Source: Bacteroidota bacterium | GTDB lineage: Bacteria > Bacteroidota > Ignavibacteria > UBA10030 > UBA8401 | Length of the DNA stretch: 43,811 nucleotides | Direction: 5' to 3' | Assembly: GCA_005792285.1 (NCBI GenBank) | Contig: SXSI01000033.1 | Coordinates: forward strand, 1 to 43,811 | In this document: in pieces, positions 1 through 43,811 of the stretch | Numbering within the stretch: the stretch's first letter is position 1 | Layout: every line of letters begins with the position of its first letter | The notes under the pieces: model-generated | Seen by the model: the letters and a program-made list of their open reading frames with translations, nothing else | Databases searched by the model: none | What the model was told of the DNA's origin: nothing | Made by a program: the position numbers and the translations under genes

Positions 1-2
1 AC

Positions 3-668
3 TTAAAGTCCTTTATTCATCTTTGTAGCTGAATCGATTGAAACTTTTTTTCCCATTTTCCAATTTGGATGATTTAGTGCTTGATCGATTGTAACATTTA
101 GTAATTCATTTAAAGATAAATTTCTAAATGGACCACCAGAAGCTGTGAGAATTATTTTCGAAATGGAATTTTCCGGTTCACCTTGCAAGCATTGAAAAAT
201 TGCAGAATGTTCGCTATCAACAGGAATTATTTTTGAATTATTATTATTTGCGATTTCTGTAATTAAATGTCCGGCAACTACAAGAGTTTCTTTATTTGCC
301 AGTGCAACTCTTTTTTTAGATTTTAAAGCGGCGATAACAGATTCAAGTCCAGCAAATCCAACAATTGCAGCTACAACAGTATCAACTTTATTCATTGAAG
401 CTATTTCAACTAATCCTTCTTTTCCGACAATAATTTTTGAATTTCCCGAATAAGATTTTTTAAATTTATTTCCGGCATCAGTATTTGTAATTACTACAAA
501 TTCAGGGGAAAAATTATTTATTATCGAATGAAGTTCATCAATATTATTATGAACAGAACAGGCGAATAGATTAAATTTATCGGGATGATTGGAAATAATT
601 TCCAAAGTATTTTTACCAATCGAACCGGTAGCGCCGAGTAGTGTAATATTTACTTTATTTGATGACAT
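3..668 (-). CDS. dxr: 1-deoxy-D-xylulose 5-phosphate reductoisomerase, N-terminal part ending in an in-frame stop
   Basis: This is DXR of the MEP isoprenoid pathway, a cytosolic NADPH enzyme that converts DXP to MEP. The Rossmann motif GATGSIG lies near residues 12-18, followed by LANKETLVVAG. PVDSEHSAIFQC carries the Asp and Glu matching E. coli metal ligands D150 and E152, and SIDSATKMNKGL follows. The frame then stops: the next codon (positions 5-3) is TAA where the family has Glu (NKGLE; E. coli E231, the third metal ligand). The product is about 221 residues against a usual 380-400. The window ends two bases further on, so the rest is not visible. I start at the ATG at 668, because MSSNKVNITLLG fits the family start; the frame is open to 713. 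The stop could be a true nonsense change or an error at a contig edge. Confidence 0.85.
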   Translation of the reverse strand: MSSNKVNITLLGATGSIGKNTLEIISNHPDKFNLFACSVHNNIDELHSIINNFSPEFVVITNTDAGNKFKKSYSGNSKIIVGKEGLVEIASMNKVDTVVAAIVGFAGLESVIAALKSKKRVALANKETLVVAGHLITEIANNNNSKIIPVDSEHSAIFQCLQGEPENSISKIILTASGGPFRNLSLNELLNVTIDQALNHPNWKMGKKVSIDSATKMNKGL

Positions 669-767
669 TAGTTGATAGCTTGCAAAATTAACCAAAGATG
701 GAGACGTTTCCAAAGATGTTTTACAAAATGAGGTAATTGAAGTTTAGAATATTTATCTTACAGAATA

Positions 768-2582
768 ATGAAGTGTATAATTTTCTATTTTTTAGTTTTT
801 GTAAACTTGCTGATTTCTCAAACTCAGCAGGATAAGACTTTTTATGATTTAGCAGAAGCAGTTGAGAAAGCTGGGAATTATGAGCAAGCACTTCGTTTTT
901 ACGAAGATCTTCATAAAAAATTTCCGCTTAACTATGATTATTTCAATGGAAGTATTCGATGTCTTTCATATTTAAAACAATACGATGAAGCAATTAGTCG
1001 ATCAAATAATTGGATTGAAAAAAATCCCGGAGATATTTCTACAAATTCGCAAATTGGTAGTTTGTATTTACGAAGTGGAAATTTTTCAAAAGGAGATTCA
1101 GTTTGGAAGAGTATTCTTTCGAATAAAGATGTATCATCATTTCATATTAGTGTAGTTGCTGAATATCAAATGAAAGAGAGATTGCCTGATAAGGCGATTG
1201 AAACATTTATTGAAGGAAGAAAAATTCTAAAAACTCCGAATCAATTCAGATTGGAGATTGCGCAATTATATTTTTATACGATGAATTATACTCTATCGGT
1301 GCGAGAGCATATTTTGTACTTAAAAGAAAATCCACAACAATTAGATTTTATACAATCCAGATTTTCACAAATCACTTCAAAGCCTGATGGATTAAAGGCA
1401 GCACTTTCAGTTTTTGAAAGTGAAAATCTGAATAATAAAAATGAATCGAATATTTCCGAAACAAGATTATATCTATGGTTATTATTGGAAGCTAAAAAAT
1501 ATAATGAAGCAACTATAATTGCAAAACAAATAAATAGTGAAATTAAATCTGGAGGTGAAGAATTGTATCAGTTTGCACTTCGTCTTTATAAAGAAAAAGT
1601 TTATTCTAACTCGTTATCACTTTTTAAGGAAATAATTTTACAATATCCAAACTTCAATCGTTTGCCGGAAGTATATTATTTTCATACTCAATCAATGGAA
1701 AATATTTTGAGAGATGAGAATAGTACTCAAATAGATTCAACTATATCTTATGAAATAGTGATGAATAGTTATCGAAGTATAATAAATAAATATCCAAATC
1801 ATATAAACACACAGATAGTAATTGGGAAATTGGCATCATTAATTTTTGAAACTCAAAATGACCCACAAACAGCATTGCAATTAGTTGACTCATTATTAAG
1901 AGTCACATCATTTTCTCCTTCAAGAGTTTCAACAATGATGCTTTCGGCAAAATTTTTAATTTCGATTGGAGAATTAAATAAGGCAGAAGGCCGATATAAT
2001 GAATCAATATTACTTCCGAATATATCGAGTAGTGAAAAACTTGAAATTAATTTTCGATTGGCAAAATTAAATTATTATTTAAATCGTTTTGATAGCGCTA
2101 TTGCAATTTTACAAATGATTGGCGAAAATTATTCAGTCGATGAAGCCAATGATGCTTTGCGACTTCAATATTTTATAATTGAAAATAAGGGAAAACATCA
2201 AAAGCTTCTTAAAATATATTCCGGAGCTGAATTATTAGTTGAACAAAATAAAATGAGTGAGGCTATAGAATATTTTAAAACTTTACAAAATGAAAAAGCT
2301 CCACTTGTAGATGATGCTTTAATGCAGATTGGTAAAATAAATTATAAAATAAAAAGATATAAAGAGGCCGTGCTTAGTTATCAAAATTTTATAGAAAAAT
2401 TTACAAGCAGTATTTTACTTGAACAGATTTATTTTCTTTTAGCGAATATTTTTGAAAATAATTTGTTTGATAATACGAAAGCTTTGAATACTTATCAGCA
2501 GTTAATAGAGAAATTTCCAAACTCAATTTATGCTGGTGAAAGCCGAAAACGGATACGAATTATTCGTGGTGATGCAATTTAA
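768..2582 (+). CDS. Exported tetratricopeptide-repeat protein
   Basis: The 604-residue protein starts with a Sec-type signal peptide (MKCIIFYFLVFVNLLISQ) and is probably periplasmic or outer-membrane associated. The remainder is helical TPR-like repeats. Clear examples are the first repeat (YDLAEAVEKAGNYEQALRFY), one near residue 510 (ALMQIGKINYKIKRYKEAV), and a last one ending in FPNSIYAGESRKRIRIIRG, the outer-membrane TPR style seen in YbgF/BamD-like proteins. It probably acts as a protein-protein scaffold; the partner is unknown. It is transcribed divergently from dxr, and its stop codon overlaps that of the convergent barrel gene at 2579-2582. No enzyme domain is visible. Confidence 0.8.
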   Translation: MKCIIFYFLVFVNLLISQTQQDKTFYDLAEAVEKAGNYEQALRFYEDLHKKFPLNYDYFNGSIRCLSYLKQYDEAISRSNNWIEKNPGDISTNSQIGSLYLRSGNFSKGDSVWKSILSNKDVSSFHISVVAEYQMKERLPDKAIETFIEGRKILKTPNQFRLEIAQLYFYTMNYTLSVREHILYLKENPQQLDFIQSRFSQITSKPDGLKAALSVFESENLNNKNESNISETRLYLWLLLEAKKYNEATIIAKQINSEIKSGGEELYQFALRLYKEKVYSNSLSLFKEIILQYPNFNRLPEVYYFHTQSMENILRDENSTQIDSTISYEIVMNSYRSIINKYPNHINTQIVIGKLASLIFETQNDPQTALQLVDSLLRVTSFSPSRVSTMMLSAKFLISIGELNKAEGRYNESILLPNISSSEKLEINFRLAKLNYYLNRFDSAIAILQMIGENYSVDEANDALRLQYFIIENKGKHQKLLKIYSGAELLVEQNKMSEAIEYFKTLQNEKAPLVDDALMQIGKINYKIKRYKEAVLSYQNFIEKFTSSILLEQIYFLLANIFENNLFDNTKALNTYQQLIEKFPNSIYAGESRKRIRIIRGDAI

Positions 2583-4453
2583 TTATTAAATAACCAGGAA
2601 ATTTTAAAATTCAAATTCCGCGGCATCATCGGATATAAAGGAATTGTCATATATTTATTGTCCAATAAATTTTCCCCTTTAATTTCAAAAATTACAGAAT
2701 TAACATATCCTCTTAAAAATGCATTAACGATAAATTGATTTCCCATTTTCATCATTCGTTGCTCGACAAATGTTCGGCTCGGATAAACTAACATCTTTCC
2801 AAAATAATTTGAGTAATATTCGGCTGACAAATTAAAAATAGAAAAGAGCGATTTTTTAAAAAAATAATTGGAATAGGATAAATTAAAAGTTAAATGGTTA
2901 CTTGGGAATGAAGAGCTATCATTTTCGTTAAAATAATAAGCTATCCTAGTCGAAAATACAAAATTTGAAAATGCTTGAGATAGATACATCCGAACAAATA
3001 ATTTTGATTTTGACGGTTTCTCTTGCTGGAATGTAGTTTTATGAAAACCTTGAGAAAATAAGTTATTATTTACAACTGATGTTAATTCCGGTTGAATATT
3101 ATTATAAATGTTTTGTGAGTGAACCGACAAATTAATTATAGAATTATTAACGATGTAATTATTGCCAATGCTTACTTGCTCGATTCTGATTGGATCAAAA
3201 TCCCTTTTTACCGGCTGAAAAGTTAAAACATCACTCCAATATATTTCTTGAAAATTAGGAAAATGAAGAGTTGAAGAAAATAAAACAAAAAATTGGTTAT
3301 AGTCATTTAGCTTCCAATTTAATTTAGTGTAACCGGAAAATCCTTCTTGAGTTCTATATTTTTCTTTTTCAATATTTGCAGTTACTGATAAATCAGTTAA
3401 AGCCAATTTAACATTAAAACCAAAAATAGATTTATCTGCGGATTGATTATGCACAAAATTATTTTCTACAACAGAATGGTTTTCATTTTTATAGAAAACC
3501 GAAATCGAGTTAAGGTTTGACTTAAATACAAAAGAAGTTAAATATCCTGCATTATTTGATTCATGTTTATTTTGAATCCACGAAAGAGCGTTCGGAGGTA
3601 TATATTCAGAGTTGTCGTAAGTATTAATTTGCTCGTTAAAAATTGATTTATAAAAATGCAAATTATAAATAAAATTAGTAGAAATAGGAATTTCAAAAAA
3701 TCCATCAAAGTGGTGAACTTTAGAAATATTATAAGTTGAAGAGCTACGAACGGAAGCATCTAAATCATTATACATGCTGTCTTCAATTGTAGAAAAACGA
3801 ATCCCATTATTAATACCATTTTCTGATTCACCAAAAATATTTTGAATTGATAATAAAAATCCTGAAGAATCGTGATATTCATAATGCGCTCTGCTTGTCC
3901 AAAAGTCGCTAAAACTATTTGGAAATCGTCCGGCATAAAGATTTTCTTTATTCTTACTTCCGAAAGATGTTTTATTTAATTCAAATGTAAATGATGAATT
4001 ATCGTTAATTGAACTATTAAATAAAGTTTTGAATTCGTTCGCTTCGTAAGGAAGTTGTGAAAAGCTAAGTATGGTTAATGGTAGATATTTTTTTGTAGTT
4101 TGATTTACAATTGGTGTAAAATTAAAATTATTTTCATTAACAGTTTCTATATTTACAAAACCGGAGTGTGGAAATAAGTGTTCATAAATTCGTGAGTTAA
4201 ATGGATCAATTAATGAACGATTTAGATAATTAAACTCAACTAATCTTCGTGAGAGAGCTCCACTTTGATAATTAATTTGTTCTCCAATAATTCCCGTTTC
4301 TATTAAGAAAAAATTATTATTCTTAATCTCATTACTAATATTGCCGGAAACAGAATAATTCCGAAAGAAATTCGTAAAAAGTGAATCCGAATTGGAAACG
4401 GAAATAGCTGGATTAAATAAAAACAGAACAAAAAATAAATATATATTATTCAA
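2579..4453 (-). CDS. TonB-dependent-receptor-like outer-membrane beta-barrel without a recognisable plug
   Basis: The 624-residue protein has a signal peptide (MNNIYLFFVLFLFNPAISVS) followed by alternating amphipathic strands rich in Asn, Ser, Tyr and Phe. The second half reads like a TonB-dependent receptor barrel, for example LNDYNQFFVLFSSTLHFP, FDPIRIEQVSIGNNYI, and near the end ENLLDNKYMTIPLYPMMP followed by a terminal NLNFKISWLF strand. It is shorter than a typical receptor, and I cannot find a TonB box or plug domain in the first 150 residues. It lies 3 nt downstream of ispE and is probably co-transcribed with it. The substrate is unknown. It could instead be a plug-less porin. Confidence 0.7.
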   Translation of the reverse strand: MNNIYLFFVLFLFNPAISVSNSDSLFTNFFRNYSVSGNISNEIKNNNFFLIETGIIGEQINYQSGALSRRLVEFNYLNRSLIDPFNSRIYEHLFPHSGFVNIETVNENNFNFTPIVNQTTKKYLPLTILSFSQLPYEANEFKTLFNSSINDNSSFTFELNKTSFGSKNKENLYAGRFPNSFSDFWTSRAHYEYHDSSGFLLSIQNIFGESENGINNGIRFSTIEDSMYNDLDASVRSSSTYNISKVHHFDGFFEIPISTNFIYNLHFYKSIFNEQINTYDNSEYIPPNALSWIQNKHESNNAGYLTSFVFKSNLNSISVFYKNENHSVVENNFVHNQSADKSIFGFNVKLALTDLSVTANIEKEKYRTQEGFSGYTKLNWKLNDYNQFFVLFSSTLHFPNFQEIYWSDVLTFQPVKRDFDPIRIEQVSIGNNYIVNNSIINLSVHSQNIYNNIQPELTSVVNNNLFSQGFHKTTFQQEKPSKSKLFVRMYLSQAFSNFVFSTRIAYYFNENDSSSFPSNHLTFNLSYSNYFFKKSLFSIFNLSAEYYSNYFGKMLVYPSRTFVEQRMMKMGNQFIVNAFLRGYVNSVIFEIKGENLLDNKYMTIPLYPMMPRNLNFKISWLFNN

Positions 4454-4456
4454 TTA

Positions 4457-5311
4457 TTAATTATCTGCTTGGAAAGATGGTGGAGTTAAAGAAACGATAT
4501 TGTTTGATTTATAAAAATTTTGAGTTTCTATTGCAGTTTCTTTATTATCAAATAATCCAAAAACCGACGAACCGGTTCCTGATAATAATGCAACTTTTGC
4601 TCCTCTTGTTAATAAATCATTTTTTATATTTTTTAAACTTGGTGATTGGTTAAACACAACATCCTCAAAATCATTTATTGCAAAATCAGAAATATTAGAG
4701 ATGTAATTATCAATATTGATATTAGAACGCTCAAAAAATTTATTAGGGATAGTTTTTCTACTTTCTGATAAAGTTGAATAAGCCCATGCAGTACTAACTC
4801 TACTTCGAGGATGAATTCCTACAATCCAAAACGGTAAATTTATTAAAAAGCTTTTTAAGTTTTCACCTCTTCCCGTTGCATATGCGCTGTGTTTCTGTAA
4901 AAAATATGGAACATCAGAACCGATTGATAAAGCAATTTTATTTAGCTCTGTATTATTTATATCCGATTTCCAAAGTTGTGGTAATAGTCTCAAAACCAAT
5001 GCAGCGTCACTACTTCCTCCACCCAAACCACTTCCAATTGGAATATTTTTTTCAATATTAATATGAGCACCCTGTGTTATATTTAATTTATTTTGAAGTG
5101 CGAGCACAGCTTTATAACAGAAATTTTTTTCATCCTTTGGAAGTTGATTATTATTTGAAGAAATCACAATATTATAGTGTGGAGAAATTGTAATCTCATC
5201 AAATAATACAATTTTGTGAAAGATAGTTTCAATATTATGAAATCCATCTTCTCGCTTATCCAAAATTCTTAAAAAGAGATTGATTTTTGCATATGCCTTT
5301 CCAGTTAACAT
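4457..5311 (-). CDS. ispE: 4-diphosphocytidyl-2-C-methyl-D-erythritol kinase
   Basis: IspE is the ATP-dependent GHMP-family kinase that phosphorylates CDP-ME in the MEP isoprenoid pathway. The start MLTGKAYAKINLFLRIL carries the conserved AKINLxL with the catalytic Lys. The glycine-rich ATP loop PIGSGLGGGSSDAA is near residues 91-104, and IGSDVPYFL carries the catalytic Asp. LLSGTGSSVFGLF is the C-terminal GHMP motif. The length of about 284 residues is normal. The frame is open to 5359, but the ATG at 5311 matches the family start. It sits just upstream of the barrel gene on the same strand, and dxr of the same pathway is about 4 kb away. Confidence 0.95.
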   Translation of the reverse strand: MLTGKAYAKINLFLRILDKREDGFHNIETIFHKIVLFDEITISPHYNIVISSNNNQLPKDEKNFCYKAVLALQNKLNITQGAHINIEKNIPIGSGLGGGSSDAALVLRLLPQLWKSDINNTELNKIALSIGSDVPYFLQKHSAYATGRGENLKSFLINLPFWIVGIHPRSRVSTAWAYSTLSESRKTIPNKFFERSNINIDNYISNISDFAINDFEDVVFNQSPSLKNIKNDLLTRGAKVALLSGTGSSVFGLFDNKETAIETQNFYKSNNIVSLTPPSFQADN

Positions 5312-5369
5312 ATTACAAGATAATTCCGAATTGAAAATATTACAAATATGAGAATGCAATATGTTTACA

Positions 5370-5400
5370 TTGTTTTGTTGAACTCTTTTCTTTATTTTTG
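5370..5400 (+). promoter_or_regulatory. Possible Bacteroidota-type promoter for the gcdH-guaB run
   Basis: TATTTTTG at 5393-5400 fits the Bacteroidota -7 consensus TAnnTTTG. A TTG at 5370-5372 lies 20 nt upstream, within the usual spacing for the -33 element. The ATG follows 14 nt after the -7 box, so the leader would be very short. In AT-rich DNA such a match can occur by chance. Confidence 0.3.
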
Positions 5401-5414
5401 AAAAAATTTAACCT

Positions 5415-6584
5415 ATGAACCAATTTCAAGATGTAGATTATTTCGGTATTAGTTCTCTTTTAACAGAAGAAGAGAAAATGGTGCGCGATACAGTTCGAAA
5501 ATTTGTTGATTCGAACATTCTTCCAATAATTGAAAAACATAATCGTGAAGGGAGTTTTCCTCGCCATCTTGTAAAAGAAATGGCCGATCTCGGATTATTT
5601 GGTCCAACACTTCCGCCGGAATATGGATGCGCTGGTTTAAATAATGTCTCTTATGGTTTGATGATGCAGGAATTGGAACGTGGAGATAGTAGCATCAGAA
5701 GTTTTGCATCTGTGCAAAGTAGTTTAGCAATGTATCCTATTTTTACTTTTGGAAGTGATGGGCAGAAAAAAGAATGGCTTCCAAAACTCGCAAGTGGTGA
5801 AAAAATTGGTTGCTTTGGTTTAACTGAACCTGATTTTGGTTCCAATCCTAGTGGGATGATTACACGCGCAGAAAAAAAAGGAAACAATTATATTTTAAAT
5901 GGCGCCAAAATGTGGATTACAAATGGAACGATTGCAGATATCGCAGTTGTTTGGGCAAAACTTGATGGAGTTGTAAAAGGATTTTTAGTTCCAAAAGGTG
6001 CAAAAGGATTTACTGCTCCCGAAATGAAAGGTAAACATTCCCTCCGAGCATCGGTAACTTCAGAACTTGTTTTTCAGGATTGTATAATTCCTGAAGAAAA
6101 TATTTTACCAAAAAGTGATGGCTTAAAATCTCCGCTAATGTGTTTGAATCAAGCTCGTTATGGAATTGCTTGGGGAGCGATTGGTGCTGCGATGGCTTGT
6201 TACGATTCAGCTTTACAATATTCAAAATCAAGAATTCAATTTGATAAACCTATTGCAGCTTTTCAAATGACACAAGAAAAACTGGTTTACATGATGAATG
6301 AAATTACAAAAGGACAATTATTAAATTTGCAATTAGGTAGATTAAAAGATGAAGGAAAAGTAAAAGCTTTCCAAATTTCGATGGCAAAAAGAAATAATGT
6401 TTTTCATGCTCTTGAAATTGCACGAATGGCTCGAGGAATTTTAGGCGCAAATGGAATTTTAGATGAGTATCCAGTTATGCGACATTCTGCAAATTTAGAA
6501 TCGGTAAAAACTTATGAAGGAACTCACGAAATGCATACACTTATTATTGGTGAAGAAATTACTGGGATCCCTGCTTATAAATAA
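5415..6584 (+). CDS. gcdH: Acyl-CoA dehydrogenase, glutaryl-CoA dehydrogenase-like
   Basis: This 389-residue FAD-dependent acyl-CoA dehydrogenase most resembles glutaryl-CoA dehydrogenase, which oxidises and decarboxylates glutaryl-CoA to crotonyl-CoA in lysine and tryptophan breakdown. Visible motifs are CFGLTEPDFGSNPSGM (flavin/substrate loop), GAKMWITNG, NQARYGIAWGAIGAA, LQLGRLKDEGK and LESVKTYEGTHEMH. In the last, Glu368 is the expected catalytic base. SSIRSFASVQSS keeps the Arg and Ser that bind the glutaryl carboxylate in the human enzyme (R94, S98). It opens a plus-strand run, and its TAA directly abuts the guaB ATG. Other lysine-degradation genes are absent from the window, so a different short-chain substrate remains possible. 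Confidence 0.87.
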   Translation: MNQFQDVDYFGISSLLTEEEKMVRDTVRKFVDSNILPIIEKHNREGSFPRHLVKEMADLGLFGPTLPPEYGCAGLNNVSYGLMMQELERGDSSIRSFASVQSSLAMYPIFTFGSDGQKKEWLPKLASGEKIGCFGLTEPDFGSNPSGMITRAEKKGNNYILNGAKMWITNGTIADIAVVWAKLDGVVKGFLVPKGAKGFTAPEMKGKHSLRASVTSELVFQDCIIPEENILPKSDGLKSPLMCLNQARYGIAWGAIGAAMACYDSALQYSKSRIQFDKPIAAFQMTQEKLVYMMNEITKGQLLNLQLGRLKDEGKVKAFQISMAKRNNVFHALEIARMARGILGANGILDEYPVMRHSANLESVKTYEGTHEMHTLIIGEEITGIPAYK

Positions 6585-8051
6585 ATGAAAACAAACAAAA
6601 AAATTATTGGTCACTCTGTAACATTCGACGATATTTTACTTGTTCCTCAACATTCAAAAGTACTTCCAAGGAAAGTTGATGTTAGAACAAAACTAACAAA
6701 AAATATTTCTTTAAATATTCCACTACTTTCTTCAGCAATGGATACAGTTACAGAAGCATCAATGGCTATTGCAATTGCAAGAGAAGGTGGAATGGGTGTG
6801 CTTCATAAAAATATGTCTATTTCACAGCAAGCCGAAGAAGTTGACAAAGTTAAGCGATCTGAAAGTGGAATGATACTTGATCCAATTACTTTAACAGCCG
6901 ATAAATTAGTTGGCGATGCACTTTTATTAATGTCAAAATTTAGAATTTCCGGAATACCAATTGTTGATAATGGAAAATTAGTTGGAATTCTTACAAATAG
7001 GGATCTTAGATTTAAAAGGAATTTGAATGACCGAATATCTGAAGTAATGACTTCTGAAAATTTAATTACTGCTGCCATTGGAACAACTTTGGAAGAAGCT
7101 GAATCAATTCTACAAAAACATAAAGTTGAAAAACTTCCAATTGTTGATAAAAATGGAATGCTAAAAGGTTTGTTAACTGTAAAAGATATTCAAAAGAAAA
7201 AACAATATCCGAATGCTTGCAAAGATAAACATGGACGACTTCGTGTTGGTGCTGCAGTTGGAGTAACAAATGATGTTCTTGATCGTGTGGAAGCACTTGT
7301 TAACAAAAGTGTAGATTTATTATTTATTGATACCGCTCATGGACATTCGCAAGGTGTTGTCGAAACATTATCTAAAATAAAAAAGAAATTCCCGAAACTT
7401 GAAGTTGTTGTTGGAAACATAGCAACTGCAGAAGCAGCTAAAGAATTAATTAAAGCCGGAGCAGATGGATTAAAAGTTGGAATTGGATCTGGTTCAATTT
7501 GCACAACTAGAATTGTAACAGGAGTTGGAGTTCCGCAAATAACAGCAATTTTTAATACAGTTGAAGTTGCAAAAAAATATAAAATTCCAATTATTGCTGA
7601 TGGAGGAATTCGCCAAACTGGAGATATTGCAAAAGCAATTGCTGCTGGGGCAAACTGTGTTATGATTGGTGGATTGTTTGCTGGTTTGAAAGAAGCTCCT
7701 GGCGAAGAAATAATTTACGAAGGTCGTACATATAAAGTTTATCGTGGAATGGGTTCGATCGAAGCGATGAGATCCGGAAGTAATGATAGATATTTTCAAG
7801 ATGTAGAAGATGACATTGCAAAATTAGTTCCCGAAGGAATTGAAGGACGAGTTCCATTCAAGGGTGAATTAAGCGGGACAGTTTATCAAATGGTTGGTGG
7901 ACTGCGAGCTGCGATGGGTTATTGTGGTTCTTCAACAATTAAAGAATTTCAAAAGAAAGCAAAATTTGTTTTAATGAGTAGTTCCGGCTTAAGAGAAAGC
8001 CATCCGCATGATGTTAAAATCACTAAAGAAGCTCCCAATTATCACATCTGA
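6585..8051 (+). CDS. guaB: Inosine-5'-monophosphate dehydrogenase
   Basis: GuaB oxidises IMP to XMP with NAD+, the committed step to GMP. The 488-residue length is standard. The N-terminal barrel starts [17 protein letters not shown]. Two CBS domains lie at about residues 95-205 ([20 protein letters not shown] and [19 protein letters not shown]). The catalytic loop [18 protein letters not shown] carries the nucleophile Cys306, followed by the IMP-binding [10 protein letters not shown] and the flap [10 protein letters not shown]. The start codon follows the gcdH stop with no spacer. The 3' end may overlap the next gene, depending on that gene's start. Confidence 0.97.
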
Positions 8052-9126
8052 AAATTCCAAAGATTTGTTAATTTGCCAAACGAATCTTCACAAATTGTGT
8101 GAACAATTTAATGTTGATTATTTCGTAACATCCTCAAAAACACATTTAAGATATTTAACTGGTTATAATGGTTCAAATGGATTATTAATCTTAAATCGAA
8201 ATAAGATTATGTTTGTAACGGATAGTCGTTATCAAAACATTATTAAAGATGAAGTTATTGCCGATAAAAAGATAATTGGTACAGGGAATCTTTTAGATTT
8301 TATTCTTAAACAAAATATTATTAAAAATAACTCCATTATAGGATATGACCCAAACTCGTTGCAATTAGTAAGTTATTCACTTTTAGAAAATAAATTTTCC
8401 TCACGAAAATTAAAAAAACTACCAAATATTATTGATAAAATAATGTCAGTTAAAGGTGAATCTGAAATTAATAAAATTAAAGAAGCAGTTAAAATAACCG
8501 ATACAGTTTTTAATAATATTTTAAAATTAATTTCACCATCGATTACCGAAAAAGATATTTCTGCAGAAATTACTTATCAACAACAAAAACTTGGAGCAGA
8601 AGGAGATGCTTTTCCACCAATTATTGCATTTGGTGAACGATCTGCACTTCCTCATTCACATCCAACAAAAAGGAAAATCTCAAAAGGAGCTGTACTTTTA
8701 GATTTTGGTTGCAGAGTTGACGGTTATAATAGTGATATGACTCGAACTTTATATTTTGGCAAAGCGAATTCTTCTTTTAAAAAGCATTATCAAATATTAC
8801 TACAAGCACAGGAAATTACTTTGAATTCTATTAAGCCGGGAATTTCCGGAAAAAAATTAGATTCAATTGCCAGAAATTTCTTGCGAAAAAATAGATTAGA
8901 TAAATATTTTATTCATTCAGTTGGGCATGGATTAAGTTTGGATATTCATGCGTTTCCGCGACTTTCAAAAACTAGTACGGATATTTTAGAAGTCGGTAAT
9001 GTAATTACAATTGAACCAGGAATATATTTTCCTGGAAAATATGGTATCCGAATTGAAGATGATGCAATAGTTGGTTTAATTACAAATATTTTAAATAAAT
9101 CACCTAAAAACTTAATTGAAATTTAA
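8008..9126 (+). CDS. M24-family Xaa-Pro aminopeptidase/dipeptidase
   Basis: This is a creatinase-like N-domain followed by a pita-bread metallopeptidase domain, probably a cytosolic enzyme that cleaves Xaa-Pro bonds. All five M24 metal ligands are visible: two Asp in [19 protein letters not shown], His in [12 protein letters not shown], Glu in ITIEPGIYF and Glu in [10 protein letters not shown]. The domain order and 372-residue length are normal. The ATG at 8008 overlaps guaB by 44 nt. A TTG at 8065, 13 nt after the guaB stop, gives a start closer to the family norm and is a real alternative. It belongs to the tight gcdH-to-meaB run. Whether it is a PepP-like aminopeptidase or a PepQ-like dipeptidase cannot be settled by eye. 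Confidence 0.9.
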
Positions 9127-10395
9127 ATGAACAAAGTATTAGTTATAGCTTATTATTTTCCACCACTTGGTTTAAGTGGAGTGCAACGAACTTTAAAATT
9201 TGTAAAATACCTGCGTCAATATGGTTGGGAGCCGACAGTTCTTACAGTTTCTTCGCGAGGTTATTATGCGAAGGATGATTCATTAATGTTGGAATGCGAT
9301 AAATTAGGAATTGAAATTATCAGAACAGATTCTCTTGATCCAAATCAATTTTTTCGAAAACAGGATATTGTTCCGATGCCCTCTGAACGATGGAGAAAAT
9401 TTTTAAGTAGAGCAAGTGATACATTTTTTATTCCCGACAATAAAATTGGATGGAAAAATATTGCTGTAAAAAAAGCAAGTGAGTTGATAAGCAAAAATAA
9501 GTTTGATATTATTTTCGCATCAGCTCCTCCTTTCAGTTCATTTCTTATTGGAAAAGAATTAAGAGACAAATTTCATATTCCATTAGTTTTGGATTTCAGA
9601 GATCTGTGGGTTGATTATCCTTTTAAATTTTATCCAACATTTCTACATAAAAAATGGAATTTGAATTTGGAATTAAAAGCAATTAAATCTGCTGATGGTA
9701 TAGTTGTTGCGAGTCGAAGAATTAAAGAAGTACTTATTAGACGATACTCATTCCTTCGATATAATGAAGTCAATTTAATTTCACACGGATTTGATCCTGA
9801 AGATCTTCAATTGGAAAATAAAGATAAAATATCTTTAACAAATAAAATGAGATTTACTTATGCTGGTACTTTTTATGAAAACATCACTCCAGAATATTTT
9901 CTTGAAGCGGCAGCTAAAGTGCTTAAAGAATTTCCGAAACTACGTGGAAAAATTGAATTTTGTTTTGTTGGAATATTAAACATAGATCATCTACAATTAT
10001 TAAAAAAACTTGAGCTGTATGATTCAGTAAATATTTGCGGATACCTTCCGCATAAAACCTGTATGAATTATCTAATGGCGTCGGATGTATTGTGGCTAAT
10101 GATGAAGGAGGATTTATATTCTCCGGGAAAAATATTTGAATATATTGGAACTGGTAAAAAAATTCTCGGCTGTGTTCCTGTGGGATTTATGCGTGATATA
10201 ATTGAAGAAGCTAATGGCGTTGTAGTTGATCACGAAAATGTAAATGATATCGCATCTGCAATTGTTGAACTATATAAGCAATACGAACACAAAGAATTAA
10301 AAGGTGCAACTGAAGATGTAATTGCAAAATATAATCGCAAAGAGTTAACAGGTGAATTAGCAAAAACATTTATAAAACTTTTAAATGTGGTATAA
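9127..10395 (+). CDS. Glycosyltransferase, GT4-like (GT-B fold)
   Basis: The 422-residue protein begins with the GT-B start KVLVIAYYFPPLGLSGVQRT, which carries the PP-x-G-G/S loop typical of GT4 enzymes acting on surface polysaccharides. The acceptor half includes FDIIFASAPPFSSFLIG and LVLDFRDLWVDYP. The donor half has RFTYAGTFYENITPEYFLEAA and the sugar-nucleotide segment LYSPGKIFEYIGTGKKILG, whose Glu-x7-type position is ambiguous. No membrane segment is seen, so it is probably cytosolic or peripheral. The ATG abuts the previous TAA, and its own stop abuts the purD ATG. The sugar substrate is unknown; the galE-like gene downstream would fit a polysaccharide role. Confidence 0.85.
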   Translation: MNKVLVIAYYFPPLGLSGVQRTLKFVKYLRQYGWEPTVLTVSSRGYYAKDDSLMLECDKLGIEIIRTDSLDPNQFFRKQDIVPMPSERWRKFLSRASDTFFIPDNKIGWKNIAVKKASELISKNKFDIIFASAPPFSSFLIGKELRDKFHIPLVLDFRDLWVDYPFKFYPTFLHKKWNLNLELKAIKSADGIVVASRRIKEVLIRRYSFLRYNEVNLISHGFDPEDLQLENKDKISLTNKMRFTYAGTFYENITPEYFLEAAAKVLKEFPKLRGKIEFCFVGILNIDHLQLLKKLELYDSVNICGYLPHKTCMNYLMASDVLWLMMKEDLYSPGKIFEYIGTGKKILGCVPVGFMRDIIEEANGVVVDHENVNDIASAIVELYKQYEHKELKGATEDVIAKYNRKELTGELAKTFIKLLNVV

Positions 10396-11700
10396 ATGAA
10401 AATTCTTATTATTGGATCTGGTGGAAGAGAGCACGCAATTGTCTGGAAATTATCTCAAAGTCCAAAAGTAACAAAAATATTTGCAATCCCCGGAAATCCT
10501 GGAATTGCGCAACTTGCTGAATGCATTGAATTGAAAGTTGATGATACTGAAAAAATAATTAAATTTGTAAAAGATGAAAAAATAGATCTCGCAATTGTCG
10601 GTCCTGAAATTCCTTTAATGAATGGAATTGTAGATCGATTTGAAGAAGAAAAATTATTAATCTTTGGTCCACGAAAATCTGCTGCAATGTTGGAAGGGAG
10701 TAAATTGTTTGCAAAAAATTTTATGAAGCGGTATTTTATTCCAACAGCACAATTTAATTCATTTACAAATAATGAAATTGGTAATGCTATTAATTATGTG
10801 CAGTCACAAAAATATCCATTAGTAATTAAAGCTGATGGATTGGCAGCTGGAAAGGGAGTTGTAATTTGTGAATCTTTTGAGGATTGCAAAAATACAATTC
10901 AGGATTATTTTGTAAATAATATATTTGGGGAAGCGGGAAAAAAAATTGTAATTGAAGAGTATATGCAAGGTGAAGAAGTTTCGTTATTTGTTTTGACAGA
11001 TGGAGAAAAATATATTATTCTTCCATCTGCACAAGATCATAAAAAAATATTGGATGATGACAAAGGCAAAAATACCGGAGGTATGGGAGCATATTCACCA
11101 GCGAGATGCTTAACAAAACAAAATCTCGATGAAATAGAAAAAATAATTATTCAACCCACATTGCTCGGGATGAAAAATGAGGGAAATATTTATAAAGGTT
11201 GCTTGTACGTTGGTCTCATGTTGACAAATGATGGACCAAAAGTTGTAGAGTTTAATGTTCGTTTTGGAGACCCTGAAACGCAGGTTGTCCTTCCCATTTG
11301 CGAATTTGATATTGCTGATATATTTTATCAATGTGCAAATGGAAATTTAAATTTAATTGAAAAAACTAATGTAGATAATTCTAAAAATGCAGTTTGTGTA
11401 ATTTGTGCTTCAAATGGTTATCCAGATGAATACGAAGTTGGTAAACAAATAACTGGGCTTGAACAATTTAAAACTCAGGACAATATTCTTATTTTCCATT
11501 CAGGTACAAAAAATATTGGAAACGAAATAGTAACAAATGGTGGAAGAGTGCTCGGTATTACAGCAATTGGTGATGAAAAAAATATTCATCAAACAATAAA
11601 TGAAGTATATTCTGCTGTTAAGAAAATAAATTTTGATGGAATGTATTATAGAAAAGATATCGCAAAAAAAGCAATATTATGGTTGAACAAAATAAATTAA
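10396..11700 (+). CDS. purD: Phosphoribosylamine-glycine ligase (GAR synthetase)
   Basis: PurD joins 5-phosphoribosylamine and glycine with ATP in the second step of de novo purine synthesis. The 434-residue monofunctional protein begins MKILIIGSGGREHAIVWKL, the family signature. ATP-grasp motifs follow: PLVIKADGLAAGKGVVI, IEEYMQGEEVSLFVLTDG, the loop GKNTGGMGAYSPA, and EFNVRFGDPETQVVLP, which carries metal ligands. The C-terminal domain includes FHSGTKNIGNEIVTNGGRVLG. Its ATG follows the glycosyltransferase TAA directly, and its 3' end overlaps the next gene by 22 nt. It is the second purine gene in this run, after guaB. Confidence 0.97.
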   Translation: MKILIIGSGGREHAIVWKLSQSPKVTKIFAIPGNPGIAQLAECIELKVDDTEKIIKFVKDEKIDLAIVGPEIPLMNGIVDRFEEEKLLIFGPRKSAAMLEGSKLFAKNFMKRYFIPTAQFNSFTNNEIGNAINYVQSQKYPLVIKADGLAAGKGVVICESFEDCKNTIQDYFVNNIFGEAGKKIVIEEYMQGEEVSLFVLTDGEKYIILPSAQDHKKILDDDKGKNTGGMGAYSPARCLTKQNLDEIEKIIIQPTLLGMKNEGNIYKGCLYVGLMLTNDGPKVVEFNVRFGDPETQVVLPICEFDIADIFYQCANGNLNLIEKTNVDNSKNAVCVICASNGYPDEYEVGKQITGLEQFKTQDNILIFHSGTKNIGNEIVTNGGRVLGITAIGDEKNIHQTINEVYSAVKKINFDGMYYRKDIAKKAILWLNKIN

Positions 11701-12623
11701 CAATTCTTGTATCAGGTGGTGCCGGATTTATCGGTTCAAATATTGTTGATGCATATCTCTCGCAAGGGCACCAAGTAATTGTTCTCGATAATCTTTCAAC
11801 AGGGAAAAGAGAAAATGTTCCTTCAAAAGTAAAATTTTATCAACTCGATCTAAATGATTCTGGATTAGATAGAATATTCACAGAAAATAAAATAGATATA
11901 ATTAATCATCACGCAGCACAAATGGATGTTAGAAAATCTGTGATGGATCCAATGTTTGATGCAAATGTAAACATTGTTGGTTTTTTAAATTTGCTTGAAC
12001 GAGCCAGAAAACATAATGTAAAAAAAATTATCTTCTCTTCAACTGGTGGTGCAATTTATGGTGAACAATATTATTTTCCAGCTGACGAAGAACATAAGAC
12101 GCAACCACTTTCGCCTTATGGTATTTCAAAGTTAGCAACTGAAAAATATTTATATTATTACAAAGAAATTTATGGAATAGATTATATAATTTTGCGTTAT
12201 GCAAATATTTATGGTCCACGTCAAAATCCACATGGTGAAGCAGGAGTTGTTGCAATATTTATAGAAAAAATGTTGCGCAAAGGGCAACCATTTATAAATG
12301 GAGATGGAAAGCAATCAAGAGATTTTGTTTTTGTTGGCGATGTTGTTGATGCAAATTTACGAGCATTGCATTTTCAAGGTTCAGAAATTATTAATATTGG
12401 TACCGGAATTGAAACTGACATAAATTCAATATTCAAAAGCTTAAAAAAAATAATTGGTTCGAGTTGTAATGAATTATATCATCCTGCAAAACCTGGGGAA
12501 CAAATTCGAAGTTTAATATCAAATCAAAAAGCTGAACGATTACTAAATTGGAAACCAACTTATTCAATCGAAGAAGGATTGAAGTTAACCGTCGAATATT
12601 TTAGAAAACAAATATCTGAATAA
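11679..12623 (+). CDS. galE: NAD-dependent sugar-nucleotide epimerase, UDP-glucose 4-epimerase-like
   Basis: This is an extended SDR of 314 residues. The NAD-binding motif SGGAGFIGSNIVDAYL is near residues 12-27. The catalytic site has SSTGGAIYG and YGISKLATEKYLYYY (the YxxxK motif), then LRYANIYGPRQNPHGEAGVV and SRDFVFVGDVVDANL. This is the compact pattern of UDP-glucose/galactose 4-epimerases and related UDP-sugar epimerases. The start overlaps the purD end by 22 nt, and no other in-frame start gives the complete Rossmann loop. The stop overlaps the meaB ATG by one base. Together with the glycosyltransferase two genes upstream it may serve surface glycan synthesis. The exact sugar is not determined. 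Confidence 0.85.
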   Translation: MVEQNKLTILVSGGAGFIGSNIVDAYLSQGHQVIVLDNLSTGKRENVPSKVKFYQLDLNDSGLDRIFTENKIDIINHHAAQMDVRKSVMDPMFDANVNIVGFLNLLERARKHNVKKIIFSSTGGAIYGEQYYFPADEEHKTQPLSPYGISKLATEKYLYYYKEIYGIDYIILRYANIYGPRQNPHGEAGVVAIFIEKMLRKGQPFINGDGKQSRDFVFVGDVVDANLRALHFQGSEIINIGTGIETDINSIFKSLKKIIGSSCNELYHPAKPGEQIRSLISNQKAERLLNWKPTYSIEEGLKLTVEYFRKQISE

Positions 12624-13567
12624 TGGGAAGTCTTCCATTTTCAATAAATGAAGTTTTGAGTGGTGAAAAAAGATCCATTGCCAAAGCAATTACATTTGTA
12701 GAAAATGAAGAAAAAGGATATCTGGAATTTCTAAATGAAATTTATAAAAAAAGAAAAAATGGATATCGAATTGGAATTACAGGGCCTCCCGGCGCAGGAA
12801 AAAGTACAATAACTTCAAAATTAGCAATTTTATATAAGGATTTTGGTTTTCGAGTTGGAATAATTGCAGTTGATCCCACGAGCCCATTTACTGGAGGAGC
12901 TTTGCTTGGCGACCGTGTCCGAATGTCAGCAATCGAACTTGATCCAAATATTTTTATTAGAAGTATGGCTTCGCGTGGAAGTTTGGGTGGATTAAGTAAA
13001 TCAACTCGCGAAGTATCGGATGTTCTCGATGCTGCAGGATTTGAAATTATTTTGCTTGAAACTGTTGGCGTCGGTCAATCTGAACTTGACATTGTTCGTG
13101 CTGCAGATACAACTATTGTAACTTTGGTTCCAGAATCTGGTGATGTGATTCAAGCTATGAAAGCCGGTTTAATGGAAATTGCTGATATATTTTTAATAAA
13201 TAAATCTGATCGACCTGGTTCTGAACAAGCAGTTATGTCCATTCAAACTATTTTGGGATTAAGAGATCATGACGAAACAACTTGGATTCCAAAAATTATT
13301 AAAACAATTGCAACGGATGGGAAGGGTGTTGAAAATATAATCTCTGCTGTTAGCGAGCATAAAAATAAAATGGAAAAAGAGGGATCTTTACAAAAACGTC
13401 GAATTGACAGAGAAAAAGAAAGAATTGAAGAGTTAGTAAATCAAAATCTTTTAAATAATTTTTGGGATGAAAAGAAGAAAAATATTTTAAATTCAAACCT
13501 AGAGAATTTAATAGAAAATAAAATTACACCTTATGAATTATTGAATAGATTAGTTAATGAAAAATGA
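12623..13567 (+). CDS. meaB: MeaB/ArgK-type G3E GTPase, cobalamin mutase chaperone
   Basis: MeaB is a GTPase that loads and protects adenosylcobalamin mutases, typically methylmalonyl-CoA mutase. The 314-residue protein has the P-loop GITGPPGAGKSTITS (about residues 51-65), AVDPTSPFTGGALLGDRVRM, the switch region RSMASRGSLGGLS, ETVGVGQSELDIV and the guanine motif NKSD. The C-terminal helical dimerisation arm is present. It is the last gene of the plus-strand run and overlaps the epimerase stop by one base. No mutase gene is visible in the window, so the client must be encoded elsewhere. Confidence 0.95.
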   Translation: MGSLPFSINEVLSGEKRSIAKAITFVENEEKGYLEFLNEIYKKRKNGYRIGITGPPGAGKSTITSKLAILYKDFGFRVGIIAVDPTSPFTGGALLGDRVRMSAIELDPNIFIRSMASRGSLGGLSKSTREVSDVLDAAGFEIILLETVGVGQSELDIVRAADTTIVTLVPESGDVIQAMKAGLMEIADIFLINKSDRPGSEQAVMSIQTILGLRDHDETTWIPKIIKTIATDGKGVENIISAVSEHKNKMEKEGSLQKRRIDREKERIEELVNQNLLNNFWDEKKKNILNSNLENLIENKITPYELLNRLVNEK

Positions 13568-13600
13568 TCTATTCAGTTAAATTCAAAATTAATAAAAATA

Positions 13601-14008
13601 TTATTGAGTTGAAGTTTTAGAATATAATTTATTTAAAACAATACCAATAATTATAAGTTCAACCAATCCGGATAAATACCATTTTAAAGTCAAACTATAA
13701 GTAATTGGAAAAAGCGCATATGTGAAATATGCAATCGGAAGAAAAGAAATAAGTGACATATAAAAACCAAAACGAATTCCTTCTCCAACTCCACTTCCTT
13801 CATGTCCCTTTGAATAAATAAAAGTTAAACCGAAAGCCATAAATAAATAGACTACATAAAAAACGAGAAATTTGTATTCAGCTCTTGTTACAGATTGTAG
13901 AAGCAAAAGCTCCCAATCGCTCCCAAGAATAAAAACATTAACTAAGGGCTCCATAATTCCAAGTAGCACAAAAGTTATTCCAACAGAAATCCAAAATTTT
14001 TTATCCAT
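13601..14008 (-). CDS. Four-helix integral membrane protein of unknown function
   Basis: The 135-residue protein has four hydrophobic segments, at about residues 6-26, 46-64, 80-102 and 107-127. A conserved-looking loop (YSKGHEGSGVGEGIRFGFY) lies between helices 2 and 3. I cannot name the family. The start is well supported: AGGAGA lies 4 nt upstream of the ATG (14013-14018), a stronger Shine-Dalgarno than most genes here have. It is the last gene of the minus-strand run after rlmB and converges on meaB. Confidence 0.75.
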   Translation of the reverse strand: MDKKFWISVGITFVLLGIMEPLVNVFILGSDWELLLLQSVTRAEYKFLVFYVVYLFMAFGLTFIYSKGHEGSGVGEGIRFGFYMSLISFLPIAYFTYALFPITYSLTLKWYLSGLVELIIIGIVLNKLYSKTSTQ

Positions 14009-14031
14009 AAAATCTCCTTTTTAATGCTAAT

Positions 14032-14772
14032 TTATTTTGTTGAATTTGTCCGTTGCCGAAATGTTTCGTACATAACAATTCCACCGGCAACAGAAGCATT
14101 TAGTGAATCAAAAAGAGGTGACATCGGAATTTTTACAACATCTGTGCAATGTTCCATTACAATTTTACGCATTCCGCGACCTTCATTTCCGATAATAATA
14201 GCAATTGGAATATTCAAATCAAAATTTGTAAATGAAGTTTTCGCATTCATTTCAGTTCCAATAACAGTAATATTTTCTTCCTTCAGCGAATCAATAGTAG
14301 AAACAATATTTGAAACGCGAGCAAGTGGAAAATGTTCGATTGCGCCTGAAGAAGTTTTTGCAACCGTTTGATTTATTGGCGCAGTGTGATGTTTTGGAAT
14401 AATTCCTCCGTGTGCACCGCAACAAAGAGCAGTTCTAATTAGTGCACCGAGATTATGTGGATCTTCAATTTCGTCGAAAATAACAAAAAATGGATTTTCA
14501 TTTTTCGACTTAGCAATTGCGAATAAAGTTTCAATAGTAACAAATATATGTTCAGCTGCTTCTGCCATAACTCCTTGTGATTTTTCCGAATTCTGAAGTT
14601 TGTCGAATTTAATTTGTTGAAGTCTCACCAGTTCAACATTTTGTTTTTGAGCAAGTGAAATAATTTCAGTAATAACAGGCCCGTGAGAGGTTTCTGAAAT
14701 AATAATTTTTTTTATTTCACGAAAAGCTTTTAATGCTTCACAAATTGGATTTCTACCGTATAAATTATTCAT
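14032..14772 (-). CDS. rlmB: 23S rRNA (guanosine-2'-O-)-methyltransferase of the SpoU/TrmH family
   Basis: This is an RlmB-like SPOUT methyltransferase of 246 residues. It probably methylates the 2'-O of the 23S rRNA P-loop guanosine (E. coli G2251) using SAM. The N-terminal L30e-like substrate domain begins YGRNPICEALKAFREIKKI. The three SpoU motifs are DPHNLGALIRTA (motif 1), IIIGNEGRGMR (motif 2) and IPMSPLFDSLNASVAGGIV (motif 3), which together form the knotted SAM site. The length matches the family. It sits just downstream of the 55-residue membrane microprotein on the same strand. A TrmH-type tRNA substrate is the main alternative. Confidence 0.93.
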   Translation of the reverse strand: MNNLYGRNPICEALKAFREIKKIIISETSHGPVITEIISLAQKQNVELVRLQQIKFDKLQNSEKSQGVMAEAAEHIFVTIETLFAIAKSKNENPFFVIFDEIEDPHNLGALIRTALCCGAHGGIIPKHHTAPINQTVAKTSSGAIEHFPLARVSNIVSTIDSLKEENITVIGTEMNAKTSFTNFDLNIPIAIIIGNEGRGMRKIVMEHCTDVVKIPMSPLFDSLNASVAGGIVMYETFRQRTNSTK

Positions 14773-14784
14773 ATCAATAATATT

Positions 14785-14952
14785 TTATTTTTTAACAAAA
14801 ATTTTTTCTAAACCCCAGCCTGATAAAAAAGAAATAATGCCGCCGATAAATAAATAATATTCACCCCATTGATCTCCACGAACACCAACAACAAGCGCAA
14901 TCATTAATGCTGCGATTCCGAATGCTTCAAAAGATTTAGCAATTATTTTCAT
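14785..14952 (-). CDS. 55-residue two-helix membrane microprotein
   Basis: This small frame encodes MKIIAKSFEAFGIAALMIA and continues to a terminal LEKIFVKK. Hydrophobic stretches at about residues 10-23 and 32-46 suggest two membrane helices. Between them are a short polar loop (RGDQWGEYY), and basic residues sit at both ends. Its ATG overlaps the TGA of the glutaredoxin-like gene as ATGA, and rlmB starts 12 nt after its stop. It therefore fits perfectly into an otherwise empty slot of the operon, which is the main argument that it is real. I do not recognise a family. Confidence 0.65.
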   Translation of the reverse strand: MKIIAKSFEAFGIAALMIALVVGVRGDQWGEYYLFIGGIISFLSGWGLEKIFVKK

Positions 14953-15185
14953 TTTAATAACAATTCGCGCAACTTTGGTTCAGAAACTCTACCACTCATC
15001 ACTTCAACATTTTCAATTAATATTACCGGAAATTTATTTTTATAGTTTTCAAATTGGAAATGTTGACTATCAATTTTATTTGTTGTAAAATTAAATTGAA
15101 TTTTATTTTGAAGTTTTGTAATAATTGTTTCTGCAATTTCACAAAGCTGGCAACCTTCTTTTGAAAATAAAGTAACATTCTTCAT
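14949..15185 (-). CDS. Glutaredoxin-like thiol-redox protein (DUF836-like)
   Basis: The 78-residue thioredoxin-fold protein begins KNVTLFSKEGCQLCEIAE, with a CxxC redox motif at Cys12/Cys15. KFPVILIENVEVMSGRV provides the cis-proline and the following strand, as in the DUF836/glutaredoxin-like family. It lacks a signal peptide and is presumably cytosolic. Both ends overlap neighbours as ATGA: its ATG with the lgt stop, and its TGA with the ATG of the 55-residue protein. This implies translational coupling. The redox partner is unknown. Confidence 0.85.
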   Translation of the reverse strand: MKNVTLFSKEGCQLCEIAETIITKLQNKIQFNFTTNKIDSQHFQFENYKNKFPVILIENVEVMSGRVSEPKLRELLLK

Positions 15186-16003
15186 GATTGAATTTGGAAG
15201 TTTGATTTTGTTAATCGGAAATAACCAACAGTGCCAATTGTAATTAAGACTAAAGCTATTAATTGTGCTTCCGAAAATCCAAATATTAATCTGTCGTTAA
15301 TTCTTATAAATTCAATTATAAATCTTTCAAAACCGGCAAGTATTAAATATTTCATAAATACCAAGCCAACTGGTGAATCTTGTTTTCGATTTATCCATAA
15401 AATAATAAAAAGGAGAGTACAAATAATAAATTCATAAAAAGGAGTTGGATGACAAAGAGTTGTATCAGGAACAATACCATTTGGAAATTTAGAAGTTATT
15501 TCTGCAAAACCACGAAATGCATATGATGGAGGAAATGTTCCGTTCGAATAATCCGTTCCCCACGGAAGATTTGTTGGAAATCCGTAGTCGCCATCTCCTG
15601 CAAGATGACAACCAATTCGTGCAAATCCATATGCAAATAATAATCCGGGAGAAATAGAATCTGCAATTGCATAAAATGAAATATTATTTTTTTTACAAAA
15701 CTGCCAGATTAAAATAGTTGCTAAAATAAATCCACCATAAAAAGTTAAACCTCCTGGTGAAAATGCCATTTGAAATGGGTTTCGTGAAAAGGAATCCCAA
15801 TTTTCAAACAGATAAAGAATTTTTGATCCAATTATTCCACCAATTAATGCACGCAATATTACATTATTTGCAAAGTCAGGATTTATATTTTTACGACGTA
15901 ACTCAAAGGACAATAAATAATTTCCGATTAAAAAAGCCAAGCCCATCATCAATCCAAAACTATAAATTGGGATTCCTCCAATTTCAAAAAGAATTGGCCT
16001 CAT
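15182..16003 (-). CDS. lgt: Prolipoprotein diacylglyceryl transferase
   Basis: Lgt transfers diacylglycerol from phosphatidylglycerol to the lipobox Cys of prolipoproteins in the inner membrane. The 273-residue polytopic protein shows IPIYSFGLMMGLAFLIG at the N-terminus, SPGGLTFYGGFILA (Lgt signature), and FARIGCHLAGDGDYGFPT with the conserved Arg, Gly and acidic loop. HPTPFYEFIICTLLFIILW and the late ERFIIEFIRIND (conserved Glu-Arg) follow. About seven membrane helices are visible. It overlaps hisS and the glutaredoxin-like gene by 4 nt at either end (ATGA). Its substrates are likely to include the lipoproteins encoded at 21573 and 42687. Confidence 0.95.
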   Translation of the reverse strand: MRPILFEIGGIPIYSFGLMMGLAFLIGNYLLSFELRRKNINPDFANNVILRALIGGIIGSKILYLFENWDSFSRNPFQMAFSPGGLTFYGGFILATILIWQFCKKNNISFYAIADSISPGLLFAYGFARIGCHLAGDGDYGFPTNLPWGTDYSNGTFPPSYAFRGFAEITSKFPNGIVPDTTLCHPTPFYEFIICTLLFIILWINRKQDSPVGLVFMKYLILAGFERFIIEFIRINDRLIFGFSEAQLIALVLITIGTVGYFRLTKSNFQIQS

Positions 16004-17262
16004 TTATTAATTATTGATTTTAATTCTTCGACTTGTAAAGGAATTTTTAAGGAATGGGAAATGTTAGTTTTCATTCCCTTTATTGTGAGTGACTTTTCGG
16101 TTAATTCTTTTTCTCCAACAAGAATTAGGAATTTTGCATTTTGTCTATCTGCTTCTCGCAATTGCGATTTTACACTTCTGTTTAGTAAATCAAATTCAGT
16201 TGAAATCCCGGCATTTCTACAATGTTGTGCGAGAGTGAAAATATAATCTTTTCCTTTCTCATCCGCACTAGCAAGAAATAATTGTAAAATATTTTCAGAA
16301 TGAAAATTATTATTTTCTTTTTCCAATGCAATTAGTAAACGTTCAATTCCTCCAGCAAATCCGACTGCTGGTGTTGGTTTTCCGCCAAGTTGCAAAGTTA
16401 GTAAATCGTATCTTCCTCCACCAGAAAGTGCATCTTGTGAACCAAGGTTTTCAGAAATAAATTCGAATGCTGTTTTTGTATAATAATCTAATCCACGAAC
16501 AAGTTTATAGTTAATTGAATATGGTTGGTTCGCATTTTTAAGAAGCTGACATAATTCTTCAAAATGTGATTTACACGATTCGCATAAATAGTCAAAGATT
16601 ACGGGAATATTTTTAAGCGCATCTTGATCTTGTTTATCTTTTGAATCCAAAACACGTAAAGGATTTTTATCAATTCTATTTTTACTTAATTCAGTTAAAT
16701 TATTTTTGATATTATTTAATTCATTAACCAATTTTATTTTATAATTTGGTCTGCAATTTTCACATCCAACTGAATTAATAATTAAAGTAAAATTTGTTAA
16801 TCCTAAATTTTTAAGAATTGCGGCGTTAAGTAGAATAATTTCTGAATCGGCAATTGCGTTTGGTGAACCTAAAATTTCTGCTCCATATTGATGAAATTCT
16901 CTAAGTCGTCCAGCTTGTGGTCTTTCTTGCCTAAACATTGGAGAGATATAATATAATTTTGTAGAAGGTTGTTCTTCGCCAAGATGATGTTGAATATACG
17001 AACGAACAACACTTGCAGTTCCTTCAGGTTTTAAAGTTACACTTTCGTTACTTCTGTCTAAAAAAGTATACATTTCTTTTGAAACAATATCTGTTTCTTC
17101 ACCAATACTTCTACTAAAGAGCGAAGTATTTTCAAGTAATGGTGTTCGAATTTCTTTAAAGTGAAAAAGTTGACTTAGAGAATGAATTATTTTTTCAACA
17201 TGCTGCCACTTTGAACTTTCGTTCGGCAGAATATCCTTCATTCCTTTTATGGATGAAATCAT
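16000..17262 (-). CDS. hisS: Histidyl-tRNA synthetase
   Basis: HisS is a class II synthetase that charges tRNA-His. The 420-residue length is normal. MISSIKGMKDILPNES is the usual N-terminus. Motif 2 is visible as FRQERPQAGRLREFHQYGAE. The histidine-specific motifs are LVRGLDYYTKTAFEF and ALSGGGRYDLL, and motif 3 lies in AVGFAGGIERLLIAL. The C-terminal anticodon-binding domain contains DRQNAKFLILVGEKEL. It overlaps lgt by 4 nt, and the ptsN-like gene lies just upstream on the same strand. Confidence 0.97.
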   Translation of the reverse strand: MISSIKGMKDILPNESSKWQHVEKIIHSLSQLFHFKEIRTPLLENTSLFSRSIGEETDIVSKEMYTFLDRSNESVTLKPEGTASVVRSYIQHHLGEEQPSTKLYYISPMFRQERPQAGRLREFHQYGAEILGSPNAIADSEIILLNAAILKNLGLTNFTLIINSVGCENCRPNYKIKLVNELNNIKNNLTELSKNRIDKNPLRVLDSKDKQDQDALKNIPVIFDYLCESCKSHFEELCQLLKNANQPYSINYKLVRGLDYYTKTAFEFISENLGSQDALSGGGRYDLLTLQLGGKPTPAVGFAGGIERLLIALEKENNNFHSENILQLFLASADEKGKDYIFTLAQHCRNAGISTEFDLLNRSVKSQLREADRQNAKFLILVGEKELTEKSLTIKGMKTNISHSLKIPLQVEELKSIINK

Positions 17263-17263
17263 T

Positions 17264-17734
17264 TTAGTGAATTAAAATAGTTTGTTCCGTAATAATAAAT
17301 AAGTCAAAAATTTCTTGTGGAGTTTTAAGCGATAACAATTTCGTTCTAAAAGATTCCTCGTTCATTAAGCGGGAAACTCTGCTTAATAATTTAATATGAA
17401 TATCAACTTGCTCTTCTCTACAAAGTAACAAGAAAACTAAACTAACTGGTGAGCCATCAAGTGATTGATAATCAACTGGCTCGGTAGTAGTTGCAAATGC
17501 AACAATAACATCACTAACCGAATTTGTTTTGGCATGTGGAAAAGCAAATCCATGCCCGACTCCGGTTGAAATTATTTTTTCTCTTTCAAGAACTGAAACA
17601 AGAATTTTATCATAATCAACAATGAATGGTGAGTTTTTTACAGACTCCACCATTTTCTGAATTAAATCTTGTTTATCAATTGCTGTAATTTTAGCAGCTA
17701 TGTTTTCAACTTTAAGTATGTCTTTGATTCGCAT
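17264..17734 (-). CDS. ptsN: PTS EIIA domain protein, PtsN-like
   Basis: This is a 156-residue stand-alone EIIA of the fructose/nitrogen class. It starts MRIKDILKVENIAAKITA and carries TGVGHGFAFPHAKT, in which His67 is the phosphorylation site. LVFLLLCREEQVDIHIKLLSR is the usual following block. In proteobacteria such proteins regulate rather than transport. No EII transporter, HPr or EI gene is seen here, so a regulatory role is inferred. It is the first gene of the minus-strand run: hisS begins 1 nt after it, and 140 nt of non-coding DNA lies upstream. Confidence 0.88.
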   Translation of the reverse strand: MRIKDILKVENIAAKITAIDKQDLIQKMVESVKNSPFIVDYDKILVSVLEREKIISTGVGHGFAFPHAKTNSVSDVIVAFATTTEPVDYQSLDGSPVSLVFLLLCREEQVDIHIKLLSRVSRLMNEESFRTKLLSLKTPQEIFDLFIITEQTILIH

Positions 17735-17874
17735 TTTAGAATAAAATTTGTAAAATATAGCAGTTAAGTAGGGGAATGTAAAGAAGAAATTACAATAAGT
17801 CCTCTAAAATATAATTTCACTATCGGATAGGTCGATATTGCTTTTTCATCAAATAAGAAATAATTTGAACCTAA
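17735..17874. other. Intergenic region between divergent ptsN-like and GAF-protein genes
   Basis: This 140-nt AT-rich spacer must hold the promoters for both divergent units. I see no exact TAnnTTTG box, no clear palindrome and no small frame with a plausible start. Confidence 0.5.
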
Positions 17875-19725
17875 ATGATATTAAAATATATAAATTCAAT
17901 TTCAGGTTGGTTGATATTAAGCCTTTTTATGGCTTTTTCAATAACCTTGTTTTCTGACAATGGTTTTGTAATAACAATTGCAATTCTAATAGTAATTGTG
18001 TTGGCTTATTATTTTTTGAATAATATCAATTTGCCGACATCCATAAAATTATTTTCAACTCAGGAAAATAAAATAACAATAAAAAAAGTGGAACCTCTAA
18101 AAGTCACTAAAATTGTTGAAGAGAAATATTCTGCTCCAAAAAAATCCGAGCCAACAATTGAAGATAAAACATTTGAACCAATTAAAAAATTAGAAACTCA
18201 AAAAATAACAGAATCAATTCTCGATGATAAAATAGAAACTTGGAATCCTACAGAAGAAATAAAAATACTTCTTACTGATGTTCTTAAATTAACTAAAGAG
18301 TTATTATTTGCACATTCTGTAGCATTTTACTGGTTCAATTCTGAATCTCAACAATTGGTTTTAGGAAGTCAGATTACAGGCAGTAATAATTTTACAACTC
18401 AGAAAAAAAGAACAATTGCAAAAGATATTTTAAGTGAAGCTGTGACTCAGAAAAAAGCAATTCTTATTAATCATCTTTCGAGCAATCAAGAGGAAGCTGA
18501 ACTCGGATATTACACTTCTATTCAGGGAATTCATTCTGTAATTGCAATTCCAATTCTATTACAAAATGAAGCACATTCAAGTGCAGTTGGAGTTTTGGTT
18601 GCAGATAGTTTAGCTGATGATGCGTTTGGCGAAGAATCAATTGGTACAATGAAAAATATATCTCAATTGATTTCTTTAATTGTAAAATCTCACAGTGAAA
18701 AATTTGATTTAATTGCAGAGTCAGCAATATTGAATGCAGAACATCGCATTAGAAATAAAATTCAATCTGAAGATGATTTTGTAGGAGTTGTTAATCAGCT
18801 TGTTGAAGAAGTTACAAATCAAATTTCATGGAATGCAATCTCAACAATTCTATTTGACCACGATTTACAGAAATGGGTAATTGCAAGTTCACGAACGAGA
18901 TTCAACTCAAAATATGTTGTGGCTAAACAAGAAATATCTTTGAATCACAGTATTGTTGGTAAAACAATTACCGAAAATTCAATTCAATCAATTGATCGAT
19001 TTGAAGGATATCAATTACCTCGGTTTATGTTACAGGAAAAAGAAATTGGAATTTTAGGAAGAGGAAATTTTTTATCAATCCCAATTTCAGGATTAAAAAA
19101 ATGTTTTGGTGCAATTACAATTGAAGATTCAAATAATGCACCATACACTAAAAAAGAAATCGAAAATATTCACAACTTGGCATTGCTGTGTGGACTTTCA
19201 TTAGAACTTCAAGGTTTATCAATGTCAGTTTCTTTTTACAAAAATTCCGACGAGGTTCTTACATTATTTAAGCCATCTTATTTTCGCGAGCGAATGGAAA
19301 TTGAGTTACGGCGCGCTGATGATGTTGGAAGTGAAATGGCATTGGTTCTTGTATCGATCTCTAATCCAGATGAAATTCAACTTAGATTTGGTCCAAAAGG
19401 ATTTCTCGTAGCAATGAAGGCTATTTCTGATATTATTGTTCAAAACGTACGTGTTTATGATATTCTTGGTAGAATAAATGGTAAAACAATTGGTATTATT
19501 TTAACACATACAACTGCCAATGAAGCTTATATTTGGGCTGAAAAAATACGTTCAAAAGTATCTTCAACTTCTATTCCATTTGAAGAAAATAGTTTTTCTG
19601 TTACAATTACTTGTGGTGTTTGTGGAGCGATTGATGGAATTACTACTGACTTGATTATTGAGAATGCTGAAGAAGCATTAAATAAAGCTTTAAAAACAGG
19701 TGGAAATTTGATAGGAATTTATTAA
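17875..19725 (+). CDS. Membrane-anchored GAF sensor with degenerate GGDEF domain
   Basis: The 616-residue protein has two N-terminal membrane helices (about residues 10-27 and 29-47), a charged Lys/Glu-rich linker to about 120, two GAF-like modules (about 125-285 and 300-455), and a C-terminal domain shaped like GGDEF. The last begins YFRERMEIELRRADDVGSEM and ends IIENAEEALNKALKTGGNL, matching the usual end of a GGDEF domain. The active-site motif reads RINGKT (533-538) instead of R-x-GGDEF, and the upstream metal Asp is replaced in LVLVSISNPDE. Diguanylate cyclase activity is therefore unlikely. It may bind a nucleotide or act as a protein-protein switch. No output domain is attached. Confidence 0.75.
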   Translation: MILKYINSISGWLILSLFMAFSITLFSDNGFVITIAILIVIVLAYYFLNNINLPTSIKLFSTQENKITIKKVEPLKVTKIVEEKYSAPKKSEPTIEDKTFEPIKKLETQKITESILDDKIETWNPTEEIKILLTDVLKLTKELLFAHSVAFYWFNSESQQLVLGSQITGSNNFTTQKKRTIAKDILSEAVTQKKAILINHLSSNQEEAELGYYTSIQGIHSVIAIPILLQNEAHSSAVGVLVADSLADDAFGEESIGTMKNISQLISLIVKSHSEKFDLIAESAILNAEHRIRNKIQSEDDFVGVVNQLVEEVTNQISWNAISTILFDHDLQKWVIASSRTRFNSKYVVAKQEISLNHSIVGKTITENSIQSIDRFEGYQLPRFMLQEKEIGILGRGNFLSIPISGLKKCFGAITIEDSNNAPYTKKEIENIHNLALLCGLSLELQGLSMSVSFYKNSDEVLTLFKPSYFRERMEIELRRADDVGSEMALVLVSISNPDEIQLRFGPKGFLVAMKAISDIIVQNVRVYDILGRINGKTIGIILTHTTANEAYIWAEKIRSKVSSTSIPFEENSFSVTITCGVCGAIDGITTDLIIENAEEALNKALKTGGNLIGIY

Positions 19726-19765
19726 ATTGTATAGTTATTTAAAGAAAAAATAGGAAAATTATCAA

Positions 19766-19960
19766 ATGGCAAAACAACAAGATTTCGCAGAAAAAGTAAA
19801 AAAAGCTGGATTAGAAAAAGGGATAAAATGTAAAGTGTGTGGTGGACAAAAAATTTCGACTCTTTTTATAAATTCAATTAAATCCGGCGCAGGTTCTTAC
19901 AGATTTAATCGAGTTCAAATACAAGTTTGTAAGTGCAACGAAAAATCAGTTTACGTTTAA
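19766..19960 (+). CDS. Small Cys-rich (zinc-ribbon-like) protein
   Basis: The 64-residue basic protein has a CKVCGG knuckle at about residues 22-27 and a second pair in VCKCNEK near the C-terminus. This CxxC...CxC layout would suit one zinc ion. The rest is Lys-rich at the N-terminus (MAKQQDFAEKVKKAGLEKG). There is no signal peptide. It lies 40 nt after the GAF-protein gene and may be co-transcribed with it. I do not recognise a named family; a role in RNA or ribosome binding would be a guess. Confidence 0.65.
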   Translation: MAKQQDFAEKVKKAGLEKGIKCKVCGGQKISTLFINSIKSGAGSYRFNRVQIQVCKCNEKSVYV

Positions 19961-19987
19961 TCTAATCAAAAAATTAATTTTAGAAAA

Positions 19988-20007
19988 ACTATTATTGCTT
20001 CAATAGT
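19988..20007. promoter_or_regulatory. Candidate operator palindrome ahead of the AbrB/PIN pair
   Basis: ACTATT at 19988-19993 and AATAGT at 20002-20007 form a perfect 6-bp inverted repeat with an 8-nt spacer, ending one base before the GTG start of the AbrB-like gene. Type II antitoxins often bind such repeats to autoregulate. The half-sites are AT-rich, so chance is possible. Confidence 0.3.
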
Positions 20008-20008
20008 A

Positions 20009-20308
20009 GTGGAGAAATCTAAACATTCAATAAAATTTGAACGAACAATCCAAAATAATGGAACTGTTCAGTTCGAATATCCGGTTTCGCATGCACTTCA
20101 ATTAAAACCCGGAAATAAAATTACAGTTACAATAACTGGCGGCGTGTTATCAAAAAAATTAACACAACATAAAGTCACCGAAGAAGAAATTGAACAGATT
20201 TGTTTAACACAATTAGAAGATAGAGTAAACGTAATACGATTTCTTACTGTTGAAGGAATGCTATCTAAGAAAAAATCTTTTAAAAATAATTTAAAAAAAT
20301 TAAAATGA
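20009..20308 (+). CDS. AbrB-like (swapped-hairpin) antitoxin-type protein
   Basis: This 99-residue protein starts at GTG. Residues 8-45 (RTIQNNGTVQFEYPVSHALQ, then LKPGNKITVTITGG) follow the AbrB/MazE DNA-binding pattern of a central G-x-[IV] strand, Pro, short helix and G-[DN]-x-[IV] strand. The C-terminal half is helical and Lys-rich, as expected for a toxin-neutralising tail. Its stop overlaps the ATG of the PIN-like gene by 4 nt (ATGA), the usual antitoxin-then-toxin arrangement. A palindrome lies immediately upstream. Function is inferred from fold pattern and gene order only. Confidence 0.65.
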   Translation: MEKSKHSIKFERTIQNNGTVQFEYPVSHALQLKPGNKITVTITGGVLSKKLTQHKVTEEEIEQICLTQLEDRVNVIRFLTVEGMLSKKKSFKNNLKKLK

Positions 20309-20691
20309 AAAAAATTGTAGTTGATAGTGATATTATTGTTGAGCATGTTTCAAGTTCAAAGTATCCTTCAAAATTTCGTCAAATTACAAGTAACTACTTT
20401 TGTTATACAACAGTATTTAATGCAATAGAATTATTCAGTATTTGTAAAACTGATTTTGAACGAGAAACTATATCCGAAGCACTTTGTGGAATAAAAATAC
20501 TTGGAATGAATCCAAAGCCATCAAAGTCGTTCGGCAAGATCTATGCCAAACCGCGTGGAAAAAATTCTAATAATTTATCAGCATTTATTGGTGCATTATG
20601 TCTCGAAAGTAAACTTCCACTTTTAACATTACGTCCAAAGAATTACAGATGGCTACCAGAATTACAAATTTTACAAAATGAAACTTTTTAA
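20305..20691 (+). CDS. PIN-domain-like protein, VapC-type toxin candidate with an incomplete acidic site
   Basis: The 128-residue protein begins KKIVVDSDIIVEHV, the PIN start with Asp7 and a second Asp at 9. Glu42 lies in VFNAIELFS, the usual second acid. The block SAFIGALCLESKLPLLTLRP matches the end of VapC proteins (DAxIAAxAxxxxxxLxTxN), but the expected third Asp is Ser92 and the T-x-N/D position is Arg110. Catalysis would therefore be impaired unless another acid substitutes. The gene is coupled to the AbrB-like gene by an ATGA overlap. It may be a decayed or repurposed toxin. rpoD follows 34 nt later. Confidence 0.65.
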   Translation: MKKIVVDSDIIVEHVSSSKYPSKFRQITSNYFCYTTVFNAIELFSICKTDFERETISEALCGIKILGMNPKPSKSFGKIYAKPRGKNSNNLSAFIGALCLESKLPLLTLRPKNYRWLPELQILQNETF

Positions 20692-20725
20692 TAATACTAT
20701 TTAATCTTATATTTGAAAAATTTTT

Positions 20726-21580
20726 ATGAAAATAACTAAAACCTTTACCAATCGAGAAAGTCAGTCACTTGATAAATACTTACAGGAAATCGGAAAAGTA
20801 AGTTTATTGCATGCAAATGAAGAGATCGAACTCGCAATCAGAATTAAAAAGGGTGATCAAAAAGCTCTTGAAAAATTAACTAAAGCAAATCTACGTTTCG
20901 TTGTTAGTGTTGCCAAACAATATCAAAATCAAGGATTGTCTCTTGGCGATTTAATTAATGAAGGAAACGTTGGTTTAATTAAAGCTGCAAAAAGATTTGA
21001 TGAAACTCGTGGATTCAAATTTATTTCGTATGCAGTTTGGTGGATTAGACAAGCAATTTTACAAGCGTTAGCTGAGCAATCAAGAATTGTAAGATTACCA
21101 TTAAACCGAGTTGGTGCATTAAATAAAATTGGAAAAGCATACGGCTCACTTGAACAAAAATTAGAACGAGAACCTACTGCAAGTGAATTAGCTGAAGTGC
21201 TCGATATGTCTTTATATGAAGTTGCTGATACTTTAAAAATTTCCGGTCGACATTTATCAATGGATGCTCCATTTTCACAAGGCGAAGACAATCGATTGTT
21301 GGATGTAGTTCAAGATGATCGTCAGCCAGCTCCCGATCATAAATTAATGGAAGAGTCTTTAAAAGAAGAAGTACAACGATCGCTTGAATCTTTAAGTGAA
21401 AGAGAAGGAGAAGTAATTCGTTTATACTTTGGTTTACAAAGAGAACACTCTTTAACTTTAGAAGAAATTGGTGAAAAATTTAATCTTACTCGTGAGAGAG
21501 TCAGACAAATAAAAGAAAAAGCAATTCGAAGATTACGACATACTACACGAAGCAAAGCCCTACGTGCATATCTTGGTTAA
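20726..21580 (+). CDS. rpoD: Primary RNA polymerase sigma factor, short Bacteroidota/Chlorobi type
   Basis: The 284-residue sigma-70 protein has region 1.2 ([17 protein letters not shown]), regions 2.1-2.4 ([20 protein letters not shown], then [20 protein letters not shown], the promoter-melting helix), region 3 ([11 protein letters not shown]), and region 4 with the helix-turn-helix [20 protein letters not shown]. It lacks the long region 1.1 of proteobacterial RpoD, and the size is typical of the single housekeeping sigma of Bacteroidota and relatives. The stop at 21578-21580 is followed after 24 nt by a strong terminator-like hairpin. The start of the next frame lies inside the rpoD 3' end. 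Confidence 0.95.
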
Positions 21581-22244
21581 TAAAATAAAAGTTACATTTT
21601 TAAGTCCCCTCTTTTCGAGGGGATTTTTTTTTCTTCTATCTTTTGCATTAATATTTATTAGTTGCGGACCAAGTAATCCTCGTTATCAAACTTCAGTTAC
21701 AAATGAAAAAAAAACTGAAAAGAAAAAGGAAAATAAACGTATTCGGTTTTCATCGGCAAATGTTGAAGAAGAAATAAAAACAGACGATAAAAAAGTAAAC
21801 GCAAATGAAGTTGCATCGAGATTCAATTCTTCAACAGTTAATAATAATTCAGTTAGTGCAAGTAAAAATATTGAAGTTCAAAAAATGATGGATGTAATTC
21901 TAAGTTATTTGGGAACACCATATAAATTTGGTGGAGAATCAAAATCGGGAATGGACTGTTCTGCATTTACAAAAGAAGTTTTTCTTCAATCAACAAATTA
22001 TAAATTACCACGCTCAACTTCAGAACAAATAAAAGTTGGAGAAACTATTTCTCAACAAAATATGAAATTTGGCGATTTAATTTTTTTTAATACAACCGGA
22101 GTCAATCCATCGCATGTGGGTATTTTTATTGGCGACAACATGTTTGCTCATGCAAGTCAAGCTTACGGAGTAACAATTTCTTCATTTGAAAGTAGTTATT
22201 ATAAAAAGCATTTTACAGAAGCACGAAGGTTAGCAAACGATTGA
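21573..22244 (+). CDS. NlpC/P60-family cell-wall peptidase, predicted lipoprotein
   Basis: The C-terminal NlpC/P60 domain has the catalytic Cys in [14 protein letters not shown], then [20 protein letters not shown] and the catalytic His in [16 protein letters not shown]. It is probably a gamma-D-glutamyl-diamino acid endopeptidase acting on peptidoglycan. The N-terminus is a signal peptide ending in a lipobox-like FISC followed by GPSNP, then a 75-residue Lys/Asn/Ser-rich linker. No ATG precedes the signal peptide; possible starts are TTG at 21573 (chosen) and GTG at 21564, both inside the rpoD 3' end. The signal-peptide codons run straight across the terminator-like hairpin at 21605-21632. 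Confidence 0.8.
21605..21632 (+). terminator. Rho-independent terminator-like hairpin after rpoD, inside the next coding frame
   Basis: TCCCCTC (21605-21611) pairs perfectly with GAGGGGA (21617-21623) around a 5-nt loop, followed by nine T (21624-21632). This is the clearest intrinsic terminator in the window. It lies 24 nt after the rpoD stop, yet within the signal-peptide codons of the NlpC/P60 gene ([10 protein letters not shown]). Confidence 0.85.
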
Positions 22245-22248
22245 AAAA

Positions 22249-22806
22249 ATGACAACTTTACCAATATATTTATTTGGCAATATTGAATTAAAAACCGTCG
22301 CAAAAAAAGTTGTAAAACTTTATCCTGATGATTTGCAATTTATTAAAAATATGTTTGAAACAATGAAGAATTCAAACGGTATTGGATTAGCTGCAAATCA
22401 AGTTGGAGTTCTAAAGCAAATATTGGTAATTGATATTTCTGAACATGAGGATGGTGAGGGAGTAAAACCATTTGTCATAATAAATCCGGTTGTAAAAAAG
22501 CAACAGGGAAGTTGGGTGATGGAAGAGGGATGCCTCAGTATCCCTGGAATTCGTGCTGATGTTGAACGAGCAGAAAAAATTTCCATAAAATATTTAGATG
22601 AGTTATTTAATGAACATCATAAAACATTTTCCGGTTTATTGGCAAGAGTTATCTTACATGAAATTGATCATTTAAACGGAATATTATTTATTGAACATTT
22701 AACATCTAAAAAAAGAAAAGAACTTCGATCTGAACTTATTAATATTAAAAAAGGTGAAGTTAAAATAAATTATTCAGTAGTTGTTTCAAAACAGAAATTG
22801 GAATAA
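22249..22806 (+). CDS. def: Peptide deformylase
   Basis: Def removes the N-formyl group from nascent proteins in the cytosol and is metal dependent. The 185-residue protein carries all three family motifs: GIGLAANQVG (motif 1), EGCLSIPG (motif 2, with the metal-binding Cys) and HEIDHLNG (motif 3, HExxH with two metal-binding His and the catalytic Glu). The ATG is 4 nt after the NlpC/P60 stop. fmt, which adds the formyl group, follows after 12 nt, the classic def-fmt pairing. Confidence 0.97.
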   Translation: MTTLPIYLFGNIELKTVAKKVVKLYPDDLQFIKNMFETMKNSNGIGLAANQVGVLKQILVIDISEHEDGEGVKPFVIINPVVKKQQGSWVMEEGCLSIPGIRADVERAEKISIKYLDELFNEHHKTFSGLLARVILHEIDHLNGILFIEHLTSKKRKELRSELINIKKGEVKINYSVVVSKQKLE

Positions 22807-22818
22807 TTAGGTGCGAAA

Positions 22819-23757
22819 ATGAAAATAGTTTTTATGGGAACACCTCAATTTTCAATTCCATCGTTGGATGCTTTGTTTAAAAGTGAACACAAAGTAGTTG
22901 CAGTTGTAACTGGTGAAGATAAACCTCGAGGTCGGGGACAAGATGTAAGTTTCACGCCAATTAAAAATGTTGCACTTGAATATGGAATTGAATGTTTGCA
23001 ACCTACAAGTTTGAAGAATCAGGATTTTATCGCAAAACTAAAATTATACGATGCTGATGTTTTTGTAATTGTTGCATTCAAAATTCTACCAAAGGAAGTT
23101 TACTCGATTCCAAAATTTGGAAGTATAAATGCACACACTTCGTTATTACCAAAATATCGCGGAGCTGCACCAATTAGTAGAGCAATTATGAATGGCGAAT
23201 CGGAAACGGGAATCACTACTTTTTTCTTGCAAGATTCTGTTGATACAGGAGAAATTATTCTTCAGCAAAAAGTAGAAATTCCTAGAAATATAGATGCCGG
23301 GTTATTGCACGATTTATTGGCTTCAAAAGCAGGAGTTACTATTCTTGATTCACTTTCCTTGATTGAAAAGTTTGGTGATAAACTAAAACTGTTGAAACAA
23401 AATCCAGATGAAGTTACTACTGCACCGAAAATTTTTAAAAATGATTGCAAAATTAGTTGGAATCAAAATTTTGAAAAATTATATAATTATATTCGTGGAC
23501 TTTCACCGAGACCAACAGCTTGGACAATTAACAATAATGTAGTTTATAAAATATTTCGCATAGCAGATAATAAGATTCCATTCGAATCTCAAAAAAATAT
23601 TCCGGGAACCATTAAATCTGAAAATGGAAAACTCTTTGCAGCATCAAATGAATGCTGGTGCGAAATACTGGAAATTCAAAAAGAGGGAAAGAATAGAATG
23701 TCGGCTGCTGAATTTCTTCGTGGAAATACATTTTCAGAGGGAGAAATATTTTCATAA
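22819..23757 (+). CDS. fmt: Methionyl-tRNA formyltransferase
   Basis: Fmt transfers the formyl group from 10-formyl-THF to initiator Met-tRNA. The 312-residue protein begins MKIVFMGTPQFSIPSLDAL and has the folate/active-site segment INAHTSLLPKYRGAAPISRA with catalytic Asn and His. GETGIT-like GESETGITTFFLQDSVDTG carries the third active-site region. The C-terminal OB-like domain contains YNYIRGLSPRPTAWT. Length and domain order are normal. It is directly downstream of def. Confidence 0.97.
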   Translation: MKIVFMGTPQFSIPSLDALFKSEHKVVAVVTGEDKPRGRGQDVSFTPIKNVALEYGIECLQPTSLKNQDFIAKLKLYDADVFVIVAFKILPKEVYSIPKFGSINAHTSLLPKYRGAAPISRAIMNGESETGITTFFLQDSVDTGEIILQQKVEIPRNIDAGLLHDLLASKAGVTILDSLSLIEKFGDKLKLLKQNPDEVTTAPKIFKNDCKISWNQNFEKLYNYIRGLSPRPTAWTINNNVVYKIFRIADNKIPFESQKNIPGTIKSENGKLFAASNECWCEILEIQKEGKNRMSAAEFLRGNTFSEGEIFS

Positions 23758-23804
23758 TCTGCTTTGCAACAGGTTGCGAATAATCATATATTTCAATCAT
23801 AAAT

Positions 23805-24263
23805 ATGATTTTTTTACTTTTGACTGCAATTATTTTACATATACTTTCCTACATTTCGTGGGTTGGAGGAATGCTTTTTTTAAGTGGTGTTTATAAACCA
23901 ATCTCAATTTATTTCGGCGATGAAAATGAAAAATCGTCCATTCCTGTTTTGCAAAGGTTTTTAGGATTTACTTGGATGTCAGTTTGGACACTTATAGTTA
24001 CAGGAATTATTTTATTTCTTTTAGGAATGAAAATAAATTGGTGGCAAAATATTACAGATTGGGAATTACTGATTTTAACTCATTCAATATTTATATTAGC
24101 AATGATTTTAACTTCAATGAAAGCTGGAAAAATTTTAAAACAAAATGACGACAGCAAAAATATTATTATGAGATTTAATAAATTAAATACACTAAATGTA
24201 ATTTTTAGTTTTGCAGATATTTTTACAATCAGCGGAATGGTTTTGATAAAATGGGTACGATAA
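23805..24263 (+). CDS. Four-helix membrane protein, CopD/DUF-like
   Basis: The 152-residue protein has four hydrophobic helices at about residues 2-25, 53-74, 86-105 and 128-148. The first contains [20 protein letters not shown], an H-x7-WxGG pattern found in CopD-like and related haem/copper-associated membrane families. A Lys/Asn-rich loop precedes the last helix. The 3' end overlaps parA by 13 nt. The assignment to a CopD-like family is a motif resemblance only; a metal or haem role is unproven. Confidence 0.65.
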
Positions 24264-25060
24264 TAGCAATAGTAAATCAAAAAGGGGGAGTTGGTAAAAC
24301 AACAACTGCCGTGAATATTGCAGCTTCGATTGCTGCAGCAGAAAAGAAAATATTACTTATTGATATCGATCCGCAGGCAAATGCAACAAGTGGAGTTGGT
24401 TATGAAAGCGACGCTCAAACAAACACTTCGTATCAAGTTTTAATTGGAACTGTACTTGCGAAAAATGCAGTTTATGAAACCAAAATGCCTTATCTTTCAA
24501 TTATTCCTTCTGATATAAATTTAGTTGGCGCTGAAATCGAAATAATTAATGAACCTGAACGTGAATATAAATTGTCGAAAGCGTTGATGGCAATTAAAGA
24601 TGATTATGATTTTATAATTCTTGATTGCGCTCCTTCGTTGGGATTGATTACTCTAAACGCGTTATCTGTAGCCGATTCGGTAATAATTCCAGTTCAATGT
24701 GAATATTATGCATTGGAAGGATTAGGGCAACTTTTTAATACAATTTCTATGGTGAAGAAAAATTTGAATAAATCTTTAGAAATTGAAGGAGTTGTAATGA
24801 CAATGTATGATTCACGATTAAGATTGTCGCAACAAATTGTTGACGAAGTAAAAAAATATTTCGGGAAAAAAGTTTTCAAGACGATTATTCCGCGAAATGT
24901 TCGTTTAAGTGAAGCACCAAGTTTTGGTAAACCAATTTTACTTTATGATGCTGTTTCATCTGGATCAAAAAATTATATGCAATTAGGAAACGAAGTTATT
25001 CATCGTGTTGCACGAAGATTAAGACAACAACAATTAAATACACAAGTTGCAGTAGGATAA
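24251..25060 (+). CDS. parA: Chromosome partitioning ATPase ParA/Soj
   Basis: The 269-residue deviant-Walker ATPase moves or segregates chromosomal origin regions with ParB. The N-terminus is [20 protein letters not shown], with signature Lys11 and the P-loop Lys, followed by [16 protein letters not shown] (Walker A') and [20 protein letters not shown] (Walker B). It lacks the N-terminal HTH of plasmid ParA proteins, as is usual for the chromosomal Soj type. It overlaps the preceding membrane-protein gene by 13 nt; parB follows after 3 nt. Confidence 0.96.
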
Positions 25061-25063
25061 AAA

Positions 25064-25975
25064 ATGGCAGAACAAAAACATAGAAATGTTTTAGGTAGAG
25101 GTTTGGGAGCGTTACTTCCTAAACTTCATGGCACAGATCCAATTTCTGGAATTCCACAAGGAAAAGATTCTACAGGATTAAATTCTATTTCTTTAATTGA
25201 TATTGTAAAAATAAAACCAAATCCATTTCAGCCACGGATTGATTTCGAACCGAAAGCATTGGATGAGCTTCGTGAGTCAATTAAAAAACATGGAGTAATT
25301 CAACCTATTACTGTTTGTCGTGTTGGAGAAGGTTTTGAATTAATTTCCGGCGAAAGAAGATTACGTGCATCCTCAGAGGCGGGATTAAAAAAAATTCCAA
25401 CTTACATAATTAGTGTAAATTCTAAAGTTGATATTCTTGGATTAGCATTAATAGAAAATTTACAACGCGAAGATTTAAATCCGATTGAAACTGCAGTTTC
25501 ATATAAACGATTAATTGAGGAATGTAATTTAACTCAGGAACAATTGGGAGATGTTTTAAGCAAAGAAAGAAGTACAATTACAAATTTTCTACGATTATTA
25601 AAACTTCCCGATAATATTATGCAAGCTGTTAGAAATGGCTCACTTACTATGGGACATGCAAGAGCACTTTTATCATTTACAAATCCAAAACAGCAACAAC
25701 TTATTTTCAAAAAAATTATTGATCAAGGATTGCCGGTTCGTTCAGTTGAATTAATTGCAAAAAGTGAATTAAAAAGAGCGTCAAAAGAAAATAAAAAAAT
25801 GACAGCTGCTTCATCACATCATTCCGTGCAAAGTGTTGAAAGTAAATTAAGAGAAAAGTTGGGAACAAAAGTTTTAATAAAACAAAAAACAAATACATCT
25901 GGAGATATCTTAATTGAATATTATTCTCTCGATGATTTAGAACGAATTATAGAATTAATTCAACAAGGAATATGA
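25064..25975 (+). CDS. parB: Chromosome partitioning protein ParB/Spo0J
   Basis: The 303-residue ParB binds parS, spreads as a CTP-dependent clamp and works with ParA. The N-terminus has the Arg-rich ParA-stimulating stretch [16 protein letters not shown]. The CTP-binding boxes are visible as KPNPFQPR and [12 protein letters not shown] (GERR), then [15 protein letters not shown]. The HTH follows as [20 protein letters not shown] with [12 protein letters not shown]. The C-terminal dimerisation region ends [18 protein letters not shown]-like. I found no perfect parS palindrome in the window. It overlaps ridA by 4 nt. Confidence 0.96.
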
Positions 25976-26355
25976 AAACAATTATCAACACTCCAAATGC
26001 GCCAGCTCCAATTGGTCCATATAATCAAGGTGTAGTTACAAATGGTAAATTACTTTTTACGGCCGGACAAATCGCTCTTGATCCAAAAAGTGGAGAAATT
26101 ATTGGAACAAATATTGAAGAGCAAACGAAACAAGTTTGTGAAAATCTTTCAAATATTCTTTTAGCTGCCGGAACATCTGCAGCAAATGTTGTGAAGACAA
26201 CTGTTTTTCTAAAAAACTTTAACGACTTCGCTTCAATGAATAAAATTTATGGTGAATATTTTGGCAACTCAGCTCCAGCTCGAAGCACAGTTGAAGTTGT
26301 CCGTTTACCAAAAGATGTTTTGGTTGAAATAGAATTAATTGCAGAAATTCCATAA
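25972..26355 (+). CDS. ridA: RidA-family enamine/imine deaminase, cytosolic
   Basis: The 127-residue protein begins [17 protein letters not shown] and has [17 protein letters not shown] and [20 protein letters not shown]. The Arg in ARS and the Glu in EIEL match E. coli RidA R105 and E120, which are needed to hydrolyse reactive enamine/imine intermediates such as 2-aminoacrylate released by PLP enzymes. There is no signal peptide. It overlaps parB by 4 nt (ATGA). A second, exported RidA is encoded at 32444-32881. Confidence 0.95.
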
Positions 26356-26370
26356 TCGTAAAAAATAATT

Positions 26371-26874
26371 TTGAATTTATTTCGAATTTTAACTTTAATA
26401 ATTTTACTTGTAACTTCAACATTAAGCCAAGTAAAAGTTGAAAATAAATTATTTCCACAAAGCCAAGTCCAATCAGATTCAATTATTTATGGATTAAAAT
26501 CTCCATCGCTCGCAATGATTTCATCTGCCCTCGTTCCTGGAATGGGGCAAATTTATAATGAATCATGGTGGAAGGTCCCGGTAATTTGGGGTTTCGCTTA
26601 TTACTTCGGAAAAGTTGTAACAGCTCAAGATAAAGAATACCAAATCTGGAAAAATAAATATGATGAAAGTGGTCAAAAAAATTCTTTGTTTCGATATTAT
26701 CGGGATTTTTATCACGATCAGCGAGATCAGTTTGCGTGGTATCTTGCAGTAACTTATGCGCTAAATATTATCGATGCTTATGTTGATGCTTCACTTTACC
26801 ATTTTGAAGTTACTCCGCAATTGATTAATAATGTTCCATCGATCAATGCAACTTTAAAAATAAAACTCAGATAA
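26371..26874 (+). CDS. DUF5683-like membrane protein
   Basis: The 167-residue protein starts at TTG with a signal-like hydrophobic segment (LFRILTLIILLVTSTLS). The core SLAMISSALVPGMGQIYNES has the P-G-x-G-Q-[IV]-Y signature of DUF5683, followed by WWKVPVIWGFAYYFGKVV and a later hydrophobic segment (FAWYLAVTYALNIIDAYVDA). Function is unknown; the family is typical of Bacteroidota and relatives. A related PGWGQIYG segment ends the pseudo-caspase protein at 40647-42683. It lies between ridA and metF. Confidence 0.75.
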   Translation: MNLFRILTLIILLVTSTLSQVKVENKLFPQSQVQSDSIIYGLKSPSLAMISSALVPGMGQIYNESWWKVPVIWGFAYYFGKVVTAQDKEYQIWKNKYDESGQKNSLFRYYRDFYHDQRDQFAWYLAVTYALNIIDAYVDASLYHFEVTPQLINNVPSINATLKIKLR

Positions 26875-26879
26875 GTTAA

Positions 26880-27773
26880 ATGGATAAAAAAAAATCTCAT
26901 CATATTTCAGATATTTTGTCAGCAGGAAAACAAACTTTTAGTTTTGAATTTTTTCCCCCACGAACTGCTGAATCTTCGGAACAATTATTACAATCAATAA
27001 AACAGTTATCATTTTTAAATCCATCTTTCGCAAGTGTAACTTATGGTGCCGGAGGAACGACTCGTGAATTGACACATGAACTTGTAGTAAAACTTCAACA
27101 TGAAGTTGGATTTTCAATTGTTGCACATTTAACTTGTGTCGGTTCTTCAAAAGATGAAATCAAAAATGTTCTTCAAAAATATCAAGACAATAATATCCAA
27201 AATATAATGGCATTGCGTGGAGATCCGCCAAAAGGAAGTTCGAATTTCATACAAACTGCAAATGGTTTTGGATATGCTGATGAATTAGTTGAGTTTATAA
27301 AATTTAATTTTCCCAAAATGGGAATTGGAGTTGCAGGTTTTCCCGAAGGTCATCCTGAATCTATTGACAAACGTAAGGAGATATATTATCTTAAAGAAAA
27401 GGTGGATGCAGGAGCTGATTACATTTGTACACAATTATTTTTTGATAATAATGCATTTCATAATTTTAGAGAAATGTGTGAAAAGGAAAATATTAAAATT
27501 CCAATTATTGCAGGGATTATGCCAATCACAACTCGAAAAGGAATGGAAAGAATGTCTGAATTAGCAAAAGGCGCAACCTATCCTTCAAAATTAATTAATG
27601 CTGTAAATAATTCCGCCGATGATTCTGAAGTTGAAAAAATTGGTACAGATTGGGCGACAAATCAAGTAATGGAGTTAATTGAAAATAAAGTTGCAGGAGT
27701 TCATTTTTACACATTAAATAGATCGAAGGCAACTTTACAAATATTTAAATCACTTAATCTTAACTCAAATTAA
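26880..27773 (+). CDS. metF: 5,10-methylenetetrahydrofolate reductase
   Basis: MetF is a flavoprotein that reduces methylene-THF to methyl-THF for methionine synthesis. The 297-residue TIM barrel shows FSFEFFPPRT with the catalytic Glu, FASVTYGAGGTTRELT, VAHLTCVGSS, NIMALRGDPPKGS and VDAGADYICTQLFFDN. The C-terminal region contains GVHFYTLNRSKAT. Length and order are standard. It is 5 nt after the DUF5683 gene. Confidence 0.96.
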   Translation: MDKKKSHHISDILSAGKQTFSFEFFPPRTAESSEQLLQSIKQLSFLNPSFASVTYGAGGTTRELTHELVVKLQHEVGFSIVAHLTCVGSSKDEIKNVLQKYQDNNIQNIMALRGDPPKGSSNFIQTANGFGYADELVEFIKFNFPKMGIGVAGFPEGHPESIDKRKEIYYLKEKVDAGADYICTQLFFDNNAFHNFREMCEKENIKIPIIAGIMPITTRKGMERMSELAKGATYPSKLINAVNNSADDSEVEKIGTDWATNQVMELIENKVAGVHFYTLNRSKATLQIFKSLNLNSN

Positions 27774-27818
27774 GAAAAGTTAAAATATTTAGCAGGAGAA
27801 TTTCATAAAAGTAATAAG

Positions 27819-30815
27819 ATGCAAAATCTGGAAGAGTTAAAAAATTTTAAAGAATTATATTCTTCACTTAACGAGGAACAAAAAAAAGCAGTTGAGTTAA
27901 TTGATGGTCCAGTTTTAATTGTAGCAGGACCGGGAACGGGAAAGACAAATTTAATTACCGCAAGAGTTGCGAATATACTTTCCAAAACAGATTCGAATCC
28001 TGAAAATATTCTTTGCCTAACTTTTACTGATAGTGCAAGTCAAGAAATGCGAAACAGAATTCGAAATTTAATTGGACTAACTGGAAACAAAGTTGAAATA
28101 AATACTTATCACGCATTTTGTAATAATATTATCCATTCGCATCCGGAATATTTTGATGATCTGGATCTTCAAGCTTTGAGCGAAGTTGAGACGCATACAG
28201 TTGTCAGAAAATTAATTGACAATTTAAAATCGGATAATATATTATTCAGAGCAAAAGGGGATAGATATTATGATGTTGAGAGATTAATAAAAATATTTTC
28301 TGAAATGAAAAAAGAAAATATGACTGCTGTTCAAATCGCAAATGAAATAGATAAAATTCCAAAACAAGAAAAAAAATATGAAAGAACTAAAGCAGCTTCA
28401 CTATTATTTGATGATTATGTAAAAGGATTAAAAGAAATTCATCGATACGATTATGATGATATGATTTTAAATGTTATCGGAGTATTTCAAAAATATCCCG
28501 AGCTTCTATTAACTTATCAGGAGCAATACCATTATATAATGGTGGATGAATTTCAGGATTCGAATGGCTCGCAATTTAAATTATTGCAATTGCTTTTGAA
28601 TTATTGGGATCGACCAAATATACTTTGCGTGGGAGATGACGACCAATGTATTTTTGAATTTCAAGGAGCAAGATTAAATAATATTCGTGAGTTTAATCGA
28701 AAATATAATCCCGAAATTATAATGTTAAATAAAAATTATAGAAGTGTCCCTGCAATATTAAATGCTTCTGGTACTTTAATAAATTATAATTTAGATAGAT
28801 TGATAAATCACTTAGATGGACTTTCAAAAAATCTTTCATCAGAAGGGAAAGAAGTTAAAGAATTGCAAATTCTTCCTAATATTCAAATTTATAATTCTCT
28901 TTTCGAAGAAGCTGCAGATATCGTAAAAAAAATAGAGGAATTATGGAAAAATAATTCAGACTCTATAAATCAGATTGCAGTTATCTATCGTGAAAATATA
29001 CAATCTGAATTTATTGCAGAACTTTTGAGGAAAAAAGAAATTCCATTTACAACACGAAGAACGCAAAACTTACTCCATCATCCAATTTATAAAATGGTAA
29101 TGGAAATGTTAACTCATCTTACAAATGAGATTTCACAAACATCCTCTGGAGATTTGGCGTTATTTAAAATAATGCACTATCCTTGGTTTAAGATTGATTC
29201 AGTTGATATTGCTCGGATTTCAATTTCATCTTCAAGAAGTAAAACGCCTATTCGAATTAATTTGAACGATCAAAAAAAATTAAATTTACTCACCTTAAAT
29301 AATCCAGAAGCGGTAATATTATTTAATAATATTATGAAAGGATTATTTTCAAATATATATAAGTATAGTCCTGTAAAATATATTGAATTTATAATTAACA
29401 ATAGTGGATTATTAAAATATATTATAAATGAAGAAATGGGAGATGTGAATGATGGGCTTAAAATTTTAACTTCATTGTTCGAAGCTGTAATAAGTGAATC
29501 GAAAATATGTAAAATTACAACGCTTGAAGAGTTGGTTGCTCATTTTAAAAAGATCGAGGAAATGAATATTTCAATCAATGTTGAAACTTCAATTGGTACA
29601 TCAAAAGGAGTAACTCTATCAACATGTCATAGCTCAAAAGGATTAGAGTTTGAAAGAGTATTTATTATTGGTTGCACAGAAAATAAATGGAAGAAAAAAG
29701 TTGGAAGAAATTCATTTTCACTTCCTCCTGGTTTGTATAGCGAAACTCAAGAAGATAAAAATAATGAATCTGCCAGACGTTTATTCTATGTTGGAATGAC
29801 AAGAGCAAAGAAATATTTACAGTTATCCTATTCTAAAAATTCAATTGATACAAATGCAATATCAAAACAAGAAATACCTTCAAAATTCATTTCCGAAATT
29901 GAATCGTCAAATTCAGTAAATGTATCAACGACATCATCCTTAACTCAAGAAGAACTCAATAGTTATCAAAAAATATATTTGCAAAGTAAAACATCAAAAT
30001 TTGAAGTGAAATATAATTCAGATTTAATTGATGAATATATTTCTACAATGGTATTGTCGACATCTTCGTTAAGTAGTTTAATAAATTGCGGGACTGCATT
30101 TTACTACGAAAAAATCTTAAAGGCTCCTTCCGTTACAAATGAAAGTATGATTCTTGGTTCGTCTGTCCATCTTGGTTTAAAAATAATTGGTACTAAAAAA
30201 GAAAAAACTATTCTCAAAAATATTATTTCTGTTTTTGAAATCGATTTAAAAAAGAATACAATTTACCTTTCTACTGAAAGATATAAACGACTTCATGATC
30301 ATGGAAATAATATTTTAAATGATTATTATTCTCAGAAAATAAATACTTGGCAAAATATTATCAAAACGGAATCAATAATTTCAAAAATAGATTATAACGG
30401 GATTAATCTATCCGGAATGATTGACAGAATCGACGAAACGACCGATGGTAAAATTGTTTACGATTATAAAACATCTAAAATCGATTCAGAAAAAAAGAAA
30501 AAATTATTACCTCCATCTGAAGAGAATGTAGACGGTGGCGAGTATTGGCGACAACTTGTATTTTATAAATTATTATTGAGTATAAAAGAGAAAAATAATG
30601 GCCCAAAAAATGGAATAATTGCTTTTTTAGAAAGAGAGAAAGGGACTGTAGATTTTAAAGAAGTAATGTTGACTTTTACTTCTGACGACATTGAGCAACT
30701 TTGGACTATTATTATTAAGTATATTAATCAATTAAAGAATCACGAGATTCATTCTTGCAACGATTGCGATTGGTGTGAATTTGCAGGAAAAATAAAACAT
30801 ACTTTATTCGAATAA
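27819..30815 (+). CDS. UvrD/AddB-like helicase with C-terminal PD-(D/E)XK nuclease and Cys cluster
   Basis: The 998-residue protein combines a superfamily 1 helicase with a RecB/AddB-like nuclease, probably for double-strand-break end processing or repair. Helicase motifs are VAGPGTGKTNLITA (Walker A, residues 35-48), MVDEFQDSN (II), CVGDDDQCIFEFQGA (III), TCHSSKGLEFERVF (V) and RRLFYVGMTRAKK (VI). The nuclease shows GSSVHLGL, GMIDRIDE and VYDYKTSK. Cys757 before the nuclease and Cys980, Cys983 and Cys986 at the end (CxxCxxC) could hold an AddB-style iron-sulphur staple. The spacing is tighter than the usual CxxCx5C. No AddA partner is present. A DEDDh exonuclease gene starts one base after the stop. 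A candidate AGGAGA lies too far upstream (24 nt) to set the start. Confidence 0.9.
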   Translation: MQNLEELKNFKELYSSLNEEQKKAVELIDGPVLIVAGPGTGKTNLITARVANILSKTDSNPENILCLTFTDSASQEMRNRIRNLIGLTGNKVEINTYHAFCNNIIHSHPEYFDDLDLQALSEVETHTVVRKLIDNLKSDNILFRAKGDRYYDVERLIKIFSEMKKENMTAVQIANEIDKIPKQEKKYERTKAASLLFDDYVKGLKEIHRYDYDDMILNVIGVFQKYPELLLTYQEQYHYIMVDEFQDSNGSQFKLLQLLLNYWDRPNILCVGDDDQCIFEFQGARLNNIREFNRKYNPEIIMLNKNYRSVPAILNASGTLINYNLDRLINHLDGLSKNLSSEGKEVKELQILPNIQIYNSLFEEAADIVKKIEELWKNNSDSINQIAVIYRENIQSEFIAELLRKKEIPFTTRRTQNLLHHPIYKMVMEMLTHLTNEISQTSSGDLALFKIMHYPWFKIDSVDIARISISSSRSKTPIRINLNDQKKLNLLTLNNPEAVILFNNIMKGLFSNIYKYSPVKYIEFIINNSGLLKYIINEEMGDVNDGLKILTSLFEAVISESKICKITTLEELVAHFKKIEEMNISINVETSIGTSKGVTLSTCHSSKGLEFERVFIIGCTENKWKKKVGRNSFSLPPGLYSETQEDKNNESARRLFYVGMTRAKKYLQLSYSKNSIDTNAISKQEIPSKFISEIESSNSVNVSTTSSLTQEELNSYQKIYLQSKTSKFEVKYNSDLIDEYISTMVLSTSSLSSLINCGTAFYYEKILKAPSVTNESMILGSSVHLGLKIIGTKKEKTILKNIISVFEIDLKKNTIYLSTERYKRLHDHGNNILNDYYSQKINTWQNIIKTESIISKIDYNGINLSGMIDRIDETTDGKIVYDYKTSKIDSEKKKKLLPPSEENVDGGEYWRQLVFYKLLLSIKEKNNGPKNGIIAFLEREKGTVDFKEVMLTFTSDDIEQLWTIIIKYINQLKNHEIHSCNDCDWCEFAGKIKHTLFE

Positions 30816-30816
30816 A

Positions 30817-31557
30817 ATGTCAATTATAAAATTAAACAGACCAATGGTATTTTTTGATACTGAAACTACAGGACTCGATGTAACAAAAGACTTGATAATA
30901 GAAATTTCAACTTTAAAAATATTTCCTGATAATAAAAAAGAAGTTTGGACTCAATTAATAAATCCTGGTATTCCAATTCCATCAGCATCAACAAAAATTC
31001 ATGGAATTAAAGATGAGGATGTTTCCGGAAAACCATCATTTGCAGAAGTAGGAAATCAAATTAGTAAAATATTCCTTGATAGCGATATTGGTGGTTATAA
31101 TGTAATTGCATATGATTATCCATTATTGAAAAATGAGTTTATTCGAAATTCAATTGAACTTCCTTTTCCACAAGATTTAAAAATAGTTGATCCTCAAGTT
31201 ATTTACAAAAAAAATGAAAGAAGAGATTTAACCTCTGCATTAAAATTTTACTGTGATAAAACTTTAGAAGATGCACATTCAGCTGAAGCCGATACGATAG
31301 CATCATTCCAAGTATTTGAAGAGCAAATAAAAAAATATTCTTTATCGCATAATATTGAAGAACTTCACAACTATTGTATAATTGAAAATAAAAAACCACA
31401 TTTTATTTTGAATGAGAATGACGAATACATTTTTAATTTTGGAAAAAACTCCGGTAAAAAAGCAATTGGGGAAAAAAATTATTTAAGATGGATGATGTCA
31501 GGAGAATTTCCGGAGGAAACAAAAAACATCTGCAAGAAAATATTAGATGAAGAATAA
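30817..31557 (+). CDS. DEDDh 3'-5' exonuclease with C-terminal DUF3820-like domain
   Basis: The 246-residue protein has the DnaQ-type fold: Asp14/Glu16 in FFDTETTGLD, Asp100 in VIAYDYPLL, and His154/Asp159 in DAHSAEADT, giving a complete DEDDh site. This resembles exonuclease X or the epsilon-subunit family. The C-terminal segment FNFGKNSGKKAIGEKNYLRW continues with FPEETKNICKKIL and resembles the small DUF3820 domain. It is one nucleotide downstream of the helicase-nuclease gene and so is probably co-translated. A role in trimming 3' ends during recombination or repair is inferred from context. Confidence 0.87.
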   Translation: MSIIKLNRPMVFFDTETTGLDVTKDLIIEISTLKIFPDNKKEVWTQLINPGIPIPSASTKIHGIKDEDVSGKPSFAEVGNQISKIFLDSDIGGYNVIAYDYPLLKNEFIRNSIELPFPQDLKIVDPQVIYKKNERRDLTSALKFYCDKTLEDAHSAEADTIASFQVFEEQIKKYSLSHNIEELHNYCIIENKKPHFILNENDEYIFNFGKNSGKKAIGEKNYLRWMMSGEFPEETKNICKKILDEE

Positions 31558-31569
31558 AAATAAATATTT

Positions 31570-32016
31570 ATGAGAATTTATTATTTCTTATTTATCCTTT
31601 GCGGATTAATTATCAATTTAAACGGACAAACAAAAAAAATGGAATACAATAAATTATCCGAAGAAGAAAAAAGAGTTATCCTAAATAAAGGAACTGAATA
31701 TCCATTTACAGGGAAATATGACAAGCATTACGAAGAGGGAACTTATGTTTGCAAACAGTGTAATGCAAAATTGTTTATCTCAAAAGATAAATTTAATTCA
31801 GGTTGCGGATGGCCAAGTTTTGATGATGAAATAAAAGGAGCAGTAAAAAAAGTTCCAGATGCCGATGGATCAAGAACAGAAATTCTATGCGCAAAATGTG
31901 GTGGACATTTGGGACATGTTTTTTACGGAGAGGGGTTAACAAATAAGGACACGCGGCATTGTGTAAATTCTGTTTCGTTGAATTTTATTAAAGAAGTAAA
32001 AAAGCAGATTAAATAA
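31570..32016 (+). CDS. msrB: Exported peptide-methionine (R)-S-oxide reductase
   Basis: MsrB reduces R-methionine sulfoxide in damaged proteins. The 148-residue protein has an N-terminal Sec signal ([19 protein letters not shown]), so it works in the periplasm or beyond. The domain begins [19 protein letters not shown]. Zinc is bound by CKQC and [19 protein letters not shown] and the terminal [11 protein letters not shown] carry the catalytic Cys. Only the MsrB domain is present; MsrA is not encoded here. The stop is 4 nt from the convergent argH remnant. Confidence 0.93.
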
Positions 32017-32020
32017 ATAT

Positions 32021-32434
32021 CTATCTCTTCAGCAATTTAACCAAAGCAAGATTTACAGTTTTAAAAGGGAATGAGCTCATGACTTTCGCCATTTGTTTTT
32101 TAATTTCTTTATTGCAAAGATTCCCAATACTACCTTCGTGTGTGCCGAGATGTAATTCCTTTTCTGAACTTGATTTATATTTACCATTTTCAATTTTAAG
32201 TGCAACTTTTTTATACGCATCTCTAAATGGAATTCCGGAATTCATAAGTTTATTAACATTATGCGCAGAGTAGATAAATTTATATTTATCATCGTTTTAA
32301 ATATTTTTAATTATTTTAATTTTGCTGAGCATTAAAGTTGCAATTCTAAGGCAATTATTTAAATCTTCTAATTGTGAGTGGATATCTTCAACATTTGGGT
32401 TAATCGAAAATTTATTATTACTTATTGAGAAGAG
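32021..32434 (-). pseudogene. argH: Argininosuccinate lyase remnant with internal deletion and nonsense codon
   Basis: One frame on the minus strand, read across a single TAA at 32297-32299, matches Bacteroidota-type ArgH at both ends. It starts NPNVEDIHSQLE, the N-terminal ArgH motif, and passes directly into LNNCLRIATLMLSKIKI of the late helical region. After the stop come NDDKYKFIYSAHNVNKLM, SGIPFRDAYKKV and THEGSIGNLCN, the normal C-terminus. Family members have Leu at the stop position, so TTA has become TAA. The catalytic core (GRSRNDQ and the SSxMPxKKNP loop) and the first part of the gene are missing, roughly 230 residues or more at the junction. No working arginine biosynthesis gene is in the window. 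Confidence 0.85.
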
Positions 32435-32443
32435 TTAGTAATT

Positions 32444-32881
32444 TTATTTTTCCGCAATAACAGAAATTTCAATTCGCACACCTCGTGGTAATGCTGCAGC
32501 TTGAATTGTCTCTCTTGCAGGAAATGGTTTATTGCTATCAATAAAATATTTCTGATAAATATCGTTCACTTTGGAAAAATATTTTAAGTCGGACAAATAA
32601 ATAGTTGTCTTCACAATATTTGAGATATCCATTTTAGCTTCGGTAAGTATAGCTTTTATATTCCCTAAAACCCTGACTGTTTCAGATTCGATTGAAGCGG
32701 TATCTAATAAATTAGTAACTGGGTTAATTGCAATTTGTCCGGAAACATATAATCTATCCCCCTTTAAAATCGCCTGACTGTATGGTCCAATTGGTTTTGG
32801 TGCTTTATCTGTAAAAATTGCAGTTTGTGAAAAAATATTACCAACACAGAAGAAAAGTAAAACTAACTGATTAAATTTCAT
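32444..32881 (-). CDS. Exported RidA-family enamine/imine deaminase
   Basis: The 145-residue protein is a RidA domain behind a Sec signal peptide (KFNQLVLLFFCVGNIFSQ). It contains APKPIGPYSQAI, LYVSGQIAINPVTN, and ARETIQAAALPRGVRIEIS with the catalytic Arg and Glu of the active RidA subgroup. It should therefore act outside the cytoplasm on reactive enamines or imines. Its ATG overlaps by one base the stop of a Tat-exported PLP-dependent enzyme, a likely source of such intermediates. The cytosolic paralogue is at 25972-26355. Confidence 0.9.
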   Translation of the reverse strand: MKFNQLVLLFFCVGNIFSQTAIFTDKAPKPIGPYSQAILKGDRLYVSGQIAINPVTNLLDTASIESETVRVLGNIKAILTEAKMDISNIVKTTIYLSDLKYFSKVNDIYQKYFIDSNKPFPARETIQAAALPRGVRIEISVIAEK

Positions 32882-34176
32882 CAGCTCCTGTTTTTAGAAA
32901 TATATTTGATTCCTTCTATTAATCTGTCGAGGTCTGCAAGATTTGTATAAACATGCGGTGTTACTCTTACTCCCTGTGTTCCTTCCCAATTAATTGGAAC
33001 TGTATGAATTTTAAATTTATCCATTAACATTGCTTCAATATCTTCGGGCTTCACTCCTTCAATTGAAAAATTTGAAAGTGCACAGGAATATTTTGGTTTG
33101 AGGGAAATATTTAATTTAAATCCGGGAATTGAAAGTGCTTTTTCGCACCAATAATTTTTTAAATATCGGAGTCGTTCTTCTTTTCTTTTTGTTCCAATTA
33201 CATTATGAAAGTCGAGAGCTTGTCCAATTGCCATTTCACTTGCAAAAGATCTTGTACCAAGTGATTCAAATTTTCTAATATCTGTTCCACTTGGATCAAC
33301 TGAAGAAAGTAACGCCCATACATTTTTTATTTTATCTTTTTTAATATAAAGTAATCCACTTCCAAAAGGTGCAGAAAGCCATTTGTGAAGTGATGTTGCG
33401 GCATAATCGCAATGTGTATCAGGAAAACTAAAATCGATATGTGCAAAAGTATGTGCCGAATCCAAAATAACTTCACATCCATGTTGATGTGCGAGATCTG
33501 CTAATTTTTGAACTGGTAAAAGTTGTCCGGTCCAGTTTATCATATGTGTGAGGTGAACAACTTTTGTTTTCGATGTGATTGCTTTTTTATACTTTTCAAT
33601 AAAATATTCATCTGACTCTTGCGGTAAATCAAAAGTAATCCAGTTTAATTTTATTCCATCTCTTTTTTCACGCTGCTTCCAAGCATTCATCATATTTGGA
33701 TAATCATATTTAGAAAGTAAAACTTCATCTCCAGCTTTTAAATCAAGTCCGAAAATTATTGTATTTAATCCTTCAGTAGAATTTCTGTTGATTGCAATTT
33801 CTTCTGTTGAACAACCTCCAAGTGTAGCAAGTTTTTGTCGGAGAGATTCTCTTCCTTGATCTAAAATTCTCCACATGTAATATGATGGACCTTCGTTGCA
33901 CATTTGGTAATATCTAATGTGAGCATCTTGCACAACTTTTGGTTGCGGACTAACTCCGCCATTATTTAAATTTATTATACTTGGTGAAACTGTAAAGCTT
34001 TCTCTAATCCATCCCCAAAAATCTTCATTTACAATTGACTCTGAAAGTGATTGTTTAGAAATATTATTTACTTGTTCTTCAAATTCTGCAGCAGCAAGTG
34101 GATTCCAAAAATTAGTAAAAGGGAATAATCCTGCTAATGTTGCAGATTTTTGTAAAAAGTTTCGTCGTGATGTCAT
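32881..34176 (-). CDS. Tat-exported class V aminotransferase-fold PLP enzyme
   Basis: The 431-residue protein begins MTSRRNFLQKSATLAGLF, a textbook twin-arginine signal (SRRxFL), so it is exported folded, presumably with its cofactor. The rest is a class V aminotransferase fold similar to isopenicillin-N epimerase and cysteine-desulfurase-like proteins: INLNNGGVSPQP, EIAINRNSTEGLNTIIFGLD, EVILDSAHTFAHIDF and YAATSLHKWLSAPFGSG, in which Lys265 would bind PLP. GGAG-like GGAGC-type SD (GGAG at about 34182-34187) precedes the ATG. It overlaps the exported RidA gene by one base. The substrate is unknown; epimerase, lyase and desulfurase activities are all possible. Confidence 0.87.
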   Translation of the reverse strand: MTSRRNFLQKSATLAGLFPFTNFWNPLAAAEFEEQVNNISKQSLSESIVNEDFWGWIRESFTVSPSIINLNNGGVSPQPKVVQDAHIRYYQMCNEGPSYYMWRILDQGRESLRQKLATLGGCSTEEIAINRNSTEGLNTIIFGLDLKAGDEVLLSKYDYPNMMNAWKQREKRDGIKLNWITFDLPQESDEYFIEKYKKAITSKTKVVHLTHMINWTGQLLPVQKLADLAHQHGCEVILDSAHTFAHIDFSFPDTHCDYAATSLHKWLSAPFGSGLLYIKKDKIKNVWALLSSVDPSGTDIRKFESLGTRSFASEMAIGQALDFHNVIGTKRKEERLRYLKNYWCEKALSIPGFKLNISLKPKYSCALSNFSIEGVKPEDIEAMLMDKFKIHTVPINWEGTQGVRVTPHVYTNLADLDRLIEGIKYISKNRS

Positions 34177-34310
34177 TGCTGCTCCTTTTTTTTTATAATA
34201 ATGTAAATTATTCCGAATATAACAAGCCTTAACTTAGTTTTTGTTTTACATCCTATTTATTCGGAAATTATAATCCACACACACAATAATATAATAGACA
34301 CAGGTTAGAA
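34177..34310. other. Divergent intergenic region with a 9-bp inverted repeat
   Basis: This spacer separates the exported PLP-enzyme gene from the phosphofructokinase gene and should hold both promoters. TTCCGAATA at 34211-34219 and TATTCGGAA at 34258-34266 are exact inverted copies 38 nt apart, a possible paired operator. No small gene is seen. Confidence 0.4.
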
Positions 34311-35678
34311 TTGAAAAAAAACAAATCACTTATCAAAAAAACTAAATTAGTAAAAGGTAAACTCGGTATTTTAGTTGGAGGAGGTCCCGCTCCAGGAATC
34401 AACGGTGTTATCAGCGCAACTGTTATAGAAGCCGAAAGAAGTGGCACTTCATGTATCGGGTTTTATAATGGATTTCAAGGAATTTCACTTTCTAAAGATC
34501 CTGAAAGAGTCGATTTGGTTAGTCGTCATACAAATGTGGGCGAAACAAGTAAAGAAATTTCTCGTGTTGATGTTGAAGGAGGTTCGATTCTTCGAACTTC
34601 ACGACATAATCCAACAGACAAAGAATTAGATAGAGCTGTAAAAACTTTACTTCATTTGGGAATAACTTATTTGGTTACAATCGGTGGAGATGATACCGCA
34701 TCTTCAGCAAGTCGACTTGCAGATAGAGCAAAAGGAAAAATTCGTGTAGCTCATGTTCCAAAAACAATTGATAACGATCTTCCACTACCAGGAGAAATGC
34801 CCACTTTTGGGTATCGAACTGCTTGTGAGTTAGGCGCAAATCTCGTTAGAAATTTAATGGTTGATGCTGCAACAATGCCTCGTTGGTTTATAGTTGTTAC
34901 AATGGGAAGAACTGCCGGTCATCTTGCACTTGGAATTGGAAAAGCTGCCGGTGCAACTGTTACAATTATTCCGGAAGATCCTGAATTTGGTTCTTCAAAA
35001 AACAAAATTAATGCAGATCTTGTTTGTGATGTTCTTGAATCTTCAATTTATAAACGACTTGCAATGGGAAGACAAGATGGAGTAGCAGTTATTTCCGAAG
35101 GTGTTGTATTAAAATTATTAAAAGGTGAAATGGAACGGCTTACTGGAAAAACTTTTTCTTACGATTCACACGGACATGTAAAACTTGGTGAGTTCGATAT
35201 GGCTCCAGTTTGGAAATCGGAATTAGATAAAAGATTGAAGAGGTTAAAAGTTAAACATAATATCTCAATAACAACAACTGCACAAAATATTGGATATCCA
35301 CTTCGATGTCAGGCGCCAGATTCTTTTGATCGAGAATATATTCGTGAACTTGGTTATGCTGCAGTTCAATTTGTAACTGCACAGAAACCGTATCACAATA
35401 CAACAAAAATGAATTCCGCTATGGTTTATATTGAACATGGACATATGCGTTTCAGTGACTTTTCAAAAATTAGAATGATTGATCCTAAAACTGGTAAAAT
35501 GAGAGTTCAAGTCAGATTGGTTAACACTAATACGCAATCGTATAAAGTTGCTCGTGAATATATGATCCGCTTAGAAAAATCGGATCTAACTGATCGAAGC
35601 AAACTCAATGCATTGGCTGAAGTTTCGAAAATGAGTGCGGAAAAATTCAAGAAGAAATTTGCTCATCTAGTTGAATGA
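34311..35678 (+). CDS. pfp: 6-phosphofructokinase, predicted pyrophosphate-dependent
   Basis: The 455-residue PFK starts at TTG. It has GGGPAPGINGVISA (residues 23-36), TIGGDDTASSAS (GGDD at 125-128), PKTIDNDLP (150-158) and MGRTAGHLALGIG. In the family, Asp in GGDD and Lys in PKTIDND mark PPi-dependent enzymes; ATP enzymes have Gly at both places. The enzyme probably performs reversible phosphorylation of fructose 6-phosphate with PPi. The length (455 against about 320 for bacterial ATP-PFK) also fits the long PPi group. ddl begins 50 nt downstream, and a ROK sugar kinase is two genes further on. Confidence 0.92.
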   Translation: MKKNKSLIKKTKLVKGKLGILVGGGPAPGINGVISATVIEAERSGTSCIGFYNGFQGISLSKDPERVDLVSRHTNVGETSKEISRVDVEGGSILRTSRHNPTDKELDRAVKTLLHLGITYLVTIGGDDTASSASRLADRAKGKIRVAHVPKTIDNDLPLPGEMPTFGYRTACELGANLVRNLMVDAATMPRWFIVVTMGRTAGHLALGIGKAAGATVTIIPEDPEFGSSKNKINADLVCDVLESSIYKRLAMGRQDGVAVISEGVVLKLLKGEMERLTGKTFSYDSHGHVKLGEFDMAPVWKSELDKRLKRLKVKHNISITTTAQNIGYPLRCQAPDSFDREYIRELGYAAVQFVTAQKPYHNTTKMNSAMVYIEHGHMRFSDFSKIRMIDPKTGKMRVQVRLVNTNTQSYKVAREYMIRLEKSDLTDRSKLNALAEVSKMSAEKFKKKFAHLVE

Positions 35679-35728
35679 TTTTTAGTTTAATTTTTTGTAT
35701 TCCAACTCAAATATTAAGAAATTAGCAG

Positions 35729-36757
35729 ATGAAGATAGGCGTATTTCTTGGTGGTAATTCAATGGAACGAAATGTTTCTCTTGCATCGGGAAAATCCGTT
35801 GCAATTGCCTTACAGGAATTCGGACACAAAGTAAAATTAATTGATCCTGCTTTAGGAAGTGATCAATCCGAATTGGAAACAATACTTTCAACTTTCACTC
35901 CTTCGACACCCGTAACTTTAAATGATCTTTCACTTCTTCCAGTCCGAAATATAATTCAAACTGTGCAATCTAATTTATTAGATGGACTTGATGTAATATT
36001 TTTAGCTTTGCACGGAGAATGGGGAGAAGATGGAAAAATCCAATCGCTTTTAGAAATGAGAGGAATTCCATATACAGGTTCTGGAGTAATGGCAAGTGCA
36101 TTGACAATGGATAAGTCAATGACGAAAATAATAATGCGTCATCATAATATTGAAACTGCAAATTGGTTTATGGTTAAAAGTGGAAATTATAATTTATCGG
36201 GAACAATTTCAAGAATTAATAGCGAAATAAAATATCCAGTTGTTATAAAACCAAACGATCAAGGCTCAACTGTTGGTTTGACAATTGTAAAAAAAGAAAA
36301 TGAAATTTCAGATGCATTAAAATTAGCTTCGCAATTTGGTAAATCAATTATGGTTGAAGAATTTATTCCCGGAAGAGAATTAACTGTAACTATTGTTGGC
36401 GAAGAATCTTATCCAATAATTGAAATCCGTCCGCAAGATGGATTTTATGATTACTCACATAAATACACAAAGGGAATGACGGAATATTTATGCCCAGCAC
36501 CAATTGATGAAGAATTAACAAAGAAAGTTCAAACTGCAGCTCTCAAATTATTTAAGGTTACTAATTGTTCAGGATTTGCACGAGTTGATTTCAGATTAAA
36601 ACCAGATAACTCATTTTATTGTTTAGAAATAAACACACTTCCCGGAATGACATCTACAAGTTTAGTTCCAAAATCTGCAGCTGCAAAAGGAATTCCATTT
36701 AATTTACTTTGTGATAATATTATTAAACTTGCTTTAGAAGAATTTAGAAATAGGTAA
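35729..36757 (+). CDS. ddl: D-alanine--D-alanine ligase
   Basis: Ddl makes the D-Ala-D-Ala dipeptide for peptidoglycan using ATP. The 342-residue ATP-grasp protein begins MKIGVFLGGNSMERNVSLAS and contains LHGEWGEDGKIQSLLE, GIPYTGSGVMASALTMDKSM, YPVVIKPNDQGSTVGLTIV, VEEFIPGRELTVTIVG, and CLEINTLPGMTSTSLVPKSA with metal ligands and the ligase-specific end. Length is normal. A DivIC/FtsB-like division gene follows 9 nt later, consistent with a cell-wall/division group. Confidence 0.97.
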   Translation: MKIGVFLGGNSMERNVSLASGKSVAIALQEFGHKVKLIDPALGSDQSELETILSTFTPSTPVTLNDLSLLPVRNIIQTVQSNLLDGLDVIFLALHGEWGEDGKIQSLLEMRGIPYTGSGVMASALTMDKSMTKIIMRHHNIETANWFMVKSGNYNLSGTISRINSEIKYPVVIKPNDQGSTVGLTIVKKENEISDALKLASQFGKSIMVEEFIPGRELTVTIVGEESYPIIEIRPQDGFYDYSHKYTKGMTEYLCPAPIDEELTKKVQTAALKLFKVTNCSGFARVDFRLKPDNSFYCLEINTLPGMTSTSLVPKSAAAKGIPFNLLCDNIIKLALEEFRNR

Positions 36758-36766
36758 TTTTTTTAG

Positions 36767-37102
36767 ATGAAATTTCAAGAAAATATTTTACAATACTTCT
36801 CATATGAAAAATTTAGAGAATGGATTCTTTCAAATAAAAAAAGATCAGCAATACTTTTTAGTTTTCTGATATTATTTCTAATTATTTTTTTTAGTAACAA
36901 AGGATTACTACAAAGAATTAAGTTAGAATCCGAAAAAACTAAATTAAATAAATTAATCGATCAAAGTATTCTTGAACAAAAAAAATTAGAAGATTATTCA
37001 CGACATTTAGAAAATGAACCGGCAGTTATTGAATCTGTAGCACGAGTTAAATATGGAATGGTAAAACCGGGAGAACAAGTTTATAGAATTTCAAAAGACT
37101 AA
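36767..37102 (+). CDS. Septum-formation initiator, DivIC/FtsB-like
   Basis: The 111-residue single-pass protein has a basic cytoplasmic N-terminus, a membrane helix at about residues 28-46 (SAILFSFLILFLIIFFSN), and a coiled coil at about 48-85 (RIKLESEKTKLNKLIDQS...). A short conserved tail has ESVARVKYGMVKPGEQVYR, the typical DivIC/FtsB ending (AR..Y.m..pgE.v). It probably belongs to the FtsB/FtsL/FtsQ-type divisome. It lies between ddl and the ROK kinase gene. Confidence 0.88.
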   Translation: MKFQENILQYFSYEKFREWILSNKKRSAILFSFLILFLIIFFSNKGLLQRIKLESEKTKLNKLIDQSILEQKKLEDYSRHLENEPAVIESVARVKYGMVKPGEQVYRISKD

Positions 37103-37110
37103 AAAAAATT

Positions 37111-38055
37111 ATGCCTAAAACTTCATACGCAATCGGAATTGATCTCGGAGGGACAACTGTAAAAAGTGCGTTAGTTGATAAAAAGGGAAAAATAATTCAA
37201 ACTCATAAAATATCTTCCCGCGCCGATGAAGGACCGGAAGCAGTAATCGGGCAAATTAAACTTTCAATTAAAGAATTAATAAAAAATTCTAATGGTAAAA
37301 ATATTAAAGGTGTTGGAATTGCTGCAGCAGGAATTGTTGATCAGCAATCTGGAATTGTAAAATCTCCACCAAATTTTAAAAATTGGGGAAGTGTTCCACT
37401 CGGTGCAATTTTAGCACAATCAATTTCGCTTCCTGTTTTGGTTGAAAATGATGCAAATGCAGCTGCGATTGCTGAAGCTAAATTTGGCTCCGGAAAAAAT
37501 TATCCGAATTTTCTTTTTGTTATTTGGGGAACTGGAGTTGGTGGTGGAATTATTTTAGATGGAAAAATTTATCAAGGTCCTTATGGCGGTGCCGGCGAAG
37601 TCGGTCATATTTCAATTGATTATAAAGGAGTTCCTTGCAATTGTGGTTCGAGAGGTTGCGTTGAAGCTTACATTGGACAAAAATATCTTTCGAAAAGAGT
37701 TGCGAAAGAATTACTTAATCATCCTAAATCGAAGTTGCCAAAATATATAAATGGTGAACTTGAACCATTAAATATTTCTCTCGCCGCTGAAGAAGGTGAT
37801 GAATTTTCAAAGAAGATGTTAATTGAAGCTGGTTCATATTTAGGTTGCGCTATTGCTGCAGTTATGAATACTATGGATTTAAGAGTTACAATTATTGGAG
37901 GTGGAATTTCTGCAGTCGGAAAATTTGTTTACGATTCAATTCAAACTTCTGTAAAATCGTATGTTTTGACTCCACTTAAAGAAGGAATTATTGTTCTTCC
38001 CGCCACTTTAGGAAACGATGCCGGAGTATTAGGTGCCGCAGGACTTCTTTTATAA
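37111..38055 (+). CDS. ROK-family sugar kinase, glucokinase-like
   Basis: The 314-residue protein begins YAIGIDLGGTTVKSALVD (phosphate 1 motif) and has VENDANAAAIAEAKFGSG, GTGVGGGIILDGKIYQG, GEVGHISI with the catalytic-region His, and CNCGSRGCVEAY, the ROK zinc motif. No N-terminal helix-turn-helix is present, so it is a kinase rather than a ROK repressor. Glucokinase is the most likely activity; with the PPi-type phosphofructokinase nearby it would feed glycolysis. The exact sugar is not shown by sequence. Confidence 0.9.
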   Translation: MPKTSYAIGIDLGGTTVKSALVDKKGKIIQTHKISSRADEGPEAVIGQIKLSIKELIKNSNGKNIKGVGIAAAGIVDQQSGIVKSPPNFKNWGSVPLGAILAQSISLPVLVENDANAAAIAEAKFGSGKNYPNFLFVIWGTGVGGGIILDGKIYQGPYGGAGEVGHISIDYKGVPCNCGSRGCVEAYIGQKYLSKRVAKELLNHPKSKLPKYINGELEPLNISLAAEEGDEFSKKMLIEAGSYLGCAIAAVMNTMDLRVTIIGGGISAVGKFVYDSIQTSVKSYVLTPLKEGIIVLPATLGNDAGVLGAAGLLL

Positions 38056-38081
38056 CTTTATACTTATAATAGAGTAAGTCA

Positions 38082-40589
38082 TTGAAAGTAAAATTTCGGA
38101 AAATAATTTTTCTACTTCTTGTTGTAATTAATATTTCTCAATCCCAAATCCAACCAGTTTCTACAAAGTCCGATACAACAACTTATAGTGGTCTTGATAC
38201 AACTGTAGTTTACATTGCTCAAGATTCTGTTATTTTTGATGTGAATAAAAAAATAATGGACATGTTTGGTTCTGCGAATGTTAAACATGGATTAATAGAT
38301 TTAAATTCCGAGCAAGTTTCTATCGATTGGCGAACTACCGAACTAACTGCAACCGGTGTTATTGACACCTCAAGAAAAGTTTCCGCGGATTCTATTAAAA
38401 AACAATTTCGGGGAACTCCAATATTAAAAGATGGTCCCGATATTTATGATGGTTGGAAAATTAAATATAATTTTTCTTCTCAAAAAGGAAGAATAACTCT
38501 CGGCGATACTGAGCAAGAGCAAGGTTACTATCACGGTGAACAAATTAAAAAAGTTGAGAAAGATATTCTTTTTATTGCAGATGGAAGGTACACAACTTGC
38601 GATCTCGACCATCCTCATTTTTATTTTATTACTCCGGAAATGAAACTAACAATGAGAGATAAAGTTATTGCTCGACCAATTTATCTTTATGTCTCTGATG
38701 TCCCAGTTTTTTATTTACCATTCGGAGTTTTTCCAAGTCACGGCGGAAGAAGATCAGGAATAATTGCTCCTTCATATGGTGAAGATGCTCGACGAGGAAG
38801 ATATATTACAAATCTTGGTTACTACGAAGCGATTAACGATTATTCAGATATTAATCTTATTGGTGATTGGTATGCACAAGGTGGTTGGCGAGTTTCTTCA
38901 CGAGCAAATTATTCTTTGCGATATAATTTTAATGGCAGTTTTTATGGAGAATATTCTCGCGTAAAAATTGGTGAAGAAAAAGATCCAGATAGAATTGATG
39001 AAATGAATTATCGTGCATCGTTTGTCCACAATCAACAGATTTCTCCAACAATGCGCGCCGATGTTGACTTTACATTAGCCAGTAACAATTCTTATCGCGC
39101 AAGTAATAATTATTCCGATTATTTGCGACAGGAACTATACAGCAACGCAACAATTAGTAAGCATTGGGAAGGGACAAATAATAGTATGAGTGTAAATATT
39201 TCACGACGACAAGATCTATTAAATGGAAATATTTACGCAACATTACCATCGATAAATTTTTCTATGGGACAATTTTACCCATTTAGAAGTGAGCAGAAAA
39301 AAAGAGGATTAAATTTTTCAAGTAGTGAAGATAGACCATTTTACGAACTGATTTCCGGAAATTATAGCGCCCGTTTTCTAAATACAGTTTCCAAAGTATC
39401 TCAAACACGAGATGAGAAGCAAGGAATTTCACATTCATTCAGCACAAACATTTCACCGAAATTTAAATACATTTCAATCTCTCCATATTTTTCTGTTATT
39501 CAGAATATTTATAAGAGCCGTTTCGAAATGGTAAATGACAAACCAACTGAAATTAATGAAATTTCACAAGTTGCATATTATTCAACAGGAGTTTCAGCAA
39601 GCGCAAGATTATACGGAATGTTTAATGCGCCAATTTCAGGATTTGGCGGAATCAGACATACATTGATGCCATCATTAACATATTCATTTCAACCAGATTT
39701 TTCTGAAGAAAAATTTGGTTACTTCCAACATTACAAAGATAGTTTAGGAAGAAGTCAAGTTTTCAATAAATTTCAAAACGGAATTTATGGTGGAGCGCCA
39801 TCTGGTAAATCTCAAGCACTTGGATTTAATATTGGAAATGTTTTTGATATGAAAACAATCGGGAGTGATTCAGCGCGAACAGAAAAAAAATATCAACTCT
39901 TAAATTTTAATGCTTCGTTATCATATAATATGGCTGCAGAAAAATTTAAACTATCTGATTTGTATTTATCATATCGAACTGATCTCGGACAATACTTGAG
40001 CGTCAGCGGAAGTAGTACTCACAGATTATATGCGTGGAATTATTCTACAAATTCTCGTGATAATGTTTTGCTTTGGGATAAAAATAAACGCCTTTTTGAT
40101 TTAACAAATTTTTCTGTTTCACTTTCTACTTCATTAAAAGGAGAAAAATCAACTGCCAAAAAAGATAGCAAGATTGATAGTTTAAAAAAAGTAGAATCGA
40201 TTGCGAAACAACTAAAAGGTTTCAAAGGAATAGTTGAAGAAACAGTTCCAGATTTTAGTATTCCGTGGGATTTATCTTTAAACTTTAATTTCTCACAGAA
40301 TCAGGAAAATCCAAAATTAAAAAGTAGATTCGCAAATCTAAATGGAAATCTTTCATTCAGTTTAACGGACAATTGGAAAGTAAATGCAAATGCAAGTTAT
40401 GATTTAGTTGCAAAAGAATTTGCTGCTCCATTTATTTCAATCTATCGGGATTTGCATTGTTGGGAAATGAATTTTAATTGGACTCCGATGGGGCAATTAA
40501 AAGGTTATCGATTCGAGATACGAGTTAAGGCTCCTCAACTTTCAGATGTAAAAATAACTCGACAAAGTAGAAACTCGGGATATTATTAG
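38082..40589 (+). CDS. LptD/OstA-like outer-membrane LPS-assembly protein
   Basis: The 835-residue protein starts at TTG with a signal peptide (KVKFRKIIFLLLVVINISQS). The N-terminal part is an OstA/LptA-like beta-jellyroll (SVIFDVNKKIMDMFGSANVK, then LTATGVIDTSRKV), followed by LptD-type segments VSDVPVFYLPFGVFPSHGGR and RRSGIIAPSYGEDARRGRYI. A large C-terminal barrel follows. This is the LptD form of Bacteroidota and relatives and would insert LPS or a similar glycolipid into the outer leaflet. The end is FRYEIRVKAPQLSDVKI-like rather than a strong barrel Phe. It is 26 nt after the ROK gene. Confidence 0.88.
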   Translation: MKVKFRKIIFLLLVVINISQSQIQPVSTKSDTTTYSGLDTTVVYIAQDSVIFDVNKKIMDMFGSANVKHGLIDLNSEQVSIDWRTTELTATGVIDTSRKVSADSIKKQFRGTPILKDGPDIYDGWKIKYNFSSQKGRITLGDTEQEQGYYHGEQIKKVEKDILFIADGRYTTCDLDHPHFYFITPEMKLTMRDKVIARPIYLYVSDVPVFYLPFGVFPSHGGRRSGIIAPSYGEDARRGRYITNLGYYEAINDYSDINLIGDWYAQGGWRVSSRANYSLRYNFNGSFYGEYSRVKIGEEKDPDRIDEMNYRASFVHNQQISPTMRADVDFTLASNNSYRASNNYSDYLRQELYSNATISKHWEGTNNSMSVNISRRQDLLNGNIYATLPSINFSMGQFYPFRSEQKKRGLNFSSSEDRPFYELISGNYSARFLNTVSKVSQTRDEKQGISHSFSTNISPKFKYISISPYFSVIQNIYKSRFEMVNDKPTEINEISQVAYYSTGVSASARLYGMFNAPISGFGGIRHTLMPSLTYSFQPDFSEEKFGYFQHYKDSLGRSQVFNKFQNGIYGGAPSGKSQALGFNIGNVFDMKTIGSDSARTEKKYQLLNFNASLSYNMAAEKFKLSDLYLSYRTDLGQYLSVSGSSTHRLYAWNYSTNSRDNVLLWDKNKRLFDLTNFSVSLSTSLKGEKSTAKKDSKIDSLKKVESIAKQLKGFKGIVEETVPDFSIPWDLSLNFNFSQNQENPKLKSRFANLNGNLSFSLTDNWKVNANASYDLVAKEFAAPFISIYRDLHCWEMNFNWTPMGQLKGYRFEIRVKAPQLSDVKITRQSRNSGYY

Positions 40590-40646
40590 GGCACAAAACC
40601 GATGTATTAGTTTGAAAATTATGCAATATATAGCTACATTTTCACA

Positions 40647-42683
40647 ATGAAATTCTTAGTTGACATCTTAAGGAGAAGGCATTTAAGTTTTCTCCTATTA
40701 ATAATATTTCACTCTGGTTTGTTTGCCCAGCTGAATGTCGTTCCAACTTATTTTTTAAACGATCCTGTTACAAATACACAATTAGTTGCATTTGAAAATA
40801 GCCGTGCATTATTAATTGGAATTGATAATTACAAGCAAGTTGAGCCACGACTCTCCTCCGTAAAATCTGTAAATACATTTGCTGCATTCTTAAATAAAAA
40901 TCATGGTTTTCCTTTAAATAATATTTCTGTTTTAACAAACGAAAATGCAACAAAGCAAAAAATTATTTCTGCATTAAATAAATTAAGCCAAACTGGAAGT
41001 GCAGATCGAATTATAATTTATTTTGCAGGAAGAGGATTAACATTTGCCGGCTCTCGTGGAGTTGAAGATGGATTTTTAATTACAAACGATGCTGTTGTTC
41101 GGGATTATACAACTGCTAATCAAACTTCAATCTCATTAACTTCCTTGAAAACTATTTTAAATGAATTTAAATCGAAACATGTTTTAATTTTACTCGATTG
41201 CAGTATTGGACCAATTCCTGTTTTGAAAAGATATACAACCGCCGCTCCTGTAAAAACACAAACAAGTAAAAATCTTCAAGGAAGAGTTCATCATTTAATT
41301 GCAGCTGGTGACAGATCTGATATTATTAAAGATAAAATTGCTACTGAGACAAGTCCTTTCTTGCAAGCATTTCTTTCCTCATTTGAAGTTGCATACACAG
41401 ATAAAAATGCGGATGGCTCGATAAGTGGTTCTGAAATTGCAAGTGCAATGTCAATTCGCGGAGTTATTTCTGTAAGTGGAAGAGTTATTCCTCATTCGGG
41501 CTATATACTAGATGGCGGTGGAGATTTTTCTTTTATTCTTCCAAATCTTCAAAGACAAATGAGAATTAACTTTGACATTAATCCAGTTGATGCATCGGTT
41601 TCAATTGAAGGGAAAAAAATTCCAAATATAAATGTACCAACCGTAATTGTTAATTCACACGGATTTAGAAAATATAATATTTCCAGACAAGGATATACTA
41701 CGCTAACTGGTGAAATATTTGTTGATGGTCAAACTGATTTAACATTAAAAGTAGAGTTAATAAAAATTCCAACACGAGATTTACTGGTGGAGATTAATCA
41801 ACCTGATGCACGGATTTTTGTTAATGGAATTTTTAAAGCAAAAGTTGAAAAGAAATATTTGATGGAAGATGTCAAACCAGGATTATATACAATTCGCACA
41901 GATTTGGAAGGTTACTTATCCGATTCAATTCAATTTGATGTAAACGAAGTCAAACTTTACAAACATACATTGAAATTAAAAAGTAAAAATGGCTGGCTTT
42001 CTGTACATTCAAATAAAGGAGTTAGAATTGATCTTGATGGAATTTTTGTTGCTTCAAAGGATTTGAAATTAAAAGAAGTAACAATGGGTGGGCATAAAAT
42101 TCGTTTATATGGATTGGGCTTTCCTGAAACAATAAAAGAAGTTTTTGTTGATATGAGTGATACTGTTGAAATAACTGCAATGCTTGAACGACCAACTGCA
42201 GGTGGAGCAACTTGGCGTTCGATGATTGTTCCGGGATGGGGACAAATTTATGGTCTTCGTCCAACAACCGGATATGTTATTATGGGAAGTACCGTTGGAA
42301 GTATTGGTGCATCAATTTGGGCTTATTCACAATACAATAGTTCAAATACAAGTTATAACGATTACATTTCAAAGTACGATCTGGAAGTCAAAAAAGATAT
42401 CAGTATTAGAGATACTTCACTTCTTTCAATTTACAGATCATCGCGGGACAGTTCATATAAAATTGCAAAGACAAATTTTAACGTGAGCCTAGTCACAGCT
42501 GGTCTCATGGTCGCTTGCTATTTGTATAATTTATCCGATATCTTTATCAACGACCCCGAAACATTATATGTGCGAGAAGAAATGAGAGCATTGAATTTAC
42601 TTGATAAGAAAAAAACAAACGCTGAATTAAAACTCCGTCCAAAGTATGATGGCGTTGAAATTGCTTTAAGTATTGACTTCTAA
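40647..42683 (+). CDS. Exported pseudo-caspase with EF-hand loop, PEGA-like repeats and DUF5683-like tail
   Basis: The 678-residue protein has a signal peptide (residues about 1-28). A caspase-like (C14) domain follows: ALLIGIDNYKQVEPRLSSVK, RIIIYFAGRGLTF and VLILLDCSIGP. The catalytic His position is Arg129, and the catalytic Cys position of DxC(H/F)SG is Ser186 (Cys185 is one place early), so protease activity is unlikely. DKNADGSISGSE (252-263) is a complete EF-hand calcium loop at the usual place for bacterial caspases. Three PEGA-like beta modules follow (about 305-375, 378-448, 450-515), then SMIVPGWGQIYGLRPTTGYV and two hydrophobic helices, matching DUF5683. It may be a surface-anchored scaffold or calcium-responsive binder. 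Confidence 0.75.
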   Translation: MKFLVDILRRRHLSFLLLIIFHSGLFAQLNVVPTYFLNDPVTNTQLVAFENSRALLIGIDNYKQVEPRLSSVKSVNTFAAFLNKNHGFPLNNISVLTNENATKQKIISALNKLSQTGSADRIIIYFAGRGLTFAGSRGVEDGFLITNDAVVRDYTTANQTSISLTSLKTILNEFKSKHVLILLDCSIGPIPVLKRYTTAAPVKTQTSKNLQGRVHHLIAAGDRSDIIKDKIATETSPFLQAFLSSFEVAYTDKNADGSISGSEIASAMSIRGVISVSGRVIPHSGYILDGGGDFSFILPNLQRQMRINFDINPVDASVSIEGKKIPNINVPTVIVNSHGFRKYNISRQGYTTLTGEIFVDGQTDLTLKVELIKIPTRDLLVEINQPDARIFVNGIFKAKVEKKYLMEDVKPGLYTIRTDLEGYLSDSIQFDVNEVKLYKHTLKLKSKNGWLSVHSNKGVRIDLDGIFVASKDLKLKEVTMGGHKIRLYGLGFPETIKEVFVDMSDTVEITAMLERPTAGGATWRSMIVPGWGQIYGLRPTTGYVIMGSTVGSIGASIWAYSQYNSSNTSYNDYISKYDLEVKKDISIRDTSLLSIYRSSRDSSYKIAKTNFNVSLVTAGLMVACYLYNLSDIFINDPETLYVREEMRALNLLDKKKTNAELKLRPKYDGVEIALSIDF

Positions 42684-42686
42684 AAA

Positions 42687-43496
42687 ATGAAAAACGAAGT
42701 TAAATTATTTTTATTCCTTTTAATCTTAACCGTATTAAGTTGCAAGCCGCCAACGGAACCTGTTGATGATCCAAATGATCCGACTACAGGAACAAAACCA
42801 TCTGTCGAAATAGTTGAAGGTCCTTTAGATTTAATTCCAATTCGATCAACTAAATTTACATGGCGTGGAAATGTTACTGCATCTAAATTTTCTTATCGTT
42901 TACGAACAGATGATCCAACTACAAATACATGGTCAAGCTGGAGTATCGATTCAACAATTACTTTTGAATCACTTGATGACGATAAATTTAATTTTGAAGT
43001 TAAAGCACAATCAACAGTCGGTACTGAATCTGAAATAACAAAGAAAACATTTTCCGTTGATATACTTTCAACTCCTGCAATTGCAATTTTTCCTGAACTT
43101 TCAAAAGTTACAAAAGATTCCATTTTTAATTTATACTTCCATGCAAAAGATGTTCGTGCGTTACTTGCACTACATACAGTTATAAAATACGATCCAAGTA
43201 AGCTCACAATATATTCTGTTGATACTGTAAATTATTTTGTCAAAAAAAATAATGCATCTTTTTTTGCAATTATAGATTCTATTTCAACAGGAAGAATTTT
43301 AGTTGATATGGGAGTTGCAATGGGTGCACCAAAGGGATTAACGGGAACAGGAAGAATATTAAAATTACGTTGTAAAAAATTAGTTGATGAGTTAATTACC
43401 GTTGAAATTCTCGGCAACGAAACTGCAGCTCGAGATACTTCTAATACACCGATAACTTTAAAATCTTTTTCTAATGCAAGGATAATGGGACAATGA
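42687..43496 (+). CDS. Lipoprotein with cohesin-like domain
   Basis: The 269-residue protein has a signal peptide ending in a lipobox (ILTVLSCKPP), then a Pro/Asp-rich linker. Residues about 40-120 form an Ig-like region (FTWRGNVTASKFSYRLR, FNFEVKAQSTVG). Residues about 130-269 resemble a cohesin domain (FNLYFHAKDVRALLALHTVI, YDPSKLTIYSVDT and GRILVDMGVAMGAP, GRILKLRCKK). Cohesins bind dockerin modules; no dockerin is seen here. It follows the pseudo-caspase gene after 3 nt, and its TGA overlaps the ATG of the IPT/TIG gene. It is probably outer-membrane anchored with surface exposure. Confidence 0.8.
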   Translation: MKNEVKLFLFLLILTVLSCKPPTEPVDDPNDPTTGTKPSVEIVEGPLDLIPIRSTKFTWRGNVTASKFSYRLRTDDPTTNTWSSWSIDSTITFESLDDDKFNFEVKAQSTVGTESEITKKTFSVDILSTPAIAIFPELSKVTKDSIFNLYFHAKDVRALLALHTVIKYDPSKLTIYSVDTVNYFVKKNNASFFAIIDSISTGRILVDMGVAMGAPKGLTGTGRILKLRCKKLVDELITVEILGNETAARDTSNTPITLKSFSNARIMGQ

Positions 43497-43811
43497 AAAA
43501 GATTATAAATATTTTAATTTCAAATTTTATTTTTGCTTCAATTCTTTTTGCACAACCAACAATAACAAGTTTTACACCAACAAGTGGAGCTGTAGGTACA
43601 GCAGTTACAATTACAGGAACAAACTTTAGCGCTACTACATCAAGTAATATAGTTTGGTTTGGTGGTGTTAAAGCTACCGTAAGCTCCGCCACTTCAACAC
43701 AACTTATTGTAACAGTCCCTGTTGGAGCAACAAATTCACCAATTCGCATTCTTGTTAATTCATTAATTTCAGAATCATCAATCCCTTTTAAGGTAACTTT
43801 TTTAAATGGTG
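43493..43811 (+). CDS. Secreted IPT/TIG-domain protein, 3'-truncated by the window edge
   Basis: The frame is open to the last base. The 106 visible residues begin with a Sec signal (MKKIINILISNFIFASILFA) and one IPT/TIG Ig-like domain: PTITSFTPTSGAVGTAVTI, TGTNFSATTSSNIVWFGG, VKATVSSATSTQLIVTVP and a final strand (PIRILVNSLISESSIPF). In this group such proteins often continue into repeats, propellers or sorting domains; here the remainder is outside the window. The ATG overlaps the cohesin-like lipoprotein stop (ATGA), so it is translationally coupled and may be its partner or another surface component. Confidence 0.85.
   Translation, partial: MKKIINILISNFIFASILFAQPTITSFTPTSGAVGTAVTITGTNFSATTSSNIVWFGGVKATVSSATSTQLIVTVPVGATNSPIRILVNSLISESSIPFKVTFLNG

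Follow-up and report, generated by a model that had tools for sequence, protein, structure and literature searches.

The window analysed here, a 43,811-nucleotide stretch of a Bacteroidota contig, encodes a Tat-exported, PLP-dependent enzyme of the class V fold together with a RidA protein that carries an export leader of its own, and the two very probably (at roughly 0.85) constitute a real functional unit that works outside the cytoplasm. Linkage of the genes, its conservation among relatives, the leaders, the intact catalytic residues and the co-occurrence of both proteins across genomes are direct observations on the pair. Work on RidA has treated it as protection of the cytosol (or of organelles) from 2-aminoacrylate, and we know of no extracytoplasmic RidA system described before. 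Conserved co-export with a PLP enzyme would imply that reactive enamines also arise, and are dealt with, beyond the cytoplasm, in a compartment that presumably lacks cofactor repair.

Organization of the locus

The PLP-enzyme gene and ridA (Table 1) have base 32881 in common, which is both the last base of the first gene's stop codon and the first base of the second gene's start codon. Because this one-base overlap implies translational coupling, it supports the RidA start and hence the leader. Open reading frames and profile matches confirm the original prediction of a class V enzyme with a Tat leader overlapping, by one base, a RidA with a Sec-type leader. The genome also encodes TatC (227.5 bits), and a sister genome (G001) harbors the same pair with an identical overlap. 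The second, cytosolic RidA that had been reported from the window is present as well; it is leaderless and is the only other PF01042 gene in the whole genome, and its presence led us to reject a housekeeping role for the exported copy.

Table 1. Features of the exported pair and its surroundings, in window coordinates.
Feature	Position	Strand	Basis
PLP enzyme gene, 431 aa, Tat leader, class V (fold type I)	32881-34176	minus	ORF and profile matches
ridA gene, 145 aa, Sec-type leader	32444-32881	minus	ORF and profile matches
Tat motif SRRNFLQ, PLP enzyme residues 3-9 (N-terminus MTSRRNFLQ)	34150-34170	minus	Sequence
Asp239 of PLP enzyme, predicted partner of the PLP pyridine nitrogen	33460-33462	minus	121/121 rows; role from fold family
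Lys265 of PLP enzyme, predicted Schiff-base lysine, motif SLHKW	33382-33384	minus	121/121 rows; aligns with SufS GHK
Arg404 of PLP enzyme, predicted substrate-carboxylate arginine	32965-32967	minus	121/121 rows
RidA N-terminus and leader, MKFNQLVLLFFCVGNIFSQ	32825-32881	minus	Hydrophobic window 2.47 and positive N-terminus
Arg123 of RidA, equivalent of catalytic Arg105	32513-32515	minus	181/181 rows; sections of PMC4433059
Glu138 of RidA, equivalent of Glu120	32468-32470	minus	178/181 rows
Leaderless (cytosolic) RidA, 127 aa, other RidA of the genome	25972-26355	plus	ORF and profile matches
argH remnant, 3' of ridA, outside the pair	32183-32389	minus	22.8 bits; one internal stop

The argH remnant directly behind ridA covers argH positions 324-397; the sister genome has no such remnant there and features a stem-loop followed by a T run instead. 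Promoter-like sites are less frequent in the region than in shuffled sequence, and a terminator scan gave no clear candidate 3' of ridA. Adjoining the pair and convergent with it is a further exported repair enzyme, an MsrB with a Sec-type leader (31570-32016, plus strand).

Conservation of the pair

Adjacency in relatives, the check put forward with the original prediction, was found at two scales. A contig scan for relatives of the PLP enzyme kept the best 80 of 119 loci, from Bacteroidota and with 55-87% identity in the PLP enzyme; four of these end less than 400 bases from the PLP gene, and an intact ridA lies directly 3' on the same strand in 21 of the 76 that are testable. In one further locus ridA is broken (L075), and in another it is located 3.9 kb downstream (L064). 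Genomic surroundings vary between loci while the pair stays constant, and two loci with identical flanks differ in ridA itself, which is absent from L052 and present in L054.

The phylum was sampled by an even draw of 392 genomes, and a genome counted as PLP-positive when a search with the L044 protein, a Bacteroidia query, gave E<=1e-90. Ninety-six were positive, including the window's genome and its sister. Eighty of the 94 positives outside the genus were examined for RidA, and ridA adjoins the PLP gene in 12 of them (G219, G121, G141, G233, G415, G303, G292, G411, G137, G350, G167 and G149), representing five families beyond the window's, whose PLP enzymes are about 38-48% identical to the query. 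Four more genomes outside the 80, chosen for two RidA matches each, are also paired (G194, G288, G357 and G481). ridA lies upstream of the PLP gene in G219 and downstream in the other paired genomes of this sample. At both scales, intergenic gaps in the pairs are mostly between -11 and +42 bases. By our own estimate, which assumes one to three RidA genes, one PLP gene and about 3,000 genes per genome, chance adjacency would account for approximately 0.1 genome in 80, against the 12 found. With recurrence in 21/76 loci and 12/80 genomes, we rejected the notion that the pair is an oddity of a single genome.

The RidA partner

The exported RidA scores 120.8 bits against Ribonuc_L-PSP (PF01042; cut-off 27.3) and 150.0 bits against TIGR00004 (cut-off 106.25), which places it in the RidA subfamily; paired RidAs of distant families reach 156-170 bits on the latter model. 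Tyr34, Arg123 and Glu138 are all present, so the Arg and Glu said to be intact are indeed so. Across an alignment of 181 rows, the catalytic Arg is retained in every row, the Tyr (Tyr17 equivalent) in 180 and the Glu in 178, with Gln at the Glu position in two paired and one unpaired exported row; among paired rows the figures are 31/31 for Arg and 29/31 for Glu. Sections of PMC4433059 describe the Arg as essential to imine hydrolysis by RidA and report little effect when Tyr17 or Glu120 of the Salmonella enterica protein is replaced. The imine/enamine deaminase activity of the subfamily is predicted for this protein.

Export leaders were called by a rule based on hydrophobicity, charge and lipobox (a positive N-terminus and a hydrophobic stretch), combined with inspection. 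All 38 distinct paired RidAs have such a leader: 35 could be scored by the rule (32 pass, three miss), three were skipped by the regular expression, and these latter six were called by eye. Some leaders are Sec-type and others contain a lipobox, as expected of lipoproteins, mostly in distant families. Several exported RidAs failed the rule or could not be scored with it, and by-eye counts therefore stand beside rule counts; the rule also flagged two or three cytosolic RidAs through upstream DNA (L151, L161/L216 and L135). As far as leaders can be read from sequence, the conserved trait of the RidA partner is its exported state.

Co-occurrence of the exported proteins

RidA matches at E<=1e-17 were read in the 80 PLP-positive genomes and in 70 PLP-negative ones, the latter term meaning that a single query found no member of this subfamily at E<=1e-90; a profile re-search of six negatives returned weaker class V matches in 6/6 and strong ones in G023 and G197. 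By the strict rule, an exported RidA occurs in 26/80 positives versus 2/70 negatives (Fisher p = 1.3e-6), and with by-eye additions in 38/80 versus 5/70 (p = 2e-8), p values that treat related genomes as if they were independent trials. The association persists after stratification by family (CMH p = 0.007), and families containing an exported RidA number 10 of 24 with the PLP enzyme compared to 1 of 24 without it.

In many genomes, nevertheless, the PLP enzyme occurs with no exported RidA (54/80 by the strict rule, 42/80 with by-eye calls), and for this reason RidA is an accessory rather than an obligate subunit. None was found in the nine PLP-positive genomes of family f27 or the nine of family f42. 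Some exported RidAs are also unlinked to the PLP gene, including in the same genomes.

The exported PLP enzyme

Membership of the class V fold is indicated by 149.5 bits against Aminotran_5 (PF00266; cut-off 21.5). Lys265, His264, Asp239, Arg404 and Tyr159 are invariant in all 121 rows of the PLP alignment; the retention in homologues of Lys265 and the RidA Arg, on which the original prediction had staked itself, is thus complete (121/121 and 181/181). The substrate-carboxylate role of Arg404 we take to be that of its counterpart in class V enzymes. A Tat-type RRxF/L/M/I motif is found in 122 of 143 rows, RK or KR in 18 and neither in three, repeat fetches of some loci included. One paired enzyme (L101:6004-7293) lacks the second Arg of the motif (MNRMEFL), and its RidA keeps a Sec leader.

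Three named families were considered and rejected as identities. PvdN (NF051467) is the top NCBIfam match of the window enzyme, at 143.8 bits against a cut-off of 650, and other members of the exported family score 107-179 bits; the two traits of the PvdN type, a Tat leader and the class V fold, are both found in the window enzyme. The score for SufS-type cysteine desulfurase (TIGR01979) is 142.8 bits against 475.1. EgtE and the hercynylcysteine sulfoxide lyases are class V C-S lyases that give pyruvate and ammonia; the window enzyme shares the class but reaches only 53.2 bits against the EgtE cut-off of 400 (TIGR04343).

An AlphaFold2 model (pLDDT 89.6, from a 55-row alignment) superimposes best on PvdN among solved structures (5i90; Z 47.7, rmsd 1.9 over 374 residues), followed by the cystine C-S lyase C-DES (Z 45.2) and by desulfurases at Z of about 45, where VIA-align rows less than 1 Z apart, such as C-DES and SufS, count as tied. 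Foldseek ranked desulfurases and PvdN together. Judging from this model, the fold alone does not give the enzyme's reaction.

Cultured carriers of the exported family include Larkinella, Telluribacter and Pollutibacter, with no RidA adjoining the PLP gene in the loci read. A plasmid search for relatives gave 138 records, and no RidA is annotated beside the relative in the six neighbourhoods read. Proteobacterial plasmid relatives at 38-40% identity include L385, L386, L388 and L389, and the three that were translated (L385, L386 and L388) are leaderless.

Comparison with known systems

Both halves of the arrangement have precedents, namely Tat-exported PLP enzymes (PvdN and PtaA) and cytosolic RidA-PLP clusters. 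PvdN, a periplasmic enzyme of pyoverdine tailoring in Pseudomonas, resembles the window enzyme in its class V fold, Tat export and periplasmic location and is the best structural match; the two differ in sequence (22% identity), and no pyoverdine setting is seen here. To our knowledge PvdN has no RidA partner. PtaA, likened by description only, is another Tat-exported periplasmic PLP enzyme, a transaminase. As described in sections of PMC6206403, Tat carries PvdN with PLP bound, PvdN is periplasmic and decarboxylates with retention of the amino group, with no enamine release as far as known, and PtaA occurs in species both with and without pyoverdine.

Cytosolic clusters with threonine dehydratase, cysteine desulfurase, cystathionine beta-lyase or tryptophanase likewise position an Arg-type RidA beside a PLP enzyme. 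Sections of PMC4433059 report clustering of RidA genes with sources of 2-aminoacrylate among the PLP enzymes, including class V desulfurases, and propose that RidA hydrolyses enamines or imines in such clusters. These are described without export, unlike the window pair, and the words periplasm, signal peptide and lipoprotein are absent from the main text of that paper. In open-licence PMC literature, surveyed mostly at listing level, we found no description of an exported RidA, alone or with an exported PLP enzyme; one RidA-family protein belongs to a cytoplasmic chitin pathway (PMC9537276, in part).

Desulfurases (SufS/CsdA) and C-DES share fold, PLP-binding residues and the carboxylate Arg with the window enzyme. 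Relative to SufS/CsdA, however, the region of the persulfide-Cys loop reads KIHTVPINWEG, without Cys, and the invariant Tyr159 occupies the alignment place of the PLP-stacking His. Beta-elimination of cystine or cysteine is the reaction of C-DES, to which the modelled fold is as close as to the desulfurases.

Origins

The RidA tree (181 rows, 123 columns, FastTree) is weakly resolved. Most paired RidAs belong to either of two groups, of which the first lies among the housekeeping RidAs of Bacteroidia and the second outside a group of 85 rows with support 95, and the paired label requires seven changes, at least four of them on well-supported branches. This fits recruitment of RidA on more than one occasion, but loss and transfer may also have shaped the pattern. 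Three rows (L131-L133) are labelled cytosolic by the rule, yet their leaders look exported. In the PLP tree (121 rows), the window enzyme lies within an 80-row Bacteroidia clade (support 100) and outside a clade (support 99) of 19 enzymes that come from the family and order of the window's genome. Because the enzyme groups with Bacteroidia rather than its own order, this small (1.7 Mb) genome probably obtained the pair by horizontal transfer.

Another lineage of exported Rid proteins occurs in the window's order. Its members (L252, L284, L288, L298, L299, L301 and L321) are lipoproteins whose spacer is charged (GCGPSEEDLRR...IGPYSPA); they form one clade of the RidA tree and are unlinked to the PLP gene.

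Proposed mechanism and alternatives

We propose that the two genes form an operon serving a single extracytoplasmic step. The PLP enzyme would be folded around its cofactor before leaving the cytoplasm by Tat; RidA would exit by Sec, or elsewhere as a lipoprotein, and fold outside. There, the PLP enzyme may act on an amino acid, or a conjugate of one, by deamination or cleavage, with alpha,beta-elimination the likeliest route, and release a 2-aminoacrylate-like enamine or imine that RidA would hydrolyse to a 2-oxo acid and ammonia, completing the reaction. Hydrolysis would also prevent a dead-end enamine-PLP adduct where PLP is presumably not resupplied; class V enzymes are open to such damage, as the pyruvate/PLP adduct on IscS illustrates (sections of PMC9239102), and as Tat substrates take their PLP along, a damaged cofactor would presumably be lost for good. 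We infer enamine release, elimination and cofactor protection from the partnership and from this literature, that on cytosolic RidA-PLP clusters included, and favor elimination over racemisation because the latter leaves RidA nothing to do. An enamine-releasing lyase or deaminase mechanism is a tentative assignment to which we give slightly less than an even chance; against it stand the amino group retained by PvdN, the nearest structure, and the many PLP-positive genomes that lack an exported RidA. Support at the level of sequence, including a leader on all 38 partners, does extend to the earlier suggestion of an extracytoplasmic PLP reaction with its own damage-control or second-step enzyme, and it fits these two roles equally well.

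The alternatives differ in what RidA would be doing outside the cell. The PLP enzyme could tailor a residue in an exported or cell-surface molecule, in the manner of PvdN or PtaA, by oxidative decarboxylation or transamination, with RidA handling an imine intermediate or by-product. We consider this rather unlikely: PvdN is Tat-exported and periplasmic, and leads both the structural (Z 47.7 versus 45.2) and the NCBIfam matches, but its score remains far below the cut-off, siderophore and NRPS genes are not recurrent among the neighbours examined, and neighbours that vary this widely speak for a step on a small molecule rather than for a cluster dedicated to biosynthesis. More doubtful still is that RidA, without being this enzyme's second step, shields exported PLP enzymes in general, the window enzyme included, from enamines or imines of other extracytoplasmic origin, and that co-transcription serves this protection. 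Tight gene coupling and pairing in two RidA lineages mark the PLP enzyme as the partner, and such protection still requires an extracytoplasmic enamine source, even though unlinked exported RidAs exist in the same genomes and the class V enzyme IscS is, according to sections of PMC9239102, a target rather than net source of 2-aminoacrylate, which forms a pyruvate/PLP adduct on it.

Two further possibilities would sever the pairing from enamine chemistry. A non-imine role for the exported RidA (chaperone-like, nuclease or ligand binding) draws on other activities claimed for the superfamily in sections of PMC4433059 and is quite improbable given that the imine-hydrolysis Arg is kept in all 31 paired rows and the Glu in 29 of them. 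Least credible is that unrelated exported genes travel together by chance; the window lineage does seem to have acquired both by horizontal transfer, but adjacency recurs in five further families and varied settings, once with ridA upstream, and the co-occurrence statistics likewise speak against it.

Returning to enamine release, we see about even odds for its broadest form, in which Bacteroidota run a dedicated extracytoplasmic enamine/imine metabolism and at least two separate RidA lineages have supplied an exported partner to a widespread PLP eliminase or deaminase that leaves by Tat, PLP being unrenewable outside. If true, no earlier example of an extracytoplasmic RidA system is known to us. 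The pair also provides a handle on the reaction of a large exported family annotated merely as "aminotransferase class V-fold PLP-dependent enzyme", since RidA narrows the chemistry to reactions that form enamines or imines.

Gene neighbours

Genes flanking the pair do not indicate a consistent pathway in the neighbourhoods read. What hints there are, weak and inconsistent, suggest amino-acid or peptide catabolism. Beside the proteobacterial relatives are FAD/amino-acid oxidoreductases, an Lrp-type regulator, cysteine dioxygenase, and aspA or ald. In most members of family f34 (L245, L366-L369), the PLP enzyme and a lipoprotein RidA are followed by an M20 peptidase, then a rhodanese-like protein, then an M28 peptidase. 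L044 encodes, a few genes beyond the pair, a leader-bearing protein of the asparaginase family. In L034 (2978-4260), the gene of an M15 D-Ala-D-Ala dipeptidase overlaps ridA by four bases, and PLP enzyme, RidA and dipeptidase are encoded in one operon.

Follow-up and report, generated by a model that had tools for sequence, protein, structure and literature searches.

A gene near the end of the window (the whole stretch of 43,811 nucleotides analysed here) encodes a protein whose caspase domain has lost both catalytic residues and which, as judged by comparative sequence analysis, is a fixed pseudo-caspase under purifying selection and not a decaying gene. The protein is very probably not a protease. 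Its most likely role, to which we would give about an even chance, is to bind without cleaving, as a subunit stabilised by calcium in an envelope system that serves a giant secreted protein; the lack of activity and the identity of the partners are what we infer from the comparisons, and the part played in assembly is put forward as a hypothesis. Bacterial caspase homologues are mostly without known substrates or partners, and here a gene order that recurs in distant lineages points to a lipoprotein with a cohesin fold and a giant secreted protein as candidate partners. The locus suggests that a protease has taken on a structural or binding function within a bacterial surface-protein system. 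Its features are as follows.

40647..42683, + strand: pseudo-caspase-PEGA-DUF5683 gene, an open reading frame of 678 aa (Pfam and AlphaFold2 model)
40647..40730, + strand: predicted signal peptide, residues 1-28, hydrophobic over 11-28 and ending ...GLFAQ (sequence, hydropathy)
40797..41546, + strand: caspase (C14) fold, about residues 51-300 (Pfam; metacaspase and MALT1 fold match)
40866..40868, + strand: Ser74, at the position of an S1-pocket Asp, TbMCA2 Asp95 (alignment; PMC6426788, PMC4357240)
41031..41033, + strand: Arg129 in place of the catalytic His (profile alignment)
41199..41204, + strand: Cys185 and Ser186, Ser186 being at the catalytic Cys position (profile alignment)
41400..41435, + strand: EF-hand-type Ca2+ loop DKNADGSISGSE, residues 252-263, with the pattern D-x-[DN]-x-D-G-x-I-x3-E
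41547..42191, + strand: three PEGA repeats, about residues 301-515 (Pfam; all-beta in the model)
42192..42566, + strand: DUF5683 membrane tail, about residues 516-640 (Pfam; long helices 539-581 and 590-634 in the model)
42687..43496, + strand: cohesin-fold lipoprotein gene, 269 aa, with an invariant lipobox Cys19, starting 3 nt after the pseudo-caspase gene (fold model)
43493..43810, + strand: start of a TIG-domain exported protein, overlapping the lipoprotein gene by 4 nt and running off the contig end

The caspase fold, the three PEGA repeats, the DUF5683 tail and the export of the protein had all been read from the sequence in the original prediction, and all were confirmed, with Pfam scores in the 678-aa frame of 41.4 bits for Peptidase_C14 (cut-off 21.4), 40.3 bits for PEGA in three stretches (cut-off 20.8) and 30.6 bits for DUF5683 (cut-off 26.7). 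Gln28, at the end of the signal peptide, is invariant in 13 homologues. The AlphaFold2 model had a mean pLDDT of 75.7, with most of the caspase core at 75-93 and the Ca2+ loop, flanked by predicted helices 237-244 and 261-271, below 50. It matched the bacterial protein GSU0716 as well as MALT1 and the metacaspases of plants and yeast; a direct phmmer search of the PDB gave only a weak calmodulin match, at the Ca2+ loop. With the metacaspases and paracaspases (Yca1, AtMCA4/9, TbMCA2, MALT1) the protein has in common the fold, the core strands and alignable His and Cys positions, and it differs from them in having no dyad. The calcium site of metacaspases is Asp-lined, and the EF-hand-type loop found here, late in the fold, differs from it in kind. 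The gene is the sole C14 gene in the window's genome (G000), no relatives of it were found among viral contigs, and an Rfam scan of the window gave no match. Identity as a defence gene was rejected, the PADLOC match being to a generic caspase model only (51.3 bits) and the neighbours not being defence genes.

Alignment to solved metacaspases with a profile built from ten homologues placed Arg129 at the catalytic His of AtMCA4 and Yca1, and Ser186 (Thr in the sister genera) at the catalytic Cys of AtMCA4, in agreement with the earlier assignment of both positions and of Cys185 one place early. Throughout the clade of seven pseudo-caspases described below the His position is Arg, and the Cys position is Ser in two and Thr in five. 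Cys185 as a displaced nucleophile, which in a competent dyad would have overturned the original prediction, was rejected, as the residue is Phe in all five sister-genus homologues (five of the seven in the clade). The substrate pocket is altered as well: Ser74 takes the place, in the alignment, of the 'VND' motif Asp, its position being Ser in 7/7 pseudo-caspases and Asp in 6/6 intact homologues, and the corresponding Asp95 of TbMCA2 is described as an S1-pocket residue (PMC6426788, PMC4357240). The other S1-pocket Asp, Asp184 (TbMCA2 Asp211), is invariant, and Arg129 may pair with it and so close the S1 pocket.

By homology the protein thus belongs to C14, with Arg129 and Ser186 where an active peptidase would have its His-Cys dyad, and it has the marks of a pseudo-orthocaspase, namely a dyad replaced in the p20 domain and purifying selection within a clade. 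Pseudo-orthocaspases, mainly YS, are known, having made up 16% of prokaryotic p20 sequences in an early survey, as cited in PMC6426788; in the available text of PMC6426788 and PMC3501461 the dyads named are YS, YA, FS, YN, YG, QC and HA, and 10 of 1078 Bacteroidetes sequences in the orthocaspase survey were pseudo-variants. As in those of Cyanobacteria and Alphaproteobacteria, some of which have export signals, a C14 (p20) domain with a replaced dyad occurs in a clade tied to one architecture (PMC6426788, PMC3501461). The differences lie in the dyad, Arg-Ser or Arg-Thr, which is absent from those named there and is apparently a new type for pseudo-orthocaspases; in the S1 pocket, where the cyanobacterial variants keep both acidic residues (PMC6426788), whereas here Asp184 is kept and the second is Ser74; and in the attached domains, which, as named there, are TPR, trypsin-like and DUF4843 and here are PEGA and DUF5683.

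Homologue searches covered the order and the class, and the full caspase-PEGA-DUF5683 order was found in 13 proteins. The dyad is replaced in seven, all of one family (G000, which is the window's, G001, G002, G004, G010, G012:C22 and G015), and intact in six (G006, G012:C169, G070, G131, G161 and G178), so that genome G012 carries both kinds; G006, too, is of the family to which the window's genome belongs. Because six relatives of the same architecture retain the dyad, the architecture does not define the pseudo-enzyme, and the original prediction that it marks a non-protease, which was to fall if such relatives were found, was refuted. The pseudo-caspases, seven in number, group in one clade with support of 100/100 in a tree built from 52 caspase domains, by which the loss of the dyad is shown to have a single origin there, and the intact six fall in three separate places. 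A single clade of all 13 was rejected (p-AU 1.7e-34, a value for which the program cautions on long branches). With the intact proteins coming from three places in the tree, the caspase domain and the PEGA-DUF5683 tail seem to have been joined, or exchanged, several times. Two other C14-PEGA-like relatives in the order, L026 (G029) and L014 (G024), have degenerate dyads, His-Asn and Ala-Cys, representing a separate loss in another family.

Comparison with the same-genus homologue, 71% identical, gave dN/dS values of 0.21 for the caspase part, 0.20 overall, 0.25 for the loop region, 0.09-0.10 for PEGA2-3 and 0.17 for DUF5683, all of them rough because they come from a simple Nei-Gojobori count with dS near 1. 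In comparisons across genera the caspase part matches PEGA2 in conservation and exceeds PEGA1, PEGA3 and DUF5683. Within it, conservation is highest in the windows at the former Cys loop, the Ca2+ loop, the domain end and the first core strand, with the former His loop next. The domain is full length in seven species of three genera, and 23 residues, Ser74 among them, are invariant in the pseudo seven and absent from the intact six. Recent decay of the caspase gene was rejected on the lack of stops, the dN/dS of 0.21 and the conservation across three genera. It is the combination of a shared dyad loss, a single clade, a retained Ca2+ loop and purifying selection that identifies a fixed pseudo-caspase. 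A segment after the old Cys site, residues 189-202 (41211-41252 of the window), is nearly fixed in the pseudo clade, with Pro191, Val192 and Pro201 invariant, and the intact homologues lack it; a new binding surface may have formed there.

The Ca2+ loop had been described as an intact EF-hand, and its pattern, which arises in 0.025% of shuffles of the caspase domain, is indeed perfect; it does not form a separate domain, however, and sits in the C-terminal part of the caspase fold. Of the 52 C14 domains 23 carry the strict pattern, namely all seven of the pseudo clade, 14 whose dyad is intact and 2 further ones that are degenerate. Being common in dyad-intact relatives, the loop is no sign of lost catalysis; judged by this distribution, it is an old property of these C14 domains that outlived catalysis, and it presumably binds calcium. 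The earlier view of the protein as a calcium-dependent binding or assembly module and not a protease therefore survives in part: the protein is very probably no protease, and the loop and the former active site are the most conserved regions, as that view would lead one to expect, but neither the architecture nor the loop marks such a function, both being shared with dyad-intact relatives.

Cohesin and TIG neighbours, a survey of which had also been proposed at the outset, are indeed there and are meaningful: a lipoprotein with a cohesin fold directly adjoins the gene and is followed by the TIG-domain reading frame. The lipoprotein model (pLDDT 85.8) gave TM-scores of about 0.7-0.8 (up to 0.81) to many solved cohesins; its Pfam cohesin score is 15 bits, below the cut-off of 24.1, and that of the G015 orthologue, at 36.3, passes. 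The fold is common to cellulosomal and non-cellulosomal cohesins (e.g., Archaeoglobus 2xdh). Here, in contrast to both, the cohesin belongs to a small lipoprotein whose N-terminal domain is Ig/Y_Y_Y-like, and no Dockerin_1 match was found in the window's genome. In the order the family has nine loci in 98 genomes, each directly adjoining a PEGA-DUF5683 gene, and in the class sample 34 loci in 391 genomes, with 15 adjoining a C14 gene (3 pseudo, 12 intact). Since ten of the 34 were search seeds picked beside PEGA-DUF5683 genes, the fair count of C14 neighbours is 8 among the 24 others; a rough binomial estimate for 15/34, assuming 0.0033 per locus, comes to 1e-28, a figure that includes the ten seeds. 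The idea that the cohesin binds the Ca2+ loop as it would a dockerin was rejected: the lipoprotein is kept beside relatives lacking the loop (G006, G012 copy b, G070) or the caspase altogether (G094, G000:C7, G001:C46), the loop is kept in four homologues without the lipoprotein, and the genome has no dockerin. Lipoprotein genes next to such loop-less or caspase-less partners make it improbable that the cohesin has the loop as its ligand.

The TIG-domain reading frame, whose C-terminal part lies beyond the contig end, occupies the position of a giant substrate of the type IX secretion system (T9SS) in other cassettes. Giant proteins encoded directly downstream at G000:C7 (2293 aa), G001:C46 (2606 aa), G015 (3902 aa) and G094 (3968 aa) each end in a type A sorting domain (T9SS-CTD), in common with T9SS substrates; a giant frame of about 4200 aa follows at G070, and in other lineages the lipoprotein adjoins a T9SS-CTD frame in nine further loci (NYPNPF motif). 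In the window's genome SprA, two C25 peptidases and 34 T9SS tails scoring above the cut-off were identified, from which the system is taken to be present. Together these loci make a tight recurring cassette of caspase-PEGA(-DUF5683), cohesin-fold lipoprotein and giant T9SS substrate well supported as a genomic unit. In a literature search that covered mainly open-access papers, nothing was found on DUF5683 in bacteria, on bacterial PEGA with a caspase, or on a C14 or cohesin-lipoprotein partner for T9SS substrates. A second, caspase-less cassette in the same genome (G000:C7:11219-19917; L041:8220-16918) consists of a PEGA-DUF5683 protein (316 aa), a cohesin-type lipoprotein (284 aa) and the 2293-aa T9SS protein, which has Big_9/cadherin-like domains. 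At G070 a second intact C14 gene (L166:13403-14746, - strand) lies directly upstream of the cassette's caspase-PEGA-DUF5683 gene.

Four pseudo-caspases (G002, G004, G010 and G012:C22) have no adjoining lipoprotein. On one side of those in G004 and G012:C22 are LptD, ROK and FtsB genes, named by sequence inspection (in the window LptD, ROK and DivIC were confirmed by Pfam), and on the other side or near all four are STAS, ExbB, ExbD or TonB-like genes, also by inspection. The sister-genome pseudo-caspases at L033, L034, L036, L037 and L170 lie beside or near STAS-domain, ExbB/MotA-like, ExbD-like and TonB-like genes, named in the same way. In G015 the pseudo-caspase gene is followed by those of the lipoprotein and the giant protein and, after these, by the STAS-ExbB genes, so the simplest reading of the gene order is that the sister species of G015 lost the two partner genes. 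That four pseudo-caspases are kept without the lipoprotein means that the protein can have a role without that partner, and this counts against the role favoured here.

That role may be pictured as follows. The exported, membrane-anchored pseudo-orthocaspase is the product of the first gene of a three-gene cassette, and in related lineages the first gene encodes a dyad-intact C14 protein, probably a protease cutting a cassette protein at basic residues. In the lineage of the window one ancestor lost the His, the Cys and an S1-pocket Asp. The domain would then have been retained as a surface which, stabilised by calcium and no longer cleaving, secures a partner near the envelope or positions it there, with PEGA and DUF5683 giving reach and membrane anchoring. 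More ambitious, and more tentative, is the proposal of an undescribed system for surface-protein maturation or anchoring (C14 caspase-PEGA, cohesin-fold lipoprotein and giant T9SS exoprotein) into which caspases would have been recruited several times in different lineages; in the window's lineage the protease would have become a fixed subunit, bound to calcium and without catalytic activity, its active site plugged. It is unlikely that the caspase domain is instead a functionless relic, with selection acting on PEGA-DUF5683 and the domain on its way to loss as in the caspase-less paralogue: the existence of a caspase-less PEGA-DUF5683 and cohesin-lipoprotein cassette in the same genus (G000:C7, G001:C46), the grouping of its lipoproteins with those of the pseudo cassettes (99/98) and the lower dN/dS of PEGA2 and PEGA3 would fit such a course, but the domain's persistence at full length across the three genera, its cross-genus conservation at or above that of the PEGA and DUF5683 parts, and the retention of the Ca2+ loop and of a rebuilt active-site surface would not.

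It would be most surprising if the protein were still an enzyme, with either Ser/Thr186, paired with Arg129, or a displaced Cys185 as its nucleophile. A hydroxyl residue at the Cys position and Arg at the His position are indeed constant in 7/7, yet Arg is a poor general base, Cys185 is replaced in most of the clade, one S1 Asp is lost, and we know of no Ser/Thr-Arg peptidase with a caspase fold. By analogy with what has been proposed for cyanobacterial pseudo-orthocaspases, the domain might capture substrates, holding basic peptides in the old S1 pocket, and the conservation of the old active-site loops and of Asp184 is in keeping with this; we consider it quite unlikely, the pocket having become less acidic through the Ser at the second S1 Asp and the Arg at the His position, whereas the cyanobacterial variants keep both Asp residues (PMC6426788). 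Quite unlikely too, finally, is a pseudo-enzyme that regulates an active protease as decoy or partner of C14 or C25 (PorU-type) T9SS peptidases, a reading for which T9SS use of a C25 sortase of the same clan as caspases (PMC4560394, PMC4357240), the two C25 genes of the genome and the coexistence of pseudo and intact forms in G012 can be cited, but which meets with no other C14 gene in the window's genome and no link of the locus to the C25 genes, located on other contigs. The recurring gene order, with its candidate partners and the natural active and inactive pair in G012, makes a surface-protein role of bacterial caspases directly testable.

Elsewhere in the window, at 24251-26874, a run of four genes comprises parA, parB, one of RidA type and a small DUF5683 gene. 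Of the 98 genomes of the order 97 have DUF5683, so its short form looks like a core gene, located here near parAB.
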